64,000 bases of DNA, from contig NZ_JAAKEI010000005.1 in assembly GCF_011039085.1 (NCBI RefSeq), forward strand, positions 1-64,000, written 5' to 3'. Shown here piece by piece: positions 1 through 64,000 of this stretch; within the stretch, counting starts at the first letter, position 1, and every line of letters starts with the position of its first letter. Under the pieces are notes generated by a model that was not told the DNA's origin, ran no database searches, and saw only the letters and a program-made list of their open reading frames with translations. Source of the stretch: Desulfovibrio sp. ZJ369. Lineage in GTDB: Bacteria > Desulfobacterota > Desulfovibrionia > Desulfovibrionales > Desulfovibrionaceae. A program made the translations under genes and the position numbers.

Positions 1-60
1 ACTTTCAAGTTCAGTGCGTTCTTCCTGTGTGAGGGTCACCCTATATAAAATTTTTGGCAT
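1..60 (-). mobile_element. IS630-family transposase, N-terminal 20 codons (cut by window edge)
   Basis: Twenty codons read leftwards from an ATG at 60 and run off the window, giving MPKILYRVTLTQEERTELES. This resembles the start of the helix-turn-helix region of IS630-type transposases (from memory of the family). A good ribosome binding site (GGGAGAAG) sits 3 bases upstream of the ATG. The left end of the element should lie between 61 and about 126; a TA inside CTAG at 125-126 is a possible insertion point, because IS630 elements insert at TA. Inverted ends cannot be verified because the rest of the element is outside the window. Confidence 0.65.
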
Positions 61-140
61 ATCTTCTCCCATTTGAGGAAAAAGATAAGTCCTTTTTTAT
101 GCCTTTTCAAGTTTGACGCAACACTAGAGCTTTTTGCCTT

Positions 141-176
141 TAGAGCATTTTTTGATTGAAAATGGATATTTTCAAT
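141..176. repeat. TAGAGC-boundary palindrome (AT-rich type), copy D1
   Basis: TAGAGCATTTTTTGATTG followed by a short inverted copy (GAAAAT...ATTTTC). The same AT-rich core recurs at 4918-4967 and 29076-29119. The stop codon of the FeoA-like gene (172-174) lies inside it. A second TAGAGC just to the left (125-130) may mark a fragment interrupted by the IS630-type element. Confidence 0.7.
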
Positions 177-417
177 TTGCGCCGGAGAGATCCACCTTGA
201 TGAAATCCGCTTCGCTGTTGCGCAGCGAGATCGTGACGCCGGAAAGGCGCAATGCCACCGGATCCTTGAGCGGGGCGCGACCCACAACGGAAACTGCCGT
301 GCCCGGTATCAGGCCCATGTCGCGGATGCGGCGGCCCATTTCTCCCAGGGCTTCCACGGCGGCGATTTTCCCCTGCTGACCGATCTGCATCTGGCGAAGA
401 TTGACGATCTGGCTCAT
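172..417 (-). CDS. feoA: FeoA-domain protein (ferrous iron transport accessory)
   Basis: 81 aa, a single FeoA (SH3-like) domain. The Gly-rich core around residues 25-45 (GEMGRRIRDMGLIPGT) and the later hydrophobic strand (DPVALRLSGVTISLR) match the family, which binds FeoB and assists ferrous iron uptake at the inner membrane. The ATG at 417 is preferred over an upstream in-frame ATG at 465 because AAAGGAAG lies 5 bases before it. No feoB is visible, as the IS630 fragment begins just downstream. A plausible promoter lies at 608-636. Free-standing FeoA proteins are common in Desulfovibrio, so a role outside Feo transport remains possible. Confidence 0.85.
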   Translation of the reverse strand: MSQIVNLRQMQIGQQGKIAAVEALGEMGRRIRDMGLIPGTAVSVVGRAPLKDPVALRLSGVTISLRNSEADFIKVDLSGAN

Positions 418-470
418 GGCGCTTCCTTTTTGCGGCGCGTATGCCGGCTGGAATGTGGAACGCAAGACAC

Positions 471-508
471 TAGAGCGGTTTAGCTCATTTCATGAGCAAA
501 ACGCTCTA
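471..508. repeat. TAGAGC...GCTCTA palindrome (GCTCAT/ATGAGC core), copy A1
   Basis: 38-bp imperfect palindrome with TAGAGCGGTTTAGCTCAT and ATGAGCAAAACGCTCTA as arms. It belongs to the same family as 26247-26305, 33632-33669, 40833-40868 and 63547-63583. Confidence 0.8.
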
Positions 509-513
509 TCGAT

Positions 514-585
514 CCGGCACGACGTCCTGCGGCGCGGAACTTTCCGTGATCCGCAGGGGGCGACATCTGACGGACGTCGTGCCGG
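514..585. other. Long inverted repeat upstream of feoA
   Basis: Perfect 14-bp arms (CCGGCACGACGTCC at 514-527, its complement at 572-585) enclose 44 bases that contain a shorter inner pair (TGCGG 528-532 with CCGCA 551-555). It lies 97-168 bases upstream of the feoA start, inside the presumed leader. It may be a structured leader or another dispersed element. The remainder of 418-754 holds copy A1, a candidate promoter and no supported gene. Confidence 0.55.
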
Positions 586-607
586 AAATATACCTGACGT
601 GCTGCGA

Positions 608-636
608 ACTATGCCCTGCTTTACAAAATGCGTCAA
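608..636 (-). promoter_or_regulatory. Candidate sigma-70 promoter for feoA
   Basis: On the minus strand, TTGACG (636-631) is followed by a 17-base spacer and CATAGT (613-608). That is a good -35 and a fair -10, about 190 bases before the feoA start. No clear Fur box was recognised by eye. Confidence 0.4.
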
Positions 637-754
637 GAGAAAAGAAAGTCAATTTCAAATTGTTGTTTTTTGCGGATGTCAGCGCGTTGCCTCGCACATG
701 CTCTGATGCCGCGCGCAATGCGGCGCGCCGCAGCGTTGCCGGTGTCCGGGGCTG

Positions 755-795
755 AAAGGCGCGGGCCGCCGATGAATGCCGCGGCCCGCGCCTTT
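755..795 (-). terminator. Strong hairpin downstream of acsA
   Basis: A perfect 15-bp GC-rich stem (755-769 with 781-795) and 11-base loop, beginning 20 bases beyond the acsA stop. On the minus strand the stem ends in CCTTT, so the U-tract is short. It is probably an intrinsic or 3'-end-protecting structure. Confidence 0.7.
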
Positions 796-814
796 TCTGG
801 CCTGCAAGAGAGTG

Positions 815-2866
815 TCAGGCTTTCGTGGCGGCCGCGCCTGCTTCCTCGCCAGGCAGGGGGGCGGTTTCGTGCCGGCCCTGTAAAAGATTCCGGTGGCCGG
901 CAATGATCGCGTCCAGCACGTCGGGATCGGCCAGAGCCGTGGTGTCGCCGAGATCCTCAGAGACGTCGCTTGCGATTTTGCGCAGCATGCGGCGGATGAT
1001 TTTGCCCGAAGTGGTTTTGGGCATGGCCTCCACAAACTGAATGTATTCCGGGCTGGCCAGGGCCCCGATGTCGCGGCGCACCGTGTCGCGCAGTTTTTTG
1101 CGCAAATCCGCGCTCCAGGGCACTTCGTCGCGGGTCACCACATAGGCGTAAATGGCTTCGCCCTTAAGGCTGTGCGGCATGGGCACCACCGCGGCTTCGC
1201 CCACTTCTGGGCAGGCGGCCAGCACGGCCTCGATTTCCGCTGTTGAGAGCCGGTGGCCGGAAACATTGATGGAATCGTCAATGCGCCCCAGAATCCAGAA
1301 GTAGCCGTCCTGATCAATTTCCGCGCCGTCGCCGGATTCGTAACAGCCGAAGCGTTTGAAATAGGACTGATATTTTTCCTCGTCATTGAAGACACCGAGC
1401 ATCATGCCCGGCCAGGGGCGGCGGATCACCAGATGCCCGGCTTTGCAGCCTTCTTCGGCCGCCTCGCCGTCGCGTCCGGCCGCTCCCACGACCGCGGCGT
1501 CAATGCCGGGCAGAGGCCTGGCGGCCGAGCCGGGCTTAAGCTTGGTGGCGTAGGGCATGGGGCTGATCATGGCCCCGCCGGTTTCGGTCTGCCACCAGGT
1601 GTCCACAATGGGCAGCTCGCTGTCGCCGATGTTCTTGTGGTACCACTGCCAGGCCTCGGGATTGATCGGCTCGCCCACAGAACCCAGAATACGCAGGCTG
1701 CGCAGATCATAACGCTCGGCCCAGGCCTCGCCCAGCCGCATCAGGGAACGGATCACCGTGGGCGCGGTATAGAAAATATTGACCAGGAATTTTTCCACAA
1801 TGCGCCAGTAGCGGTCGGGTTTGGGCCAGGTGGGCACGCCCTCGAACATCACGGTTGTCGCGCCCAGGGACAGCGGCCCGTAAATGCCGTAGGTGTGGCC
1901 GGTGATCCAGCCTGTGTCGGCCGTGCACCAGTACACATCGTCGTCGCGCATGTCGAAGCACCATTGGGTCGTGTGGGCCGCATAGGTCAGGTAGCCGCCC
2001 GTGGAATGCATGATGCCCGTAGGCTTGCCCGTGCTGCCGCTGGTGTGCAGCAGAAAGAGCGTGTCGTTGGCGTCCATGGGCTCGCAGGGAAAATCCGGGT
2101 TGAGCGTGAAATCATCAAGCAGATCATGCCACCAGACATCCCGGTTGGTCTGCATGTTCACATTGTCCAGCCCGGCATGGCTGACCACGACAACGTGGGC
2201 CACAGAAGGGCATTTTTCCAGAATGGGATCCAGATTGGCCTTCAGGGGTTTGAATTTTCCCGCGCGCACCGCCGCGTCGGCAGTGATCACCACCCTGGCC
2301 TTGGAACCCTGGATGCGGCTGCGCACGCCGCCCTCGGCGTAGCCCGAAAAAATGGTGGTGTGAATGGCCCCGATGCGCGCGCAGGCCAGCATGGCAATGG
2401 CCAGCTCCGGGATCATGGGCATGTACAGCGCCACATGATCCCCCTTGCGGATGCGCAGGGAGCTCAGAGCGTGGGCCACGCGGCAGACTTCGGTATACAG
2501 CATCTGATATGTGTAGCAACGGACATCCATCTCTTTTTCGCCCTGCCAGATCAGGGCCGCTTTGTTGCGGCGGCCGGAGATCAGATGGCGATCAATGCAA
2601 TTGAAGGCCGCGTTGAGCTTTGCGCCGGTAAACCATCTGTACTTGTGATGTTCCTCATCGGCATCAAGAACCTTGTCCCAGCGTTTGAACCAATGTATCA
2701 ACTGCGAAGCGCGCGCCCCCCAAAAGTCATTGGGATCGTCCAGAGCCCGGCGGCACAGCGCGTCGTACTCCTCCTGGCCGCAGATCCAGGCCGAGGATTT
2801 GCCGTGCTCCGGCGGCAGATAGCTGCGTTTCTCAGTCAACAATGTGGTGATCCGTTCCTGGGACAT
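815..2866 (-). CDS. acsA: Acetyl-coenzyme A synthetase
   Basis: 683 aa. Converts acetate, ATP and CoA to acetyl-CoA through acetyl-AMP in the cytoplasm. The ANL-superfamily motifs are present in order: the P-loop LLHTSGSTGKPTG, the TADTGWITGH region, the A5-type DTWWQTETGG, the hinge GRIDDSINVSGHR, and the C-terminal PKTTSGKIIRR with catalytic Lys622. Length and motif order fit Acs rather than propionyl- or medium-chain synthetases, although propionate specificity cannot be ruled out by eye. The ATG at 2866 follows GGGAGG, and the 31 upstream in-frame residues are unlike the family. It is transcribed alone and followed by a strong hairpin at 755-795. The C-terminus carries the lysine that is usually acetylated for control. 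Confidence 0.95.
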   Translation of the reverse strand: MSQERITTLLTEKRSYLPPEHGKSSAWICGQEEYDALCRRALDDPNDFWGARASQLIHWFKRWDKVLDADEEHHKYRWFTGAKLNAAFNCIDRHLISGRRNKAALIWQGEKEMDVRCYTYQMLYTEVCRVAHALSSLRIRKGDHVALYMPMIPELAIAMLACARIGAIHTTIFSGYAEGGVRSRIQGSKARVVITADAAVRAGKFKPLKANLDPILEKCPSVAHVVVVSHAGLDNVNMQTNRDVWWHDLLDDFTLNPDFPCEPMDANDTLFLLHTSGSTGKPTGIMHSTGGYLTYAAHTTQWCFDMRDDDVYWCTADTGWITGHTYGIYGPLSLGATTVMFEGVPTWPKPDRYWRIVEKFLVNIFYTAPTVIRSLMRLGEAWAERYDLRSLRILGSVGEPINPEAWQWYHKNIGDSELPIVDTWWQTETGGAMISPMPYATKLKPGSAARPLPGIDAAVVGAAGRDGEAAEEGCKAGHLVIRRPWPGMMLGVFNDEEKYQSYFKRFGCYESGDGAEIDQDGYFWILGRIDDSINVSGHRLSTAEIEAVLAACPEVGEAAVVPMPHSLKGEAIYAYVVTRDEVPWSADLRKKLRDTVRRDIGALASPEYIQFVEAMPKTTSGKIIRRMLRKIASDVSEDLGDTTALADPDVLDAIIAGHRNLLQGRHETAPLPGEEAGAAATKA

Positions 2867-3142
2867 GATCTGGCCCTCCCACCTGTGCAAAACGTTAACG
2901 AAAGAGAGTCGGCACGGTAGCCATGATACCGGAGTAAAGAGATTCTCAATCGTCGTCAAGCGTTCTGAAGCTGTTTGGGCTTTCAGTCATTGCTGTGCGG
3001 AAAAGCGCAATCTGCCGTCGGCATGCTGCCGCATGGGGGCTGCGGGCTTTTTTGCAGGGGATTTGTAAAGAGAAATAAATCACAAGAGCTGCAAAAATTT
3101 TTTTTCTCTTTTTTTTGCGCGCAAAGCGCGTGGGCAGGCATC

Positions 3143-3895
3143 TCAGAGCGTTTTGCAGGCGTGAACGGGCAGCATCAGGCCCTGATCCAGTAAAATCCGC
3201 GCCAGAGCCGTGACCGGCAGGCCCACCACTGTGCTCCAGGAGCCTTCCACCCGTTCCACCAAAAAGGCGCCCTGACCTTGAATGGCGTAGGCCCCGGCCT
3301 TGTCGTCAGGCTCATGGGTGCGCACATAGGCACGCAGCACTGTACCTGGCCAGGGGTGAAAAAAGACCCGGCTCGTATCGCTGAAGCTCAGGCGGCAACG
3401 GCCGCCGCTTGCCGTCCGCATGTGCGGGGCAAGGTCTGCCGCGAGACGGCCCGGCGGCGCGGCTTCGGCTTTGGGTCTTTCCGCGTCCGCCGCGGGGGCT
3501 GGCGTTCTGCCCTGCGGCAAGACCAGGCAAACCGCGCTGATCACCTCATGGCTGCGGCCGGAAAGCCGCTCAAGCATGCGCAGCGCGTGGGCCTGATCCC
3601 GCGGCTTGCCCAGGATGTCGCCCTCAAGGGCCACCACAGTGTCCGCGGCCAGCACCAGGGCGTCGGCACAGGCCGGTTGGCGGGCCACGGCCAGAGCCTT
3701 GGCCTCTGCCGCGCGCACGGCGTACTGCCGCGGTTCCTCGCCGGGTTCGGGATGCGGTTCCGCCTTATCCGGTCGGGCCGGGACAAAGGGCAGACCCCAT
3801 TCTTCCAGAAACTGCCTGCGGCGCGGTGAGCTTGAGGCGAGAAGCAGGCGGATTCCGGGGGCAAGCGCAAACAAGGCTTTCATATTTCTGTCCAT
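3143..3895 (-). CDS. maf: Maf-family nucleoside triphosphate pyrophosphatase
   Basis: About 250 aa. Maf proteins hydrolyse dTTP/UTP or modified nucleotides to monophosphates and PPi and are linked to septum-formation arrest. Visible signatures are the N-terminal LLLASSSPRRR, the AADTVV catalytic strand, GKPRD, and the C-terminal DKAGAYAIQGQGAFLVERVEGSWSTVVGLP (cited in parts: DKAGAYAIQGQG, then NVVGLP-like VVGLPV). About 40 residues rich in Ala, Pro and Lys are inserted between the VISAV strand and the SFSDTSRVFF strand, making it longer than the usual 190-200 aa. The start is uncertain: 3895 and 3883 are both ATG with weak ribosome binding sites. Confidence 0.88.
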   Translation of the reverse strand: MDRNMKALFALAPGIRLLLASSSPRRRQFLEEWGLPFVPARPDKAEPHPEPGEEPRQYAVRAAEAKALAVARQPACADALVLAADTVVALEGDILGKPRDQAHALRMLERLSGRSHEVISAVCLVLPQGRTPAPAADAERPKAEAAPPGRLAADLAPHMRTASGGRCRLSFSDTSRVFFHPWPGTVLRAYVRTHEPDDKAGAYAIQGQGAFLVERVEGSWSTVVGLPVTALARILLDQGLMLPVHACKTL

Positions 3896-4041
3896 TGGTC
3901 CGGCTTCGGCCTTCACCAGGAGCCGGGTCGGGACGTGGAGGCAAAACGCAGGCCGCGGCAAGACGGCTTCCCCCGCCAGGAAAATAACTCACAGCGCGAA
4001 AAGGGAAGGGCAGGAAGAAAAAAAGCGCGGCGCGGATCGGT

Positions 4042-4593
4042 TCAGTCTTGCGGAGCGTGGCGCAACACTTCCCGCCCCTGCATGTCCAGCACCCGGAATA
4101 CGCCGCCCTCGCAAAGCCCGTAGCTGCGGGGCGAGCCTCCCTTGGGCAGGGAGAGCGAGCCGGGATTCCAGAAGTGCAGGCCGTCCAGGGTTTCCCCACG
4201 GGGAACATGGGTGTGCCCGCGCAGGATCACGCTGCCCGGCTGTATGCGGGGCAGGGGCGGCTGTTCCGGCAGGTGATGGCCGTGACTGGCGAAGATCCGC
4301 AGGCCGTCCGCGTTGATCCAGGCATGTTCCGCCAGGGGAAAGGGCAGCAGGGCCAGATCCACCTCGGCGTCGCAGTTACCGCGCACGGCAGTAAGCGGAA
4401 AAGCCGTGAGCGCGGTCGTTTCTTCCAGCACCGCGCGCGTGTCGTACGCGGAGGGCAGGGGATTGCGCGGGCCGTGGTAGACCAGATCCCCCAGCAGCAC
4501 CAGCAGGTCGGGCTTGAGAGCCTCGGCGCGGCGACGCAGAAAGCGCAGGCTTTCCAGAGAACCGTGCAGATCCGAAGCGATGAGCAGGCGCAT
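4042..4593 (-). CDS. YfcE/MJ0936-type metallophosphoesterase
   Basis: 183 aa, the normal length of YfcE phosphodiesterases. The dinuclear metal site is intact: SDLHG near the N-terminus, LLGDLVYHG, GNCD, SHGHH and GHTHVP. The physiological substrate of this family is not settled; YfcE acts on phosphodiesters in vitro. The start at 4593 uses the A shared with the TGA stop of the preceding Trm112-like gene (TGATG), so the two genes are translationally coupled. The longer in-frame reading upstream is Arg-rich and unlike the family. Confidence 0.88.
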   Translation of the reverse strand: MRLLIASDLHGSLESLRFLRRRAEALKPDLLVLLGDLVYHGPRNPLPSAYDTRAVLEETTALTAFPLTAVRGNCDAEVDLALLPFPLAEHAWINADGLRIFASHGHHLPEQPPLPRIQPGSVILRGHTHVPRGETLDGLHFWNPGSLSLPKGGSPRSYGLCEGGVFRVLDMQGREVLRHAPQD

Positions 4594-4826
4594 CAGCGTT
4601 GCTCTCCGCCGTCTGGCGCGTCTTCCGGGTGCTCGCTGTTCCATTTGGCGCGGGGCACGGCTTCTTCCACCAGCATGATCGGGATTTCCTCCCGCACCGG
4701 ATAAACCACCTCACAGGCTGTGCAGGCAAAACCCGTGGTCTGGCCATCGCGGCCCAGGGCCGCCAAGGAGCCCAGACAGCGCGGGCAGGCCAGGATCTGC
4801 AATAATTCTTCAGTGTTGATGCTCAT
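4593..4826 (-). CDS. Trm112/UPF0434 (YcaR-like) small protein
   Basis: 77 aa. One Trm112p-type domain with two cysteine pairs (CPRC at 14-17 and CTAC at 35-38), the conserved ILACP start and the VYPVREEIPIML strand. In eukaryotes and archaea Trm112 activates methyltransferases; the bacterial role is not established. The ribosome binding site AAGGGA precedes the ATG at 4826. It shares one base with the downstream phosphoesterase gene. Confidence 0.88.
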   Translation of the reverse strand: MSINTEELLQILACPRCLGSLAALGRDGQTTGFACTACEVVYPVREEIPIMLVEEAVPRAKWNSEHPEDAPDGGEQR

Positions 4827-4917
4827 ATTTTTCCCTTGCCGTACATCAGGCAGGAGGCAACATAGCCCGATGCGGGCCCGGATTCAAGGGGCGCTTGTGC
4901 CGGGAGGGATTCACCCT

Positions 4918-4967
4918 TAGAGTATTTTTTGATTGAAAATGAATATGTTCAATCAAAAAATACTCTA
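4918..4967. repeat. TAGAGT...ACTCTA near-perfect palindrome, copy D2
   Basis: 50-bp palindrome with arms TAGAGTATTTTTTGATTGA and its complement around a short GAATATG centre. It lies between the divergent Trm112-like and PHP genes, ending 16 bases before the PHP start codon, so it covers the likely promoter or leader of that gene. Confidence 0.85.
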
Positions 4968-4983
4968 GAGATGGAAAAAGCGC

Positions 4984-5844
4984 ATGAAATTGATCGACCT
5001 GCATACCCACACCCATGCCTCTGACGGCACGGACAGCCCTTCGGCCCTGGTGAAGAAGGCGCATGCCGCCGCTCTGGCCGCGCTGGCCGTGACGGATCAC
5101 GACACGCTCTCAGGTCTGGAAGAAGCCGAGGAGACCGGCCGGGCTCTGGGGATCAGGGTGATACGGGGCTGCGAGCTTTCCACGGGCACAGAGCACGGCG
5201 AAGTGCATATTCTGGGGCTGTGGCTGCCCCGCGAGGCGCAATCCCTGCAGGATCAGCTCGTGCAACTTCGCCGCAAGCGGGCCGAGCGCAACGCCCGGAT
5301 TGTGGACAGGCTGCGCGGCCTCGGGCTTGCGATCAGTCTGGAAGACGTGCGCGAGGTCGCCCAGGGCGAAAGCGTGGGGCGGCCGCATATCGCGGAAGTT
5401 CTGCTGCGCAAGGGCTATGTGAAGGACTTGCGGCAGGCGTTCGTGGACTATCTCGGCTCGCACGGCAAGGCCTTTGTGCCCAAAGAGGTGCTGGAGCCTG
5501 AAACGGCCGTGCGCCTGCTGGCCCGACTGGGGGCCACGGTCTGTCTGGCGCATCCCATGCTGCAAAAATACCCCCGGGGCTGGCTGGAAGACTTTACCGG
5601 CCGGCTGGCCGGATATGGGCTCACGGCTGTTGAGGCATGGCACAGCGAGCATTCCGAAGCAGACGTGCGCGCCTGCCTCGCTCTGGCCAAACGCTTCGGC
5701 CTGGGCCTCAGCGGCGGGTCGGACTATCATGGCGGCAACAAGCCGGGCATCTGCCTGGGCGTGGGGCGCGGCGGCCTGCGGATACGCCTGGAGGTGCTCG
5801 AAGCTCTGGAGGCGCGGCGGCGGGCGCAGGGCCTGCCGTGCTGA
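4984..5844 (+). CDS. PHP-domain phosphatase (3',5'-nucleoside bisphosphate phosphatase / RNase AM-like)
   Basis: 286 aa. A single polymerase-and-histidinol-phosphatase domain with the metal-binding series DLHTHTHASDG (residues 5-15), TDHD (near 38), GCELST, a late AHPM and the C-terminal GGSDYHG. This arrangement is that of the YciV/TrpH group, which removes the 3' phosphate from pAp-like nucleotides and trims RNA 5' ends. It begins 16 bases after palindrome D2. It ends about 100 bases before the convergent secA stop, with no obvious terminator between them. Confidence 0.88.
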   Translation: MKLIDLHTHTHASDGTDSPSALVKKAHAAALAALAVTDHDTLSGLEEAEETGRALGIRVIRGCELSTGTEHGEVHILGLWLPREAQSLQDQLVQLRRKRAERNARIVDRLRGLGLAISLEDVREVAQGESVGRPHIAEVLLRKGYVKDLRQAFVDYLGSHGKAFVPKEVLEPETAVRLLARLGATVCLAHPMLQKYPRGWLEDFTGRLAGYGLTAVEAWHSEHSEADVRACLALAKRFGLGLSGGSDYHGGNKPGICLGVGRGGLRIRLEVLEALEARRRAQGLPC

Positions 5845-5941
5845 GTTCTTGCCACATGGCCCATGCCGGAAGGCTTTTTTCCTTCTTTGCCGAGCGGCTC
5901 CTTTCAGCAGGTCCGGGCCGGGATCAGCGCGTCACGAGAGG

Positions 5942-8506
<2,565 letters not shown>

Positions 8507-8758
8507 CTGTGCTCCTCTGATGCACACGGGGCGCGTTTGCAGTGCGGCAGAATACTCTTTTGAAATAACGGAACATGCCCGGAACACTAACGCCGTCGCC
8601 AAAGAAGAGGCGTCAGGCGGATCGCAGGCAGGGAGAACGACAATTTCATACGGGCGAATCAGGCGCGGCGTTCCAGGCACTATTCCGCCCGGACGGCAGT
8701 CTGTCGCAGCCGGGCCGCGGACACGGCGCGAGCTTGAAACCCGCCCTTTATATCTTAC

Positions 8759-8907
8759 TAGAGCATTTTGCTTTTGAAATTATTCAATTTCAAAAGCGGC
8801 GCTGCCATCATGTCGCCTGAAAAGCGTGGTTTTCAGGCTCATTCGGCGCGGGCGTCCGCTCCCGCGGCCGCCAGAGCGGTTGCCGTTTTCAACAGCAAAC
8901 CGCTCTA
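8759..8907. repeat. Composite structured repeat, copy B1 (149 bp)
   Basis: Runs from TAGAGCATTTTGC to AAACCGCTCTA. It contains a left hairpin (CTTTTGAAATT / AATTTCAAAAG), a central 9-bp hairpin at 8815-8838 with loop GCGTGG, a GC-rich hairpin (CGCGGG/CCCGCG) and a right boundary hairpin. Left end and middle match 15033-15174 closely, while the central and right stems differ in sequence but still pair. It fills part of the 645-base gap upstream of secA; no gene is seen in that gap. Confidence 0.85.
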
Positions 8908-8966
8908 AAATAAGCCATAATGCCATGCTTTGCAATGCGCGGTCGCGCCGTTCAGGGAAAAAGGAA

Positions 8967-8986
8967 GCCGGGCGTTGCCGCCCGGC
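8967..8986 (-). terminator. Intrinsic terminator, probably of the chemotaxis receptor gene
   Basis: 8-bp stem GCCGGGCG/CGCCCGGC with TTGC (plus strand) loop. On the minus strand it is followed by CTTCCTTTTTCCC. It lies about 165 bases beyond the receptor stop codon, after the structured element at 9063-9153. Confidence 0.65.
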
Positions 8987-9062
8987 TCTTCAAAAGAGGC
9001 GCGTGCTGTCCAGGTTCGCAAATGGTATGGCGGCCAGCACCCCGTAACGTTCCGCGTTACAG

Positions 9063-9153
9063 AGTACCGGTCGCCGGGCGAAAGTCCGGCGCGCCGCCGC
9101 AGGCGGCGCGAGCGAGCCGAAAACCGCGCTTTTCGGCGAAGCGATCTGGTACT
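9063..9153 (-). other. Three-hairpin structured element at the 3' end of the chemotaxis receptor gene
   Basis: An outer stem AGTACC/GGTACT (9063-9068, 9148-9153) encloses three hairpins. They are CGCCGG/CCGGCG (9072-9091), GCGCCGCC/GGCGGCGC (9091-9109) and GCCGAAAA/TTTTCGGC (9116-9137) with loop CCGCGC. Read on the minus strand the last hairpin has loop GCGCGG and is followed by CTCGCTCG, matching the hairpin order of the B-type repeats (ACGCGG loop followed by CTCATTCG). It overlaps the receptor's TAG stop by two bases. Confidence 0.6.
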
Positions 9154-11248
9154 AGTCTGCCTTCAAATCCTGAATGAGCGCGGTCAGGCCCTGGGCCTGG
9201 GCGGCCAGCTCCGACACGGCCTTGGATGCTTCGGCCATGGCTTCGGCGGTCTGGCGGGACATGTCGTTGACCTGCACGATGGACTGGTTGATCTCCTCGC
9301 TGGCCGCGGACTGCTCCTCGCTGGCCGCGGCAATGGCATTGACCTGATCCGCCGTGGCTTCCACGGTGGCCACGATTGCCTGCAGGGCCGCGCCCGACTG
9401 TCCGGCCAGTGCCGTGGCCTCGCCAATGCGCTGCACCGCGTTGTCCATCCCGGTCATGCTCTTGGCCGTGCTTTCCTGGATGGCCTTGATGGCGTTGCCC
9501 ACATCGTTGGTGGAGGCCATGGTTTTTTCAGCCAGCTTGCGCACTTCGTCGGCCACCACGGCAAAGCCGCGCCCGGCTTCGCCCGCGCGGGCGGCCTCAA
9601 TGGCCGCGTTCAGGGCCAGCAGGTTGGTCTGATCCGCAATATCCGAGATAACGCCCATGATACGGGTGATGTCCTGGGCATGTTCATTGAGCTGGGCCAT
9701 GTCTTCCTTGAGTTCCAGGGAGAGCTGATGCACCTGCTCGATGCTGTGTACGGCCTGTTCCACCACCTGGGCCCCGGCTTCGGCCTTCTGCTTGGTTTCG
9801 GCCGAAGCCTGGGAGGCCGAACCCGCGTTTTTGGCCACTTCCTGCACGGTGGCGTTCATTTCGTTCATGGCCGTGGCCGCTTCGGCAAGGCGGGTGGCGG
9901 ATTCGGCCGCGCCGCGATCCGACTGCTCAATCTGGGCCGAAAGCTGGGTGGAGGCCGAGGAGACGACACTGCCCACCTGTTCCAGCTTGTCGGCTGCTAT
10001 GAGCATGGCTTCGGTTTTGGCCTGGGCCTGCCTGCTGGCGGCTTCGGCCTCCAGCATGGCTTCCTGAGCCTTGGCGGACTGCTCCTTGGCGTTTTCCGAC
10101 TCGCGCCGGGCTGCGTCGATCATTTCCTTGAGATGATCCACCATGCTGCGCAAGGCGTCGCAAAGCGTGCCCAGTTCATCAGTGCGGGTCACGGTGAGTT
10201 TGCTGTCCAGATTGCCGTCGGCCACGGCCTTGGCATAATTGACGCTCTGCAGCAGGTCGCGGATAATGGGCCGCATGACCAGAAAGATAATCAGACCCAC
10301 GAGAGCCGCCCCGGCCAGCATGATGCCCAGAGCTATATTGCGGATAAAGGCCGTGGCCTCCTCAATTTCCGAAATATCCATGCAGGTGACGGTGATCCAG
10401 CCGGATTCAGGATCCAGCCGGAAATTGAGCATCCGCTCCACGCCGGCACTGGTGGTATAGCGCAAGGCGCCCTCGGGCGAAGCCAGCACCTGCCGTCCCC
10501 AGTCCACCTTTCGGGCGTCGAATTCCTGGATCAGTTTGGCGTTGGGATGGGCCAGCATCAGGCCCTCGTTGTCTATAATATAGGCAAAGCCGGTTTTGCC
10601 GATGCGCGCGCCTTCAATGGTGTTCTTCACCACTGTGGCGCAGGGCAGAATAGCGTAGAGGACGCCGGCCGGTTTGCCGGCGAGGTCGAGCAGGGGCGTG
10701 GAGATCACCAGGGCCTTGTCGCGGGTGCCCATGCTCACGAGTGGCGAGGAGATAACCGTTTCACCCTGCATGGATGCCTGAAAATAGGCGCGCTTGCCGA
10801 TATTGACTTTGCCGATGGCTTCCTTGTTGCTGCCCGCGACGACCAGGCCGTCGGGCCCGGCAATGTTGACCACCGGGAAGGTGGCATACAGGCTGGCGAA
10901 ACCCTCAAGAGCATCCTGAGCCATTTGCGTGGCCGCGGCCACCTCGGCGGGGTCGACCGTGGCGGCCACCTCGGAGGGGTCGATCCCGGCCCGGCCCCCG
11001 CTCAGAATGTTGCTCAGAGGGCGCAGCTGGCTCGTGGTCGCCATGGCCCGCACGCTGTCCTTATAGGTGACGGCGGCGTTGCTCACGCCCTTGAACAGAA
11101 TGTTGTTGCTCACCTCCAGTTCCTGCGTGAAGTTCTCCTCCAGCTGGTCGGCGATCATGCCGGCAACCAGCAGGGTGCTGCACAGGATCAGAACAACAAG
11201 GGCCGTAAGGCTGGGAACCAGGAGTTTGTTCCGGATTGAGAGCCTCAT
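9152..11248 (-). CDS. Methyl-accepting chemotaxis protein
   Basis: 698 aa. Inner-membrane chemoreceptor: TM1 about 9-31, a periplasmic Cache-type sensor about 35-285, TM2 about 292-317, a HAMP segment, then a long cytoplasmic coiled coil. The conserved signalling tip ([20 protein letters not shown]) is followed by [16 protein letters not shown]. Gln/Glu pairs typical of methylation sites flank it. The ligand is unknown; a periplasmic [16 protein letters not shown]-like stretch fits Cache domains. The ATG at 11248 follows AAAGGGGAAA. No chemotaxis genes are adjacent. Confidence 0.95.
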
Positions 11249-11781
11249 GCTTTCCCCTTTATGAAATAGTTGTGTGTTGCGAAAAGATGTCAAACCTCCT
11301 CTGTCTGAAAGGATACACTGCTAGAGTGAAATTTCTTTCTCAACCATGTGACAGTAAACTGAATTTTTAAGAAAAATCATCTCAAAGGTGAATCCCTCTT
11401 GTCTCTGCACGCAAAGTCCTGCCTCCATCCCAGGCGTTGCGGCCTTCAAAGCGCCGTGCGCAAATTATATAAAATCTATATATTTCATATAAATAGATGC
11501 ACATGAAAAAATTGTGCGGCCCGTGCAGGCGGCAAAAGCAGCCAAAAAGCCGCATGTCCGGTTGGATGTCTCTCCTGTCGGCAATCCGTTGCGTCGCTTA
11601 AGAGCGGAAGCGATTTTCGTATCGTTTCTTTGTTTTGAAGCGTAACTACCGGCAAGCGCAGGGGAATTGCCTGCCCTGACAGCCGCCGTCCCCGGCTCCT
11701 GCCGCAGCAGCCGGGAGCCTTTGCCTTAATTTTTACCGGAATTGTCCGATACAGGGAGAAGGAAGACGGCCGCTGCCTTGC
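11249..11781. other. 533-base gap without a supported gene
   Basis: AT-rich around 11455-11510 (ATTATATAAAATCTATATATTT), then a GC-rich hairpin at about 11690-11720 (CCCGGCT paired with AGCCGGG) followed on the plus strand by a weak T-rich tail. No ORF here has a credible ribosome binding site and family resemblance. It should contain the receptor promoter. A plus-strand small RNA ending at the hairpin is possible but unproven. Confidence 0.5.
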
Positions 11782-12147
11782 TCAGGCCTCGTGGTATTCC
11801 TGCTTGATCACGGCTTCGGATTTGATCCGATCCAAAAGCTCGGCAAAGACGGCTTTGACATTTTCGCGGATATCCCCGGCCACCACCAGAAAGAGCAGGT
11901 CGTCGCCGGGTTTGAGCAGGCCTTCGCGGGCCTCGGCCAGAATGGCGAAAATGCCCGGGCGCTGCTCCATTTCGCGGCAGATGGCGCGCATTCTGGCCTC
12001 GTCATGGCGCACGCGCACCGCGCTCACCGGCGCATGATCCTTGCGGGACCAGGCGCGCACCACCCCGTTGTGCACAAGCGTCATGCCCACATGCTCCGCA
12101 AAGCCGGGGCGGGCTTTAAGTTCCTGAAGAGTTTTGGTAATATCCAT
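11782..12147 (-). CDS. MoaE-like protein (molybdopterin synthase large-subunit family)
   Basis: 121 aa from the ATG at 12147. The C-terminal half (IFAILAEAREGLLKPGDDLL, then VVAGDIRENVKAVFAELLDRIKSE and a late Lys-Gln-Glu) follows the MoaE pattern of IG-L--GD, a HR-like segment, ID-IK and a Lys-rich end. MoaE, with MoaD, inserts sulfur into precursor Z to make molybdopterin. The N-terminal half is weaker, so this may be a MoaE-like paralogue. Upstream in-frame ATGs at 12201 and 12234 are alternatives; 12147 has AAGGCGGG before it and the better family start. It is divergent from the 917-aa membrane protein gene. Confidence 0.65.
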   Translation of the reverse strand: MDITKTLQELKARPGFAEHVGMTLVHNGVVRAWSRKDHAPVSAVRVRHDEARMRAICREMEQRPGIFAILAEAREGLLKPGDDLLFLVVAGDIRENVKAVFAELLDRIKSEAVIKQEYHEA

Positions 12148-12232
12148 GAGACCCGCCTTGGTTGCTGCGTTTTTGAACAGGGCCGCAGTGACAGTATACA
12201 TGTGTTTTGCGCCCTCATAAAGGATTTTGTGC

Positions 12233-14986
12233 ATGGCTCAGCTATCCCAGCTCCTCTCTCGCCTGCCCGAGAGCAAAGATGTGCGCATGAGCACGATGGG
12301 CCATGTGCTCTGGGTCTGCTGGCATGCCAGGCTCACGCCGGCCGTCAACCAGACCCTGCTCAACTACGGCGGCATGCTGGTGGGCGAGGAGCATGAGCAG
12401 GCGCTCTGGTTCTTTTTTACCGACGACGTGTTCCTGGCGCTGGCCCGGCTGATGGTCTGGGGCAATTTCAATGAGCTCGCCGTGAGCATTGAGCTTTTTC
12501 CCGGCCGTCTGCAACTGGGCGGCAAGCGGGAGGCCAGCCTTTTGCTGGACGGCGCGCTGTGCGCCCAGGAAATGCTTGTGCGCGACACCTTCGAGGTCTG
12601 GGTGCACCCCAAAAGCCGGGAGGGCAAAAACGCCCTGCCGGGCATTGCCTTTGAGCCTCAGCCCGGCCGCCAGGGCATGTGCTCGGTGGACTGGGCCACC
12701 ATTGTGGTGGATGTGCGTATGCCGTACTCCTCCACCCAGGCCTGGTTCGCGCTGCTGCATCCCCTGGGCAGCCCTCTGGACAAAGCTTTTCAGAGCGGCT
12801 GGAGCTCCATGTTCAAGCGCATTGAGGCCTTGTTGCAGAAGCACAAAATCAAGTCCATCGTGCACGAAACCTTTGTCATCGTGGCCGTGGACAACCTGCT
12901 GATGCTGCGCACCTTTCTGCGCGACTATCTGCACAGTTTCGACAAGCAGAACAACGACCCCGGCGATTACTGGCCCTGCGTCTGCGTGGTGGCCGATCGC
13001 AACAACCTCAATTTCAACACCGACCTGCCCAAGAAGATTGGCCTGCAATGGGACAATCTGATGCCGGATTTCCCGTACATGAGCTACCGCAACGCCTATT
13101 TGCTGGGCGAGGGCTTCACGGTGCGGGATCTGCGCTTCACCGGCGAGCAAACCAGCATGGACAGTTGGTGCAACGTCCTGCTGGATGAAAACAGCATCAG
13201 CGGCCGCTCCATTCCCCTGTTGATGGCCGCCCAGCTCAGCGGCGGCACTGCCGGGGGCGCGGGTTGCTTTTACTGCGGCATCCACACCCACACGGCCGCC
13301 GAATGCCCCACGCGCACCTATTTCCCCAGCCGTGCCGAGCTTTGGGATGAAATGGCGGGCATGGATCTGGAAAAGATCAACGAGGGTTTTCGCCAGATCG
13401 AGATGGTGCTCGACCGCAAGGGCGTGGACGGTTATGAGGAGTTGCTGGAAGGCGAGGACGATGCCGCCGTGCTGCTGCAGGCCGTGCTGGATCTCAACAG
13501 TCCGAGCCAGTTGCGCAATGTGCCCAGGCATTGGCTCTACCGTATGCGCGAGCCGGACCCGGATGAGGAAAAGCCCACGCGCGACGACAGCCCGGCCTGG
13601 GATCTGCTGGATCGGCTTGCCCAGACCGCGCCGGACGATCTGCCGGATCTGGAAACAAAGCTGAAGCAGGCCATTGCCCGGCATCAGCGCGATCCGCGTC
13701 TGCGCATGGTGCGGGCTTTTCTGCTGATCGAAAAAAACGACTTCAGCCATGCCGCGGCCTGTTTCCGCGAAGCGGCAAGCCTGACCCCCGCGCCCACGTT
13801 GCAGGCCTGGAACGAATACCTGCTTGCCCGACTGGCCGAGGAACAGGGGCAGTTCGGCCCGGCCATTGAGCAGTATGCCCAGGTCTTGCGGGTCATGCCC
13901 CAATGGCGGGACGTGCAGTACAGGGGCATTGTCTGCCGGGTCAAAATGGGCTTTGCCGAGCAGGTTCTGGAGCAGATCGTCAAACTGGTGCGCGAGGAAC
14001 CCGCCTATTTCAACCGCATTCTCATTGATCCGGCCCTGGAGCGCGGCCGCCTGCTGATCCTTTCCTCCCTGTACGATCTCTGGGAGGAGGCCAAAAAAAA
14101 CGCCGAAGAGGAACGCGTCAAAATCAATGCCCTGGAGGCCCGCCTGAGCGCCTGGTTTTCCGAGGATCATCCGGTGCAGATGCAGATCGGGCATAAAATC
14201 CGCAAACTGGAAGCCCTGAGCAACGTCAACAACTACATTGCCTTTTTGCAGGTGGTGGAAGAGCGTCCGATTCTGGAAAAAGAGCTGGATGAGAGCATTG
14301 AGCGCGAAGTCGAAGACCTGCGCAACCGCTACAAGTATTATCTGGACGTGCTGCAGGAAATACGCGATGAGGCTTCCTGGTTTCCCTTCCCTTCGGTGCT
14401 GCGCGAGTTCAGCAGCGATTTCAATGAAAGCGCGGGGATCATCAACTGGGCCTTTGCCTGCAACTTCAACGAGGCCGAGATCTTCCAGCGCGCGCAGGCC
14501 TCCATGCCCAGGCTGGCCGCCCTGTTGCGCAACCTGAAAAAGCGCCTTCAGTTCCTGCGCATGGTGCGGGACGGCACGCTTTTTGCTATGACTATGGGCA
14601 AGACCTTCTTCTGGGTGGAGACAGTGGGCCTCTTGTTCTGCTTTATCGGCATACCCATTGTGGTCTTCTGGGGCGAAAGCCTCTACCTGGGCTGGCTCAA
14701 GGAACTGCTCGGCGAGAACCAATGGTCCATCCAGAAGGTTCTGAGCCTGATTGTCACCATGATTGCTCTGGGCCTGGCCGCCCTGCGCACCACCCTGGTC
14801 TTTGACCGCAAGCGCGAAAAACTTCTGGAGCAGGCCCGCAGCCAGCGCGAAAAAGCGCAGCAGATGCGCCTGGAGCGCATTCGCAAGCAGCGCATGGCCG
14901 AAGCGGAAAACGCCCGCCGCGCCCAGCAGGCCGAGGCCGAGCGCGAGATGCAGCGGCAGTTGAAGGAACGCATGCGCAAGGACTAG
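12233..14986 (+). CDS. Large membrane protein with CCHC zinc knuckle, TPR-like middle and C-terminal coiled coil; function unknown
   Basis: 917 aa, not recognised as a characterised family. Residues 345-358 form a CX2CX4HX4C zinc knuckle (C345, C348, H353, C358) followed by PTRTYFPSR. Residues about 480-610 look like tetratricopeptide helices (FREAASLTPAPTLQAWNEYL, AIEQYAQVLRVMPQW). Two hydrophobic segments lie near 790-815 and 830-852, and the last 60 residues are an Arg/Lys/Glu/Gln-rich coiled coil. No signal peptide is present, so most of the protein is probably cytoplasmic and tethered near its C-terminus. AAGGA precedes the ATG at 12233; a TTG at 12227 is an alternative. Its TAG stop is the first three bases of a repeat. 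Confidence 0.85.
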   Translation: MAQLSQLLSRLPESKDVRMSTMGHVLWVCWHARLTPAVNQTLLNYGGMLVGEEHEQALWFFFTDDVFLALARLMVWGNFNELAVSIELFPGRLQLGGKREASLLLDGALCAQEMLVRDTFEVWVHPKSREGKNALPGIAFEPQPGRQGMCSVDWATIVVDVRMPYSSTQAWFALLHPLGSPLDKAFQSGWSSMFKRIEALLQKHKIKSIVHETFVIVAVDNLLMLRTFLRDYLHSFDKQNNDPGDYWPCVCVVADRNNLNFNTDLPKKIGLQWDNLMPDFPYMSYRNAYLLGEGFTVRDLRFTGEQTSMDSWCNVLLDENSISGRSIPLLMAAQLSGGTAGGAGCFYCGIHTHTAAECPTRTYFPSRAELWDEMAGMDLEKINEGFRQIEMVLDRKGVDGYEELLEGEDDAAVLLQAVLDLNSPSQLRNVPRHWLYRMREPDPDEEKPTRDDSPAWDLLDRLAQTAPDDLPDLETKLKQAIARHQRDPRLRMVRAFLLIEKNDFSHAAACFREAASLTPAPTLQAWNEYLLARLAEEQGQFGPAIEQYAQVLRVMPQWRDVQYRGIVCRVKMGFAEQVLEQIVKLVREEPAYFNRILIDPALERGRLLILSSLYDLWEEAKKNAEEERVKINALEARLSAWFSEDHPVQMQIGHKIRKLEALSNVNNYIAFLQVVEERPILEKELDESIEREVEDLRNRYKYYLDVLQEIRDEASWFPFPSVLREFSSDFNESAGIINWAFACNFNEAEIFQRAQASMPRLAALLRNLKKRLQFLRMVRDGTLFAMTMGKTFFWVETVGLLFCFIGIPIVVFWGESLYLGWLKELLGENQWSIQKVLSLIVTMIALGLAALRTTLVFDRKREKLLEQARSQREKAQQMRLERIRKQRMAEAENARRAQQAEAEREMQRQLKERMRKD

Positions 14987-15034
14987 AACAGATTCCCTTT
15001 GACTTTTTATGAAAGTCAAAGGTAATCTGTTCTA
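14984..15034. repeat. TAGAAC...GTTCTA palindrome
   Basis: 51-bp palindrome whose TAGAACAGATTCCCTTTGAC arm is nearly complementary to the right arm. It is related to the left hairpin of the 141-bp elements at 16444 and 18299 (TAGAGCAGATTACCTTTGAC). Its first three bases are the stop codon of the 917-aa protein gene, and its last two are the first two of copy B2. Confidence 0.85.
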
Positions 15035-15174
15035 GAGCATTTTGCTTTTGAAATTATTCAATTTCAAAAGCGGCGCTGCCATCATTTCGCGTCCAGAACG
15101 CGGTCTGGACGCTCATTCGGCGCGGGCGTCCGCTCCCGCGGCCGCCAGAGCAATTTCAAAGTGAAATTGCTCTA
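15033..15174. repeat. Composite structured repeat, copy B2 (142 bp)
   Basis: Same architecture as B1. The central hairpin at 15089-15112 has a 9-bp stem (GCGTCCAGA/TCTGGACGC) and loop ACGCGG, followed by CGCGGG/CCCGCG (15121-15140). The right hairpin CAATTTCA/TGAAATTG ends GCTCTA. The reverse complement, of equal length and nearly identical, lies at 59655-59796. Confidence 0.9.
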
Positions 15175-15175
15175 A

Positions 15176-15199
15176 CTAATTTCATTAGCAAAACGCTCT
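15176..15199. repeat. Half copy of the A-type palindrome (A2)
   Basis: CTAATTTCATTAGCAAAACGCTCT, cited as CTAATTTCATTAG plus AAAACGCTCT, is the right half of an A element fused to the end of B2. The rest of 14987-15337 holds no gene. Confidence 0.6.
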
Positions 15200-15337
15200 G
15201 ATTCAGTGGGAAGCGCCGCGAAAAACATCTTGCCTCCAGGGCCCGCATGGCCTGCGGCGTGCTGTTTTTTCACAGCATAGCCGTTGCCTTGTCGGATACA
15301 TGCCGGATAAGCCCCGGCTTTTGAAAAGGAGTCAGCC

Positions 15338-15691
15338 GTGCCGAGCCTCAAAGACTTTGCCTTGTACGATATAGACTGGAATCTCACGCCCGAACATGCG
15401 GTAACCATGTATCTGGAATGGGGCAACAACGACTGGCATTCGGAATACCCGCCGGTGCGCTCCAAAGACGACGTGGCGCAGTATTTTGTGGTGGACAGTT
15501 GGAACGATCCGCCGGTCATCCGGCTGGTGCGCCGCAATTCCGAGCGCGCCGAGGATCTGATTGTCGTGCCCCTGCCCCAGGATCTGCTGGAAGATTTCCG
15601 CCGGGCGCACGGCCAGTGGCGCGGCATCAGCGAGCCCACGCCCGGGATCAAGGCCTGGCTCAAGGCCGAGCTGGGGCAGCAGGGCTTGTGA
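15338..15691 (+). CDS. Small conserved protein of unknown function
   Basis: 117 aa, soluble, acidic, with no signal peptide or membrane segment. It opens with DWNLTPEHAVTMYLEWGNNDW and continues into a segment with VRSKDDVAQYFVVDSW. From memory, proteins with this DWN-TPE-AV--YLEWGNN opening occur widely in Desulfovibrio-type sulfate reducers without an assigned function; this needs a search. The GTG start at 15338 is supported by AAAAGGAG seven bases upstream. It sits alone between repeat clusters. Confidence 0.8.
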   Translation: MPSLKDFALYDIDWNLTPEHAVTMYLEWGNNDWHSEYPPVRSKDDVAQYFVVDSWNDPPVIRLVRRNSERAEDLIVVPLPQDLLEDFRRAHGQWRGISEPTPGIKAWLKAELGQQGL

Positions 15692-15721
15692 TGCCTCTGG
15701 CGCTGCTGTGCAGCGCAGAGC

Positions 15722-15762
15722 GCCGCTTTTGAAATTGAATAATTTCAAAAGCAAAATGCTCC
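15722..15762. repeat. Partial B-type repeat, one boundary hairpin (B4)
   Basis: GCCGCTTTTGAAATTG...AATTTCAAAAGC then AAAATGCTCCA: the left hairpin of the B element in inverted orientation, with a decayed terminus. It lies between the convergent small-protein gene and the ABC permease gene. Confidence 0.75.
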
Positions 15763-15765
15763 AGG

Positions 15766-16434
15766 TCAGCGCGCGCCGAATCCCGGCACATGGAAGCGCT
15801 GTTCCAGCCAGCGCAAAAGCCAGGAAGCCAGGGTCACCATGATCAGATAATAGGCTCCCACAGTCAGGAAAACCTCGGTAAAGCGAAAGGTGTCCGAAGC
15901 CACCACCTTGCCTTCGCCCATCAGTTCCATGCAGGTCACCAGATAGGCCAGGGAACTGTATTTGATCAGATAAATGATTTCGTTGCCGCAACCGGGCAGG
16001 GCCCGCCGGGCCGCCTGGGGAATGACGATCCAGACCACTGTTTGCAGAGTGCTGAAGCCAAGGGCCTGGGCCGCGCGGATCTGGCCCTGGCGGATGGAAA
16101 GCAGGGCCCCCCGGATATATTCCGACTGGTATGCCGCGGTGCAGAGAATGAAGGAAGTCAGGGCCGCGCCGTAGGGCGCGAAATAAATGCCCAGCTTGGG
16201 CAGGGCGTAATAGATCATCATCAGTTGCACGGCCAGGGGCACGCCGCGCAGCAGGGCCGTGTACCAGTCGCCCAGGCGGCGCAGCCAGCGCGGCCCGAAA
16301 ACGCGCGCGCAGCCGAGCAGCACCCCGCCCACAAAGCCCAGGCTCCCGGCCGGGATGATCAGCGCCAGGGAAACCAGAAGGCCCTTGTTGAGCGCGGGCA
16401 GCAGCGCATGGCTGAAAAAGGCCGTATCCAGCAT
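15766..16434 (-). CDS. Polar amino acid ABC transporter permease (second permease gene of the operon)
   Basis: 222 aa, HisM/GlnP type, with about five membrane segments. The ATPase-docking EAA loop is seen as GALLSIRQGQIRAAQALG followed by IVIPQA. It is the last gene of the operon and pairs with the other permease (17344-18036). It is separated from the ATPase gene by the 141-bp repeat C1. The ATG at 16434 has GGAGGG nine bases upstream (on the minus strand), partly inside the flanking repeat margin. The substrate cannot be told from sequence alone. Confidence 0.92.
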   Translation of the reverse strand: MLDTAFFSHALLPALNKGLLVSLALIIPAGSLGFVGGVLLGCARVFGPRWLRRLGDWYTALLRGVPLAVQLMMIYYALPKLGIYFAPYGAALTSFILCTAAYQSEYIRGALLSIRQGQIRAAQALGFSTLQTVVWIVIPQAARRALPGCGNEIIYLIKYSSLAYLVTCMELMGEGKVVASDTFRFTEVFLTVGAYYLIMVTLASWLLRWLEQRFHVPGFGAR

Positions 16435-16443
16435 GCCCCCTCC

Positions 16444-16584
16444 TAGAGCAGATTACCTTTGACTTTTTATGAAAGTCAAAGGTGGCATTCAGGCGAAAAA
16501 CGCGGTTTTCGCCTGAATGTACGCCGCGTTGCGGCGGCTGCCGCTTTCGCGTCAGCAGAGCATTTTCAAAGAGAAAATGCTCTA
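16444..16584. repeat. 141-bp composite structured repeat, copy C1
   Basis: Four hairpins: TAGAGCAGATTACCTTTGAC paired with its complement; a 14-bp stem at 16486-16519 with loop ACGCGG; CGCCGC/GCGGCG (16522-16536); and a right boundary hairpin CATTTTC/GAAAATG ending GCTCTA. It differs from 18299-18439 at one base, in the centre of the last hairpin. The TAG stop of the ATPase gene (16582-16584, minus strand) is the terminal TAG of the element. Confidence 0.95.
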
Positions 16585-17340
16585 AGCTCCCATCTCCAGA
16601 AGACGGGCGCAAAAATCGCGGGTGCGGGTGGCAGAGCCCTCGGCCAGCAGAACTTCCGGCGCGCCCTGCTCAATGAGCCTGCCGTGCTCCATGAACAGAA
16701 TCTCCGTGGCCAGGGCACGCGCAAAATCCATCTGGTGCGTGGCCATGAGCATGGTCATGCCGCCGCTCGCCAGATCGCGGATCACGGCAAGCACCTCGCC
16801 CACCAGTTCGGGGTCAAGAGCCGAGGTGGGTTCATCCAGCAAAATCACCTTGGGGTCCATGGCCAGGGCCCTGGCAATGGCCACGCGCTGTTTCTGCCCG
16901 CCCGAGAGCTGCGCCGGGTAGAGCGGGGCGCGCCGCGCCAGGCCCACGCGGCCCAGTTCCTCCAGGGCGCGGGCTTTGGCTTCCCTGCGGGACATGCCGC
17001 GCACCTTGCGCAAGGCAATGGCCACATTCTCTTCGGCGGTCAGATGATCGAAGAGGTTGAAATCCTGGAAGATCATGCCTACATGGGCGCGAAATTCGCA
17101 GAGTTTTTTCCTGTCGCCGCTCTCCAGGAGTTCGCCGTCCAGCCAGATTTGCCCGCTGTCCGGGGGGATCAGGCAGTCGATGCACTGTAAGAGCGTGCTC
17201 TTGCCCGCGCCTGATGGGCCGATCAGCACCTTGAGCTCGCCGCGCCGCACGCTGAGCGAGCAATTATCCAGGATGGGCTTGCCGCCCAGGGTCTTGGAAA
17301 TGCCTTGGACCTGCAATACCACTTTGTCTTCCGCTCTCAT
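16582..17340 (-). CDS. Polar amino acid ABC transporter ATP-binding protein
   Basis: 252 aa, GlnQ/HisP type. Walker A GPSGAGKST, Q-loop FQDFNLF, signature LSGGQKQRVAIARA, Walker B VILLDEPTSALDPE and the switch His in MATHQMDFA are all intact. It energises import of the amino acid delivered by the binding protein at 18460-19203. It starts 3 bases after the upstream permease stop, so the pair is tightly coupled. Its stop codon is contributed by repeat C1. Confidence 0.96.
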   Translation of the reverse strand: MRAEDKVVLQVQGISKTLGGKPILDNCSLSVRRGELKVLIGPSGAGKSTLLQCIDCLIPPDSGQIWLDGELLESGDRKKLCEFRAHVGMIFQDFNLFDHLTAEENVAIALRKVRGMSRREAKARALEELGRVGLARRAPLYPAQLSGGQKQRVAIARALAMDPKVILLDEPTSALDPELVGEVLAVIRDLASGGMTMLMATHQMDFARALATEILFMEHGRLIEQGAPEVLLAEGSATRTRDFCARLLEMGA

Positions 17341-17343
17341 GGC

Positions 17344-18036
17344 TTATCCCGCGCCCATGCCTTCCATGCCCATTCCCGTGGAATAGCCCGGCACATGCAG
17401 CTTTTTTTCCAGACGGCGCAGCAAATGGAGCACCGCCAGGGTCAGCACGAAATAGATCAGGCCCGCCGCGGCAAAGAACGCCAGATGCTCGTGCGTGCGC
17501 GCGGCCGCAAAATTGGCGCGGGCCATGATGTCCTGGGTGCCCAGCACATAGCAGATGGCCGAGTCCTTGAGCAAAATGGAAAATTCGTTGGCCCAGCCCG
17601 GAATCGAAAGACGCAGGGCCTGCGGCAGAATAATGCAGCGGATGGCCGTAACGTCCCGCATGCCCAGGGCGCGCGCCGCCTTAAGCTGGCCCTGGGGCAG
17701 ACTTTCAATGGCCCCCCGGAAAATCTGGGACTGGTACGCCGTGCTGGTTGCGCCCAGCACAAGACAACAGATCGCAAAGGGGTTCACGCTCAGGCCCAGG
17801 CTGATGCACAGGCCGTAACAGAGAAAGAGCAGCACCAGGATGGGCACGCCGCGGAAAAACCAGACGTAGGTCGCGGCCAGCCGCCGCAGCCAGGGGCCGC
17901 CATAGACCTGGCCCACGGCCAGGGGCACGCCCAGAACAAGCCCCATAGCCAGTGAGATGCCCACATTCCCGATGGTCACAAAGCTCCCGGCCAGGATGGA
18001 GGGCAGAGCAAGAAGAACATCGTTCAGTGCGTGCAT
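17344..18036 (-). CDS. Polar amino acid ABC transporter permease (first permease gene of the operon)
   Basis: 230 aa, HisQ/GlnP type, with about five membrane segments. The EAA loop is visible as GAIESLPQGQLKAARALG followed by CIILPQA. The C-terminal tail ends in a short Gly/Met-rich stretch (GMGMEGMGAG) of no known role. It lies 423 bases downstream of the binding-protein gene, a gap holding repeat C2 and a strong hairpin, and 3 bases upstream of the ATPase gene. The ribosome binding site is weak. Confidence 0.92.
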   Translation of the reverse strand: MHALNDVLLALPSILAGSFVTIGNVGISLAMGLVLGVPLAVGQVYGGPWLRRLAATYVWFFRGVPILVLLFLCYGLCISLGLSVNPFAICCLVLGATSTAYQSQIFRGAIESLPQGQLKAARALGMRDVTAIRCIILPQALRLSIPGWANEFSILLKDSAICYVLGTQDIMARANFAAARTHEHLAFFAAAGLIYFVLTLAVLHLLRRLEKKLHVPGYSTGMGMEGMGAG

Positions 18037-18223
18037 AGGCAGATACTTTGCAAGGGCTTATGCCGCGCGGCCGGAAAGCGGGGCAGCGCCCGCCGGGCGC
18101 GCGGCACAAGGGACGCGCGGCTGCTCCCACGCCAGGGCCTGGGCCGGCAGTGCCGCCGGGATGTGAAAAAGCGCATACGGCATTTGCCGCTCCCGATCAC
18201 AAGCGGCCTGTCGCCAGGCCGGT

Positions 18224-18277
18224 GAACCCGGCCCGGCCGCTACGCGCCTGATGCCGTCAGCTTCCTGGGCCGGGTTC
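18224..18277. other. Intra-operon hairpin between binding-protein and permease genes
   Basis: Perfect 11-bp arms GAACCCGGCCC (18224-18234) and complement (18267-18277) enclose 32 bases. It lies 188 bases upstream of the permease start in the transcript of the operon, next to repeat C2. Such structures often leave more binding-protein mRNA than permease mRNA. The remaining sequence of 18037-18298 holds no supported gene. Confidence 0.5.
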
Positions 18278-18298
18278 ATCAACGCGGCGGAACAAACT

Positions 18299-18439
18299 TA
18301 GAGCAGATTACCTTTGACTTTTTATGAAAGTCAAAGGTGGCATTCAGGCGAAAAACGCGGTTTTCGCCTGAATGTACGCCGCGTTGCGGCGGCTGCCGCT
18401 TTCGCGTCAGCAGAGCATTTTCAAAGTGAAAATGCTCTA
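18299..18439. repeat. 141-bp composite structured repeat, copy C2
   Basis: The second copy of the element at 16444-16584, in the same orientation. The hairpin with loop ACGCGG is at 18341-18374. It ends 20 bases from the stop codon of the binding-protein gene. Confidence 0.95.
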
Positions 18440-18459
18440 GCTGCGCCTGTGACGCCGGG

Positions 18460-19203
18460 CTACTTGTGCAGATACTTCTTTTGCAGCTCCTGCCAGTACG
18501 GATCGGCCATGAGCTTGCGATAGCCTTCATCCAGAATGGCGCGCAATTCCTTGTCGCCCTTGCGGATGGCCACGCCGAACTGATCCGGCGCGCCGTGCAC
18601 GCCGGCCTTTTTCACAGCCGCGCCCTTGGAAATGGCGTCGTCAGCGGGCAGTTCATCCATCAGCGCGGCCTGGATGCGGCCATTGAGCAGATCTTCCACG
18701 GCCAGCGGAGCCGACTCGTAGAAGCGCAGCTCGAATCCGTAGCCTTTCTTCGCCTGTTCCTGCTTGATGGCATTGGCCTCCGAGGTGCCGCGTTGCACGC
18801 CCAGTTTGATTTTCTGGCTCAGAATGTCCCTGGGCGTCAGTTTGGAGTCGGCCGACACCAGGAAAACGCGCGAAACAGTCCAGTAAGGATTGGAAAAATC
18901 CACCATTTTGGCGCGCTCCGGCGTGATGCTCATGCCCGAGCATACCATGTCGATCTGTTTGCCCATCAGGGCCGGGATGATGCCGTCCCAGGCCATGGGT
19001 TTGTGGCTGATCTGCACGTTCATGGTTTTGGCGATCCAGTTCAGGGCGTCCACATCGAAGCCTGCGGGCTGGCCGGTTTTTTCGTCAACATAGGCAAAGG
19101 GCGGATAGTTGGGATCAATGCCGTTGACATAGCTCTTTTTGGCAAAGGCGGGCACGGCGGCCAGCAAACTGACCAGCAGAGCGCAGACAAAGACTTTTTT
19201 CAT
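18460..19203 (-). CDS. Periplasmic amino acid-binding protein of the ABC transporter
   Basis: 247 aa. A Sec signal peptide (MKKVFVCALLVSLLAAVPAFA, cleaved near residue 21) is followed by a family 3 solute-binding fold: YPPFAYVDEKTGQPAGFDVD, MAWDGIIPALMGKQIDMVCSG in parts, and the SITPERAKMVDFSNPY motif. The ligand is probably a polar amino acid; side-chain specificity cannot be read by eye. It is the first gene of the operon. GAGGGAGAAA precedes the ATG at 19203. Confidence 0.95.
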   Translation of the reverse strand: MKKVFVCALLVSLLAAVPAFAKKSYVNGIDPNYPPFAYVDEKTGQPAGFDVDALNWIAKTMNVQISHKPMAWDGIIPALMGKQIDMVCSGMSITPERAKMVDFSNPYWTVSRVFLVSADSKLTPRDILSQKIKLGVQRGTSEANAIKQEQAKKGYGFELRFYESAPLAVEDLLNGRIQAALMDELPADDAISKGAAVKKAGVHGAPDQFGVAIRKGDKELRAILDEGYRKLMADPYWQELQKKYLHK

Positions 19204-19516
19204 GTGAATTTCTCCCTCAAAAAAAAGACGGAACTGACAGAACCGGATGCCGGGGCAGGGCGCAGGTCTACAGGTCGCCAAATGCTGAACGGCTTTGGCC
19301 GGCTCGCCTGCGGGCCACTATTCCCGGCAAAACAGGGTTATCTCTACCAGAAGCGCCGCGGCGACGCAAGAGCGCGTTGCCCAAGGCATGGCCCTTGCGC
19401 TTGGCGGCGTGAAAGCGTATCGTATTTTGCATAGATCTGAGTGTATCGGAAGCCCATCCCGCAGCAACAACAGTCGCTGCAGTTATGCGTGCAGGCAGAG
19501 CGCGATCGTGCTCTGT

Positions 19517-19574
19517 TGCATCTGTAAACTTGTTTACAGATGCATGTTGTCTGCTGTAAGGCAAAAATTTTACA
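19517..19574. promoter_or_regulatory. Two dyad operators upstream of wbaP
   Basis: A perfect 13-bp inverted repeat with a 2-base centre (19517-19529 / 19532-19544) has core TGTAAAC-TT-GTTTACA. A second weaker dyad TGTAA-N10-TTACA follows at 19555-19574, ending 32 bases before the likely wbaP start. A 2-base centre suits a dimeric DNA-binding protein better than an RNA hairpin. No regulator gene is nearby. The rest of 19204-19606 has no gene and must carry the promoters of wbaP and the divergent ABC operon. Confidence 0.6.
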
Positions 19575-19606
19575 ACATGTTGACGCCCTGCGCGTCCAGG
19601 TCCAGC

Positions 19607-21004
19607 ATGTCTCAGATGCCCCTGCTCATCAGTCTGCTCCGCCGGGTCGGGCTTTCGCCGCAAAAGACACTGCTTTGTTTTTTTGATTTGGTGGCGCTCC
19701 TGGGAACCGCGCTGCTGGTTTTTTTGCTGCGCGCGGCGTACGGCGGCCTTGATCCCGCCCTGTATAAATGGGTGTTGCCCCTGCTCCTGCTGGGGCCGGT
19801 GCTGGGGAGCAGCTTCGGCATTTATCAAAGCATCAGCCTCCCGCCGCAAAGAGAGCTGAAAGCTCTGTTTCTGCTCACAAGCCTGACCTACAGTTTGATT
19901 CTGGTCGTGCTTTTTCTGGCCCAGGCCGGCGGCGTCTATTCCCGCCTGGTGATTGCGGGCAGTTGGGCCGCCACAGTCCTTACTCTGCCGATTATGCGCG
20001 GGCTTTGCCGCCGTCGTTTCGCCAAAAGCCGCTGGTGGGGCAGGCCGCTGATCATCCTGGATCGCAACGATACCGGGCGCGAACTCTGGCGTCATCTCAA
20101 ACGTCACCCGGAGCACGGGCTCATGCCGGTGGATATTTTCGCTCTGCCCCAGGATCTGCCCGGTCTGCGCCGCCTGCTGGCCACTGCCGCCAAACTGCAT
20201 CCCGGGGCCATGATCCTGATTCATCATCACATGGGGCCGCAGCCTCTGGATTATATCACGGAAGCCAGTGCATACTTTAGCGACATTCTGGTTGTGCCTG
20301 CCTTTGACGACGACTTCAGGGCCCGTTGGCTGACGCCGCGCGATCTCGGCAATGTCGTGGGTCTGCTGGTGCGTCAGAACCTGCACGACAAGCGACGCCT
20401 GCGCTTGAAGCGCTGCATTGATCTTGTGATCTGCGCTCTGGCCGCCACAATCCTGCTGCCCGTGGGGCTGGTTCTGGCGCTGTGCATCCGGCTGGACAGT
20501 CCGGGCCCCGTTTTTTACAAGCAAAAGCGCATCGGCCAGGGGGGCTCCCACCTCAATATTTATAAATTCAGGACCATGGTGGCTGATGCCGACGCTGCCC
20601 TGCGGGCCTGCCTTGCGGCTGACCCGGCCCTGCGCGAGGAATGGGAGCGGGATCATAAATTGAGAAATGACCCGCGGATCACCCGGATGGGAGCCTTTTT
20701 GCGCAAGAGCAGCCTGGATGAGCTGCCGCAATTGCTCAATGTGCTTGCAGGCGAGATGAGCCTGGTGGGGCCGCGGCCCATCGTGGCCGCGGAAGTGGCC
20801 AAGTACGGGCAGGTCTATGACGAGTATTGCCGCGTCAAGCCCGGCATCACCGGCCTGTGGCAGATTTCGGGCCGCAACGACACGAGCTATGCCGAGCGGG
20901 TGGCCTATGACCATTATTACATCAATAACTGGTCGGTCTGGATGGATTTGTGGATTCTGGGCAAGACCGTGCCCGTGGTTATCAGCGGCTACGGCGCATA
21001 TTGA
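19607..21004 (+). CDS. wbaP: WbaP-type undecaprenyl-phosphate sugar phosphotransferase
   Basis: About 465 aa. Transfers a sugar-1-phosphate (galactose or similar) to undecaprenyl phosphate, the first step of O-antigen or exopolysaccharide assembly. The N-terminal half has four membrane segments. A fifth, re-entrant segment precedes the catalytic bacterial-sugar-transferase domain, with [57 protein letters not shown]. The start is uncertain: ATGs at 19541, 19577 and 19607 are all in frame without a clear ribosome binding site. It converges on a GT4 glycosyltransferase gene, suggesting a small surface-polysaccharide locus. Confidence 0.92.
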
Positions 21005-21147
21005 AGGGGAGGCCGCGCTACGGGGGAGGCCGCCACAGCGGCGTCGCCCGGCATTGCGTTTTGAAAGACAGGCTGGAGGAGAACCCAAGCCGGGACGATG
21101 CCCGGCGTCCCCCGGATCGCACACTGTTGGCGCGGGCGGGAATCGGC

Positions 21148-22251
21148 TCAGCTCTGCAACAACGCCGTTTTTGCCGCCTCCACTTCTGCCGCGAATTCCT
21201 GCATAAAGCGGGCTTCATTGAAAGCCTCGGCATGGCGGCGCATCTCTGCCGGATCAAAATCGGCTTCCCGGCGTTCAAACGCTAGGATAGCCTCTTCAAG
21301 AGCTTCCACGCTCTGCTCGGCAAAAAAGAGTCCGGTGCTGTTTTCGCGCACCGTTTCCGTGGCGCCGCCGCGGCCGTAGGCAAGCACCGGCACGCCCGAG
21401 GCCGCCGCTTCCAGCGGCACAATGCCGAAGTCTTCCTCGCCCGGGAAAAGCAGGGCGCGGCTGCGGGTAAGCAAGGCCGCCACGGCGGCGTCGTCCTGCC
21501 GCCCCAGAAAGCGGACGCAGGGCCCGGCGCAGGCTTGCAGCGCTTTGCGCGCCTTGCCTTCGCCTGCCACCAGCAGCGGCCGGTTCAGGCGGGAACAGGC
21601 TTTCACCGCCAGATCTACCCTTTTATAGTCTGCCAGACGTCCGAGGCAGAGGTAAAACTCGCCTTTGCCGGAAGCACGCATGGTAAAAGAGTCAATATTT
21701 ACAGGCGGATAAACGACCTTGGCAGCCCGTCGCCAGTGCTTGCGGATGCGCCGGGCCACTGTGCGGGAATTGGCCACAAAGTGATCCACGCGGGAGGCGC
21801 TCAAGAGATCCCAGCGCCGCAAACCCGGAAGCAGAAAGCGCATGCCCAGGCGGGTCAGCGGACCGGCCGAGTTCAGATACTCTGGCCAGTTGTCCCACAG
21901 GTAACGCATGGGCGTGTGGCAGTAGCAGACATGCAGGCTGTCCGCGCGGGTGATCACACCCTTGGCCGGGCCGGACTCGCTGGAAATGATCAGATCATAG
22001 CCCGTGAGGTCGAGCTGCTCCAGCGCCAGAGGCATGAGGGGCAGATAGCTCTGGTACAGCGTGCGGCTGCCGGGCAGGCGGTTGATGAAGGTTGTGCGGA
22101 TGCTATGCCGCGCAATGACCGGCGTAAGGGCTTTGCGATCCAGCACATGGGTGAAAATGTCGGCTTGCGGATACATGCGGCAAAGCATTTCCAGCACCCG
22201 CTCGCCGCCGCCCATATTCACAAGCCAGTAGTGGACCAGCGCCACCCGCAT
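21148..22251 (-). CDS. GT4-family glycosyltransferase
   Basis: 367 aa. Retaining GT-B glycosyltransferase: an N-terminal acceptor domain beginning VALVHYWLVNMGGGERV and a C-terminal nucleotide-sugar domain with FYLCLGRLADYKRVDLAV and the EX7E region EEDFGIVPLEAAASGVPVLA. It is similar to WbaZ/WcaI-like mannosyl- or galactosyltransferases of polysaccharide loci. The ATG at 22251 begins two bases after the fabZ stop, so it is translated from the same message as fabZ, an unusual pairing. It converges on wbaP. Confidence 0.9.
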   Translation of the reverse strand: MRVALVHYWLVNMGGGERVLEMLCRMYPQADIFTHVLDRKALTPVIARHSIRTTFINRLPGSRTLYQSYLPLMPLALEQLDLTGYDLIISSESGPAKGVITRADSLHVCYCHTPMRYLWDNWPEYLNSAGPLTRLGMRFLLPGLRRWDLLSASRVDHFVANSRTVARRIRKHWRRAAKVVYPPVNIDSFTMRASGKGEFYLCLGRLADYKRVDLAVKACSRLNRPLLVAGEGKARKALQACAGPCVRFLGRQDDAAVAALLTRSRALLFPGEEDFGIVPLEAAASGVPVLAYGRGGATETVRENSTGLFFAEQSVEALEEAILAFERREADFDPAEMRRHAEAFNEARFMQEFAAEVEAAKTALLQS

Positions 22252-22253
22252 GC

Positions 22254-22724
22254 TCACGCTCCGGACTTGGGGGCGATGGCGGCTGTGATCTGCGCTTCCG
22301 CGGCCAATTTCCCGTCGACAAAAGCGCGCGCGTCCATTTTGCAGAGCCTGAGCTTCATGCGCGGATTGGAGCATTCCAGATCCAGGCGATCGCCGGGCAC
22401 AACCTGGCGGCGGAACTTGACGCCGTCCAGGCCGGTGAACAGAAAGAGCTTGTCGTCAAGGCTGTCGAGGTTCGCAGAGGCCAGCAAGCCCCCGGTCTGA
22501 GCCAGGGCTTCCAGAATCAGCACGCCGGGCATGATCGGCACGCCGGGAAAATGCCCCTGAAAAAAGGGCTCGTTGACGCTCACATTCTTGTATGCCTTGA
22601 TGTGTGAGCCCGGCACGCATTCCGTCACCCTGTCCACCAGCAGGAAGGGATAGCGGTGGGGGAGGATCTGTAAAATGCGCTGTATATCCATGCTCAGGCA
22701 TTGTTCAACGGTCGCGTCCTGCAT
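22254..22724 (-). CDS. fabZ: 3-hydroxyacyl-[acyl-carrier-protein] dehydratase FabZ
   Basis: 156 aa hot-dog fold. Dehydrates 3-hydroxyacyl-ACP in fatty-acid elongation. HRYPFLLVDRV and the active-site segment GHFPGVPIMPGVLILEA are intact, giving catalytic His58 and Glu72. The ATG at 22724 follows AAGGGA. In most Gram-negative bacteria fabZ sits between lpxD and lpxA; here neither is present, and its neighbours are skp (with a perfect 27-bp inverted repeat between) and a glycosyltransferase. Confidence 0.95.
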   Translation of the reverse strand: MQDATVEQCLSMDIQRILQILPHRYPFLLVDRVTECVPGSHIKAYKNVSVNEPFFQGHFPGVPIMPGVLILEALAQTGGLLASANLDSLDDKLFLFTGLDGVKFRRQVVPGDRLDLECSNPRMKLRLCKMDARAFVDGKLAAEAQITAAIAPKSGA

Positions 22725-22772
22725 TGTGCTCCCTTCGTGGCCTGTGTGCCTGCCCATGCAATTCACGGGTAA

Positions 22773-22829
22773 TGCGTTGCAGTCCAGGCCTCTCGCCCCG
22801 CAGGGGCGAGAGGCCTGGACTGCAACGCA
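22773..22829. repeat. Perfect 27-bp inverted repeat with 3-base loop
   Basis: Arm 22773-22799 begins TGCGTTGCAGTCCAGG and ends CTCGCCCC. It is exactly complementary to 22803-22829; the loop is GCA at 22800-22802. It lies between the skp stop (22838) and the fabZ start (22724). There is no U-tract on the minus strand after it, so it is not a standard intrinsic terminator for skp. It shares no boundary with the TAGAGC repeats. Confidence 0.95.
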
Positions 22830-22837
22830 GGCTGCGC

Positions 22838-23374
22838 CTACTTCTTTTCGGTTTTTTTGGCTTTATAGAGCTTGTTTACTTCAGCCAATACGTCCTTGGT
22901 CAGATCCATGGATTGATCGGCATAGAGCACGCCGCCGGCAGTAACGTCCACCACAAAATTGAAGCCCTTGGCACGGGCCACTTCATAGGTGGCGCTGAAG
23001 ACGAGGGTAACCATGTCCTGGCGCAGCTTCACTTCGTCCTGTTCCACCTTGCGCAGGAAATTGCGGGTCTTTTGATCCAGTTCCTGCTTGGCGCGGATGA
23101 ATGCAAGCTTTTTTTCTTCGCTGGCCTTGGGATTTTTCAGGGCTTCAGCTTTTTTCTTCAGAGCTTCGCCCTGCTTTTCAAGGTCCTGGCGTTCCTTGCC
23201 GTATTTGGATTCCATCTGCTTTTTGGCGGCCTGGGCAGGCTCGCTCTGGGTGGCCACGGTCTGCATGTCCACCACGCCGATCTTGGCCGCAGGCACAGCA
23301 TTGTCATCGGCGGCAAAAGCCGCTCCTGCCAGCAGCAGGCACGCCGCAAGGGTCATCACCATTACAGTACGCAT
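22838..23374 (-). CDS. skp: Skp/OmpH-family periplasmic chaperone
   Basis: 178 aa. A signal peptide (MRTVMVMTLAACLLLAGAAFA) precedes a mature protein beginning with the KIGVVDMQTVATQSEPAQ strand. A long Lys/Glu-rich coiled-coil hairpin (about 65-130) and the C-terminal VDVTAGGVLYADQSMDLT closing strand follow. Skp trimers hold unfolded outer-membrane proteins for delivery to BamA, encoded 2.9 kb upstream in the same direction. GGAAGGAGAT precedes the ATG at 23374. Confidence 0.92.
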   Translation of the reverse strand: MRTVMVMTLAACLLLAGAAFAADDNAVPAAKIGVVDMQTVATQSEPAQAAKKQMESKYGKERQDLEKQGEALKKKAEALKNPKASEEKKLAFIRAKQELDQKTRNFLRKVEQDEVKLRQDMVTLVFSATYEVARAKGFNFVVDVTAGGVLYADQSMDLTKDVLAEVNKLYKAKKTEKK

Positions 23375-23603
23375 GAATAATCTCCTTCCCCGATTGCTGA
23401 AATTTATGTTTTTCTTGCGGAAGAAAGGCGACCCGCACGCCGTTACAACTCCATTGTGCACCTGCATTCAGGGGAGGGATCGCAAAACCGCGAACCGTTT
23501 GCCTGCAAAAGCCAAGCTTCCGGCCCGCTGGTCCGTTGCAACGCCGAAGCCGCCTGCCGCAGCGTTTTCCGGCTGATCCTGTCACCGAACTGAAATACGG
23601 ACT

Positions 23604-26003
23604 TCACATAGCATCAGGGCTTTCGTGCGTCAAGGAATTCTGCGCTGTACGGCGTTTGAGAAGGCGATCTTTATATGCCAGGATACCCTCGGCAAGTCCT
23701 TCGGCCAGCGCGTGCCGGTATTTGGGGGCGGCCAGATTCCGGGCTTCTGCCGGATTGGTGCAATAGCCGAGTTCCACGAGCACCGCGGGCATGCCCGCGC
23801 CGATCAGCACATGAAAAGGCGCGGACTTGACGCCGTTATTCCTGACCGTGAAGTTGCGCCGCTTCAGGCGGAACATGGAGAGCCGCTGGATGTCCGCGGC
23901 CAGTCGGCGGGATTCCTCCACCCGGGCATTGAGCATCACGTCGGCCAGCACTTTCTGCATGCTCCCGAGCCGGCGATCGCTGCGCGCGTTTTCCAGGGCG
24001 GCCACGCGCGCGGCCTGCGGATCGCCAGCCAGATCCAGATAATAGGCCTCAAAGCCGTGGACCGAGGCGTCCTTATTGGCGTTGACATGAACGGAAACAA
24101 AGAGATCCGCGCCCGCAGCGTTGGCCTTGCGCGTGCGCTCGCTCAAGGAAAGGCTTACGTCCCTGGTGCGGCTGTAGACCACTTCCAGGCCGTTGGCCTC
24201 CAGAAGGCGACCCAGCATCATGGCCACGTCCAGGGTGATGGCGCGTTCCAGCACATTGTGATGGCTGGTTCCGGGATCATGGCCGCCGTGCCCCGCGTCG
24301 ATGAATACCGTGCGCACGGTGAGGCCGAGCTGGTCGGCCAGATTGCCGACCTGCCGCGTGCGGGAAGCGCGCGCCCTGGCTTTGGGGCTTGCGGGCCGCT
24401 CCTCGTCAAGCGCAAAGCCGGTTTTGGCTCCGGGCTTTGCGGGCAGGGGCGTTTTGCCCGCGGCCACGCTGAGCACGATGCGGCAGGGGTCGCTTTCCAT
24501 GCGGGTGTCAAAGCGCCGGACATCGCGAAAGTCAAATTGCAGACTGGCGCCGCCCTGCTTGCGATCCCGCACGCGCACCGCCTGCAGAAGACTGCCGCGC
24601 ACCGTGACGCCCTTGCGCACATCGCTGACCACGGCTGTATTTTCCAAATCCAGATAGAGCCGGGCCGGACTGCCTTTGCGCGCATTGACCAGACGGGTGG
24701 AGTAACGGGCGGGGCCGCTCAGCTCCAGCACGATTTCCACGCTGTTCTTGTTCGGGGAATCCCAGGAGAGTACCTGCAACTCAGGCGACGTTTCGCGCGG
24801 CGCGGTCCTGGAGGGCGAATCCGCCCGGCGGGCGGCCGCGGCAGCCGGCTTCTTGCCCGCATCCGCCTCCCTGGCGCTCCATTGCGCCCGCAGCGCGCGG
24901 GCTTCGGCAGCCATGTCGCCACGGGGATATTGGGCGCTGATTTCATCCAGCAAGGCCAGGCCCTGGCGCGTGCTGTCCAGTTTGGCGCTCTGAATCCGGG
25001 CCGCGCGCAGCAGCGCGTCATCGGCCAGCGCGCTTTGGGGAAATTCGCGGGGCAGCGTCAGGTAGAGGGCAACAGCCTGGCGGTAATCGCCAGCCAGGTG
25101 GGAGCAGTCGGCCAGGGCCTCCTGACTTGCGGCCGCGCGAAACAGCGCGCCCGGAGCCACGGCCCAGTTTTTGCGGCTGGCATAAATGCGCAGAAATTCC
25201 GCCCGCAATTCCTCCCAGGGCTGCCGCCAGCAGGATTTGACCTTATCCGCCCTGAGCGCGTCCATGCGGCTTTTTGCCGCCTGGTACCGGGGCAGCAAGT
25301 GGGCTTCAGGCAGGAGCTCGGAAGACATGCCCGGCGCGGCGGGCGTTTTTGCGACGGCCGCGGGCTGATCCTCCACGACATCCTTGCGGCGCGCCGCGGC
25401 CAACTGACGGGCTTCCGGCGCGGTGCGTCCCGCGGCGGAAGCCTGTAGCGTCTTTTCCAGGGCCAGGGCCTGCGGCAGCATGTCGCCCCTGGGGTATTGG
25501 CTTTTGAGCCGTTTGAGCAGAGCCAGAGCGTTCTTTTCGTCTTTCAGCCAGGCGGCGCGCAGGGTTGCCGCGCGCAAAAGCGCGTCGTCGGCCAGGCGGC
25601 TGTCGGCATGGCGCAGAGCCAGGGACTCGTAGCAGGCAACGGCTTTGCGGGCATCGGCTTTGGCAAAGGATCGCCGGGCCAGTTCTTCCAGGCTTTCAGC
25701 CGCGCGAAACAGCGCCGCCGGGCGATTGGGCCAGCCCGGATCCGCGTCGTAAATGGCGCGGAACTCGGCGGCCAGCTTTTCCCAAGGCTCGCGCTGGCCT
25801 GCGCGCTTGTCGTCCAGGCGCAGGCTTTCAATGGCCGCCTTGGCCACGGAGTACCGTTTCCCGGTGGGCGGCAGCGAGGTGTAGCCGGAATCATAAAAGC
25901 AGACGACCAGCAGGCAGAGCGCCAGCATGAACACCAGCGGCGGCATGAGACGCTTGGTTATCGCCCTGTCGCGAGCCGTGGTGTTCCTGGTTTTTGCGGC
26001 CAC
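23604..26003 (-). CDS. N-acetylmuramoyl-L-alanine amidase (AmiC-like) with duplicated TPR-type region
   Basis: About 799 aa. Cleaves the amide between MurNAc and the peptide in periplasmic peptidoglycan. Order of parts: N-terminal anchor about 19-41; two similar helical units at about 72-178 and 260-367 (PWE-L-AEF--IY, then LADDALLRAA, then QYPRGDM in both); an AMIN domain about 408-514; and an Amidase_3 domain from about 565, with zinc ligands in IDAGHGGHDPG, a later Glu, SVHVNAN and the terminal VELGYCTN. The GTG start at 26003 follows AAGGGGAC. Upstream of it are 22 in-frame residues unlike the family. It lies between bamA and skp, where most Gram-negatives have no amidase. Confidence 0.9.
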   Translation of the reverse strand: MAAKTRNTTARDRAITKRLMPPLVFMLALCLLVVCFYDSGYTSLPPTGKRYSVAKAAIESLRLDDKRAGQREPWEKLAAEFRAIYDADPGWPNRPAALFRAAESLEELARRSFAKADARKAVACYESLALRHADSRLADDALLRAATLRAAWLKDEKNALALLKRLKSQYPRGDMLPQALALEKTLQASAAGRTAPEARQLAAARRKDVVEDQPAAVAKTPAAPGMSSELLPEAHLLPRYQAAKSRMDALRADKVKSCWRQPWEELRAEFLRIYASRKNWAVAPGALFRAAASQEALADCSHLAGDYRQAVALYLTLPREFPQSALADDALLRAARIQSAKLDSTRQGLALLDEISAQYPRGDMAAEARALRAQWSAREADAGKKPAAAAARRADSPSRTAPRETSPELQVLSWDSPNKNSVEIVLELSGPARYSTRLVNARKGSPARLYLDLENTAVVSDVRKGVTVRGSLLQAVRVRDRKQGGASLQFDFRDVRRFDTRMESDPCRIVLSVAAGKTPLPAKPGAKTGFALDEERPASPKARARASRTRQVGNLADQLGLTVRTVFIDAGHGGHDPGTSHHNVLERAITLDVAMMLGRLLEANGLEVVYSRTRDVSLSLSERTRKANAAGADLFVSVHVNANKDASVHGFEAYYLDLAGDPQAARVAALENARSDRRLGSMQKVLADVMLNARVEESRRLAADIQRLSMFRLKRRNFTVRNNGVKSAPFHVLIGAGMPAVLVELGYCTNPAEARNLAAPKYRHALAEGLAEGILAYKDRLLKRRTAQNSLTHESPDAM

Positions 26004-26246
26004 TGTCCGTCCCCTTGCCGTCTGGAAGCGCATAGAATTGGAGACAGGCGCTGCCTGAATCCTGCACACTTTATCGGTTGCGCTGCGATCCGCTTAAGGG
26101 GCGTTCCCCGTGCCGCGTCATATTTCCGATGGCCGGGAGAAAGTATGCAGGTTTTGTGCCGCGTGCCGTAAAAAAGGCCACGGCGCCTTTGGCGGTCTTG
26201 GGGAGGACAGTCGATTTTTGGGGGGCGCTGCACTCCTTTGACGTTT

Positions 26247-26305
26247 TAGAGCGTTTAGCTACTGGAATTAGCTAAACGCTCTGGTTTCATGAGCAAAATG
26301 CTCTA
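26247..26305. repeat. Composite A-type palindrome (A3) at the bamA 3' end
   Basis: TAGAGCGTTTAGCTA paired with TAGCTAAACGCTCT, then a second right half CATGAGCAAAATGCTCTA. The final CTA (26303-26305) is the complement of the bamA TAG stop codon. Confidence 0.85.
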
Positions 26306-29062
26306 AAAGAACTGGCCCATGCTGAATTCCAGCCTGCCCGGCTCCATTTCCTTGTCGTAATCCTGCACCAGCGGCACGCCGTAGGCGATGCGCAGATCCC
26401 CCATGGGCGAGCGCCAGCGCAGTTCAAGACCCGCGGAATAGACGATGTAGTCGGAAAGATCCGCGCCCATGGTCTTTTGATCGATGTTGAAACCGGCATC
26501 AAAGAAGGGAACCAGGGCCAGGCCCATATCTTTCTGGAAGGTCCAGACATATTCCACGTTCAGCACGCCCATGCGGTCGCCGCCGACCTGTTCGCCGCCG
26601 TATTTGTAGTCGCGGGGCGAAATGTCGGAATAGGCGTAGCCGCGGATGGTGTCCATGCCGCCGAGCCAGAAGCGCTCGAAGACCGGCACCGGGTCGTCGG
26701 AATTCTGGAACACGCCGCCCACGCGCCCGCGCACATGGAAGGTATTTTCCGGATTGAACGACCAGAAGCCCTGCCAGTCGGCCACGGCCTTGATGAAATT
26801 GTCCGTGCCGCCCAGGCCGCCGCCGCCGTATTCGGCCCAGAGGCGGGTGATGGTGCCCTTGGTGGGCCGATCCCTGGCGTCGGTGGTGTCGCGCAGGATG
26901 CGCCCGGAAATGGCGCTGGTCCAGTTGATGCCCTTGTAATCGGTGATATAGGGCGAGGACCAGGGCTCCACGTCATAGAGCTCATAGCGTTCCAGGCGGT
27001 AGGCCGCGCCCACGGTGGTGTATTCTCCGATGGGATAGGAAGCGCGGATGGTGTCGCCGACGGTGTCCTTGGTAAAGTCGTCCCAGTAATCGTGCGTGTA
27101 ATAGAGATCGTTGCCCAGGGAAAGATCCGTGTCGTAGACGCGCGGATTGGTAAAGGAGAGAATGCCCGAGGTCCGCCGCCAGGAGAAGAAGCCCTGCAAC
27201 TGCAGCCAGTAGCCCCGGCCGAAGAGATTGCGCTCCATGATCGAGGCGGTGACGCCCACGTCGTAATAGGTGGAGTAGCCGATGCCGCCCATGAGCGCGC
27301 CGGTATTGGTCTCCTTGACCTTGACCTTGAGATCCACCTCGTCGTCCTTGCCCGTGGGGATCAGTTCCGTATCCACGGCCGAGAAGTAGCGCAGGCGGTT
27401 CAGGCGTTCGGAGGAGCGGCGCAGTTTGGCGCCTTCGTACATGTCGCCGTCGCCCAGACGCATTTCGCGCAAAATCACGTTGTCGCGGGTTTTGGTGTTG
27501 CCCTCCATCGTGAGGCGGCGGATGAAGACCTTTTGTTTCTTATTGATCAGATAGCCCACGTCCACTTGCGGGCTGCCGTCGTCGGCCTTCATCACCTTGG
27601 TGTCCACTTCCGCGAAAGCGTAGCCGTAATCGGAGTAAAAGTCGGTGAGGCGCTTGCTGTCTTCCTGCATGACGGTCAGGGAGAAGTATTTGTTGGACTT
27701 TTCCCAGTCGTCCATCTGCACCACATTGAGCATGTTCTCTTCGCTGTCGATCACGTCCCCGGCGAATTTCACGTTGCGCACGCTGTAGCGCGGGCCTTCG
27801 TGCACGGTAAAGGTGATGTAGATGCCGTCGGATTTGTACTCCACCTCGGGCGCGGAAACCTGCATGTCCACAAAGCCTTCGTTCAGGCCGAAGGCGGCAA
27901 TGGCGTTGGTGTCGCGCTCCAGGTACTCGTCCTTGAGCACGCCGGTGCCCGTGAACCAGGAGAAAATGTTGCGCGGCTTGAGCGCCATGTATTTTTCCAT
28001 GTCGTCCTGGTCAAGCTCCTTGAGGCCCGCGACTTTCACCTCTTTGATGTAAAGTTTGTTGCCCTCGTTCACGGTAATGATCAGCACGGCGCCGCGGCCG
28101 CCCTGGCGGTCTTCCAGGCGGTAGTCGGCCTTTGCCAGATAATAGCCTTCCTTGCGGTAGAGCTCGGTGATCTTCTGCAAATCGTCGGAGAGCATCTGCT
28201 CGTTGAGCACATTGCCGGCTTTGGTGCCCATGGCGGCCAGCACGTCTTCCTGATCGATATCCCTGGAGCCTTCAACCTGAATGCTGTCGATGCGGGGTTT
28301 TTCCACCACCGTGAAGACCAGCACATTGCCTTCCAGAGAGGCCTGCACGTCGCTGAAATAGCCCATGTCCCAGATGCGCTTGACTTCTTCGTTGATGGCA
28401 TTGGCGTCGGGCTTGTCGCCTTTGCGGATGGTCAGACGCATAAGCACGGTATCCGGATCCATGACCTTCATGCCGCGCACCCGCACGTCGGCAATGCCGT
28501 CTCCGGCGGCGGCAGGGGCGTGCATGGGCACAAAGCCGGGCCCGCTGTCCGCCTGCTGCGGCGCGGCCTGGGCCACCGGGCCGATGATGCCCGCCGCGCG
28601 ATTGGCAATGGCCGCCGCGCATTCGGTCAGGGCCAGCAAAGAACTGCGCTCAAAGCCCGCGGGCACGGCCTGGCCCTCGCCCACCGGCACCAGGCGGCTG
28701 TCCAGGGTGAAGCCGTCGCCCAACTGGTTGAAGCTGCCGTAAATGACCAGACTGGCCCCTGCCTGGCGGCCCAGACGGCGCGCCGCGGACAGATTAATGG
28801 TGTCGCTGCCCCTGAGCAGATCCCGGGCCCGGCTCATGGGCACGGCCTTGAGCCCGTTTTGTTCAAGCTGGCTGACGATAAGCTGCGGCACGTCCCGGGA
28901 GGCATCGGGCATTTCCGGCCCGGCGTTGACCTCAAAAGGCAAAACCAGCACCAGAGGCGGCTGCGGCGCCCTGGCGGCCGCAACGGGCTGCGCCTGCGCG
29001 GCGCAGAGCAGGGCTGCGAGACAAAGAGCCTTGACCAGCACGCTACACAGATATTTTCTCAT
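26303..29062 (-). CDS. bamA: Outer-membrane protein assembly factor BamA, with extra N-terminal domain
   Basis: 919 aa. A signal peptide is followed by an extra domain (about 30-155) that looks like the FlgO/TolB-N fold: PPLVLVLPFEVNA, SQLEQNGL, LGRQAGASLVIYGSF. POTRA domains span about 185-545, and a 16-strand barrel runs to the C-terminus. The L6 lid motif is present as IRGYAY (Arg807-Gly-Tyr809), and the protein ends in Phe (GQFF) as outer-membrane barrels do. Usual BamA is about 800 aa. The ATG at 29062 is chosen for the signal peptide; its ribosome binding site is modest. The stop codon is part of repeat A3. It is flanked by lolD upstream and the amidase gene downstream. Confidence 0.95.
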   Translation of the reverse strand: MRKYLCSVLVKALCLAALLCAAQAQPVAAARAPQPPLVLVLPFEVNAGPEMPDASRDVPQLIVSQLEQNGLKAVPMSRARDLLRGSDTINLSAARRLGRQAGASLVIYGSFNQLGDGFTLDSRLVPVGEGQAVPAGFERSSLLALTECAAAIANRAAGIIGPVAQAAPQQADSGPGFVPMHAPAAAGDGIADVRVRGMKVMDPDTVLMRLTIRKGDKPDANAINEEVKRIWDMGYFSDVQASLEGNVLVFTVVEKPRIDSIQVEGSRDIDQEDVLAAMGTKAGNVLNEQMLSDDLQKITELYRKEGYYLAKADYRLEDRQGGRGAVLIITVNEGNKLYIKEVKVAGLKELDQDDMEKYMALKPRNIFSWFTGTGVLKDEYLERDTNAIAAFGLNEGFVDMQVSAPEVEYKSDGIYITFTVHEGPRYSVRNVKFAGDVIDSEENMLNVVQMDDWEKSNKYFSLTVMQEDSKRLTDFYSDYGYAFAEVDTKVMKADDGSPQVDVGYLINKKQKVFIRRLTMEGNTKTRDNVILREMRLGDGDMYEGAKLRRSSERLNRLRYFSAVDTELIPTGKDDEVDLKVKVKETNTGALMGGIGYSTYYDVGVTASIMERNLFGRGYWLQLQGFFSWRRTSGILSFTNPRVYDTDLSLGNDLYYTHDYWDDFTKDTVGDTIRASYPIGEYTTVGAAYRLERYELYDVEPWSSPYITDYKGINWTSAISGRILRDTTDARDRPTKGTITRLWAEYGGGGLGGTDNFIKAVADWQGFWSFNPENTFHVRGRVGGVFQNSDDPVPVFERFWLGGMDTIRGYAYSDISPRDYKYGGEQVGGDRMGVLNVEYVWTFQKDMGLALVPFFDAGFNIDQKTMGADLSDYIVYSAGLELRWRSPMGDLRIAYGVPLVQDYDKEMEPGRLEFSMGQFF

Positions 29063-29075
29063 ACCGAGTCCCCAC

Positions 29076-29119
29076 TCGAGCATTTTTTGATTGAAAATAT
29101 TCATTTTCAAACCGCTCTA
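29076..29119. repeat. AT-rich TAGAGC-type palindrome (D3) between lolD and bamA
   Basis: TCGAGCATTTTTTGATTG, then GAAAATATTCATTTTC, then AAACCGCTCTA. It shares its core with D1 and D2. The right-hand CTA (29117-29119) supplies the lolD TAG stop, and the left end is 14 bases from the bamA start codon. Confidence 0.8.
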
Positions 29120-29815
29120 ACCGGCGTTTTGGGCCGCCGCGTGAGCCAGCAGCCGACCGGCCTTTAATTCCAATGTGCGATGCATCCGGGCGGCCAGTTC
29201 AGGATTGTGCGTCACAACCACCAGGGTCATGCCCAGTTCACGGTTGAGCTCCATCATGAGATCGCTCACCTGCCGGCCTGTGACTTCATCCAGGTTGCCG
29301 GTGGGCTCATCGGCCAGAAGGACGCGCGGCCGCAAGAGCACCGCGCGGGCAATGGCCACCCGTTGCCGTTCGCCGCCGGAAAGCGTGGCGATTTTGCTTG
29401 TGGCGCGCTGCGCAAGGCCTACCCGCTCCAGCATGGCGCGGGCCTCGGGCATAACCCGGGCTCGGCGCGCGCCGCTGATCAGCGCGGGCATGGCCACATT
29501 TTCCAGTGCGGAAAACTCCGGCAGCAGATGATGGAACTGAAAAACAAAACCCAACGTCCGGTTGCGGAAGGCAGCCTGCTGATCCGGGCGCATCAGCGCC
29601 AGATCGCGGCCGTCAAAAGATACAGTGCCCGTGCTTGGAGTATCAAGAGCCCCCATAAGATGCAAGAGGGTGGACTTGCCGGAACCGGAAGCCCCTACAA
29701 TGGCCAGGGACTCTCCCTCTTCCACAATCAGATTGATATGCTTGAAAATTTCAAGATTTTCTCCAGGGCCGGAAAATTTTTTGCCCACGTCGGAAAATTT
29801 ATAGAGCTCGGGCAT
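29117..29815 (-). CDS. lolD: Lipoprotein-releasing ABC transporter ATPase LolD
   Basis: 232 aa. Walker A GASGSGKST, LolD-type Q-loop region (FVFQFHHLLPEFSALENV), signature LSGGERQRVAIARA, Walker B VLLADEPTGNLD. Powers extraction of lipoproteins from the inner membrane by the LolCDE complex. It begins 3 bases after the lolC/E stop, and its TAG stop is supplied by repeat D3. Confidence 0.95.
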   Translation of the reverse strand: MPELYKFSDVGKKFSGPGENLEIFKHINLIVEEGESLAIVGASGSGKSTLLHLMGALDTPSTGTVSFDGRDLALMRPDQQAAFRNRTLGFVFQFHHLLPEFSALENVAMPALISGARRARVMPEARAMLERVGLAQRATSKIATLSGGERQRVAIARAVLLRPRVLLADEPTGNLDEVTGRQVSDLMMELNRELGMTLVVVTHNPELAARMHRTLELKAGRLLAHAAAQNAG

Positions 29816-29818
29816 GGC

Positions 29819-31045
29819 TTACTCGTAGCGCAGGGCTTCGGCGGGTTCCAGACGGGCGGCCTGGCGTGCCGGGTAAAGAGTGGCCAGAAAGCAGAGCAGC
29901 ATGGCGCTCGCGCCCACGATCAGCACGTCGGAAAGCGTGATGATGATCGGCAGATGATCCAGGGTGTAGACATGTTCGGGCAGCTTGATGAACTGATAGC
30001 GTTTGAGCAGCCAGCCCAGGGAAAGGCCGAAACCATAGCCGAGCAAGGTGCCGATCACGCCGATGATGGTGCCCTGGAGCATGAAAATGCGCCGTATCAT
30101 GCCGCGCGTGGCGCCCATGGACATCATGATCGCAATGTCGCGGGTTTTTTCCATGACCAGCATGACCAGGGTGGTGACAATGGAGAAGGAGCCGATCAGC
30201 ACCACCATGGCCAGCAGGATGAACATGCCCACCTTTTCCAGCTTGAGGGCCGCAAAAAGGTTGGCGTTCATTTCCATCCAGGTGCGCACATAAAAGGGCG
30301 AGCCGAGTTCCCGGGCCAGCCGCTCGGCGGTCTGATCAGCCTTGAACACGTCGGCCACCGTGATTTCCACGCCCGAGAGATAACCGGGCGGCAGGCCCAG
30401 CACGTCCCGCGCCGCGGCCAGGCTCACAAAGGCCAGGGAGGAATCGTATTCAAACATGCCGGTCTTGAAGATGCCCGCCACCTCAAAGGGCCGGATGCGC
30501 GGGGAATAGCCGGAGGCGCTTTTCTGCCCGGAGGGCGAAAGCACATTGACCCTGCTGCCCGGCACAAGGCCCAGGCGGCGGGCCAGCTCGTCGCCGATGA
30601 TGATGCCCGGCGTGCCGCTTTTTTGCAGATCCGCCGCCGAGCCGGAGCGCATTTGCCGCAGCAGGGAGAGCACCTGGGGCGCGGATTCGGGATCAATGCC
30701 CCGCAGCACCACGCCTTTGACGCCGTTGCCTGCGGAAAGCATGACTTCCGTATAGATGAAGGGCGTTGCGCCGGTGACGCCTTGCACGGAGCGGATGCGA
30801 TCGAGAAGATCGCTGTTCTGCTCAAAGGCCGAGGGCAGGTAGGACATGACGATGCCGTGCGCATTGGCCCCCAGAATTTTGTCGCGCATATCCGTGGTCA
30901 GGCCGTTGTACACGCCGAGCACCACCACCAGCGCGCCCACGCCAATGGCCACCCCCAGAATGGACATCAGGGAGATGATATAGATAAAAGTCTGCTTGCG
31001 CCGCGAAAAGAGATAGCGCAAGGCCACAAAGAGTTCAAAAGACAT
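29819..31045 (-). CDS. Lipoprotein-releasing system permease LolC/LolE
   Basis: 408 aa. MacB/LolC topology: TM1 about 20-45, a large periplasmic domain about 45-260, and three C-terminal membrane segments with a cytoplasmic SMGATRGMIRRIF coupling loop. The start MSFELFVALRYLFSRRKQTF is characteristic. Only one permease gene is present, so it probably forms the homodimeric (LolF-type) complex with LolD. The ATG at 31045 is chosen on family similarity; an ATG at 31054 is also possible. Confidence 0.93.
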   Translation of the reverse strand: MSFELFVALRYLFSRRKQTFIYIISLMSILGVAIGVGALVVVLGVYNGLTTDMRDKILGANAHGIVMSYLPSAFEQNSDLLDRIRSVQGVTGATPFIYTEVMLSAGNGVKGVVLRGIDPESAPQVLSLLRQMRSGSAADLQKSGTPGIIIGDELARRLGLVPGSRVNVLSPSGQKSASGYSPRIRPFEVAGIFKTGMFEYDSSLAFVSLAAARDVLGLPPGYLSGVEITVADVFKADQTAERLARELGSPFYVRTWMEMNANLFAALKLEKVGMFILLAMVVLIGSFSIVTTLVMLVMEKTRDIAIMMSMGATRGMIRRIFMLQGTIIGVIGTLLGYGFGLSLGWLLKRYQFIKLPEHVYTLDHLPIIITLSDVLIVGASAMLLCFLATLYPARQAARLEPAEALRYE

Positions 31046-31167
31046 TTGCGGCATTCTGGCCCAGCTTGGCCGGATATTCAAGACTTTTTTTAGAGCCGGG
31101 CGCATTTGAAAAAACAGCGGTGTATAGCTCCTGCATATGTTACCTGAGAATAGTTATCCTGCCCGCG

Positions 31168-32751
31168 CTAAAATTCCGGCCGCAGCAAGGGGAAGAGAAT
31201 AACCTCGCGGATGGAGGCCGAATCCGTGAGCAGCATGACCAGCCGGTCAATGCCCACGCCCTGCCCGGCTGCCGGGGGCATGCCGTATTCCAGGGCGCGC
31301 AGGTAATCCTCGTCCATGCTGTGCGCCTCATCGTCGCCGGCTTCCTTTTCGCGCACCTGTTCCTCGAAGCGCAGGCGCTGATCAACCGGATCGTTGAGCT
31401 CTGAAAAGGCGTTGGCCATTTCGCGGCCGGTCATGAACAGCTCAAAGCGATCCGTCAGTTCCGGATGCCGGTCGTTGCGGCGCGAGAGCGGCGAAATTTC
31501 CGTGGGGTAGTGATAAATGAAGTGCGGCTGGACCAGCTTGGCTTCCACATCCAGGTCAAAGAGCTTGGCGTGGAGCTTTTGCAGGCTTTCGTTGTCAGCC
31601 GTTTTTTCGCCGCGTTCGCGGATGTAGGCGCGCACTTTGTTGTAATCATTGTAAAAATCAGGCGAGTGACCGCCAATTTGGGTGAGCGCGTCATAAAAGC
31701 TGAGCCGCTTCCAGCGGCCGGGCGTGAGATCTATTTCCTGCCCCTGGTACGGCACCACGGTCGAGCCGCACACAGCGGCGGCCAGGTGCGCGAAAAGCTT
31801 TTCCGTGAAGTCCATGAGGTCTTCAAACGTGGCGTAGGCCCAGTAAAACTCACACATGGTGAATTCCGGATTGTGGCGAGTGTCGATGCCCTCGTTGCGG
31901 AAGTTGCGGTTCAGCTCAAAAACCTTTTCAAAACCGCCCACCAGCAGGCGCTTGAGATAGAGCTCCGGCGCGATGCGCATATAGAGTTGGAGATCCAAAG
32001 CGTTATGGTGGGTGGTGAACGGCCGGGCCGTGGCCCCGCCGGGCAGGGGCTGCATCATGGGGGTTTCCACTTCCATGAAGCCGTGATCTTCCATAAAGCG
32101 GCGGAACTCGCGCACAATCAGGCTGCGCTTGACGAAAATCTCCCGCGCGCGCGGCGTGACGATCAGATCCACATAGCGTTGGCGGTAACGGGTCTCCATG
32201 TCTTTGAGCCCGTGGTATTTTTCGGGCAGGGGGCGCATGGAGCGGGTGATCAGCTTGAGGCTGCGACAGGCAATGGTCAGCTCGCCGGTCCTGGTGCGGA
32301 AAAGATGCCCCGATATGCCCACAATGTCGCCCACATCCAGCTTTTTGACCACCATGTACGCGGCCTCGTCCAGATGTTCCCTGGAGGCATAGCACTGGAT
32401 GCGGCCGCTCTGATCCATAAGGTGAAAAAAGGCGACTTTGCCGAAGGAGCGCAGGGAAACAATGCGCCCGGCCACGGCAAAAACATCCCCCTGGCTGTCC
32501 AGGGCCGCGTCGTCCAGGCCGCCGAATGTTTCGAGCACCCAGGAAATATCGTGTTTTTTACTGAAATCGTTGGGGAAAAGCGGCACGCCCGCGTCCAGCA
32601 GGTCACAGGCTTTGCTGACCCGGTTTTTGATCACTTCGTTGAGGCCGTCGCGCGCGGCGAAGCTCTCGAGCATGGGCATGAAATACGCCGCATGCGGCGA
32701 TTTTGTGCTCAGCTTGACACTGCTTTTTTTGCTTTTTTCCCGCTTTTCCAC
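31168..32751 (-). CDS. lysS: Lysyl-tRNA synthetase, class II
   Basis: 527 aa. An N-terminal anticodon-binding OB fold is followed by the class II core: motif 1 around FMEVETPMMQPLPGG, motif 2 FRNEGIDTRHNPEF, motif 3 GQGVGIDRLVMLL. About 25 extra Lys/Ser-rich residues precede the usual start. The GTG at 32751 is strongly supported by AGGAG seven bases upstream; the ORF continues upstream but is unlike the family. It is the first gene of the minus-strand envelope block, preceding lolC/E by 122 bases. Confidence 0.95.
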   Translation of the reverse strand: MEKREKSKKSSVKLSTKSPHAAYFMPMLESFAARDGLNEVIKNRVSKACDLLDAGVPLFPNDFSKKHDISWVLETFGGLDDAALDSQGDVFAVAGRIVSLRSFGKVAFFHLMDQSGRIQCYASREHLDEAAYMVVKKLDVGDIVGISGHLFRTRTGELTIACRSLKLITRSMRPLPEKYHGLKDMETRYRQRYVDLIVTPRAREIFVKRSLIVREFRRFMEDHGFMEVETPMMQPLPGGATARPFTTHHNALDLQLYMRIAPELYLKRLLVGGFEKVFELNRNFRNEGIDTRHNPEFTMCEFYWAYATFEDLMDFTEKLFAHLAAAVCGSTVVPYQGQEIDLTPGRWKRLSFYDALTQIGGHSPDFYNDYNKVRAYIRERGEKTADNESLQKLHAKLFDLDVEAKLVQPHFIYHYPTEISPLSRRNDRHPELTDRFELFMTGREMANAFSELNDPVDQRLRFEEQVREKEAGDDEAHSMDEDYLRALEYGMPPAAGQGVGIDRLVMLLTDSASIREVILFPLLRPEF

Positions 32752-32929
32752 TGAATTCTCCTGCCGGACGAATAACAGGCCCCGTAAATCCGCACGCCGC
32801 GCCGCGGCCTGGGGCCGTTCGGCGTGCGGGTATGCGCAGCAAGGCTTTTCCGGCAGAGCCCCGCTGCCGGAAAGGTGGATCACGGTATGCCATTCATATG
32901 GCTCCGTCAAGATTGGCTGCTTTGTTCGT

Positions 32930-32960
32930 CAGGGCTGACGCATAAGATGCGTCTGCCCTG
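32930..32960. repeat. CAGGGC...GCCCTG hairpin (E1) in a divergent promoter region
   Basis: CAGGGC-TG-ACGCAT, AAG, ATGCGT-CT-GCCCTG: a 31-bp palindrome between divergent lysS and the ACT-protein gene. The left half (CAGGGCTGACGCA) recurs at 40216 and 47076. The remaining sequence of 32752-33070 has no gene. Confidence 0.65.
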
Positions 32961-33070
32961 GGGCCGGGCGTATCCGTGCTTGAACTGCATGGGCCTTTGC
33001 GTTTATGCTGCCTTTTTCCATCAACCGCGCGATCCGGCGGGTCGCCGACGTTTTCCGCAAGGACTGCGCC

Positions 33071-33634
33071 ATGCAAAAATACACTGCTTCTTTTCTGGGG
33101 CGCGACTGCCCCGGCGTTGTGGCCACTGTGAGCCGACTTCTGGGCGAAACCGGCTGCAATATCGTGGAGGTGACCCAGACCATCCTTTCGGGTGAGTTTG
33201 CGGCCATTTTCGTGGTGCAGACCCCGGAGGGCCGCACAGGCGACGCGCTGCGCGAGCAGTTGATCGCCGGGCTGGCCGCCGCGGAAGTGGATCTGTCCGT
33301 GCTGGTGCGCCCGGCCATTGAGGGGCAGTGGGGCCAGGGCCTCAACTGCGATCCCTTTGTGATCACTGCGGACGGGCCGGACAAGCCGGGCCTGATCGCG
33401 GCCATGAGCCGGGTATTTGCCCGGCACGGGGTGAATATCGAAAGCCTCAAGGCCATATTGGGCGAGGGCGGCGAGGATCACGCTCTGTTCGTGTTTGAAG
33501 TCATGGTTCCGGAGAGCGTGGATCTCGGCCGCCTGCGTCGCGAGCTGGCCTGCGAGGGCCAGACGCGACATTTGCGCGTGAGCGTGCAGCACCGTGATAT
33601 TTTTGAAGCCGTGCATCGGGTGAGTTCCTTTTAG
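33071..33634 (+). CDS. Double-ACT-domain protein (GcvR-like)
   Basis: 187 aa with two ACT domains (about 1-80 and 95-175). The first begins YTASFLGRDCPGVVATVSRLLGE, and the second VITADGPDKPGLIAAMSRVFA followed by NIESL. This layout matches GcvR, a regulator that senses glycine in E. coli, and other amino-acid-binding ACT pairs. The ATG at 33071 follows AAGGACTG. Its stop TAG (33632-33634) is the start of repeat A4. It is upstream of the UPF0210 gene; in other bacteria an ACT protein and UPF0210 are frequent neighbours. Confidence 0.85.
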   Translation: MQKYTASFLGRDCPGVVATVSRLLGETGCNIVEVTQTILSGEFAAIFVVQTPEGRTGDALREQLIAGLAAAEVDLSVLVRPAIEGQWGQGLNCDPFVITADGPDKPGLIAAMSRVFARHGVNIESLKAILGEGGEDHALFVFEVMVPESVDLGRLRRELACEGQTRHLRVSVQHRDIFEAVHRVSSF

Positions 33635-33669
33635 AGCGTTTAGCTAATTTCATTAGCAAAAATGCTCTA
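33632..33669. repeat. TAGAGC...GCTCTA palindrome, copy A4
   Basis: TAGAGCGTTTAGCTAAT, TTC, ATTAGCAAAAATGCTCTA. It is the best-preserved A-type copy in the window. Its first three bases are the stop codon of the ACT-protein gene. Confidence 0.9.
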
Positions 33670-33861
33670 ATGATCCGCGCTCGCAGCGCCTTTTGTCCCC
33701 TGGGCTGCTCCAAAAGCCGGGAACGGCCCAGGTCTGAACAGCACGATCCTTTTCTCCGGCCGGATACGGCTTTTGCCTGCCGGGGAACAAAAGGCAGTGT
33801 TGCAGCGGCCGCCCGCCCCGCCTGGGCCACGGCGGCCTGCGCAGACCGCACAGGATACGCC

Positions 33862-35247
33862 ATGCTTTCGGAACGCGAAGTCATCAGCACCCTGAACATG
33901 CTCCGCAACGAGCACCTGGACGTGCGCACCGTCACCCTGGGCGTGAGCCTTTTTGACTGCGTGAGCCACGATCTTGAGCTCTTCACCGCCAACGTGCAGG
34001 CCAAACTGCGCCGCTATGCCTCCCAGCTTGTGGCCGTCTGCGACGAGGTGGGCGACAAGTACGGCATCCCGGTGGTCAACAAACGGATCAGCGTCAGCCC
34101 CATTGCCGTGGTGGGCGCGCCCTTCGGTCCGGAAGGCATGGTGCGCGTCTGCCGGGCTCTTGACGAGGCGGCCAAAGACGCCAGGGTGGATTTTCTGGGC
34201 GGATTTTCGGCGCTGGTGGAAAAAGGCTTCGCCAAAGGCGACCGCGCGCTCATTGAAGCCCTGCCCGATGCCCTGGCCCAGACGGATCGGATCTGTTCCT
34301 CCATCAATGTGGCTTCCTCGCGCAGCGGCATCAATATGGACGCCGTGGCCCTGATGGGCGAGCAGGTTCGCAATGTGGCCAAGGCCACGGCCGAGCGCGG
34401 CGGCATCGGCTGCGCCAAGCTGGTGGTCTTTGCCAACATTCCGCAGGACGTGCCCTTCATGGCCGGGGCGTATTTGGGCGTGGGCGAGCCGGACGTGGTG
34501 ATCAACGTGGGCGTTTCCGGCCCCGGCGTGGTCAAAAAAGCCATTGATCGCGCCCTGGCCGCGGGGCGCAACGAGCAGGGTGGCCGCCTGACCTTGCTGG
34601 ACATGGCGGAAGTGATCAAGCGCACGGCCTATAAAGTGACCAGAGTGGGCGAGATGATCGGCACGGAAGTGGCCCGCCGCCTGGGCATTCCTTTCGGGGT
34701 GGCCGACCTTTCCCTGGCGCCCACTCCGGCCGTGGGCGACTCGGTGGGCGAGATTTTTCAGAGCCTGGGCCTTTCCAGCATCGGCGCGCCCGGCAGCACG
34801 GCCGTGCTGGCCATGCTCAACGATGCGGTCAAAAAAGGCGGGGCTTTTGCTTCCTCCTCGGTGGGCGGTCTGTCCGGGGCCTTCATCCCGGTGTCCGAGG
34901 ATTCCAGCATTGAAGCCGCGGCCATGTCCGGCCGTCTGAGCATTGAAAAGCTGGAAGCCATGACCAGCGTCTGCTCCGTGGGCCTGGACATGATCGCCAT
35001 CCCCGGCGATACGCCCGCGTCAACCATTTCGGGCCTCATGGCCGATGAAATGGCCATCGGGGTCATCAACCACAAGACAACCGCGGTGCGCGTGATCCCC
35101 GTGCCCGGCAAAGGCGTGGGCGACGAGGTTTCTTTCGGCGGGTTGCTGGGCAAGGCCGCGATCATTCCGGTGCCCCAGGGCGACGCTTCCGGCTTTATCG
35201 GCCTCGGCGGCCGGATACCCGCGCCTATCCACAGCTTGAAGAATTAG
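33862..35247 (+). CDS. UPF0210 (DUF711, PFL-like) family protein
   Basis: 461 aa, near the usual 450. Conserved stretches include NMLRNEHLDVRTVTLGVSL, the VNVASSRSGINMDAV-like NVASSRSGINMDAVALMG, VNVGVSGPGVV, and SSVGGLSGAFIPVSEDS. Members resemble glycyl-radical-enzyme folds in structure but have no proven activity. The ATG at 33862 with AGGA upstream gives the family start MLSEREVISTLNML; the longer reading is not conserved-looking. It is partnered with the ACT-domain gene upstream. Confidence 0.92.
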   Translation: MLSEREVISTLNMLRNEHLDVRTVTLGVSLFDCVSHDLELFTANVQAKLRRYASQLVAVCDEVGDKYGIPVVNKRISVSPIAVVGAPFGPEGMVRVCRALDEAAKDARVDFLGGFSALVEKGFAKGDRALIEALPDALAQTDRICSSINVASSRSGINMDAVALMGEQVRNVAKATAERGGIGCAKLVVFANIPQDVPFMAGAYLGVGEPDVVINVGVSGPGVVKKAIDRALAAGRNEQGGRLTLLDMAEVIKRTAYKVTRVGEMIGTEVARRLGIPFGVADLSLAPTPAVGDSVGEIFQSLGLSSIGAPGSTAVLAMLNDAVKKGGAFASSSVGGLSGAFIPVSEDSSIEAAAMSGRLSIEKLEAMTSVCSVGLDMIAIPGDTPASTISGLMADEMAIGVINHKTTAVRVIPVPGKGVGDEVSFGGLLGKAAIIPVPQGDASGFIGLGGRIPAPIHSLKN

Positions 35248-35275
35248 GGCCAGCCCTCATTAGCAATATGCTCTA
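35245..35275. repeat. Degenerate A-type palindrome (A5)
   Basis: Starts at the TAG stop of the UPF0210 gene and ends CATTAGCAATATGCTCTA. The right half is intact, the left half replaced or decayed. Confidence 0.55.
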
Positions 35276-35337
35276 AAGAACGGTCTTTTTCAGTGTGCGT
35301 CTGAGGCCTGGCTTCGGCGCGCGGGGGCAGATCCGCA

Positions 35338-35979
35338 ATGGCCTGCTATTTTCAGTACGGCGAAAAAGAAATCGCCCATCTCACGGCGCGGGACAAACGT
35401 CTGGCAGCCGTCATCAAGGATTTGGGCCCGGTGCGGCGCGAAGTGATGCCGGATCTTTTTGAAGCCCTGATCCACGCCATTGTGGGCCAGCAGATCGCCA
35501 CCAGGGCCCAGCAGACCATCTGGGCGAGGATGCGCGCCGGGCTCGGCGCAATAACGCCGCAGGCGATCCATGCGGCACGGGAGGCGGATTTGCAGGCTTT
35601 CGGCCTCTCCTTCCGCAAAGTGGCGTATATGAAGGCGGCGGCCGCCAGGGCGCTGAGCGGCGAGCTGGATATGGAAGCTTTGCGGGCCCTGCCCGACGAC
35701 GCGCTTTGCGCTGAGCTCTCCCGGCTGCCCGGCGTGGGCGTCTGGACCGCGGAGATGCTGATGACCTTTTCCCTGCAACGGCCCAATGTCATAAGTTATG
35801 GGGATCTGGCCATCCGGCGCGGCCTGCGCATGCTCTACCGCCACCGCGTCATAGATCGCGCGCGCTTTGAGAAGTACCGGCGGCGCTATGCCCCCTATGC
35901 CACGGTGGCCAGCCTGTACCTCTGGGCCGTGGCCGGCGGGGCCGTGGCCGGGCTGAGCGATCCGGCGTCAGGCAAATAA
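35338..35979 (+). CDS. DNA-3-methyladenine glycosylase II (AlkA-like, HhH-GPD)
   Basis: 213 aa. Excises alkylated bases in base excision repair. The helix-hairpin-helix LPGVGVWTAEMLM and downstream catalytic-Asp segment YGDLAIRRGLRML are visible, preceded by IHAIVGQQIATRAQQTIW. It lacks the N-terminal AlkA domain, as do the short bacterial and archaeal homologues, and has no Fe-S cysteine cluster, so it is not a Nth or MutY type. It is the last gene of a plus-strand run and converges on the TSUP gene. Confidence 0.9.
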   Translation: MACYFQYGEKEIAHLTARDKRLAAVIKDLGPVRREVMPDLFEALIHAIVGQQIATRAQQTIWARMRAGLGAITPQAIHAAREADLQAFGLSFRKVAYMKAAAARALSGELDMEALRALPDDALCAELSRLPGVGVWTAEMLMTFSLQRPNVISYGDLAIRRGLRMLYRHRVIDRARFEKYRRRYAPYATVASLYLWAVAGGAVAGLSDPASGK

Positions 35980-36003
35980 CCCCGGCCGCCGACGCAAAAC
36001 GCG

Positions 36004-36786
36004 CTAACGGGCCGGGGCCAGAAAGTATTCCCAGAACAGGGTGAGCAGCAGGAGAGTCAGGGAGACGCTCAGGAAACGGCGCACGGCTTTGGCGCCTACC
36101 CGGATGGCCGTGCGGCTGCCGAGCCAGTTGCCGGTCACCGAGCCCACGCTCATGGCCAGGGCCAGGGGCCAGATCACCTTGCCGTGCCAGATGAAGGCCG
36201 CCGCCGCGCCGAGGTTGGAAGCCAGGTTCAGCACTTTGGCGGTGGCCGAGGCCTCAATCAGCCCCACGCGCAGAATCCAGTGAAAGGCCAGAATCAGAAA
36301 GCTGCCCGTGCCCGGCCCGAAAAAACCGTCATACGCGCCGATCAGCAGGCAGACCAGGGGCACAAGGCTCCAAAAGAGCGGCCCTTGCAGGGGGCGGGGC
36401 GACTGCCCGCGCTGTTTTTTGGGCAGCAGGGTGGCGCACATGCCCACGGGCAAGAGGCCCACCAGAATTTTGCCCAGAATTTCGCTGCTCACATAGAGCG
36501 TCAGGATTGAGCCCGCGTAGGCCCCCAGCAGGGCAAAGGGCAGACCGGCCAGAGCCGGCCGCCAGAGCACCAGATGGCTGCGGGCGAAGTTGCCCAGCGC
36601 CGCGCCGGTGCCCAGGCTGGAGCTGAGCTTATTGGTGCCCAGGGCCAGATGCGGCGGCACGCCTGCAAGCAGCAGGGCGGGCATGGTGATCAGCCCGCCG
36701 CCGCCGGCCACGGCGTCGATAAAGCCGCCTGTGAGGGCCGCTCCGGCACAGAGCAGCAGCGTGCCCAGACTGAGCTCAAAAAGCAT
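36004..36786 (-). CDS. TSUP-family membrane transporter (TauE/SafE-like)
   Basis: 260 aa, with about eight membrane segments in two similar halves and the Gly-rich GGFIDAVAGGGGLITMPALL opening typical of YfcA/TauE/SafE proteins. They export sulfite, sulfoacetate or other sulfur-containing anions; the substrate is not predictable here. It starts 10 bases after the DUF486 gene stop, with TAAGG as ribosome binding site. Confidence 0.9.
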   Translation of the reverse strand: MLFELSLGTLLLCAGAALTGGFIDAVAGGGGLITMPALLLAGVPPHLALGTNKLSSSLGTGAALGNFARSHLVLWRPALAGLPFALLGAYAGSILTLYVSSEILGKILVGLLPVGMCATLLPKKQRGQSPRPLQGPLFWSLVPLVCLLIGAYDGFFGPGTGSFLILAFHWILRVGLIEASATAKVLNLASNLGAAAAFIWHGKVIWPLALAMSVGSVTGNWLGSRTAIRVGAKAVRRFLSVSLTLLLLTLFWEYFLAPAR

Positions 36787-36796
36787 GGCGCGCGCC

Positions 36797-37144
36797 TTAC
36801 CACTCTTTGAAGATCACCCAGGCTGCCAGCACGATCAGCGCAAAGCCCAGGATATAATTCCAGCGCAGCGGCTCGTGCAGCCAGAGCACGGAAAACAGCA
36901 TGAAAACGCTGAGGGAAATGACCTCCTGAATGGTTTTCAACTGCGCCACGGAAAAATAGCCGTAGCCCATGCGGTTGGCCGGCACCTGGAGCAGATACTC
37001 AAAAAAGGCGATGCCCCAGCTTGTGACGATGACCAGCGGCAGGGCCAGGCCCTTGTAGCGCAGGTGCCCGTACCAGGCAAACGTCATGAAGATATTGGCC
37101 AGCGTGAGCATGCCCACGGCAAGCACGGGAACGGGGATATGCAT
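36797..37144 (-). CDS. DUF486 family small membrane protein
   Basis: 115 aa with four membrane segments, similar to a half-size drug/metabolite transporter unit. The motif NIFMTFAWYGHLRYK near the N-terminus and VPANRMGYG in the middle are family hallmarks. Function unknown. The ATG at 37144 is chosen for the family length; the ribosome binding site (AGAAAGAG) is weak and close. The tRNA-Thr terminator ends 28 bases upstream, so expression must start from a promoter inside that short space or by readthrough. Confidence 0.85.
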   Translation of the reverse strand: MHIPVPVLAVGMLTLANIFMTFAWYGHLRYKGLALPLVIVTSWGIAFFEYLLQVPANRMGYGYFSVAQLKTIQEVISLSVFMLFSVLWLHEPLRWNYILGFALIVLAAWVIFKEW

Positions 37145-37171
37145 CTCTTTCTCGCTTTGCCCGCGTGCGCG

Positions 37172-37200
37172 AAAAAAAACGCCTATGCGGGCATAGGCGT
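37172..37200 (-). terminator. Intrinsic terminator of tRNA-Thr
   Basis: 10-bp stem ACGCCTATGC/GCATAGGCGT followed on the minus strand by eight T residues. It lies 11 bases after the CCA end of the tRNA. Confidence 0.95.
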
Positions 37201-37210
37201 GGAATTTTTC

Positions 37211-37286
37211 TGGAGCCCTTGTCCGGGATTGAACCGGAGACCTCATCCTTACCAAGGATGCACTCTACCGACTGAGCTACAAGGGC
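37211..37286 (-). tRNA. tRNA-Thr (anticodon GGT)
   Basis: 76 nt including an encoded CCA. The acceptor stem GCCCTTG/CAAGGGC pairs fully. D-arm AGCTCAGTCGGTAGAG, anticodon stem CATCC/GGATG with loop TTGGTAA (anticodon GGT, reading ACC/ACU), and T-arm CCGGTTCAATCCCGG with the TTC consensus are all present. Confidence 0.97.
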
Positions 37287-37306
37287 GCGCAGGTAACGCA
37301 GACGCG

Positions 37307-37335
37307 CTTTTATCCTATCGGCCCGTGGACGTCAA
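37307..37335 (-). promoter_or_regulatory. Promoter of tRNA-Thr
   Basis: TTGACG (37335-37330), a 17-base spacer and TAAAAG (37312-37307) on the minus strand, 20 bases before the tRNA 5' end. Confidence 0.65.
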
Positions 37336-37491
37336 GCGGCGTTGCCGGTTTTTTTTGCGAGCGGGACCGGAGCCGGAAAAAGACGCGGGGCAGAATCCGG
37401 TTTTTTGTCGGCGCGGCGAGCGCAAGCAGGCGTGAGGCTGTTGACCGGCCTGACCGGGCCGGGCATGCTGACGGTCGGGCCTAGAAGAGGA

Positions 37492-38109
37492 TCAACGCAC
37501 GGCAAACAAACGGGACAAGGCCCGGAACAAAGCGCGGGAAGCGTGCGGGGCAAGATGCCCGGCCTGCTCGCGGCGCGCTTCCAGCGCCAGGCGGCGCAGT
37601 TCTTCGGGCGTGGGGATTGCGTCCGCCTTGGCCGTTGCGCGCTCTCCGCCGCGCGCCTCTTCCTGCGCCTGCCCGCGCGTTTCAACGCGCGTCAGGGCTG
37701 CCAGCAACTGGTCCAGCTCCGTATCCGGGGCGGTCAGCAGCCGGTCGCGCCATTGCTCGATTTGGTGAAAACGGGCCGTGGCGGCAGCCGGGATTTGCGC
37801 GCGGGCTGCCAGGGCAGCGCGCAGGGCTTCGGCGTCCGTCTCGCGCATCAAGCGGCCGATGTACTGCATTTGGCGGCGGCGTCCTTCGCGATCGCCAATG
37901 CCCGCATAGAGCGCCAAAGCCTCGCTGAGCTCCGCCGGCAGCTCAAGTTGCCTGCGCGCGGCCGGGGAGAGGCGGGTCAGCTCTTCGCCCAGCTCCTGCA
38001 AGGCCAGGCTGCGGCGTTTGTTGGCCGAGCGGCTGGGCGGCCGGTTCTCCTGCCGCTCAGTGCCGTTTTCGTCCCCGGCGCGCCACTGATAGCTTTTTTT
38101 ACGCGGCAT
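37492..38109 (-). CDS. darP: DarP/YjgA (DUF615) ribosome-associated protein
   Basis: 205 aa. DUF615 features: a charged N-terminus with KRRSLALQELGEELTRLS, then LPAELSEALALYAGI, RRRQMQYIGRLMRE and a late W-RDRLL segment. The E. coli homologue helps late assembly of the 50S subunit. The C-terminal 40 residues are Arg/Ala-rich and extend past the usual end. The start at 38109 (MPRKKSYQW) has a modest GGACA ribosome binding site. Confidence 0.85.
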   Translation of the reverse strand: MPRKKSYQWRAGDENGTERQENRPPSRSANKRRSLALQELGEELTRLSPAARRQLELPAELSEALALYAGIGDREGRRRQMQYIGRLMRETDAEALRAALAARAQIPAAATARFHQIEQWRDRLLTAPDTELDQLLAALTRVETRGQAQEEARGGERATAKADAIPTPEELRRLALEARREQAGHLAPHASRALFRALSRLFAVR

Positions 38110-38274
38110 CTCTGGTGTCCGATTGCAAACAGTTCATGTCGTGCTTTTCTTGAAATTTTTGCAGGATCATTCGCGAAAGAACATGGTCTTTCGTTCACAC
38201 ACGGCGACTGCGCCGCCGCAAAACCCTGCGGGTTTTGTAGCGTCAGCTTTTGCACGTTGACGCTAACCCCTTGC

Positions 38275-39144
38275 TTACAGATAAATGCCCAGAAGCACGC
38301 CCACCAGCACCACCGGAGAGATGATCCCGTTGAGCGTGAAAAAGGCCGTGTTCACATAGCGCAGATCCTGCGGCCGCATCAGCCGGTGCTCCAGGAGCAG
38401 AAGCAGGGAAATGCCCAGCCACAGCGCGTACCACGGCCAGGAAAGCCCGGCCGCAAAGCCTGTGAGCAGAAGAAAGATGGAGGTCATCGCATGTGAAAAG
38501 GCGGCCAGGGCCAGGGAGGTTTCCGGGCCGTACACCGAAGGCGCGGAATACAGGCCGAAGGCCAGGTCAAAGTCCAGATCCTGAAAGGCGTAGTAAATGT
38601 CGAAGGCCGCCACCCAGAAGGTTACGGCCAGGAACAGCAGAACGGGCGTCAGGGGCATGCTCGCCGGGTTCACGCTGATCCAGCCCGCCAGGGGCGCCAG
38701 GCCCAGCGTGGCCCCAAGCCAGAAATGGCAGAGCGCCGTAAAGCGTTTGAGCAGGCTGTAGGCGGCCGCGAAGACCAGGGCCGGAATGGAAAGCCAGAGG
38801 CAAAGGCTGTTCAGACAGGCGCAGGCCGCAGCGAAAATCAGGGCCATGAGCCCGCAGAAGGCCCAGGTCTGCCCCTTGCTGATGGCGCCGGTGACCAGAG
38901 GGCGGTTTTGCGTGCGTGGATTGTCGCGGTCAAAGGGCAGATCCGCCAGACGATTGAAGGCCATGGCAAAAGAGCGCGCCGCGATCATGCCGATGGTCAG
39001 AAAGATCAGGCTGCGCGCCGACGGCAGCCCGCCCGCGGCCAGAAAGGCCCCTGCCCAGGCGTAGGGCAGGGCGAAAACGGAATGCTCGATCTTGATCATC
39101 CGGCAAATATCGGCAAATTGGCCCAAAGGCGTGCTGAACGACAT
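38275..39144 (-). CDS. UbiA-family polyprenyltransferase (MqnP-like)
   Basis: 289 aa with eight to nine membrane segments. The first Asp-rich motif is NRLADLPFDRDNPRTQNRPL and the second lies in the YYAFQDLDFD segment. Both bind Mg-polyprenyl diphosphate. Desulfovibrio makes menaquinone by the futalosine route, so this is more likely the MqnP prenyltransferase than ubiquinone UbiA (inference). The ATG at 39144 follows GGAGAAGG; a GTG at 39156 is an alternative. No ubiX or ubiD/mqnL is adjacent. Confidence 0.88.
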   Translation of the reverse strand: MSFSTPLGQFADICRMIKIEHSVFALPYAWAGAFLAAGGLPSARSLIFLTIGMIAARSFAMAFNRLADLPFDRDNPRTQNRPLVTGAISKGQTWAFCGLMALIFAAACACLNSLCLWLSIPALVFAAAYSLLKRFTALCHFWLGATLGLAPLAGWISVNPASMPLTPVLLFLAVTFWVAAFDIYYAFQDLDFDLAFGLYSAPSVYGPETSLALAAFSHAMTSIFLLLTGFAAGLSWPWYALWLGISLLLLLEHRLMRPQDLRYVNTAFFTLNGIISPVVLVGVLLGIYL

Positions 39145-39204
39145 AACCTTCTCCACAACGTAAAGGTTCAGGAGGAAAATCCCGGCGCCCGGGATCTTTT
39201 TCGC

Positions 39205-40041
39205 CTAGCCGCCGCAGTCCGCGGGATCATTGTGCAGCTTGTCCAGAGCGTGCGGCAGCGCGGGCAGCACGGCGGCCAGATTCTCCAGCACGGCCTTGCG
39301 GCTGCCCGGCAGATTGATCACCAGGCTTTGGCCGAGCACTCCGGCCACGGCGCGGGAGATGGCTGCCCGCGGCGTCCTGGCCAGGCTCGCGGCCAGCATG
39401 GCCTGGCTGAAGCCGGGAAGGGGCAGATCCAGCAGCGCGGCAGTGACTTGCGGCGCAATGTCGCGCGGGGAAAGGCCCGTGCCGCCGGTGGTGCAAATCA
39501 GATCGTATTCCTGACCCAGGGCCAGATCCGTCAGCAGGGCGCGTAACGGACCGGGCTCGTCGGGCAGCAGAAAGCCCTGACTGTGGCAAAGCGGCAGGCT
39601 TGCGCCCACCAGTTCCGCAATGGCCGGACCGCTCAAATCCTCGCGCAACCCTTGCGAACCCTTGTCTGACAGGGTGATCCAGGCCAGACTGCGGCCCTGT
39701 TTGCGCACTTCCAGGCTGATCAGGCTGCCGGGCGTATCCGGCGTTGCGGCAGCACCCGGAAAATCCGCGAGATCCGTCAGGGCCGTGAGCAGGGCGCAGC
39801 ACAGGGCGTGCGGATCGGCTTGCCCGGCCGAGGTGGGCAGCCACATCCGGCCCGTGACCTTGAGCAGCGCGACGCCGTCCGCAGTGTGCAGGCTCGCGCC
39901 CACAGGCAGCGGGGGCAGGGCCTGCGACGGCCGGTCCATACTCCGATGGGCGGGCCAAAGCGGCGGATACGGCGCAGTGCCGGGGATCAGAGGCAGCAAT
40001 TGCCCGGCGGCGCAGGCATGCAGGCGCAGGCTGAGACGCAT
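39205..40041 (-). CDS. MogA/MoaB-type molybdopterin adenylyltransferase with N-terminal extension
   Basis: 278 aa. Residues about 118-270 form the MogA fold (ITLSDKGSQGLREDLSGPAI, CTTGGTGLSPRDIAPQVT at 184-200, LVINLPGSRKAVLENL), which adenylates molybdopterin before molybdate insertion. The first 110 residues are a separate, unrecognised region (AGQLLPLIPGTAPYPPLWP, TADGVALLKVTGRMWLP). The ATG at 40041 has GGAG seven bases upstream. Upstream 40042-40334 holds no gene; the E-type half motif is at 40216. Confidence 0.88.
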   Translation of the reverse strand: MRLSLRLHACAAGQLLPLIPGTAPYPPLWPAHRSMDRPSQALPPLPVGASLHTADGVALLKVTGRMWLPTSAGQADPHALCCALLTALTDLADFPGAAATPDTPGSLISLEVRKQGRSLAWITLSDKGSQGLREDLSGPAIAELVGASLPLCHSQGFLLPDEPGPLRALLTDLALGQEYDLICTTGGTGLSPRDIAPQVTAALLDLPLPGFSQAMLAASLARTPRAAISRAVAGVLGQSLVINLPGSRKAVLENLAAVLPALPHALDKLHNDPADCGG

Positions 40042-40334
40042 GGTGAACTCCGAAGAAGATCCATCGCCGGGCCAGAGCCTGACGCAACGGCGAAACTGCC
40101 GCAAGGGAACCAAAGCGAGGGCTGCGCCCCATGTGCGTGAGGCGGCATGGGGGGAGCCTAATGAGATATTGTAGCCGCAAGCGCAATGGGTTACAAGTCC
40201 GTAGCGCCTATGCCCCAGGGCTGACGCATCTAAATTTGTCATGATTTGCCAACGCCGAAGCAAACCGGCCTTCCAGGGCTGAATGCGCTTGCGCGCCCTG
40301 CGCCCGGCCCCCGAATATTTCAAGGAGTATGAGC

Positions 40335-40835
40335 ATGCCCAGCCGCAGCCAGGATCAGACCCAAAACCTGCGCGTCCTTGGCACAGGCCGCATGGACGCC
40401 CCCAAAGACGGCCCCAGCGTGGCCCTGCTGGAAGCTTTTCCCAACTGCTACCCGCAGCGCCCTTATGTGATCAGCATAACCTTTCCTGAGTTCACTTCCC
40501 TTTGCCCTGTGACCGGCCAGCCGGACAGCGGGGTGATCAGCGTGGAATACATCCCGGACGAACTCTGCGTGGAATCCAAAAGCTTCAAGTTGTATATGTT
40601 TGCTTTTCGCAACCATCAATCTTTTATGGAAACCATTACCAATACAGTCCTGGAGGATTGCACCGCGCTGCTTGCGCCCTGCTGGTGCCGGGTCAAGGGG
40701 TTGTTCGCGCCGCGCGGGGGCACGCGCATCCATGTTTTTGCCGAAACGTTCAAGGAGTTGCCCGCGGAACGGAGCGCGCGCGTGCAAGAGGCTGTGCGGG
40801 CCTGGAAGACGGAATGTGATCCGCACCGGCCTTAG
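40335..40835 (+). CDS. queF: NADPH-dependent 7-cyano-7-deazaguanine reductase QueF
   Basis: 166 aa, the short (YkvM-type) unimodular QueF. Reduces preQ0 to preQ1 in queuosine synthesis. The catalytic Cys lies in FTSLCPVTGQPD with the nearby Asp, followed by the QueF motif around ESKSFKLY. The ATG at 40335 is preferred to 40329, because AAGGAG ends seven bases before it. The other queuosine genes are not in the window. Its TAG stop forms the edge of repeat A6. Confidence 0.93.
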   Translation: MPSRSQDQTQNLRVLGTGRMDAPKDGPSVALLEAFPNCYPQRPYVISITFPEFTSLCPVTGQPDSGVISVEYIPDELCVESKSFKLYMFAFRNHQSFMETITNTVLEDCTALLAPCWCRVKGLFAPRGGTRIHVFAETFKELPAERSARVQEAVRAWKTECDPHRP

Positions 40836-40868
40836 GGTATTTTGCTAATGAAATGAGCTAAACGCTCT
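40833..40868. repeat. A-type palindrome in inverted orientation (A6)
   Basis: TAGGGTATTTTGCTAATG, then AAATGAGCTAAACGCTCT. The first three bases are the queF stop codon. Confidence 0.75.
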
Positions 40869-40996
40869 GACATGCCGCCTGCGGCCCTTGTTTGGAAAGG
40901 CGCATGGCTCTATCCTGTAAACTGCCTCTGAGCTTCGGCTGACCTGAGGGCCTGCCGGGCGCGGGAAAATCGGCAACAAGGACGTGGCGCACGGAC

Positions 40997-42838
40997 ATGC
41001 CGGACCATGAGGACAAGCACGGCGCGCTCTCTCCCGGCCGGGAGCGGGTGCTGCGCGCAGCCGCGTTGATCGGGGGCTTTACTCTCTTGTCGCGCCTGCT
41101 GGGCCTGGCCCGTGACATGAGCATGGCCTGGCTTCTGGGCGGCGGCGCGGCGGCGGACGCCCTGGTGGCGGCCATGCGCCTGCCGCATGTGTTGCGTCGC
41201 CTTTTGGGCGAGGGCTCTTTGTCCATGACCCTCACCGCCGGGCTGGTGCGGCACTCCCGGCACAAGAACTGCTCCGCGGGACGGGATCTTGAGGCCAGCC
41301 CCGTGGCGGCCGGGGATCAGGAGCGGCGGCAACGCCAGGCTCTGGCCGGGCTGGCCGCGGCCCTGGCTCCGCGCCTGGCGGGCGCGCTGGCGCTGCTGAC
41401 AGTGATCGGGCTTGTGGCCGCGCCCTGGCTGATGGCCGTTCTGGCCCCGGGCTTTTCCGTGCCGGAAGCGGCGCGAGCGGTGGATTTGCTGCGTATCTGC
41501 CTGCCGTATCTGCTGGCCGCGGGCATGGCCGCTCTGGGCATGGCTTTGCTGCACAGCATGGAGGTTTTCTGGCTGCCCGCGCTTTCACCGGCGCTCTTCA
41601 ACCTGACCATGCTGCTTTTCGCCGCAGCGGCCGCCCTGGGGATCTGGCCGCCCGCAACGACCCTGGCCCTGGGCATGCTTTGCGGCGGCATGGCGCAATG
41701 GCTGGCGCAATGGCTGGCCTTGCAGCGCCTCTTGCCCGGGTCCGCGGGTCCAGGCCCGGATGATCGCGCAGGCGCGCCCGACGCGGAGCCGCAATCTTTG
41801 CCCGCCGCCCCGCATCCGGCTACAAAAGCTGCCGCGCCGGATTGCGGGCGCATGGCCTGGCGCTGTCTGGCGCGCCTGCCCGCGGGCCTGCTGGGGGCCG
41901 CCGCGCCCCAACTGGCCATGCTGGCGGCCATGAGCCTGGCTTCGGGCCTTGGGCGGGGGCAGGTGGCGGCCCTGTATTACGCCGAGCGTCTGCTGGAACT
42001 GCCGCTCGGTCTGGTGGGCGTCTGCCTCGGCATGGCCAGCCTGCCTGCCCTGAGCCGCTCTGCGGAGGAAAAAAATTTCGCGGATTTTGCCGGGCATCTC
42101 GGTCTGGCCCTGCGCTATACGTTGCTCTTCAGCCTGCCCGCGGCCGCGGGTCTCTGGGCCGTGGGCCCGGCGCTGGTGGACGCCCTTTTGCGGCACGGGG
42201 CTTTTAACGCCCAGGCCGCGCGCGAGACCGGCCTGGCTCTCTGGGCCTATTTGCCGGGCCTGCCCGCCTTCGCGCTCAACCGGAGCTTGCTGTCGGCCTG
42301 CAATGCTCTGGGCAGGATACATCGCACGGCCGCCAGCGCGGCCTGGGCCGTGGCGGCCACACTTGCGGCCGGAGCCGCGCTGATCCATAGTCTCCCTGCG
42401 GCATGGCTCACGCTTGCTCCTGCCCTGGCAGTGAGCATCGGGCTCTGGCTGCAAAGCGGCCTGCTGTGGCGGGATGTGCGGCAAAGCCTGAGGCGGTCGG
42501 GCCAAAATTCGCCGCTTTTGCCCGCGCGCATAGTGACGCAGCAGGCGGCGGCAGCCGCAGCGGCCGGTCTGGCGGCCTGGGCGGTTTTACAGGCAATGGA
42601 AGGTCTGGGCGTCTGGCCGGGGCTGGCAACGGCCATTGCGGCCGGTCTGGCGGCCTGGGCGTCTTGCCTTGCCCTGCTGGGCAATGCGGATCTGGCGATT
42701 CTGGCAGGCCGCCTGCGCGCCGCCCGCTTCGCCGGAAGATCCGATAGAATCGCCGCTGCCGCGTCGCTCTGCGGGCGTCGGCGGCAGAGGTCCCACAGGC
42801 CGTCCGTTTGCGGGAAGGGAGAGCATTCCCATGACTGA
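40997..42838 (+). CDS. murJ: Lipid II flippase MurJ
   Basis: 613 aa, about 14 membrane segments, MOP superfamily. The start (RAAALIGGFTLLSRLLGLARDMSMAWLLG) and the repeated Arg-rich loops match MurJ/MviN, which flips lipid II for peptidoglycan synthesis. Two low-complexity Ala/Pro-rich loops (about 90-120 and 245-285) lengthen it beyond the usual 510 aa. It overlaps the next gene by 8 bases (ATGACTGA). Confidence 0.92.
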   Translation: MPDHEDKHGALSPGRERVLRAAALIGGFTLLSRLLGLARDMSMAWLLGGGAAADALVAAMRLPHVLRRLLGEGSLSMTLTAGLVRHSRHKNCSAGRDLEASPVAAGDQERRQRQALAGLAAALAPRLAGALALLTVIGLVAAPWLMAVLAPGFSVPEAARAVDLLRICLPYLLAAGMAALGMALLHSMEVFWLPALSPALFNLTMLLFAAAAALGIWPPATTLALGMLCGGMAQWLAQWLALQRLLPGSAGPGPDDRAGAPDAEPQSLPAAPHPATKAAAPDCGRMAWRCLARLPAGLLGAAAPQLAMLAAMSLASGLGRGQVAALYYAERLLELPLGLVGVCLGMASLPALSRSAEEKNFADFAGHLGLALRYTLLFSLPAAAGLWAVGPALVDALLRHGAFNAQAARETGLALWAYLPGLPAFALNRSLLSACNALGRIHRTAASAAWAVAATLAAGAALIHSLPAAWLTLAPALAVSIGLWLQSGLLWRDVRQSLRRSGQNSPLLPARIVTQQAAAAAAAGLAAWAVLQAMEGLGVWPGLATAIAAGLAAWASCLALLGNADLAILAGRLRAARFAGRSDRIAAAASLCGRRRQRSHRPSVCGKGEHSHD

Positions 42839-43883
42839 GAAGTGCTGCAAGGTTTTTGCGCGTAAGCAGGATATGCCCCGTATCGCGCATTGTACACGCC
42901 GTTGGCTGGCGCTGGCCGTATGGGCCGGCGGCATGCTGCTTTTTCTGCTCCTCGGTCTCTGGAGTCTGCACAGCAGCCGCCAGGATGTTGAAAACCGGCT
43001 GAGCAGCGAAGCGGGGCGCATGGCCGCGCAACTGGCCGCTCTCCTTTCGCTGCCCGCCTGGGAACTGGACGAGCTCACGGCCCGGACCATTGTCATGGCC
43101 GCCCTGGAAGACGACAGCATCTACGCGGTCAAGGTGCAGACTCAACAGGGCATGCTGGAAGGCCAGCGCCGCAATTACCAGTGGGAACCCGTGCCCTGGG
43201 ACGACGAGATCCCGGAAAACACAGTGCAGGGGATGAATCCGCTCAAAATGGAGGGCAGGAGCGTCGGCTCGGTGGAAGTCTATCTTTCGCCCCGTTTGAG
43301 CGAGGAGGAGCTGGCGCTCGCCGCGCGCCGGGAAGTCTGGCGTTTCGGCCTGGCAGCTCTTTTCCTTACCGGGAGCTTGTGGCTGCTGCTCTGGCAGTGG
43401 GGCGATCTGGCGCGCGTGCGGCGACTGCTCGCCCGCCGCCTTGAGGGTCGGGATACGGACCCCGCGTGCGGCAACGCCGGGAAGCTGACGCTCGGGCTGG
43501 GTACCCCGACCGGAGACGATCCCCCGGCAGCGAGGGCTGCCGAGGCTGCGATCCGCGCTCCCGTGGCGGTCAACCCTTCCCTGGGCAGGAGTTTTCAATG
43601 CAAACACCGCGAAGCCTGGCAGGTGACCGCGGGTTTGTTTCGCCAGACCTTCGCGTCCGCGCCGGCAGTGCTCAGCCGTCTGTACGACGAGGGCGAGACG
43701 GCGGCCCTTTGCCGTCTGGGGCAGATGCTGGAAAAGGCCGCGCCTTGTCTGGGCGCGGTGCGGCTGACCGAGGCTGCCCGCCACATGCAGGCGGCGCTCA
43801 ATGATCCGCAGTGCGAAACCACGGCTCTGGCTGTGGAGGAATGTCTGACCGCCCTGGAAGAGGTGCTGGCGGCCCTGGGTTGA
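42831..43883 (+). CDS. Membrane sensor-like protein with degenerate Hpt-like C-terminus
   Basis: 350 aa, not a recognised family. TM1 about 25-46, an extracytoplasmic sensor-like domain about 47-170 (AAQLAALLSLPAWELDE..., VGSVEVYLSPRL), TM2 about 172-192, a Pro/Ala-rich linker, then a four-helix segment (262-349) laid out like a histidine phosphotransfer domain. Where Hpt domains have His-x-Leu-Lys-Gly, this has GQMLEKAAPCLGA, with no His. There is no HAMP or kinase domain. It is translationally coupled to murJ (8-base overlap) and 35 bases before ftsY. GGGAG precedes the start. Confidence 0.7.
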   Translation: MTEKCCKVFARKQDMPRIAHCTRRWLALAVWAGGMLLFLLLGLWSLHSSRQDVENRLSSEAGRMAAQLAALLSLPAWELDELTARTIVMAALEDDSIYAVKVQTQQGMLEGQRRNYQWEPVPWDDEIPENTVQGMNPLKMEGRSVGSVEVYLSPRLSEEELALAARREVWRFGLAALFLTGSLWLLLWQWGDLARVRRLLARRLEGRDTDPACGNAGKLTLGLGTPTGDDPPAARAAEAAIRAPVAVNPSLGRSFQCKHREAWQVTAGLFRQTFASAPAVLSRLYDEGETAALCRLGQMLEKAAPCLGAVRLTEAARHMQAALNDPQCETTALAVEECLTALEEVLAALG

Positions 43884-43918
43884 GCCGCGGCCTGCGGCCA
43901 CAAGAACAAGGAGCAGCT

Positions 43919-45289
43919 ATGGGATTTTTTTCAGCCGTTAAAAGGATATTCGGGGGCACGCATTCGGCAGGCGTGAAATCCGAAAAAGCGCCGCGAGCCG
44001 AAGACGCGCGGCAGACGCCTGCCGCCGCGGCCGCGCCTGACAGGGCTGTAGCCGCTGCTTCCCCTGCGGCCGCAAACGACGAAGCGTTGACGCTGCGCCT
44101 GCGCGAGGCCGAACCCCGGCTTTCGGTCTGGCTCGGGATCATTCTTGAGGGCGTGGATCAGGCTGGCGATCTGCTCTGGCAGCGGCTGGAGTTTTTGCTG
44201 CGCGCTCTGGACGCGCCCGCGGGCGAGGCAGCCGCCTTTGTGGCGGATTTTCAGGGCTGGCTCGCGCGCATGGAATACAGGCAGGTGGAGGAGTTCCGCT
44301 CGGAATTGCAGTACCGTCTGGCTTTGGCCCTGGATCTGGAAGACGAGGAGGATGAGCGCAACCGTTTGTTCCTGAAGATCAGCGAAGGGCTTTCGCGCAC
44401 GCGAGAGCAGTTTGCGCGCGGTCTGGACAAATTGTTTGCCGGTCACGGCGAGCTGGACGAGGCCTTTTGGGAGGAGCTTGAAGAACTCTTCATCATGGCC
44501 GACCTGGGCTACGAGGCATCTCTGGAACTGGTACAGCGCCTCAGGGAGCGGGCCCGCAGGGAAAAAGTCAGCCAGGCCGCGCAGGCGCGCGAGCTGCTCA
44601 TGGCCGAGCTGGAAGAGATTTTCCGCGCGCCGCGCCGCATCATGGCCGTAAACCCGCCGGAAGTGGTGCTGCTGATCGGGGTCAACGGCGTGGGCAAGAC
44701 CACAACCATCGCCAAGCTGGCCCATCGGGCCAGGATGCAGGGCAAAACGGTGATGATTGCCGCTGCGGACACGTTCCGGGCCGCGGCCATTGAGCAGCTT
44801 CAGGTCTGGGCGGAACGGGTGGGCGCGCTTTTTCATGCCCGCCCCGCGGGCTCGGATCCGGCCGCCGTGGCCTATGAGGCCGTGGACCGCGCGGTGAAAG
44901 AAGGCGTGGACGTGCTCTTTGTGGATACGGCCGGCCGTTTGCAGACCAAGGTCAACCTCATGGAGGAACTGACCAAGATCCGCCAGGTGCTTGGAAAGAA
45001 GCATCCCGGCGCGCCGCACCGCAGCATTTTGGTCATTGACGCCACCACGGGGCAAAATGCCCTTTCACAGACCAAACTCTTCAAGGAAGCCGCGGGCGTG
45101 GACGAGCTGATCCTGACCAAGCTGGACGGCACGGCCAAGGGCGGGGTGGCCATTGCCGTGGCCATGCAGTATCATCTGCCGATCAGCTTCGTGGGCCTGG
45201 GCGAAAAGCTGGAGGATCTGCGCCCCTTCAACGGCGCGGATTACGCCCGCGCCTTGCTGGGGCAGCCGGGCGGCGGGGGTCGCGCCTGA
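43919..45289 (+). CDS. ftsY: Signal recognition particle receptor FtsY
   Basis: 456 aa. An acidic/Ala-rich N-terminal A domain opens with the membrane-targeting helix GFFSAVKRIFGG. The NG domain has G1 GVNGVGKTTTIAKLA, the insertion-box DTFRAAAIEQLQVW, G3 DTAGR and G4 TKLDGTAKGG. Docks SRP-ribosome complexes at SecYEG. AAGGAG precedes the ATG at 43919. It converges on the response-regulator gene, with no clear terminator between. Confidence 0.97.
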   Translation: MGFFSAVKRIFGGTHSAGVKSEKAPRAEDARQTPAAAAAPDRAVAAASPAAANDEALTLRLREAEPRLSVWLGIILEGVDQAGDLLWQRLEFLLRALDAPAGEAAAFVADFQGWLARMEYRQVEEFRSELQYRLALALDLEDEEDERNRLFLKISEGLSRTREQFARGLDKLFAGHGELDEAFWEELEELFIMADLGYEASLELVQRLRERARREKVSQAAQARELLMAELEEIFRAPRRIMAVNPPEVVLLIGVNGVGKTTTIAKLAHRARMQGKTVMIAAADTFRAAAIEQLQVWAERVGALFHARPAGSDPAAVAYEAVDRAVKEGVDVLFVDTAGRLQTKVNLMEELTKIRQVLGKKHPGAPHRSILVIDATTGQNALSQTKLFKEAAGVDELILTKLDGTAKGGVAIAVAMQYHLPISFVGLGEKLEDLRPFNGADYARALLGQPGGGGRA

Positions 45290-45387
45290 CGCGCCTGCGC
45301 GTCGTGAAACAGCCTCGCGGTGGACCTCCGACGATGCGTTCAGCCAGGCAGGCGTGACGGGGAGCGGCAGACAGAGCGCGACTCCGC

Positions 45388-46749
45388 TCAGCCCCTGGCT
45401 CGTTTGAGCCCGTCCCGGGCGGCCTGGAAATCGGGGCGCAGCTCCAGAGCCAGCTGAAAATACTGCGCCGCGCGCGCGCGCTCCTTGGATTGCAGGAAGA
45501 CCGCGCCGAAATTATAGGCAATGGTCGGGCTTGCGCGCGGCACATCCGGGTTGAGCTCAAGGGCCTTGAGCAGATTGGCCTTGGCCTGCAAAAAGTCCGC
45601 GCCCTCGGCAAAGGCCATGCCCACATTGTAATACAGATTCTCGTCATCGGGTGCAATTTTGATGGCCCGCTTGTATTCGCTGATCGCGTCTTTCCAGCGG
45701 CCCTGCTTGCGCAGGCTGATGCCCAACTGGTTGAAAAGCGCGATGTCGCTTTTGGAAAGAAACTTGCCCTTGACCTGCAGGCTGTTGCGCAGAAATTTTT
45801 CGGCCTTGGCCGGATCGTGATCCGCATAGATGGCGGCAATGCGTCCGGACAGCGAGCTGATGCCGGCCATGGCATCCTTGGTCACCTGGGCCACGGCCTT
45901 GTCGAACAGCTCTTCGGCTTTTTCCGACTCGCCCATGGACAGATGGATTTCACCGAGGCTCACTTTGCGGTTGACGTTGAGCGGCGAGATGCTGTCCAGT
46001 TTTTGCAGGTAGCGCAACTGCATGGCTTTGTCGCCCAGCTCGCCGTACATCTCCGCCAGGCGTTGCAAAGGCGCAAGGTAGAGCTCCGCGGAACTGGCGG
46101 CCGTTTCATAGGCGACGCGCGCTTTGTCATACTCCCGCAAAGCGCGCTGCGTGTCGCCGATGACCAGGTAGGCCGCCGAGCTGTCGGGCTTGAACTCAAG
46201 GATTTTCTGGCAGGCGGCCAGCGCTTCGGGATAGCGCTTTTGCGCCAGCAGTTCCTTGGCCTTGTCAATGGCCTGGCCAAGCTTGCTTTGGGGCTTGAGC
46301 GTAAAAGCCATTTTTTCGATCAGCGTATTGGCTGAAACGGGCTTGGCGATAAAGTTGTCCGCGCCCACCTCGTGCAGGAGCATGAGCCTGTCCCGCTGCA
46401 CGTCTGTGGTCAGAACAATGATACGCAGCTTAGTGTAGGCCTGCTTGATCTGATTGACCAGAAAACTGAGATCCTGGCCGCCCATTTTTCGTTCCAGAAA
46501 AAGGATCGGGGTCGGATGCCTGGGCGTCACCTCCCTGAGAACGCGCAGCAATTGGTGAGGATCCAAAAGAGCGGTGAGCATGTTCGGGGAGGAGAGGCCC
46601 AGTTCCTTGGCCAGAGTCAGGCGCAACTGGGTGGAAAAAGCCTGATCGTCGCTCAGAACAATGACATGTCCGTTTTCTTTGGACATATAGTTGATGACCG
46701 TATCCTCATACGAATTCTGCTTCGCCTTTTGGGCGTGATCGAGAGGCAT
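45388..46749 (-). CDS. Response-regulator-like protein: pseudo-receiver plus TPR repeats
   Basis: 453 aa. Residues about 27-150 form a CheY-like receiver: acidic pair Asp34-Asp35, Thr114/Thr115, Lys136 before Pro. The phospho-acceptor position is Glu86 (ILFLERKMGG) instead of Asp. Residues 160-453 are tetratricopeptide repeats (ALAACQKILEFKPDSSAAYLVIGD, AISEYKRAIKIAPDDENLYYNVG, AAQYFQLALELRPDFQAARDG). There is no DNA-binding or enzymatic output domain, so it probably signals by protein contact. GGAG precedes the ATG at 46749. The promoter is at 47028-47056, leaving a leader of about 270 bases. Confidence 0.88.
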   Translation of the reverse strand: MPLDHAQKAKQNSYEDTVINYMSKENGHVIVLSDDQAFSTQLRLTLAKELGLSSPNMLTALLDPHQLLRVLREVTPRHPTPILFLERKMGGQDLSFLVNQIKQAYTKLRIIVLTTDVQRDRLMLLHEVGADNFIAKPVSANTLIEKMAFTLKPQSKLGQAIDKAKELLAQKRYPEALAACQKILEFKPDSSAAYLVIGDTQRALREYDKARVAYETAASSAELYLAPLQRLAEMYGELGDKAMQLRYLQKLDSISPLNVNRKVSLGEIHLSMGESEKAEELFDKAVAQVTKDAMAGISSLSGRIAAIYADHDPAKAEKFLRNSLQVKGKFLSKSDIALFNQLGISLRKQGRWKDAISEYKRAIKIAPDDENLYYNVGMAFAEGADFLQAKANLLKALELNPDVPRASPTIAYNFGAVFLQSKERARAAQYFQLALELRPDFQAARDGLKRARG

Positions 46750-47027
46750 GACGACTCCTGCTGTCGCGGACAGAACAATCGCCGGCTGATAGACGTTACG
46801 AAAATTTCGGCGGGCAGGCCCGCGGCCGCCAGGGACGCTGCGCCTGCCTCCAGAACGATTGAAACGCGGCGCTGCGGCCAGCACGCGCCACAATGCCCGG
46901 CGGCAGGCTGCGCGGATTACCGGACTGCCTGGCAAAATGCGCGCTGGAAGCGTCCGGAGTCTGTTGACGACAAACTGCTGCGCCAGGGAGAAAAAAGTGC
47001 GGACAATTTGGCTGAAATAATCAAATT

Positions 47028-47056
47028 TTTATAGGCGCGGGCGTTGGGCATGTCAA
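47028..47056 (-). promoter_or_regulatory. Strong sigma-70 promoter for the TPR response-regulator gene
   Basis: Minus-strand TTGACA (47056-47051), exactly 17 bases of spacer, and TATAAA (47033-47028). This is the best promoter match in the window. Confidence 0.8.
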
Positions 47057-47075
47057 GAAATCCCGCGCCGTGTTC

Positions 47076-47106
47076 CAGGGCTGACGCAGCGTATGCTTCC
47101 GCCCTG
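47076..47106. repeat. CAGGGC...GCCCTG hairpin (E2)
   Basis: CAGGGCTGACGCA then GCGTATGCTTCC then GCCCTG; shares its left half and end with the hairpin at 32930-32960. Confidence 0.5.
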
Positions 47107-47221
47107 CGCCTTGTTCAGACGCGTCCTCATGTGCCGGGCGGGCACGGCAGGGCAGAACAAGACTGTCTGCAAGTCTTGTCCGGCAAGCTGGTGATGGAAA
47201 GCAAATTTTTTTGGCAAAAGC

Positions 47222-47250
47222 TTGACGGCCGCGCTGCTTTTGGCTACAAA
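47222..47250 (+). promoter_or_regulatory. Candidate promoter of the S10 ribosomal operon
   Basis: TTGACG (47222-47227), a 17-base spacer, then TACAAA (47245-47250), 560 bases upstream of rpsJ. No better match was seen closer to rpsJ. Confidence 0.45.
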
Positions 47251-47809
47251 AATCCTCGCCCCAATGTATTTCTCTTTAAAAAGGGCATTCCCTGGACGGC
47301 AGGGAAGGACAGGTCGAGCCTGTCCTGCTGCGCCCCGAAGCGGTTTGGATGCCTCTGGCTCCATACGCCGCTCACGGGCTTTGACATTCGCAGGCGTTGC
47401 CAAATGCCGGAAAATGTCGAGCCGTTCCAGCCCGAAGACGGACCCCACCGCAAGGCCGCAAGGCCGGCGAGTGACCCAGGGCTGTAAGGTAGGGGGGTAA
47501 ACCCCATTTGGTGACCCTGCGGGACCGCCTCGCCGCCGTATTCTTGCGGCGGCATGGCCTGGGCTGCGCCGGGGAGCGTCACACGGATGATGCGGGAGCG
47601 CTCAGGCCTCCACTATCTTCCGAATTTCCCGCCAGCCGGGTGTGATGCGCGCGTTTTCGCGCAGCCCCTTATGCAGTCCTTGATACGTCGTTCCGTCAGG
47701 GTGAGGTCGGCCTTCGGGCATGTCTTATGGCCCGCGTATGCTGTGAAGGAACCCGCGCCAATCCGGCCATGTGGCCCCGCGGGATGTTTTTGCAAACGGA
47801 GTAGGCACA
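47251..47809 (+). other. Long structured leader of the S10 operon; no gene seen
   Basis: Contains adjacent hairpins TTCCCT/AGGGAA (47288-47306) and AGGACAGG/CCTGTCCT (47306-47326), a GGGG-TAAA-CCCC hairpin near 47490-47503, and a GC-rich hairpin near 47528-47550. A 147-codon ORF (47044-47487) spans its first part, but it has no recognisable family, begins upstream of the candidate promoter and is unlikely to be real. It does not look like RNase P RNA, tmRNA or SRP RNA. Confidence 0.45.
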
Positions 47810-48127
47810 ATGACGACAGTTAGCAGCGATCGCATTCGGATCAAGCTCAAAGCCTACGATTACCGCATCCTGGACAAAGCCGTTGCGGAAATCGTGGATA
47901 CGGCGCGCAATACCGGTGCCGGCGTGGCGGGGCCCATTCCCCTGCCCACCAACATTCACAAGTACACCGTGCAGCGTTCCGTGCATGTGGACAAAAAGTC
48001 TCGTGAGCAGTTTGAAATGCGCATCCACAAGCGGCTCATGGATATCCTGGAACCCACGCAGCAGACCGTCGACGCGCTGGGCAAGCTCTCCTTGCCCGCC
48101 GGTGTGGACGTGGAAATCAAGCTCTAG
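47810..48127 (+). CDS. rpsJ: Ribosomal protein S10
   Basis: 105 aa, 30S protein that also acts in transcription antitermination as Nus[15 protein letters not shown] and the [17 protein letters not shown] loop are diagnostic. The ATG at 47810 has CGGAG upstream. It is the first gene of the ribosomal supercluster; the str genes (rpsL, rpsG, fusA, tuf) are not upstream. Confidence 0.98.
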
Positions 48128-48139
48128 CGAGAGGCAGTC

Positions 48140-48769
48140 ATGGCTGAGAAAATGGGAATTTTGGGTCGCAAGCTTGGTATGACCCGCGTCTTTGCCGGCG
48201 ACGGCGCCGCAGTGGCCGTCACGGTGATTGAGGCCGGGCCCTGCCCCGTCACCCAGGTGAAAACCGTGCAAACGGACGGCTACAACGCTTTGCAGATCGC
48301 GCTGACCGCGGCCAGGGAAAAGCATGTCACCAAGCCTCTGCAGGGGCATTTTGCCAAGGCCGGCAAAGGGCTTTTTCGTCATCTGCATGAAATCCGCCTT
48401 AACGGCGAGCCTGAGCAGCAGCTTGGCCAGGAGCTCACGGTGGCCATGTTTGCCGCGGGCGAAGTGGTCAAGGTGACCGGCAAAAGCGTGGGCAAAGGCT
48501 ACCAGGGGCGCATGCGCCGCTGGAATTTTGCCGGCTCCAAGGATACGCACGGCTGCGAAAAGGTGCACCGCAACAACGGCTCGGTGGGCAACAACACCTT
48601 CCCCGGCCACGTCTTCAAGGGACGCAAGATGGCGGGCCATTGGGGCAATGAAACCGTGACGGAAACGGGCCTTCTGATTGTTGACGTGCGTCCCGAGGAC
48701 AACGTCATTCTGGTCAAAGGTTCCGTGCCCGGCCCCAAGAACGGGCTGGTGCTGATCCGCAAGCAGTAG
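48140..48769 (+). CDS. rplC: Ribosomal protein L3
   Basis: 209 aa, 50S protein that nucleates 23S assembly. It opens [13 protein letters not shown]; the central loop near the peptidyl transferase centre is intact, including [15 protein letters not shown] and the methylatable Gln context. It starts 12 bases after rpsJ. Confidence 0.98.
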
Positions 48770-48779
48770 GGGAAGCGAC

Positions 48780-49412
48780 ATGGCTACCGTGAAAGTATAT
48801 GACCAGAACAAACAGGAAAGCGGCGAGTTGACGCTGGCTCCCGACGTGTTCGAGATCGAGGTGAGGCCGGAAATCCTCAACCTCGTGGTGCGGGCTCAGA
48901 TGGCGGCCAGGCGCGCCGGCACGCACAACGCCAAAACCCGGGCCTTTGTCTCCGGCGGCGGCGTGAAGCCCTGGAAGCAGAAGGGCACCGGCCGCGCGCG
49001 TTCGGGCTCCAACCGTTCGCCCGTCTGGCGCGGCGGCGCGATCATCTTCGGACCCAGCCCCCGTGACTACGCCTTCAAGGTGAACAGCAAAGTGCGTTCC
49101 CTGGCCCTCAAGATGGCTCTCTCAAGCCGTCTGGCCGGCGATAGCCTGCTGGTGGTCAAGGCCATTGAGTTGCCTGAAGCCAAGACCAGGCATTTTGCCA
49201 GGGTGGCCGGCGCTCTGGGGCTGGACAAGGCGCTGATCGTGGCCCCCGAGGAAAACAGCGTGCTGATCCGTTCGGCCCGCAATATTCCGGGGTTGACACT
49301 GACCACGCCCGATCGCCTGAGCGTGCTGGAAATCCTCAAGCACAAGCAGCTTGTGCTTCTGGAAGAGGCTGTGGCGCCGGTGCAGGCGCGTTTCGCCAAG
49401 AAGGGGGCTTAA
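48780..49412 (+). CDS. rplD: Ribosomal protein L4
   Basis: 210 aa. The tunnel-lining extension is recognised by KPWKQKGTGRARSGSNRSP and WRGGAIIFGPSPRDY. In many bacteria L4 represses its own S10 operon; the long leader before rpsJ is a candidate site (inference). Confidence 0.98.
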   Translation: MATVKVYDQNKQESGELTLAPDVFEIEVRPEILNLVVRAQMAARRAGTHNAKTRAFVSGGGVKPWKQKGTGRARSGSNRSPVWRGGAIIFGPSPRDYAFKVNSKVRSLALKMALSSRLAGDSLLVVKAIELPEAKTRHFARVAGALGLDKALIVAPEENSVLIRSARNIPGLTLTTPDRLSVLEILKHKQLVLLEEAVAPVQARFAKKGA

Positions 49413-49413
49413 G

Positions 49414-49704
49414 ATGGAAATCACCTCTGTTTTGCTCAAGCCTCTGCTGACGGAAAAAACGACCCTGCTCAAGGACACGGTGCAGCAGGTGGCTTTTTAT
49501 GTCCACCCCGGGGCCAACAAGCTTGAGATCAAGCAGGCCGTGGAACAGGCTTTTGACGTGAAAGTGGAAGCGGTCAACGTAGTGCGCCGGGCTCCCTCGG
49601 ATCGGGAGCGCCAGGGCCGCGTCGTCGGCCGCAAGCCCGGCTGGAAAAAAGCGTATGTGACGCTGCGCCAGGGCGATAAAATCGAGTTCTTCGAGGGAGT
49701 GTAA
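49414..49704 (+). CDS. rplW: Ribosomal protein L23
   Basis: 96 aa. Located at the tunnel exit, where it contacts SRP and trigger factor. [13 protein letters not shown] and [19 protein letters not shown] are diagnostic. The ATG at 49414 lies one base after the rplD stop. Confidence 0.97.
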
Positions 49705-49706
49705 TC

Positions 49707-50555
49707 ATGGCTGTCCGCAAGCTGAAACCGACCTCCGCCGGGCGTCGCTTCCAGACGGTTTCCGACTTTGAGGAAATCACCCGGACGCGCCCTGAGAAGT
49801 CGCTCACCGAAGGCCTGTCCAAAAAGGCCGGGCGCAACAATCTGGGCCGCGTCACCAGCCGCCGTCGCGGCGGCGGCGTGAAGCGTCTGTACCGCATCAT
49901 TGATTTCAAGCGCGACAAGACCGGCGTTGAAGCCAGGGTGGCGGAAATCGAGTATGATCCCAACCGCACGGCCCGTATCGCGCTTCTGCACTATGCCGAC
50001 GGCGAAAAACGCTATATCCTCGCGCCTGTGGGCCTGAAACAGGGCGATGTGGTGATGAGCGGCGTCAACGCGCGCAACGGCGCCACGGCCGACATCAAAC
50101 CCGGCAATGCCCTGGAAATGTCGCGTATTCCCGTAGGCACGGTGATTCACAACGTGGAGCTCTCTCCCGGCAAGGGGGGGCAACTCTGCCGCGCCGCCGG
50201 AGCCTACGCGCAACTGGTGGCCAAGGAAGGCAAATACGCGCTCTTGCGCCTGCCATCGGGCGAGGTGCGCAAGGTGCTGGCCGCCTGCACGGCCACCGTG
50301 GGGCAGGTGGGCAATATCCACCACGAAAACATCTCGCTGGGCAAGGCCGGGCGCAACCGCTGGCTGGGCCGCCGGCCCCAGGTGCGCGGCGTGGCCATGA
50401 ACCCCATCGATCACCCCCTGGGCGGCGGCGAGGGCAGAAGTTCCGGCGGCCGTCATCCTGTGTCGCCGTGGGGCATGCCTGCCAAGGGGTACAAGACCCG
50501 CGACAGGAAGAAGGCCTCTTCCCGGCTGATTATCAAACGCCGCGGCCAGAAGTAG
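49707..50555 (+). CDS. rplB: Ribosomal protein L2
   Basis: 282 aa, slightly longer than the usual 274. It has [19 protein letters not shown], the [24 protein letters not shown] segment in parts, and a basic C-terminus. Required for subunit association and peptidyl transfer. It starts 2 bases after rplW. Confidence 0.98.
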
Positions 50556-50564
50556 GAGTAGCTC

Positions 50565-50849
50565 ATGCCGAGATCATTGAAAAAAGGGCCGTTCGTGGAC
50601 GGTCATTTGATGAAAAAGGTCGATAACGCGGTGGCCAACAACGATCGCCGTGTGCTCAAGACCTGGTCGCGCCGCTCGACCATCCTGCCGGAAATGGTGG
50701 GTCTGACCTTTGCGGTGCACAATGGCAAAAAATTCGTGCCGGTGTTCGTCACCGAAAACATGGTTGGCCACAAGATGGGCGAATTTTCGCCCACCCGGAC
50801 CTTCCACGGGCATGCCGCCGACAAAAAGGCCAAGGCCGGCAAGAAGTAG
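50565..50849 (+). CDS. rpsS: Ribosomal protein S19
   Basis: 94 aa. It begins [18 protein letters not shown] and carries [13 protein letters not shown] and [12 protein letters not shown]. Forms the head of the 30S subunit with S13, which is encoded at 59939. Confidence 0.98.
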
Positions 50850-50858
50850 GGTAGAACT

Positions 50859-51197
50859 ATGGAATCGAAAGCTATTGCGAAGTTCCAGCGCGTCTCGCCG
50901 CGCAAGACCCGGCTTGTGGCCAGGAACGTGCAGGGCCTTGGGGTGGAGGATGCCATGAACATTCTGCGCTTCACCCCCAACAAGCCCGCGGGCGTGATTT
51001 ACGGCGTGCTCAAGAGCGCGCTGGCCAACGCCTCGCAACTGGGCGGCGTGGATGTGGACGCCATGGTGGTGAAGGAAGTTGTGGTCAACGAAGGCCCTTC
51101 CTGGAAGCGCTTCATGCCCCGCGCACAGGGGCGGGCCAGCAAGATTCACAAGCGCACCAGCCACGTCACCGTCATACTCGCAGAAGGGCAGGAATAG
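50859..51197 (+). CDS. rplV: Ribosomal protein L22
   Basis: 112 aa. RVSPRKTRLVARNVQG near the N-terminus and the tunnel-loop segment PRAQGRASKIHKRTSH are diagnostic; that loop is where macrolide-resistance changes occur in other species. Confidence 0.98.
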   Translation: MESKAIAKFQRVSPRKTRLVARNVQGLGVEDAMNILRFTPNKPAGVIYGVLKSALANASQLGGVDVDAMVVKEVVVNEGPSWKRFMPRAQGRASKIHKRTSHVTVILAEGQE

Positions 51198-51200
51198 GCT

Positions 51201-51842
51201 ATGGGTCAGAAAGTACATCCGTTCGGCTTCCGGCTTGGGTACAACAAGAACTGGCAGTCCCGCTGGTTCAGCAAGAAAGACTACCCTGCCTTTGTCTACG
51301 AAGACAGCAAAATCCGCGCGTTCGTCAAAAAGCTCCTCTATCATGCGGGGCTGGCCAAAATCGAGATCGAGCGCGCAGGCGGCAAGGTGCGTCTGATCCT
51401 TTCCACGGCTCGTCCCGGCATCGTGATCGGGCGCAAGGGCGCGGAAATCGAAAAATTGCGCGGGGATCTGCGTCAGAAGTTCGGGCGCGAGTTCTCCCTG
51501 GAAGTGAATGAAATCCGCCGTCCCGAAGTGGACGCCCAGCTTGTGGCCGAGAATATCGCCCAGCAGCTGGAGCGCCGCGTGGCCTTCCGGCGCGCCATGA
51601 AGCGCACCGTGTCCATGGCCCGCAAGTTCGGCGGCGAAGGCATCAAGGTGACCTGCGCCGGCCGCCTGGCCGGGGCCGAAATTGCCCGCACCGAATGGTA
51701 TCGCGACGGCCGCGTGCCCTTGCAGACCCTGCGCGCCGACATTGACTTCGGTTTTGCCGAAGCGCGCACCACCTATGGCATTATCGGCGTCAAGGTGTGG
51801 ATCTACAAGGGTGAAATCCTTGACAAAGAGGTTGAACAATAA
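51201..51842 (+). CDS. rpsC: Ribosomal protein S3
   Basis: 213 aa. KH domain seen in [18 protein letters not shown]-terminal [20 protein letters not shown]. It lines the mRNA entry channel. Its TAA stop shares the last A with the rplP ATG (TAATG). Confidence 0.98.
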
Positions 51843-52255
51843 TGCTTGCGCCCAAAAAAGTTAAATTCCGCAAGTGGCAGAAAGGCCGCTTGCGCGGGCT
51901 GGCTTCGCGCGGGTCCACCATCGCCTTCGGCGATATCGGCCTGAAGGCTGTGCAGCATGGGCATTTGTCCAGCCAGCAGATTGAGGCTGCGCGTATCGCC
52001 ATGATGCGCCACATCAAGCGCGGCGGCAAAGTCTGGATCCGCGTCTTTCCGGATCGCCCGGTCACGGCCAAGCCTTTGGAAACCCGGCAGGGTTCGGGCA
52101 AGGGCGCGCCCGTGGGCTGGTGCGCCCCGGTCAAACCCGGCCGCGTGCTCTATGAAATCAAGGGCGTCAGCCTGGATCTGGCCCGCGAGGCGCTGACCCG
52201 CGCTGCGCACAAGCTGCCCGTGAAGACCATTATTGTGGTGAGGGAGGGCCTCTGA
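51842..52255 (+). CDS. rplP: Ribosomal protein L16
   Basis: 137 aa. It opens [22 protein letters not shown] and carries [10 protein letters not shown]-like [17 protein letters not shown] with the conserved aromatic loop near the A-site tRNA. The start overlaps the rpsC stop by one base. Confidence 0.98.
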
Positions 52256-52256
52256 G

Positions 52257-52487
52257 ATGGCTGCCAAGAAAAAGAATGAAAAGGCCACCCGGGCCACGAC
52301 TGCGGAGCTGCGTTCCTTGAGCGTGGATGATTTGCGCGGCAAACTCGCCGAGCAGCGCCGGGATCTGATGAACGCCCGCTTCAAGCATGCCGCGGCGCAG
52401 CTTGAAAAGACTTCCGAGCTCAAAGCCATGCGGAAGCAGGTGGCGCGCATTGAGACCGTATTGAACGAAAAGGAACAGAGGGCCTGA
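52257..52487 (+). CDS. rpmC: Ribosomal protein L29
   Basis: 76 aa, two long helices (LSVDDLRGKLAEQRRDLMNARFKHA in parts, then ARIETVLNEKEQR). A Lys-rich N-terminal addition of about 12 residues precedes the usual start. It follows rplP by one base. Confidence 0.96.
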   Translation: MAAKKKNEKATRATTAELRSLSVDDLRGKLAEQRRDLMNARFKHAAAQLEKTSELKAMRKQVARIETVLNEKEQRA

Positions 52488-52489
52488 AG

Positions 52490-52753
52490 ATGCAAGCTCT
52501 GGAAGATCGCAAGGGCAGAATGTTGACCGGCGTTGTCGTGAGCGACAAGAACGACAAAACCATTGTCGTGCGCGTTGAAACCCTGGTCAAGCACCCTCTG
52601 CTGAAAAAGTATGTGAGGCGCCGCAAGAAGTTCACGGCACATGATCCCATGAACGAATGCGGTATGGGCGACAAGGTCAAAATCGTGGAGTTCCGCCCCA
52701 TGTCGCGCAACAAGCGCTGGCATCTGGTCTCCATCATTGAAAAAGCCGTGTAG
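52490..52753 (+). CDS. rpsQ: Ribosomal protein S17
   Basis: 87 aa OB fold. GVVVSDKNDKTIVVRVE, HPLLKKYVRRRKKFTAHDP and KIVEFRPMSRNKRW are diagnostic. Primary 16S rRNA binder. Confidence 0.98.
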   Translation: MQALEDRKGRMLTGVVVSDKNDKTIVVRVETLVKHPLLKKYVRRRKKFTAHDPMNECGMGDKVKIVEFRPMSRNKRWHLVSIIEKAV

Positions 52754-52762
52754 GGTAGTGCC

Positions 52763-53131
52763 ATGATCCAGGTAGAATCAACGCTTCAGGTGGCCGATAA
52801 TTCCGGCGCCAAAAAGGTGGCCTGCATCAAGGTGCTGGGCGGTTCGCACCGTCGTTACGCCTCGGTAGGCGACATCATTGTGGTTTCCGTCAAGGAAGCC
52901 ATGCCCCACAGCAAGGTGAAGAAGGGCGACGTGATGAAGGCCGTGATCGTGCGCACCGCCAAGGAAGTGCGGCGCATGGACGGCAGTTACATCAAGTTCG
53001 ACGGCAATGCCGCCGTGCTGCTCTCCAACCAGGGCGAGCCCGTGGGCACGCGCATCTTCGGCCCTGTGGCCCGTGAGCTGCGCGCTCAGAACTTCATGAA
53101 GATCATTTCCCTTGCCCCGGAAGTGCTGTAG
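52763..53131 (+). CDS. rplN: Ribosomal protein L14
   Basis: 122 aa. It begins [19 protein letters not shown] and contains [21 protein letters not shown] in parts and [13 protein letters not shown]. Lies at the subunit interface and binds the silencing factor RsfS. Confidence 0.98.
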
Positions 53132-53140
53132 GAGACCGTC

Positions 53141-53473
53141 ATGAAAATGTATCGCATCCGCAAGGACGACAAGGTGATGGTGATCACCGGCAAGGACGCG
53201 GGCAAAATCGGCAAGGTGCTCAAGATCCTGCGCAAAAAGGATCGCGTGCTGGTGGAAAAGACCAACATGGCCAAGCGTCATATGCGGCCCAACCCCTATG
53301 CCCAGCAACCCGGCGGCATCGTGGAGAAGGAAATGCCCCTCCACATTTCCAATGTCATGGTGGTTTGCTCTGCCTGCGGCAAGGCTACGCGCGTCGGCTA
53401 CAAGACCATCGAGTCCGAGGGCAAGCAAAAGAAAGTGCGCTTCTGTAAAAAGTGCAACGAAGTCATGGAATAA
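53141..53473 (+). CDS. rplX: Ribosomal protein L24
   Basis: 110 aa. KOW motif in [19 protein letters not shown]; two CXXC pairs at the C-terminal end (CSAC and CKKC) make a zinc-ribbon form of L24. Early 50S assembly initiator. Confidence 0.97.
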
Positions 53474-53482
53474 GGTGATACG

Positions 53483-54022
53483 ATGACACGCCTTGAAAAG
53501 ATATATAGGGAGAAAGTGGTTCCGGTACTGCAGAAGGAGTTCAGCTATACCTCTCCCATGCAATTGCCCGGAATTGAAAAAATCTCTCTGAACATCGGCC
53601 TTGGCGCCGCCAGCCAGAACAACAAGCTGATGGAAGAAGCCGTGGCGGAATTGACTGCCATTGCCGGCCAGAAGGCTGTAGTGACTCGCGCCAAAAAGTC
53701 CATTGCGGCCTTTAAGCTGCGTGAGGGCATGCCCATCGGCGCCCGCGTCACGCTGCGCAAGGACCGCATGTGGGATTTTCTGGATAAGCTCATGAATTTT
53801 GCACTGCCCCGGGTGCGCGACTTTCGCGGCATCCCGGATCGCGGCTTTGACGGGCGCGGCAACTTCACTCTGGGCATCAAGGAGCATACGATCTTTCCCG
53901 AATTGGAAATTGATCGTGTGGAAAATCCCAAGGGCATGAACATCACTATTGTCACCTCGGCGGCCACGGACAAAGAAGGCAAGTTCCTTCTGGATCAGTT
54001 GGGCATGCCGTTTCGCAAATAG
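53483..54022 (+). CDS. rplE: Ribosomal protein L5
   Basis: 179 aa. [18 protein letters not shown], the 5S rRNA-contacting GVTLR-like [16 protein letters not shown], and [16 protein letters not shown] are diagnostic. Binds 5S rRNA with L18. Confidence 0.98.
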
Positions 54023-54172
54023 GGCGTTTTTCATTGCCCGGCGGCCGTTTTCGCGGCCGGCAGACGGCCCGCAGGCGCGGGCATTGACAGCAGAGAGTGA
54101 ACGCCCACCCGTCAACGGCGCAGAATCCGTGCGGCTGAGTGAAGCGTTTTAAACTTAGTCAGGAGTAATCGT
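54023..54172. other. Intra-operon spacer with hairpin
   Basis: 150 bases between rplE and rpsN, with a CGGCCG-TTTTCG-CGGCCG hairpin at 54042-54059. No gene seen. Spacers this long are unusual within spc operons. Confidence 0.4.
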
Positions 54173-54358
54173 ATGTCGCGTACTTCGCTGGAAGTGAAGG
54201 CCAAACGCAAGCCCAAATTCAGTTCGCGCGCCTATAACCGCTGCCCGGTGTGCGGGCGGTCCAGGGCATATCTTCGCCATTTCGGCCTCTGCCGTATTTG
54301 CTTCCGCAATATGGCCCTGCGCGGCGAATTGCCCGGCGTTCGCAAGTCGAGCTGGTAA
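54173..54358 (+). CDS. rpsN: Ribosomal protein S14 type Z (zinc form)
   Basis: 61 aa. Short, zinc-binding version with Cys24, Cys27, Cys40, Cys43 in [25 protein letters not shown] precedes the ATG. Confidence 0.98.
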
Positions 54359-54462
54359 TTTTTCGGGCGCACTCGCGTCCGATGCGGCGCGGGCCACCGC
54401 GCCTGCGGGAAGTGGCGGCATGGGGCCGTCAACCCCGCTCCCCAAACGTTCAGGAGCTTTCG

Positions 54463-54843
54463 ATGTTGACAGATCCTATTGCGGATATGTTGACCCGTAT
54501 CCGCAACGCACATTTGGCCCTGCACAAGGAAGTGAATGTGCCGCGCTCGAAGATGAAGGAAGCGTTAGCCGCCATCCTCAAGCAGGAAGGTTACGTCGAA
54601 GACGTGGCCGTGGCCGACAAAGACATTACCATCACCCTCAAATACCAGAAGGGCAAGCCCGTCATTTCGGGCCTGAAGCGCATCAGTACGCCCGGTCGCC
54701 GGGTCTATGTGAATTCGCGCCAGATCCCCAAGGTGCAGAACGGCCTCGGCATTTGCATTCTGTCCACGTCCAGCGGCGTGCTGGACGGCATGTCCGCCCA
54801 TGAGAAGAAGGTGGGCGGCGAACTTCTGTGTGAAATCTGGTAG
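54463..54843 (+). CDS. rpsH: Ribosomal protein S8
   Basis: 126 aa. [16 protein letters not shown] start; C-terminal [20 protein letters not shown] in parts. In E. coli S8 represses the spc operon by binding mRNA near rplE. The ATG at 54463 follows CAGGAG; 104 non-coding bases separate it from rpsN. Confidence 0.98.
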
Positions 54844-54853
54844 GCGGTGCGTT

Positions 54854-55393
54854 ATGTCTCGCATAGGTAAACTGCCCATTCCCGTTCCCAATGGCGTTGA
54901 AGTCAGGATCGGAGCGGACGTTGTGGAAGTGAAAGGCCCCAAGGGTTCATTGAGCACGCCTGTCTGCTCCCTGCTCAAATATGAACTGGCCGACGGCCAT
55001 GTGACTGTGAGCCGTTTGGAAGAAAGCCGCGAGAGCCGTTCGCAGCACGGGCTGCGCCGCACATTGCTGGCCAATTGCATAGAAGGCGTGACCAAGGGCT
55101 TTTCCAAGGCCCTGGAAGTCATCGGCGTGGGCTACCGCGTCGCCGTCAAGGGCAATATCATTGAGCTGGCCGTTGGCTATTCCCACCCCGTGCTGGTGGA
55201 GTTGCCCGACGGGATCAAGGCCGGCGTTGAAGGCCAGGTGCTGACCATCAGCGGCACGGACAAGGAACTGGTCGGCGAACTGGCTGCCAGGATCCGCCGG
55301 ATCCGCAAGCCTGAACCCTACAAGGGCAAGGGCATCAAGTATGCGACCGAGACCATCCGCCGCAAGGTGGGCAAGTCCGGCGGCAAGAAGTAG
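54854..55393 (+). CDS. rplF: Ribosomal protein L6
   Basis: 179 aa with two similar halves. [16 protein letters not shown] start, [10 protein letters not shown], and the C-terminal [16 protein letters not shown] that touches the sarcin-ricin loop. Confidence 0.98.
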
Positions 55394-55403
55394 GGGTTGC
55401 GTC

Positions 55404-55763
55404 ATGAAATATACCAAAAATGAATCCCGGCAGCGCCGCAAGGTCCGCATCCGCAAAAAGGTCAACGGTTCCGCGGCGCGCCCGCGTCTTGTGGTGTACA
55501 GGTCGAACATGCATATTTACGCCCAGATCGTCGATGATCTGGAAGGCGCGACCCTGGTTGCCGCCTCCACCCTTACGCTTTCCAAAACCGAACCCGACAT
55601 GCGCTGCAACAAGAGCGGCGCGGAACGGGTCGGCAAGGAAATTGCCCGTCTGGCCAAGGAAAAGAATATCGATCAGGTGGTATTTGATCGCAACGGCTAT
55701 CTTTATCACGGTCGCGTCAAAGCCGTAGCTGACGGCGCGCGCGAAGGCGGCCTGGAGTTCTAA
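55404..55763 (+). CDS. rplR: Ribosomal protein L18
   Basis: 119 aa. [20 protein letters not shown] and the C-terminal [20 protein letters not shown] are diagnostic; binds 5S rRNA. Confidence 0.98.
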
Positions 55764-55764
55764 T

Positions 55765-56277
55765 ATGCGTCAGGAAAATACAGAGACTCAGCAGAACGAA
55801 TTGGGCGAAATCGAAAAAATCGTCTCCCTGAACCGTGTGGCCAAAGTGGTCAAAGGCGGACGCCGTTTCAGCTTCAGCGCCCTGGTGGTGGTGGGTGACG
55901 GCAAGGGCGGCGTGGGCTTTGGCCTGGGCAAAGCCCAGGAAGTGCCCGAGGCTCTGCGCAAGGCCACCGAGCGCGCGCGCAAGAACCGCGTGCGGATTCC
56001 CCTGCTGGAAGGCACCCTGCCCTATGAAGTGCTGGGCCGTTTCGGCGCGGGCCGGGTCATGCTCAAGCCCGCCTCCAAAGGCACGGGCATTATTGCCGGG
56101 GGCGCAGTGCGCGCCGTGATGGAAGCAGTGGGCGTGCACGACGTGCTGGCCAAGGCCATCGGCACCAACAATCCGCATAACGTGCTTCGCGCCACCATAC
56201 AGGGCCTTGTTTCCCTGCGCAGCGCCGATGACGTGTCGGCTTTGCGCGGCAAGAAACTGGAAGCTCCGAGGAAGTAG
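55765..56277 (+). CDS. rpsE: Ribosomal protein S5
   Basis: 170 aa. [40 protein letters not shown] in parts, and [10 protein letters not shown]-like [15 protein letters not shown]. Helps decoding accuracy and unwinds mRNA at entry. Confidence 0.98.
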
Positions 56278-56279
56278 CC

Positions 56280-56456
56280 ATGACGGAAATCAAGGTCAAA
56301 CTCGTGCGCTCGCGCATCGGCGCCACGCCCGCGCAGCGCAGACTGCTGGACGCCCTTGGCCTCAAGCGCCGCGAAAGGGTCAAGACGTTCAAGGACACCC
56401 CGGCCATCCGGGGGATCATCGCCAAAGTTCCGCATCTGGTGGCCGTTGTCGAGTAG
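56280..56456 (+). CDS. rpmD: Ribosomal protein L30
   Basis: 58 aa. It begins TEIKVKLVRSRIGATPAQRR and continues LDALGLKRRERVKTF and GIIAKVPHLVAVVE, the standard L30 fold. The ATG at 56280 lies 2 bases after the rpsE stop. Its TAG stop (56454-56456) begins TAGAGCGG, the same boundary as the dispersed repeats. Confidence 0.96.
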   Translation: MTEIKVKLVRSRIGATPAQRRLLDALGLKRRERVKTFKDTPAIRGIIAKVPHLVAVVE

Positions 56457-56600
56457 AGCGGCTCACACAGGAAATGCGTCAACCGCTTTGCAATGATTTG
56501 CCTGCAAGTCATTGCCGCGAAATGCAGGCAGGCGGGCTTTGCCCGCCGTCAGTGACATTTCAGGCGTGAAATGCCGCAGGCCCTGTGCGCACAGTGACGG
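56454..56600. repeat. Multi-hairpin TAGAGC-type element in the spc operon
   Basis: Starts TAGAGCGG at the rpmD stop. Hairpins: CAATGA/TCATTG (about 56490-56514), GGCGGGC-TTT-GCCCGCC (about 56531-56547), and CATTTCAGGCGTGAAATG (56554-56571). It fills half of the 287-base gap before rplO. No gene seen. Confidence 0.5.
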
Positions 56601-56743
56601 TTTTGATTCTCACCGGGAAAGAGTATTCTTACGCCGGAGGGCCGGCCCAGGGCCGCGCGTTCTCCAGAACTGCTTCTTTTTCCGGGTGTAGACAAAAATT
56701 GCTCAGAGTGAGCCGGGCCTGACGGCCGCAAGAGGAGTATACC

Positions 56744-57208
56744 ATGCAACTGCACGATCTCTTTCCCTTTCCGGAAGAGCGCAAAACCCGCCGCCGCGTC
56801 GGGCGCGGGTCGGGTTCCGGCCTGGGCTGCACGGCGGGCAAAGGCCACAAAGGCCAGAATGCCCGCGCGGGCGGCGGCGTACGCCCCGGTTTCGAGGGCG
56901 GCCAGATGCCCCTGCAACGCCGCCTGCCCAAGCACGGTTTCAAGAATGCCCTTTTTAAGGTGACCTATGCTGTCATCAACCTGGATATGCTGACTCAGGC
57001 CTTTGACGGCAAGAGCAACATCACGCTGGATGATATCTACGCCCGCGGCCTGGCCCGCATGGGCTCGCCGGTGAAGATACTTTCCCGCGGCGAGGTGAAG
57101 TCCGCCCTCACGGTGGAGGCTCACAAGTTCAGCCGCGCCGCTGCGGAAAAGATTCGCCAGGCCGGCGGTCAGGTCAGCGAGCTGGAAGCGGCAGTCGCAG
57201 CCCAATAG
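56744..57208 (+). CDS. rplO: Ribosomal protein L15
   Basis: 154 aa. MQLHDLFPFPEERKTRRRVG start, GRGSGSGLGCTAGKGHKGQ and the GFEGGQMPLQRRLPKHGF signature. GAGGAG precedes the ATG. It is unusually far (287 bases) from rpmD. Confidence 0.97.
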   Translation: MQLHDLFPFPEERKTRRRVGRGSGSGLGCTAGKGHKGQNARAGGGVRPGFEGGQMPLQRRLPKHGFKNALFKVTYAVINLDMLTQAFDGKSNITLDDIYARGLARMGSPVKILSRGEVKSALTVEAHKFSRAAAEKIRQAGGQVSELEAAVAAQ

Positions 57209-57223
57209 CCTGGGCCGGGCCGC

Positions 57224-57305
57224 AGAGCAGTTTTGCTTGCAAAGTGCTCTGCGGCTGCGGGAGCATCTCCAGCCTGCGCGTGAAGCAAGCACAGGCTGTG
57301 ACGTA
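57224..57305. repeat. Degenerate B-like element between rplO and secY (F1)
   Basis: AGAGCAGTTTTGCTTGCAAAGTGCTCT hairpin (arms AGAGCA and TGCTCT) followed by GCGGCTGCGGGAGCATC, then GCCTG...CAGGC. It shares GCGGGAGCATCT and GAAGCAAGCACAGGCTGTGACG in parts with 60442-60523, and its first half aligns with the inverted B3 element. Confidence 0.6.
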
Positions 57306-57351
57306 ACGCCGAAAAGAGCGCCTGCGGGCGCATAAACGCAACGAGTCATTC

Positions 57352-58665
57352 ATGGCATCAGGATCGGCAAATACGATGGCGGGCCAACCCGCTCTGGCCA
57401 GGCGCCTGGGCTGGACCCTCCTCATTTTGTGCTGCTACCGGATCGGCGTGCATGTGCCGGTGCCCGGCGTGGACGCCGCGGCGCTTGCCTCTTTTTTCGA
57501 GAGCATGTCCGGCACGCTCTTCGGTCTTTTCGACATGTTTTCCGGGGGCGGCCTGAGCAATGTTTCCGTCTTCGCCCTGGGCGTCATGCCATATATCTCC
57601 GCCTCGATCATTATGCAGCTTTTGCAGGTGGTCAGCCCGGACATCAAGCGCATGGCCAAGGAAGAAGGGCAGGCAGGCCGCCGCAAAATCACTCAGTACA
57701 CGCGCTACCTCACAGTGCTGATCACGCTGGTGCAGGGCCTGGGCATTGCGGTTGGCCTGGAGAATATGACCAGCCCGGCAGGCACGCCGGTGGTGCTCAG
57801 CCCCGGCTGGCATTTCCGTCTGGTGACCATGATCACCTTTACTGCGGGTTCGGTGCTGGTCATGTGGCTTGGCGAGCAGATCACCGAGCGCGGCATTGGC
57901 AACGGCATTTCACTGATTATCTTTTGCGGCATTGCCGTGGGCATCCCGCGGGCGATCATCCAGTCCGTGGCCCTGATTGAAGCGGGAGACATGAGCATCT
58001 TCATGGCTGCCGTCATTCTGGTCTTCATGGCCGCGGTGACGGTCTGCATCGTCTTTGTGGAGCGATCCCAACGGCGCATCCCCATCAGCTACGCCAAGCG
58101 ACAGGTGGGGCGAAAGATGTTCGGGGGCCAGAATTCCCATCTGCCCTTGCGTCTGAACACCGCCGGAGTTATCCCGCCCATTTTCGCATCCTCGCTCCTG
58201 CTTTTCCCGGCCACCATCGGCCAGTTTTCCGCCAACGAGTATGTAAAGCGGGCGGCCGAGTTCTTCTCGCCCCAGGGTCTTGCCTATAATGTGCTGTATG
58301 TGGGCCTGATCTTCTTTTTCTGTTATTTCTACACGGCCATTATTTTTGACCCCAAGGACATGGCCGAAAACCTGAAGAAGAACGGCGGCTTCATCCCCGG
58401 CATCCGGCCCGGTGAAAAGACGCAGAACTACATCGACACCGTGCTCAACCGGCTGACTCTTTCGGGGGCGGTGTATATTTCCATCGTCTGCCTGCTGCCC
58501 ATGCTTCTGATCAGCAACTTCAATGTGCCGTTTTACTTCGGGGGCACCAGTCTGCTGATTCTGGTGGGCGTGGCCATGGACTTCATGAATCAGGTTGAAT
58601 CACATATGATTTCAAGCCAATACCAGGGGCTGATACATAAAGCGCGCAAAAGCGGCAAAGCTTGA
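57352..58665 (+). CDS. secY: Protein translocase subunit SecY
   Basis: 437 aa, ten membrane segments. ILCCYRIGVHVPVPGVD start, LGVMPYISASIIMQLL plug region, and the C-terminal NVPFYFGGTSLLILVGVAMD. Forms the channel driven by SecA (5942-8506). Spaced 143 bases from rplO. Confidence 0.98.
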   Translation: MASGSANTMAGQPALARRLGWTLLILCCYRIGVHVPVPGVDAAALASFFESMSGTLFGLFDMFSGGGLSNVSVFALGVMPYISASIIMQLLQVVSPDIKRMAKEEGQAGRRKITQYTRYLTVLITLVQGLGIAVGLENMTSPAGTPVVLSPGWHFRLVTMITFTAGSVLVMWLGEQITERGIGNGISLIIFCGIAVGIPRAIIQSVALIEAGDMSIFMAAVILVFMAAVTVCIVFVERSQRRIPISYAKRQVGRKMFGGQNSHLPLRLNTAGVIPPIFASSLLLFPATIGQFSANEYVKRAAEFFSPQGLAYNVLYVGLIFFFCYFYTAIIFDPKDMAENLKKNGGFIPGIRPGEKTQNYIDTVLNRLTLSGAVYISIVCLLPMLLISNFNVPFYFGGTSLLILVGVAMDFMNQVESHMISSQYQGLIHKARKSGKA

Positions 58666-58681
58666 GCAGAAGGCGTGAAGC

Positions 58682-59476
58682 ATGAAAAAATATCACGGCG
58701 CATTCATTAAGAATGAGCGGGAAATAGCCTGCCTGCGCGAAGCCAATCGCATGGTGGCCAATATCCTTGATGCCGTGGGCGATATGGTGGTGCCGGGCCT
58801 GCCCACCATGCGCCTTGAAGAACTGGCGCAGGACATGTGCGCCGATTACAGGGTCAAACCGGCGTTTCAGGGCTATTGCGGCTATCCCTATGCCGTCTGC
58901 TGCTCGGTGAACGAGCAGGTTGTGCATGGTTTTCCCTCCGCGCGGCTGCTTCAGGAGGGGGATATCGTGAGCATCGACATGGGCGTGGTGTATGAAGGCT
59001 TTGTGGGCGACGCGGCCCGCACCTATCCGGTAGGAAGGGTGAGCGAAGAGGCCCGCAGGCTGATGCAGGTCACTGAGGAAAGCCTCTATGTGGGCATTGA
59101 CAAGGCCCGGGCCGGCAATGACGTCTATGACATCGGCGCGGCCGTGCAAGCCTATGTGGAAGCTGCGGGATTCGGCGTGGTGCGGCGTTTTGTGGGTCAC
59201 GGCGTGGGCGCAAAGATGCACGAAAAGCCGGAAGTTCCCAACTTCAAACCCGGCATGCGTGGCTTGATTCTCCAAAGCGGCATGGTTATCGCCATCGAGC
59301 CTATGGTCACGGCCGGAACCTACGAAGTGGACATTCTGGACGACAAGTGGACAGCCGTGACGCGTGACGGTCAATGGGCAGCGCATTTTGAGCACAGCGT
59401 GGCGATCACGCCGGCAGGGCCGCAAATCCTGAGCATTTCGGATCGTGGTCTGAACCGGCATACGATTTATAGTTGA
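58682..59476 (+). CDS. map: Methionine aminopeptidase, type I
   Basis: 264 aa. Removes N-terminal Met from nascent proteins. Metal ligands are seen as Asp99 and Asp110 in SIDMGVVYEGFVGDAART, then GHGVGAKMHEKPEVPN, IAIEPM and the last Glu in FEHSVAIT. His82 (VVHGFPS) is the substrate-side histidine. It follows secY by 16 bases; adk and infA, which often lie here, are absent. Confidence 0.97.
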   Translation: MKKYHGAFIKNEREIACLREANRMVANILDAVGDMVVPGLPTMRLEELAQDMCADYRVKPAFQGYCGYPYAVCCSVNEQVVHGFPSARLLQEGDIVSIDMGVVYEGFVGDAARTYPVGRVSEEARRLMQVTEESLYVGIDKARAGNDVYDIGAAVQAYVEAAGFGVVRRFVGHGVGAKMHEKPEVPNFKPGMRGLILQSGMVIAIEPMVTAGTYEVDILDDKWTAVTRDGQWAAHFEHSVAITPAGPQILSISDRGLNRHTIYS

Positions 59477-59654
59477 CAGAACCGGCAAAGACGGATAAGA
59501 ATCCCTGTTCCTGCCCCGGATTCAATTTCGGACAGAAGCGTCCGCAGCCTGGGTTTTGACAGGTACGGTTTCAAGCGGCGGCCCTTTGGTCCTTGACGGG
59601 CCGGATGCGGTGCCGGAGATTTTGGCATGGAGCTCTTGCGCGGCAAGCGGGCTC

Positions 59655-59796
59655 TAGAGCAATTTCACTTTGAAATTGCTCTGGCGGCCGCGGGAGCGGA
59701 CGCCCGCGCCGAATGAGCGTCCAGACCGCGTTCTGGACGCGAAATGATGGCAGCGCCGCTTTTGAAATTGAATAATTTCAAAAGCAAAATGCTCTA
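59655..59796. repeat. Composite structured repeat, inverted copy B3 (142 bp)
   Basis: Reverse complement of 15033-15174, nearly identical over 142 bp, including the hairpin with 9-bp stem at 59717-59740 (loop CCGCGT, i.e. ACGCGG inverted). It lies between map and rpmJ, ending 13 bases before the rpmJ start, inside the ribosomal operon. The remaining 59477-59654 has no gene. Confidence 0.95.
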
Positions 59797-59809
59797 ATTG
59801 GAGTGTGGT

Positions 59810-59923
59810 ATGAAAGTAAGACCTTCCGTCAAGAGAATATGCCCCAAGTGTAAGCTGATCCGGCGCAAGGGAGTGCTTCGAGTTATCTGCGAAAACCCCC
59901 GGCACAAGCAGCGCCAGGGCTAG
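59810..59923 (+). CDS. rpmJ: Ribosomal protein L36
   Basis: 37 aa. [20 protein letters not shown] with zinc ligands Cys11, Cys14, Cys27 and His32. GGAGTG precedes the ATG at 59810, just after repeat B3. Confidence 0.97.
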
Positions 59924-59938
59924 GGCAGGAGACATACT

Positions 59939-60307
59939 GTGGCGAGAATTGCAGGTGTTGATTTGCCTCGCGGCAAACGGGTGGATGTTGCTCTCACCTA
60001 TATTTACGGCATCGGCCGCACAACGGCCCTGAAAATCCTGGACACCACCGGCGTCAACTGGGAGCGGAACATCGACGACCTCTCGGCTGACGAAGTGAAC
60101 GAGATCCGCAAGGAACTTGAGCAGCATTATAAGGTGGAAGGCGATCTGCGTCGCGATGTGTCGAGCAATATCAAGCGCCTTATGGACATCGGCTGCTATC
60201 GTGGCCTGCGTCACCGGCGCGGTCTGCCTGTGCACGGTCAGCGTACCCATACCAACGCGCGCACCCGCAAGGGCCCTCGCCGCGGAGCCGTGGGCAAGAA
60301 GAAGTAG
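59939..60307 (+). CDS. rpsM: Ribosomal protein S13
   Basis: 122 aa. [20 protein letters not shown] start and the basic C-terminal [22 protein letters not shown] start at 59939 with CAGGAGA eight bases upstream. Confidence 0.98.
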
Positions 60308-60441
60308 TATACCTTTTGCGAGATGTCTGGGCGTTTTTCCGCTGCAAGCGGGAACAAGGCGTCCTGTTTCGCGCAGGCGCCTTCCGTGAGCTTGCCGGCA
60401 GATTCCCCGGCACGGCTGATCGGAGCGTTCACTTGCTGTTT

Positions 60442-60523
60442 TGGAGCGATTTCACAGTGAAGTTGCCTTGGCGTCTGCGGGAGCATCTACAGTCTGTCGG
60501 CGAAGCAAGCACAGGCTGTGACG
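60442..60523. repeat. Degenerate B-like element between rpsM and rpsK (F2)
   Basis: GGAGCGATTTCACAGTGAAGTTGC hairpin region, then GCGTCTGCGGGAGCATC, then GTCTG...CAGGC; closely related to 57224-57305. The whole spacer 60308-60656 (349 bases) is free of genes and ends with a TGCTCTAG fragment at about 60630. Confidence 0.6.
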
Positions 60524-60656
60524 CATGAAGTGGACGCCCGCCGCAAAGGCTGCGCGCAATGCAGTTGCGCTGTTGCATGCCGAAGTGAGCGCCTTCAAAG
60601 CGTTGAGGTTGTCACATTCAAACGTTACAATGCTCTAGTCTGTTCGAGGGATAATC

Positions 60657-61046
60657 ATGGCCAGACCCAAGAAAGCGGTCAAGAAAAAGGAAAAGAAGAA
60701 CGTGCCTGTGGGCATTGCCCATATTCAGGCTTCGTTCAATAATACCATCATCACCTTTACGGACACGCGCGGCAATGCCGTTTCCTGGGCCTCGTCGGGC
60801 CAGAGCGGCTTCAAGGGCTCGCGCAAGTCCACGCCTTTTGCCGCCCAGGTGGCTGCCGAAACGGCTGCCCGCAAGGCGCAGGACAACGGCATGCGCACCG
60901 TGGGCGTCTATGTGAAGGGCCCCGGTTCGGGCCGCGAGGCGGCCATGCGCGCCATTGCCGCCGTGGGCTTCCGGGTGGCCTTCATCCGTGATGTGACGCC
61001 TATTCCGCACAACGGCTGCCGGCCGCCCAAGCGCCGCCGCGTTTAG
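60657..61046 (+). CDS. rpsK: Ribosomal protein S11
   Basis: 129 aa. [39 protein letters not shown] and the terminal [18 protein letters not shown] are diagnostic. Platform protein near the mRNA exit. Confidence 0.98.
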
Positions 61047-61092
61047 TTCCGCGCTGCCCGGCAGCGTCGTATAAACCGAGAGGATTTTACTC

Positions 61093-61719
61093 ATGGCCAG
61101 ATATACTGAAGCCAAGTGCCGCATTTGTCGCCGTGAAGGCTGCAAGCTCTTCCTGAAGGGCGATCGCTGCTTTACGGACAAGTGCTCCTACGATCGCCGC
61201 CCCTACGCTCCCGGTCAGCACGGCCGCGCGCGCAAGAAGGTCAGCGAATACGCGGTGCAGTTGCGGGAGAAGCAGAAGACCCGCCGCGCTTACGGCATAC
61301 TCGAACGCCAGTTCCACGGCTACTTTGAAAAGGCGGAAATGCAGAAAGGCGTCACCGGCACCAATCTGCTGGTCATCCTGGAGCGCCGCCTGGACAATGT
61401 GGTCTACCGCCTGGGTTTTGCCAATTCGCGCAATCAGGCCCGCCAGCTCGTGCGCCACGGTACCTTTACCCTCAACGGCCGCAAGGTGACCATCCCCTCC
61501 TTGCAGGTGCGCGTGGGAGACACTCTGGAAGTTCCTGAAAAAAATCGCAAAATACCTGTTCTGGCCGAAGCCCAGGAAGTGATTGCCCGCCGCGGTTGCC
61601 CGGCTTGGCTGGAAGCTGACGGAGCCGCCTTCAAGGGTACGGTCAAAGCCATGCCGCAACGCGACGATATCCAGTTCCCCGTCAATGAGCAGTTGATCGT
61701 CGAACTTTACTCGAAATAA
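61093..61719 (+). CDS. rpsD: Ribosomal protein S4 (zinc form)
   Basis: 208 aa. [20 protein letters not shown] start with four Cys before residue 35, the zinc-binding type, then [15 protein letters not shown] and the S4 RNA-binding fold [19 protein letters not shown]. Primary 16S binder; in many bacteria it represses the alpha operon. Confidence 0.98.
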
Positions 61720-61730
61720 GCGGGGGGCGC

Positions 61731-62774
61731 ATGCTTATCAAACAGGGCGAACGCCTTATCAATGCGCGCAACTGGTCGGAGCTGGTCAAGCCCGACCAGA
61801 TTTTGCGTGACGAAGAAACAGCCAGCGGCACGCACGGCAAGTTTATCTGCGAGCCTTTGGAGCGGGGTTACGGCACCACTATCGGCAATGCCATGCGGCG
61901 CGTTCTTCTGGCCTCCCTGCAGGGAGCGGCCTTTGTGGCCGTGAAAATTTCCGGCGTGCAGCATGAATTTACCACCATTCACGGCGTGCTTGAAGATGTT
62001 ACCGATGTGGTGCTGAATCTGAAGCAGGTGCGCCTGCGCATGGACACGGACGAACCGCAGCGGCTGACCTTGCGCATAGACAGCAAAGGGCCGGTTACAG
62101 CCGGCCAGATCCAGACCAACCAGCATGTGGATGTGCTTAATCCGGATCAGCACATTGCCACGCTCACTGAGGACATTGTGCTGGAAATGGAGCTGGAAGC
62201 GCGCATGGGCAAGGGCTATGTGCCTGCGGACATGCATGAAGGGCTTTCGGAAGAGATCGGCCTGATCAAGCTGGATTCCAGCTTTTCGCCGGTGCGCAAG
62301 GTCGCCTACACTGTGGAGCAGGCCCGTGTGGGCCAGATGACGAACTATGATCGCCTGCTGCTCGAAGTCTGGACCGACGGTTCGCTCACGCCTGAAGACG
62401 CCATTGCCTACAGCGCCAAGATTATCAAGGATCAGATTTCCGTCTTTATTAACTTCGATGAGCGCGTTTCCGGCGACATGCGTCTGGGCAGCAGCGACGG
62501 CGGTGAAGTGAACGAGCATCTTTTCAAAAGTATTGATGATCTTGAGCTTTCAGTGCGCGCCACCAATTGCCTGCGGAGCGCCAATATCGCTTTGGTGGGC
62601 GAATTGGTGCAGCGTTCCGAGGCCGAAATGCTCAAAACCAAGAATTTCGGCCGCAAGTCGCTGGATGAGATTAAGAGCGTGCTTTTGGATATGGGGCTGG
62701 ACTTCGGCATGAAGGTCGACAGCTTCGACAAGAAATATCAGGAATGGAAAAGGAAGCAGCAAAATGAGGCATAG
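61731..62774 (+). CDS. rpoA: RNA polymerase alpha subunit
   Basis: 347 aa. N-terminal dimerisation and assembly domain ([20 protein letters not shown]) and C-terminal domain ([20 protein letters not shown]) that contacts UP elements and activators. It overlaps rplQ by 11 bases. Confidence 0.98.
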
Positions 62775-63315
62775 CAATTCCGGCAGGAAACTCTCGCGCA
62801 CGCCTGCGCACCGTAAGGCCCTGTTGCACAATCTCGCCAAGGCGCTGCTGATCCACGGCAAAATCCGCACCACGGAAATGAAGGCCAAGGAATTGCGCCG
62901 TGTGGTGGAACCGTTGATTACGCTGGCCAAGCGCAACGATTTGCACGCGCGCCGTCAGGCGTATCGCGTGCTCAACGATCACGCTCTGGTCAAACGCCTG
63001 TTTGACGAAATCGGTCCCGTATTCGCCGGGGTGCCCGGCGGTTACACCCGTGTGCTCAAGCTGGCCATGCCGCGTAAGGGCGACAACGCGCCTATGGCGA
63101 TTATTGAACTCTCCCGCGTGGCTGAGCCTGCTGCTGACGACAAGCCCGCCAGGGGCAAGCAGACCGCCGCGCCTCAAGTCGCCCCTGCCGGGGAAACGAA
63201 AGGCAAAGCCGCAGACGAATCTGCGCCGGCGGACGCTCTGGAAGCCAAGCCTGCGAGTTCCGGCACGCCGAAAGCTGAAAAAGAGCCCGGACAGGACGAA
63301 AGCTCCGCTGCATAA
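62764..63315 (+). CDS. rplQ: Ribosomal protein L17 with long C-terminal tail
   Basis: 183 aa. The L17 core (residues 1-120: [36 protein letters not shown]) is followed by about 60 residues rich in Ala, Lys, Glu and Pro with no predicted fold. The usual length is 115-130 aa. Last gene of the supercluster. Confidence 0.97.
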
Positions 63316-63343
63316 CAGTTGCGCTGCAATTGACTGTAGAGAT

Positions 63344-63370
63344 GGGGGGGGCGATGGTCCCCCCTTTTTT
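63344..63370 (+). terminator. Intrinsic terminator of the ribosomal supercluster
   Basis: GGGGGGGG, a 7-base loop, CCCCCC, then TTTTTT; 28 bases after the rplQ stop. Confidence 0.95.
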
Positions 63371-63546
63371 GTTTGCAGCATTGCAGTGGCTCTACGCCTG
63401 AAAAAACTCTTGCCGTTGAAGTGCCGCGCCTTTTGCCTCTCCCGGCTGCGCCGGGACTGCGGCAGAGAGCCGGGGAAAGTATGTATTTGCAGAATATGGT
63501 CGGGGAATGCAAGATACGACATGACGATGCCGGATTGAGAGCAGAT

Positions 63547-63583
63547 GAGAGCGTTTAGCTGCTTTCATTAGCAAAAAACTCCA
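63547..63583. repeat. Degenerate A-type palindrome upstream of selD (A7)
   Basis: GAGAGCGTTTAGCTGCTTTC then ATTAGCAAAAAACTCCA: both ends recognisable but decayed. Confidence 0.65.
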
Positions 63584-63658
63584 AGCCCTGCCGCGCAGGG
63601 AGAATCTCTGCCGGGCAGAGCATTGGCCTGTCATTGCCGTGAGACACAGGAGCGCCTT

Positions 63659-64000
63659 ATGAAATTACTGGAAAAAGCCCGGGCCGCCGGTTGAGCGGCA
63701 AAGTTGGCTCCAGGGGCCCTGGAGCGGATTTTGCGCGGCACTGCATCGGCGACGCCGCCTGAGCTGGAAGCCAGAGTGCTGGCGGGCCGGGCCCGCAATG
63801 AGGATGCCGTGGTGCTTTCCGTGCCCCCAGGTCGCGCTTTGGTGCAGACCGTGGACATTCTGGCGCCCATTGTCAATGATGCCTTTGCCTTCGGCCGCAT
63901 TGCCGCCGCCAATGCCCTTTCCGACGTCTACGCCCTGGGCGGCGAGCCGTGGTGCGCCATGAATGTGGCGTGCTTTCCGCAGGCTCTGGCCGAAGACGAT
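63659..64000 (+). CDS. selD: Selenide, water dikinase SelD, selenoprotein form (5' part)
   Basis: First 114 codons, open to the window end if the TGA at codon 12 (63692-63694) is read as selenocysteine: MKLLEKARAAG-Sec-AAKLAPG. The downstream reading TVDILAPIVND, FGRIAAANALSDVYALGGEP is classic SelD, which makes selenophosphate from selenide and ATP. The Sec sits where other SelD proteins have the catalytic Cys before a conserved Lys. AGGAG precedes the ATG at 63659 by six bases. Annotated by ordinary rules it would be missed or truncated. It should be followed off-window by other selenocysteine genes or stand alone. Confidence 0.92.
63692..63725 (+). promoter_or_regulatory. In-frame UGA (Sec) codon and SECIS-like hairpin
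   Basis: The UGA (63692-63694) is followed after 12 bases by an 8-bp stem GCTCCAGG/CCTGGAGC pattern (63707-63714 with 63718-63725) closed by a GGC apical loop, about 20 bases from the UGA. This is the spacing of bacterial SECIS elements, with a G in the apical loop for SelB. Confidence 0.75.

Follow-up and report, generated by a model that had tools for sequence, protein, structure and literature searches.

Of the SelD genes in one reference set of prokaryotes, 19% contain selenocysteine (Sec), always at the same position (PMC4561486), and UxxK has been described as the SelD motif in work that reports Sec-to-Cys changes as rare and found mainly in FdhA and SelD (PMC13188914; for general background, see PMC9312934 and PMC5029168). 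The closest described systems are the SelD proteins of Desulfovibrio vulgaris and D. desulfuricans, both listed as selenoproteins in Table 3 of a 2006 study (PMC1794560); these species belong to the same family as the organism considered here, and D. desulfuricans probably to the same genus. Judging from that listing, we found no difference in kind between their proteins and the product of the selD gene at the end of the window (the whole stretch of 64,000 nucleotides that was analysed). The window selD fits the published pattern for Sec-containing SelD and, as this has long been known, is nothing new in kind.

E. coli SelD (3u0o) belongs to the same family by sequence, but carries Cys at the position of Sec here and so has neither a UGA nor a SECIS, unlike the window gene. 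The N-terminal loop of Aquifex SelD (2yye/2zod) is a close match, with GCAAK in the crystallised sequence; that chain has Cys where a Sec codon stands here, though the Cys in 2yye presumably stands for a natural Sec.

An in-frame TGA at codon 12 of selD

The features at this end of the window are the following:

63648..63652, + strand: AGGAG, ribosome-binding-site-like, read directly from the sequence
63659..64000, + strand: 5' part of selD, selenide water dikinase, continuing beyond the window end to a TAA at 64715-64717
63692..63694, + strand: in-frame TGA (codon 12), a Sec codon aligned with the Cys of E. coli SelD, motif G-U-A-A-K
63707..63725, + strand: bacterial SECIS-type hairpin with an 8-bp stem (63707-63714 / 63718-63725) and a 3-nt loop (63715-63717), from folding and family conservation

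A spacer of six bases separates AGGAG from the ATG at 63659, eleven codons lead to the TGA, and the frame is then open to the end of the window, which takes in the first 114 codons of selD; the gene structure described in the sequence-only reading is thus borne out. On the contig, with the TGA read through, the product has 352 residues with Sec at residue 12. It matches TIGR00476 selD at 313.6 bits (cut-off 125), contains the Pfam domains AIRS and AIRS_C, and also matches the narrower NCBIfam SelD models NF002098 and NF010705, each below its cut-off. Residue 12 is aligned with the Cys of E. coli SelD (3u0o), which we take to be the catalytic one, and with the Cys of Aquifex SelD (2yye), confirming the earlier claim that the TGA lies at the Cys/Sec position (G-Sec-AAK); G-U-A-A-K also conforms to the UxxK motif. 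The proposal that SelD is itself a selenoprotein would have been undermined by an alternative start after the TGA with a conserved Cys-containing N-terminus encoded elsewhere, but a SelD family search of the genome found no second SelD with an N-terminus of its own: the three other matches reach at most 43.9 bits, below the cut-off, and begin at family position 31 or later.

By eye, frames resembling rpoA and rplQ lie upstream of selD, with a T-rich hairpin after the rplQ-like one, and a tRNA-like sequence and frames resembling tig, clpP and clpX lie downstream.

A hairpin conserved after the TGA

The hairpin reads GCTCCAGG-GGC-CCTGGAGC (63707-63725). Its eight base pairs had been noticed from the sequence alone and stand, but the distance then given, about 20 bases after the TGA, applies to the loop, whereas the stem begins 12 bases past the TGA. 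The 57 nt from 63689 to 63745 fold at -30.1 kcal/mol, compared with -21.3 +/- 2.6 kcal/mol for shuffled versions (z -3.36), and none of 200 shuffles folded as well.

Conservation was assessed over 88 TGA-bearing family loci, our own included, which yield 77 distinct 45-mers. Over the seven outer pairs, standard pairing is seen in 510 of 539 cells, with all seven present in 54 of the 77 sequences and at least six in 72. Under a synonymous null, in which codons were resampled with the protein kept and codon usage was drawn from the 25 codons that follow in these loci, 63.4 +/- 1.6% of cells were paired (maximum 68.6%) and all seven pairs occurred in at most six of the 77 sequences over 1000 resamplings; this null ignores relatedness. 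Changes on both sides of the stem are seen at the outermost pair (GC 44, CG 13) and at the eighth and innermost (GC 47, AT 13, CG 2), and these are also the least kept pairs (61 and 67 of 77 respectively). Five sequences (L037, L069, L070, L086 and L096) have five or fewer of the seven pairs, which speaks mildly against strict conservation. Judging from these sequences, the structure is kept by selection beyond the codon constraint, as for a putative bSECIS.

A search of 63300-64000 against Rfam gave no match at the hairpin; two matches, far under gathering scores, fall on the opposite strand and away from it. Hairpin sequences with GCCATGCCCG recur at intergenic candidate sites elsewhere (L150 at about 6952 and 10102, L155 at about 6879) and are perhaps a REP-like repeat.

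Sec-type SelD among relatives

SelD scores over the cut-off in 130 of 149 sampled family genomes (19 are without), and 128 of these 130 have an in-frame TGA. The best match reads one TGA in 126; G017 has the TGA upstream of a partial SelD match, and G113 has it in a separate N-terminal fragment that was taken as part of the same gene. The residue was read directly in 90 loci, our own plus 89 from the remaining 129 genomes with SelD above the cut-off, giving 88 TGA and two Cys, and the frame upstream of the TGA is similar among family loci. Sec-type SelD thus appears, as far as sequence can tell, to be the usual form among the sampled relatives. The two genomes with Cys at the position of residue 12 are G008 (L060), which has all seven hairpin pairs, and G111 (L061), which has four. 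Their best tRNA-Sec matches score 47.9 bits in G008 and 80.9 bits, a strong match, in G111, and Cys-SelD therefore seems to occur both with and without the Sec trait.

Within the genus, 61 genomes, some of them incomplete, could be compared. Those with selB over the cut-off number 43, comprising 41 with a TGA-containing selD, one with a TGA-less selD and one with no selD over the cut-off; the 18 with no selB over the cut-off divide into two, three and 13 respectively. Put the other way, TGA-containing selD occurs in 43 of 61 genomes and is accompanied by selB over the cut-off in 41 of those 43. The association gives a Fisher P of 1e-10 over all 61 genomes and 0.002 over the 47 with selD, values that ignore relatedness. 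Three genomes depart from it: G163 (99% complete; selD locus L204) and G166 (79% complete) have a TGA-containing selD with seven of seven pairs and no selB over the cut-off, while G137, rated 100% complete, has selB and a strong tRNA-Sec and no selD over the cut-off. Gaps in the assemblies might account for these exceptions.

The TGA-less genes of the genus differ among themselves. In G155 (L202), SelD is 75% identical to that of the window and has TGT (Cys) with six of seven hairpin pairs and no selB over the cut-off in the genome; from its sequence, this looks like a recent Sec-to-Cys change. Cys-SelD with three of seven pairs is found both with selB over the cut-off (G164) and with none (G179). 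The TGA-less SelD of G189 (L203), another genome with no selB over the cut-off, aligned only from residue 48, at 33% identity, so that residue 12 falls outside the alignment.

Gene order varies: in G165 (C64) and G177 (C27) selD adjoins selB, the two genes sharing a strand, and in G202 (C139) it lies near selB on the opposite strand, in each case unlike this genome.

Sec machinery and other candidate selenoproteins

The sequence-only reading had proposed a search for selA, selB and selC, whose absence would have counted against it. All three are present in the genome, selA at 576.7 bits, selB at 340.5 bits (two parts joined) and selC at 77.3 bits, the last called by ARAGORN as tRNA-SeC with anticodon tca. 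A second tRNA-Sec match over threshold (49.3 bits, cut-off 47) is presumably tRNA-Ser-like, because genomes without a stronger match also reach 47-48 bits.

SelB matches across the genus either span the full length (about 1-580) or cover an N-terminal part (about 1-345). The match in this genome is of the N-terminal kind plus a separate C-terminal piece, and the middle of SelB seems to have diverged.

Could SelD be the sole client of this machinery? We considered this because several candidates gave nothing: the genome (G000, rated 100% complete) has no match to the FdhA model or to molybdopterin oxidoreductase (PF00384), none of its three [NiFe] hydrogenase matches, one a short fragment, contains a stop codon, and the best match to 2-selenouridine synthase (MnmH) scores 21.3 bits against a cut-off of 219.75. 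For comparison, MnmH is over the cut-off in 8 of 61 genus genomes, and the absence of a PF00384 match strikes us as unusual in a Desulfovibrio that carries the Sec trait. A sole-client role is ruled out by two genes with in-frame TGAs in the sampled stretches, which make up some 31% of the genome: grdA (TGA at C97:61126; NF040748, 251.1 bits, cut-off 130), with a frame at about C97:60955-61470 (L199, about 955-1470), and grdB (TGA at C97:56397; TIGR01917, 617.1 bits, cut-off 602.2), with a frame at about C97:55353-56660 (L198, about 15353-16660). Their TGAs are 4.7 kb apart. After the TGA, grdB has a clear hairpin (-16.6 kcal/mol), and the fold in grdA is weak (-8.8 kcal/mol over 45 nt). Both genes support working Sec decoding, and glycine reductase, besides SelD, probably draws on the Sec trait here. 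D. desulfuricans G11 has been reported to fix CO2 via the reductive glycine pathway (PMC7547702).

A cruder scan for in-frame TGAs in the window and six stretches gave 19 candidates, 11 of them in the window, selD included. A codon-model scan gave six: grdA and grdB, confirmed by the family models, one that is weak, and three that by eye look like ordinary gene ends beside a new gene. This second scan omitted selD; it therefore misses real cases and does not represent the whole selenoproteome.

Reading of the UGA codon

Taken together, the position of the TGA, the kept hairpin, the presence of selA, selB and selC, the grdA and grdB genes and the co-occurrence with selB support the original proposal that SelD is itself a selenoprotein. 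We are therefore in very little doubt that the window selD encodes a Sec-containing selenophosphate synthetase, its UGA at codon 12 being read via the hairpin, SelB and Sec-tRNA(Sec). Ribosomes starting at the ATG at 63659 would meet the UGA at codon 12, where SelB, carrying Sec-tRNA(Sec) and bound to the hairpin 12 bases downstream, would bring about insertion of Sec in place of termination; we infer both the binding and the insertion at residue 12. The Sec would sit in an N-terminal flexible loop and act in selenium handling, with a catalytic role for residue 12 suggested by analogy with known SelD enzymes. The AIR-synthase-like fold would convert selenide and ATP to selenophosphate, which would pass via SelA into new SelD, GrdA and GrdB.

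Were the TGA instead a genuine stop codon or an artefact of sequencing, SelD would start further downstream or be a pseudogene, and start-like codons do exist past the TGA, the next being TTG 63704, with TTG 63731 and GTG 63776 beyond it. However, a start at any of these would leave out residue 12, the counterpart of the E. coli Cys, and the hairpin beyond the TGA is conserved. The recurrence of TGA at this position in 88 of the 90 family loci read, with a similar frame upstream, speaks strongly against a stop or an error, an explanation that we consider exceedingly improbable. Alternatively, a suppressor tRNA or near-cognate decoding might read the UGA and put in an ordinary amino acid; the two of 43 genus genomes that have a TGA-containing selD and no selB over the cut-off would fit such decoding. 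Yet selA, selB and tRNA-Sec are all present in this genome, and every readable TGA-less locus has Cys (two in the family set, three in the genus set), which makes an ordinary amino acid at residue 12 very improbable.

Implications

With Sec as the preferred reading of codon 12, this selD is a clean and checkable example of a known loop, in which the enzyme that donates selenium itself needs selenium. It is also a gene that a gene finder treating TGA only as a stop would truncate. The genus offers a natural comparison, between Sec-SelD with selB on the one hand and, on the other, a close Cys-SelD that retains most of the hairpin in a genome with no selB over the cut-off. Since SelD depends on Sec and Sec in turn on SelD, it is conceivable, though we think it unlikely, that the Sec trait in this lineage behaves as a self-sustaining switch, from which a one-base change of TGA to TGT plus loss of selB would be the escape, a route suggested by the relative G155. 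If this were so, cells depleted of SelD could restart only with residual enzyme or through mis-reading of the UGA.
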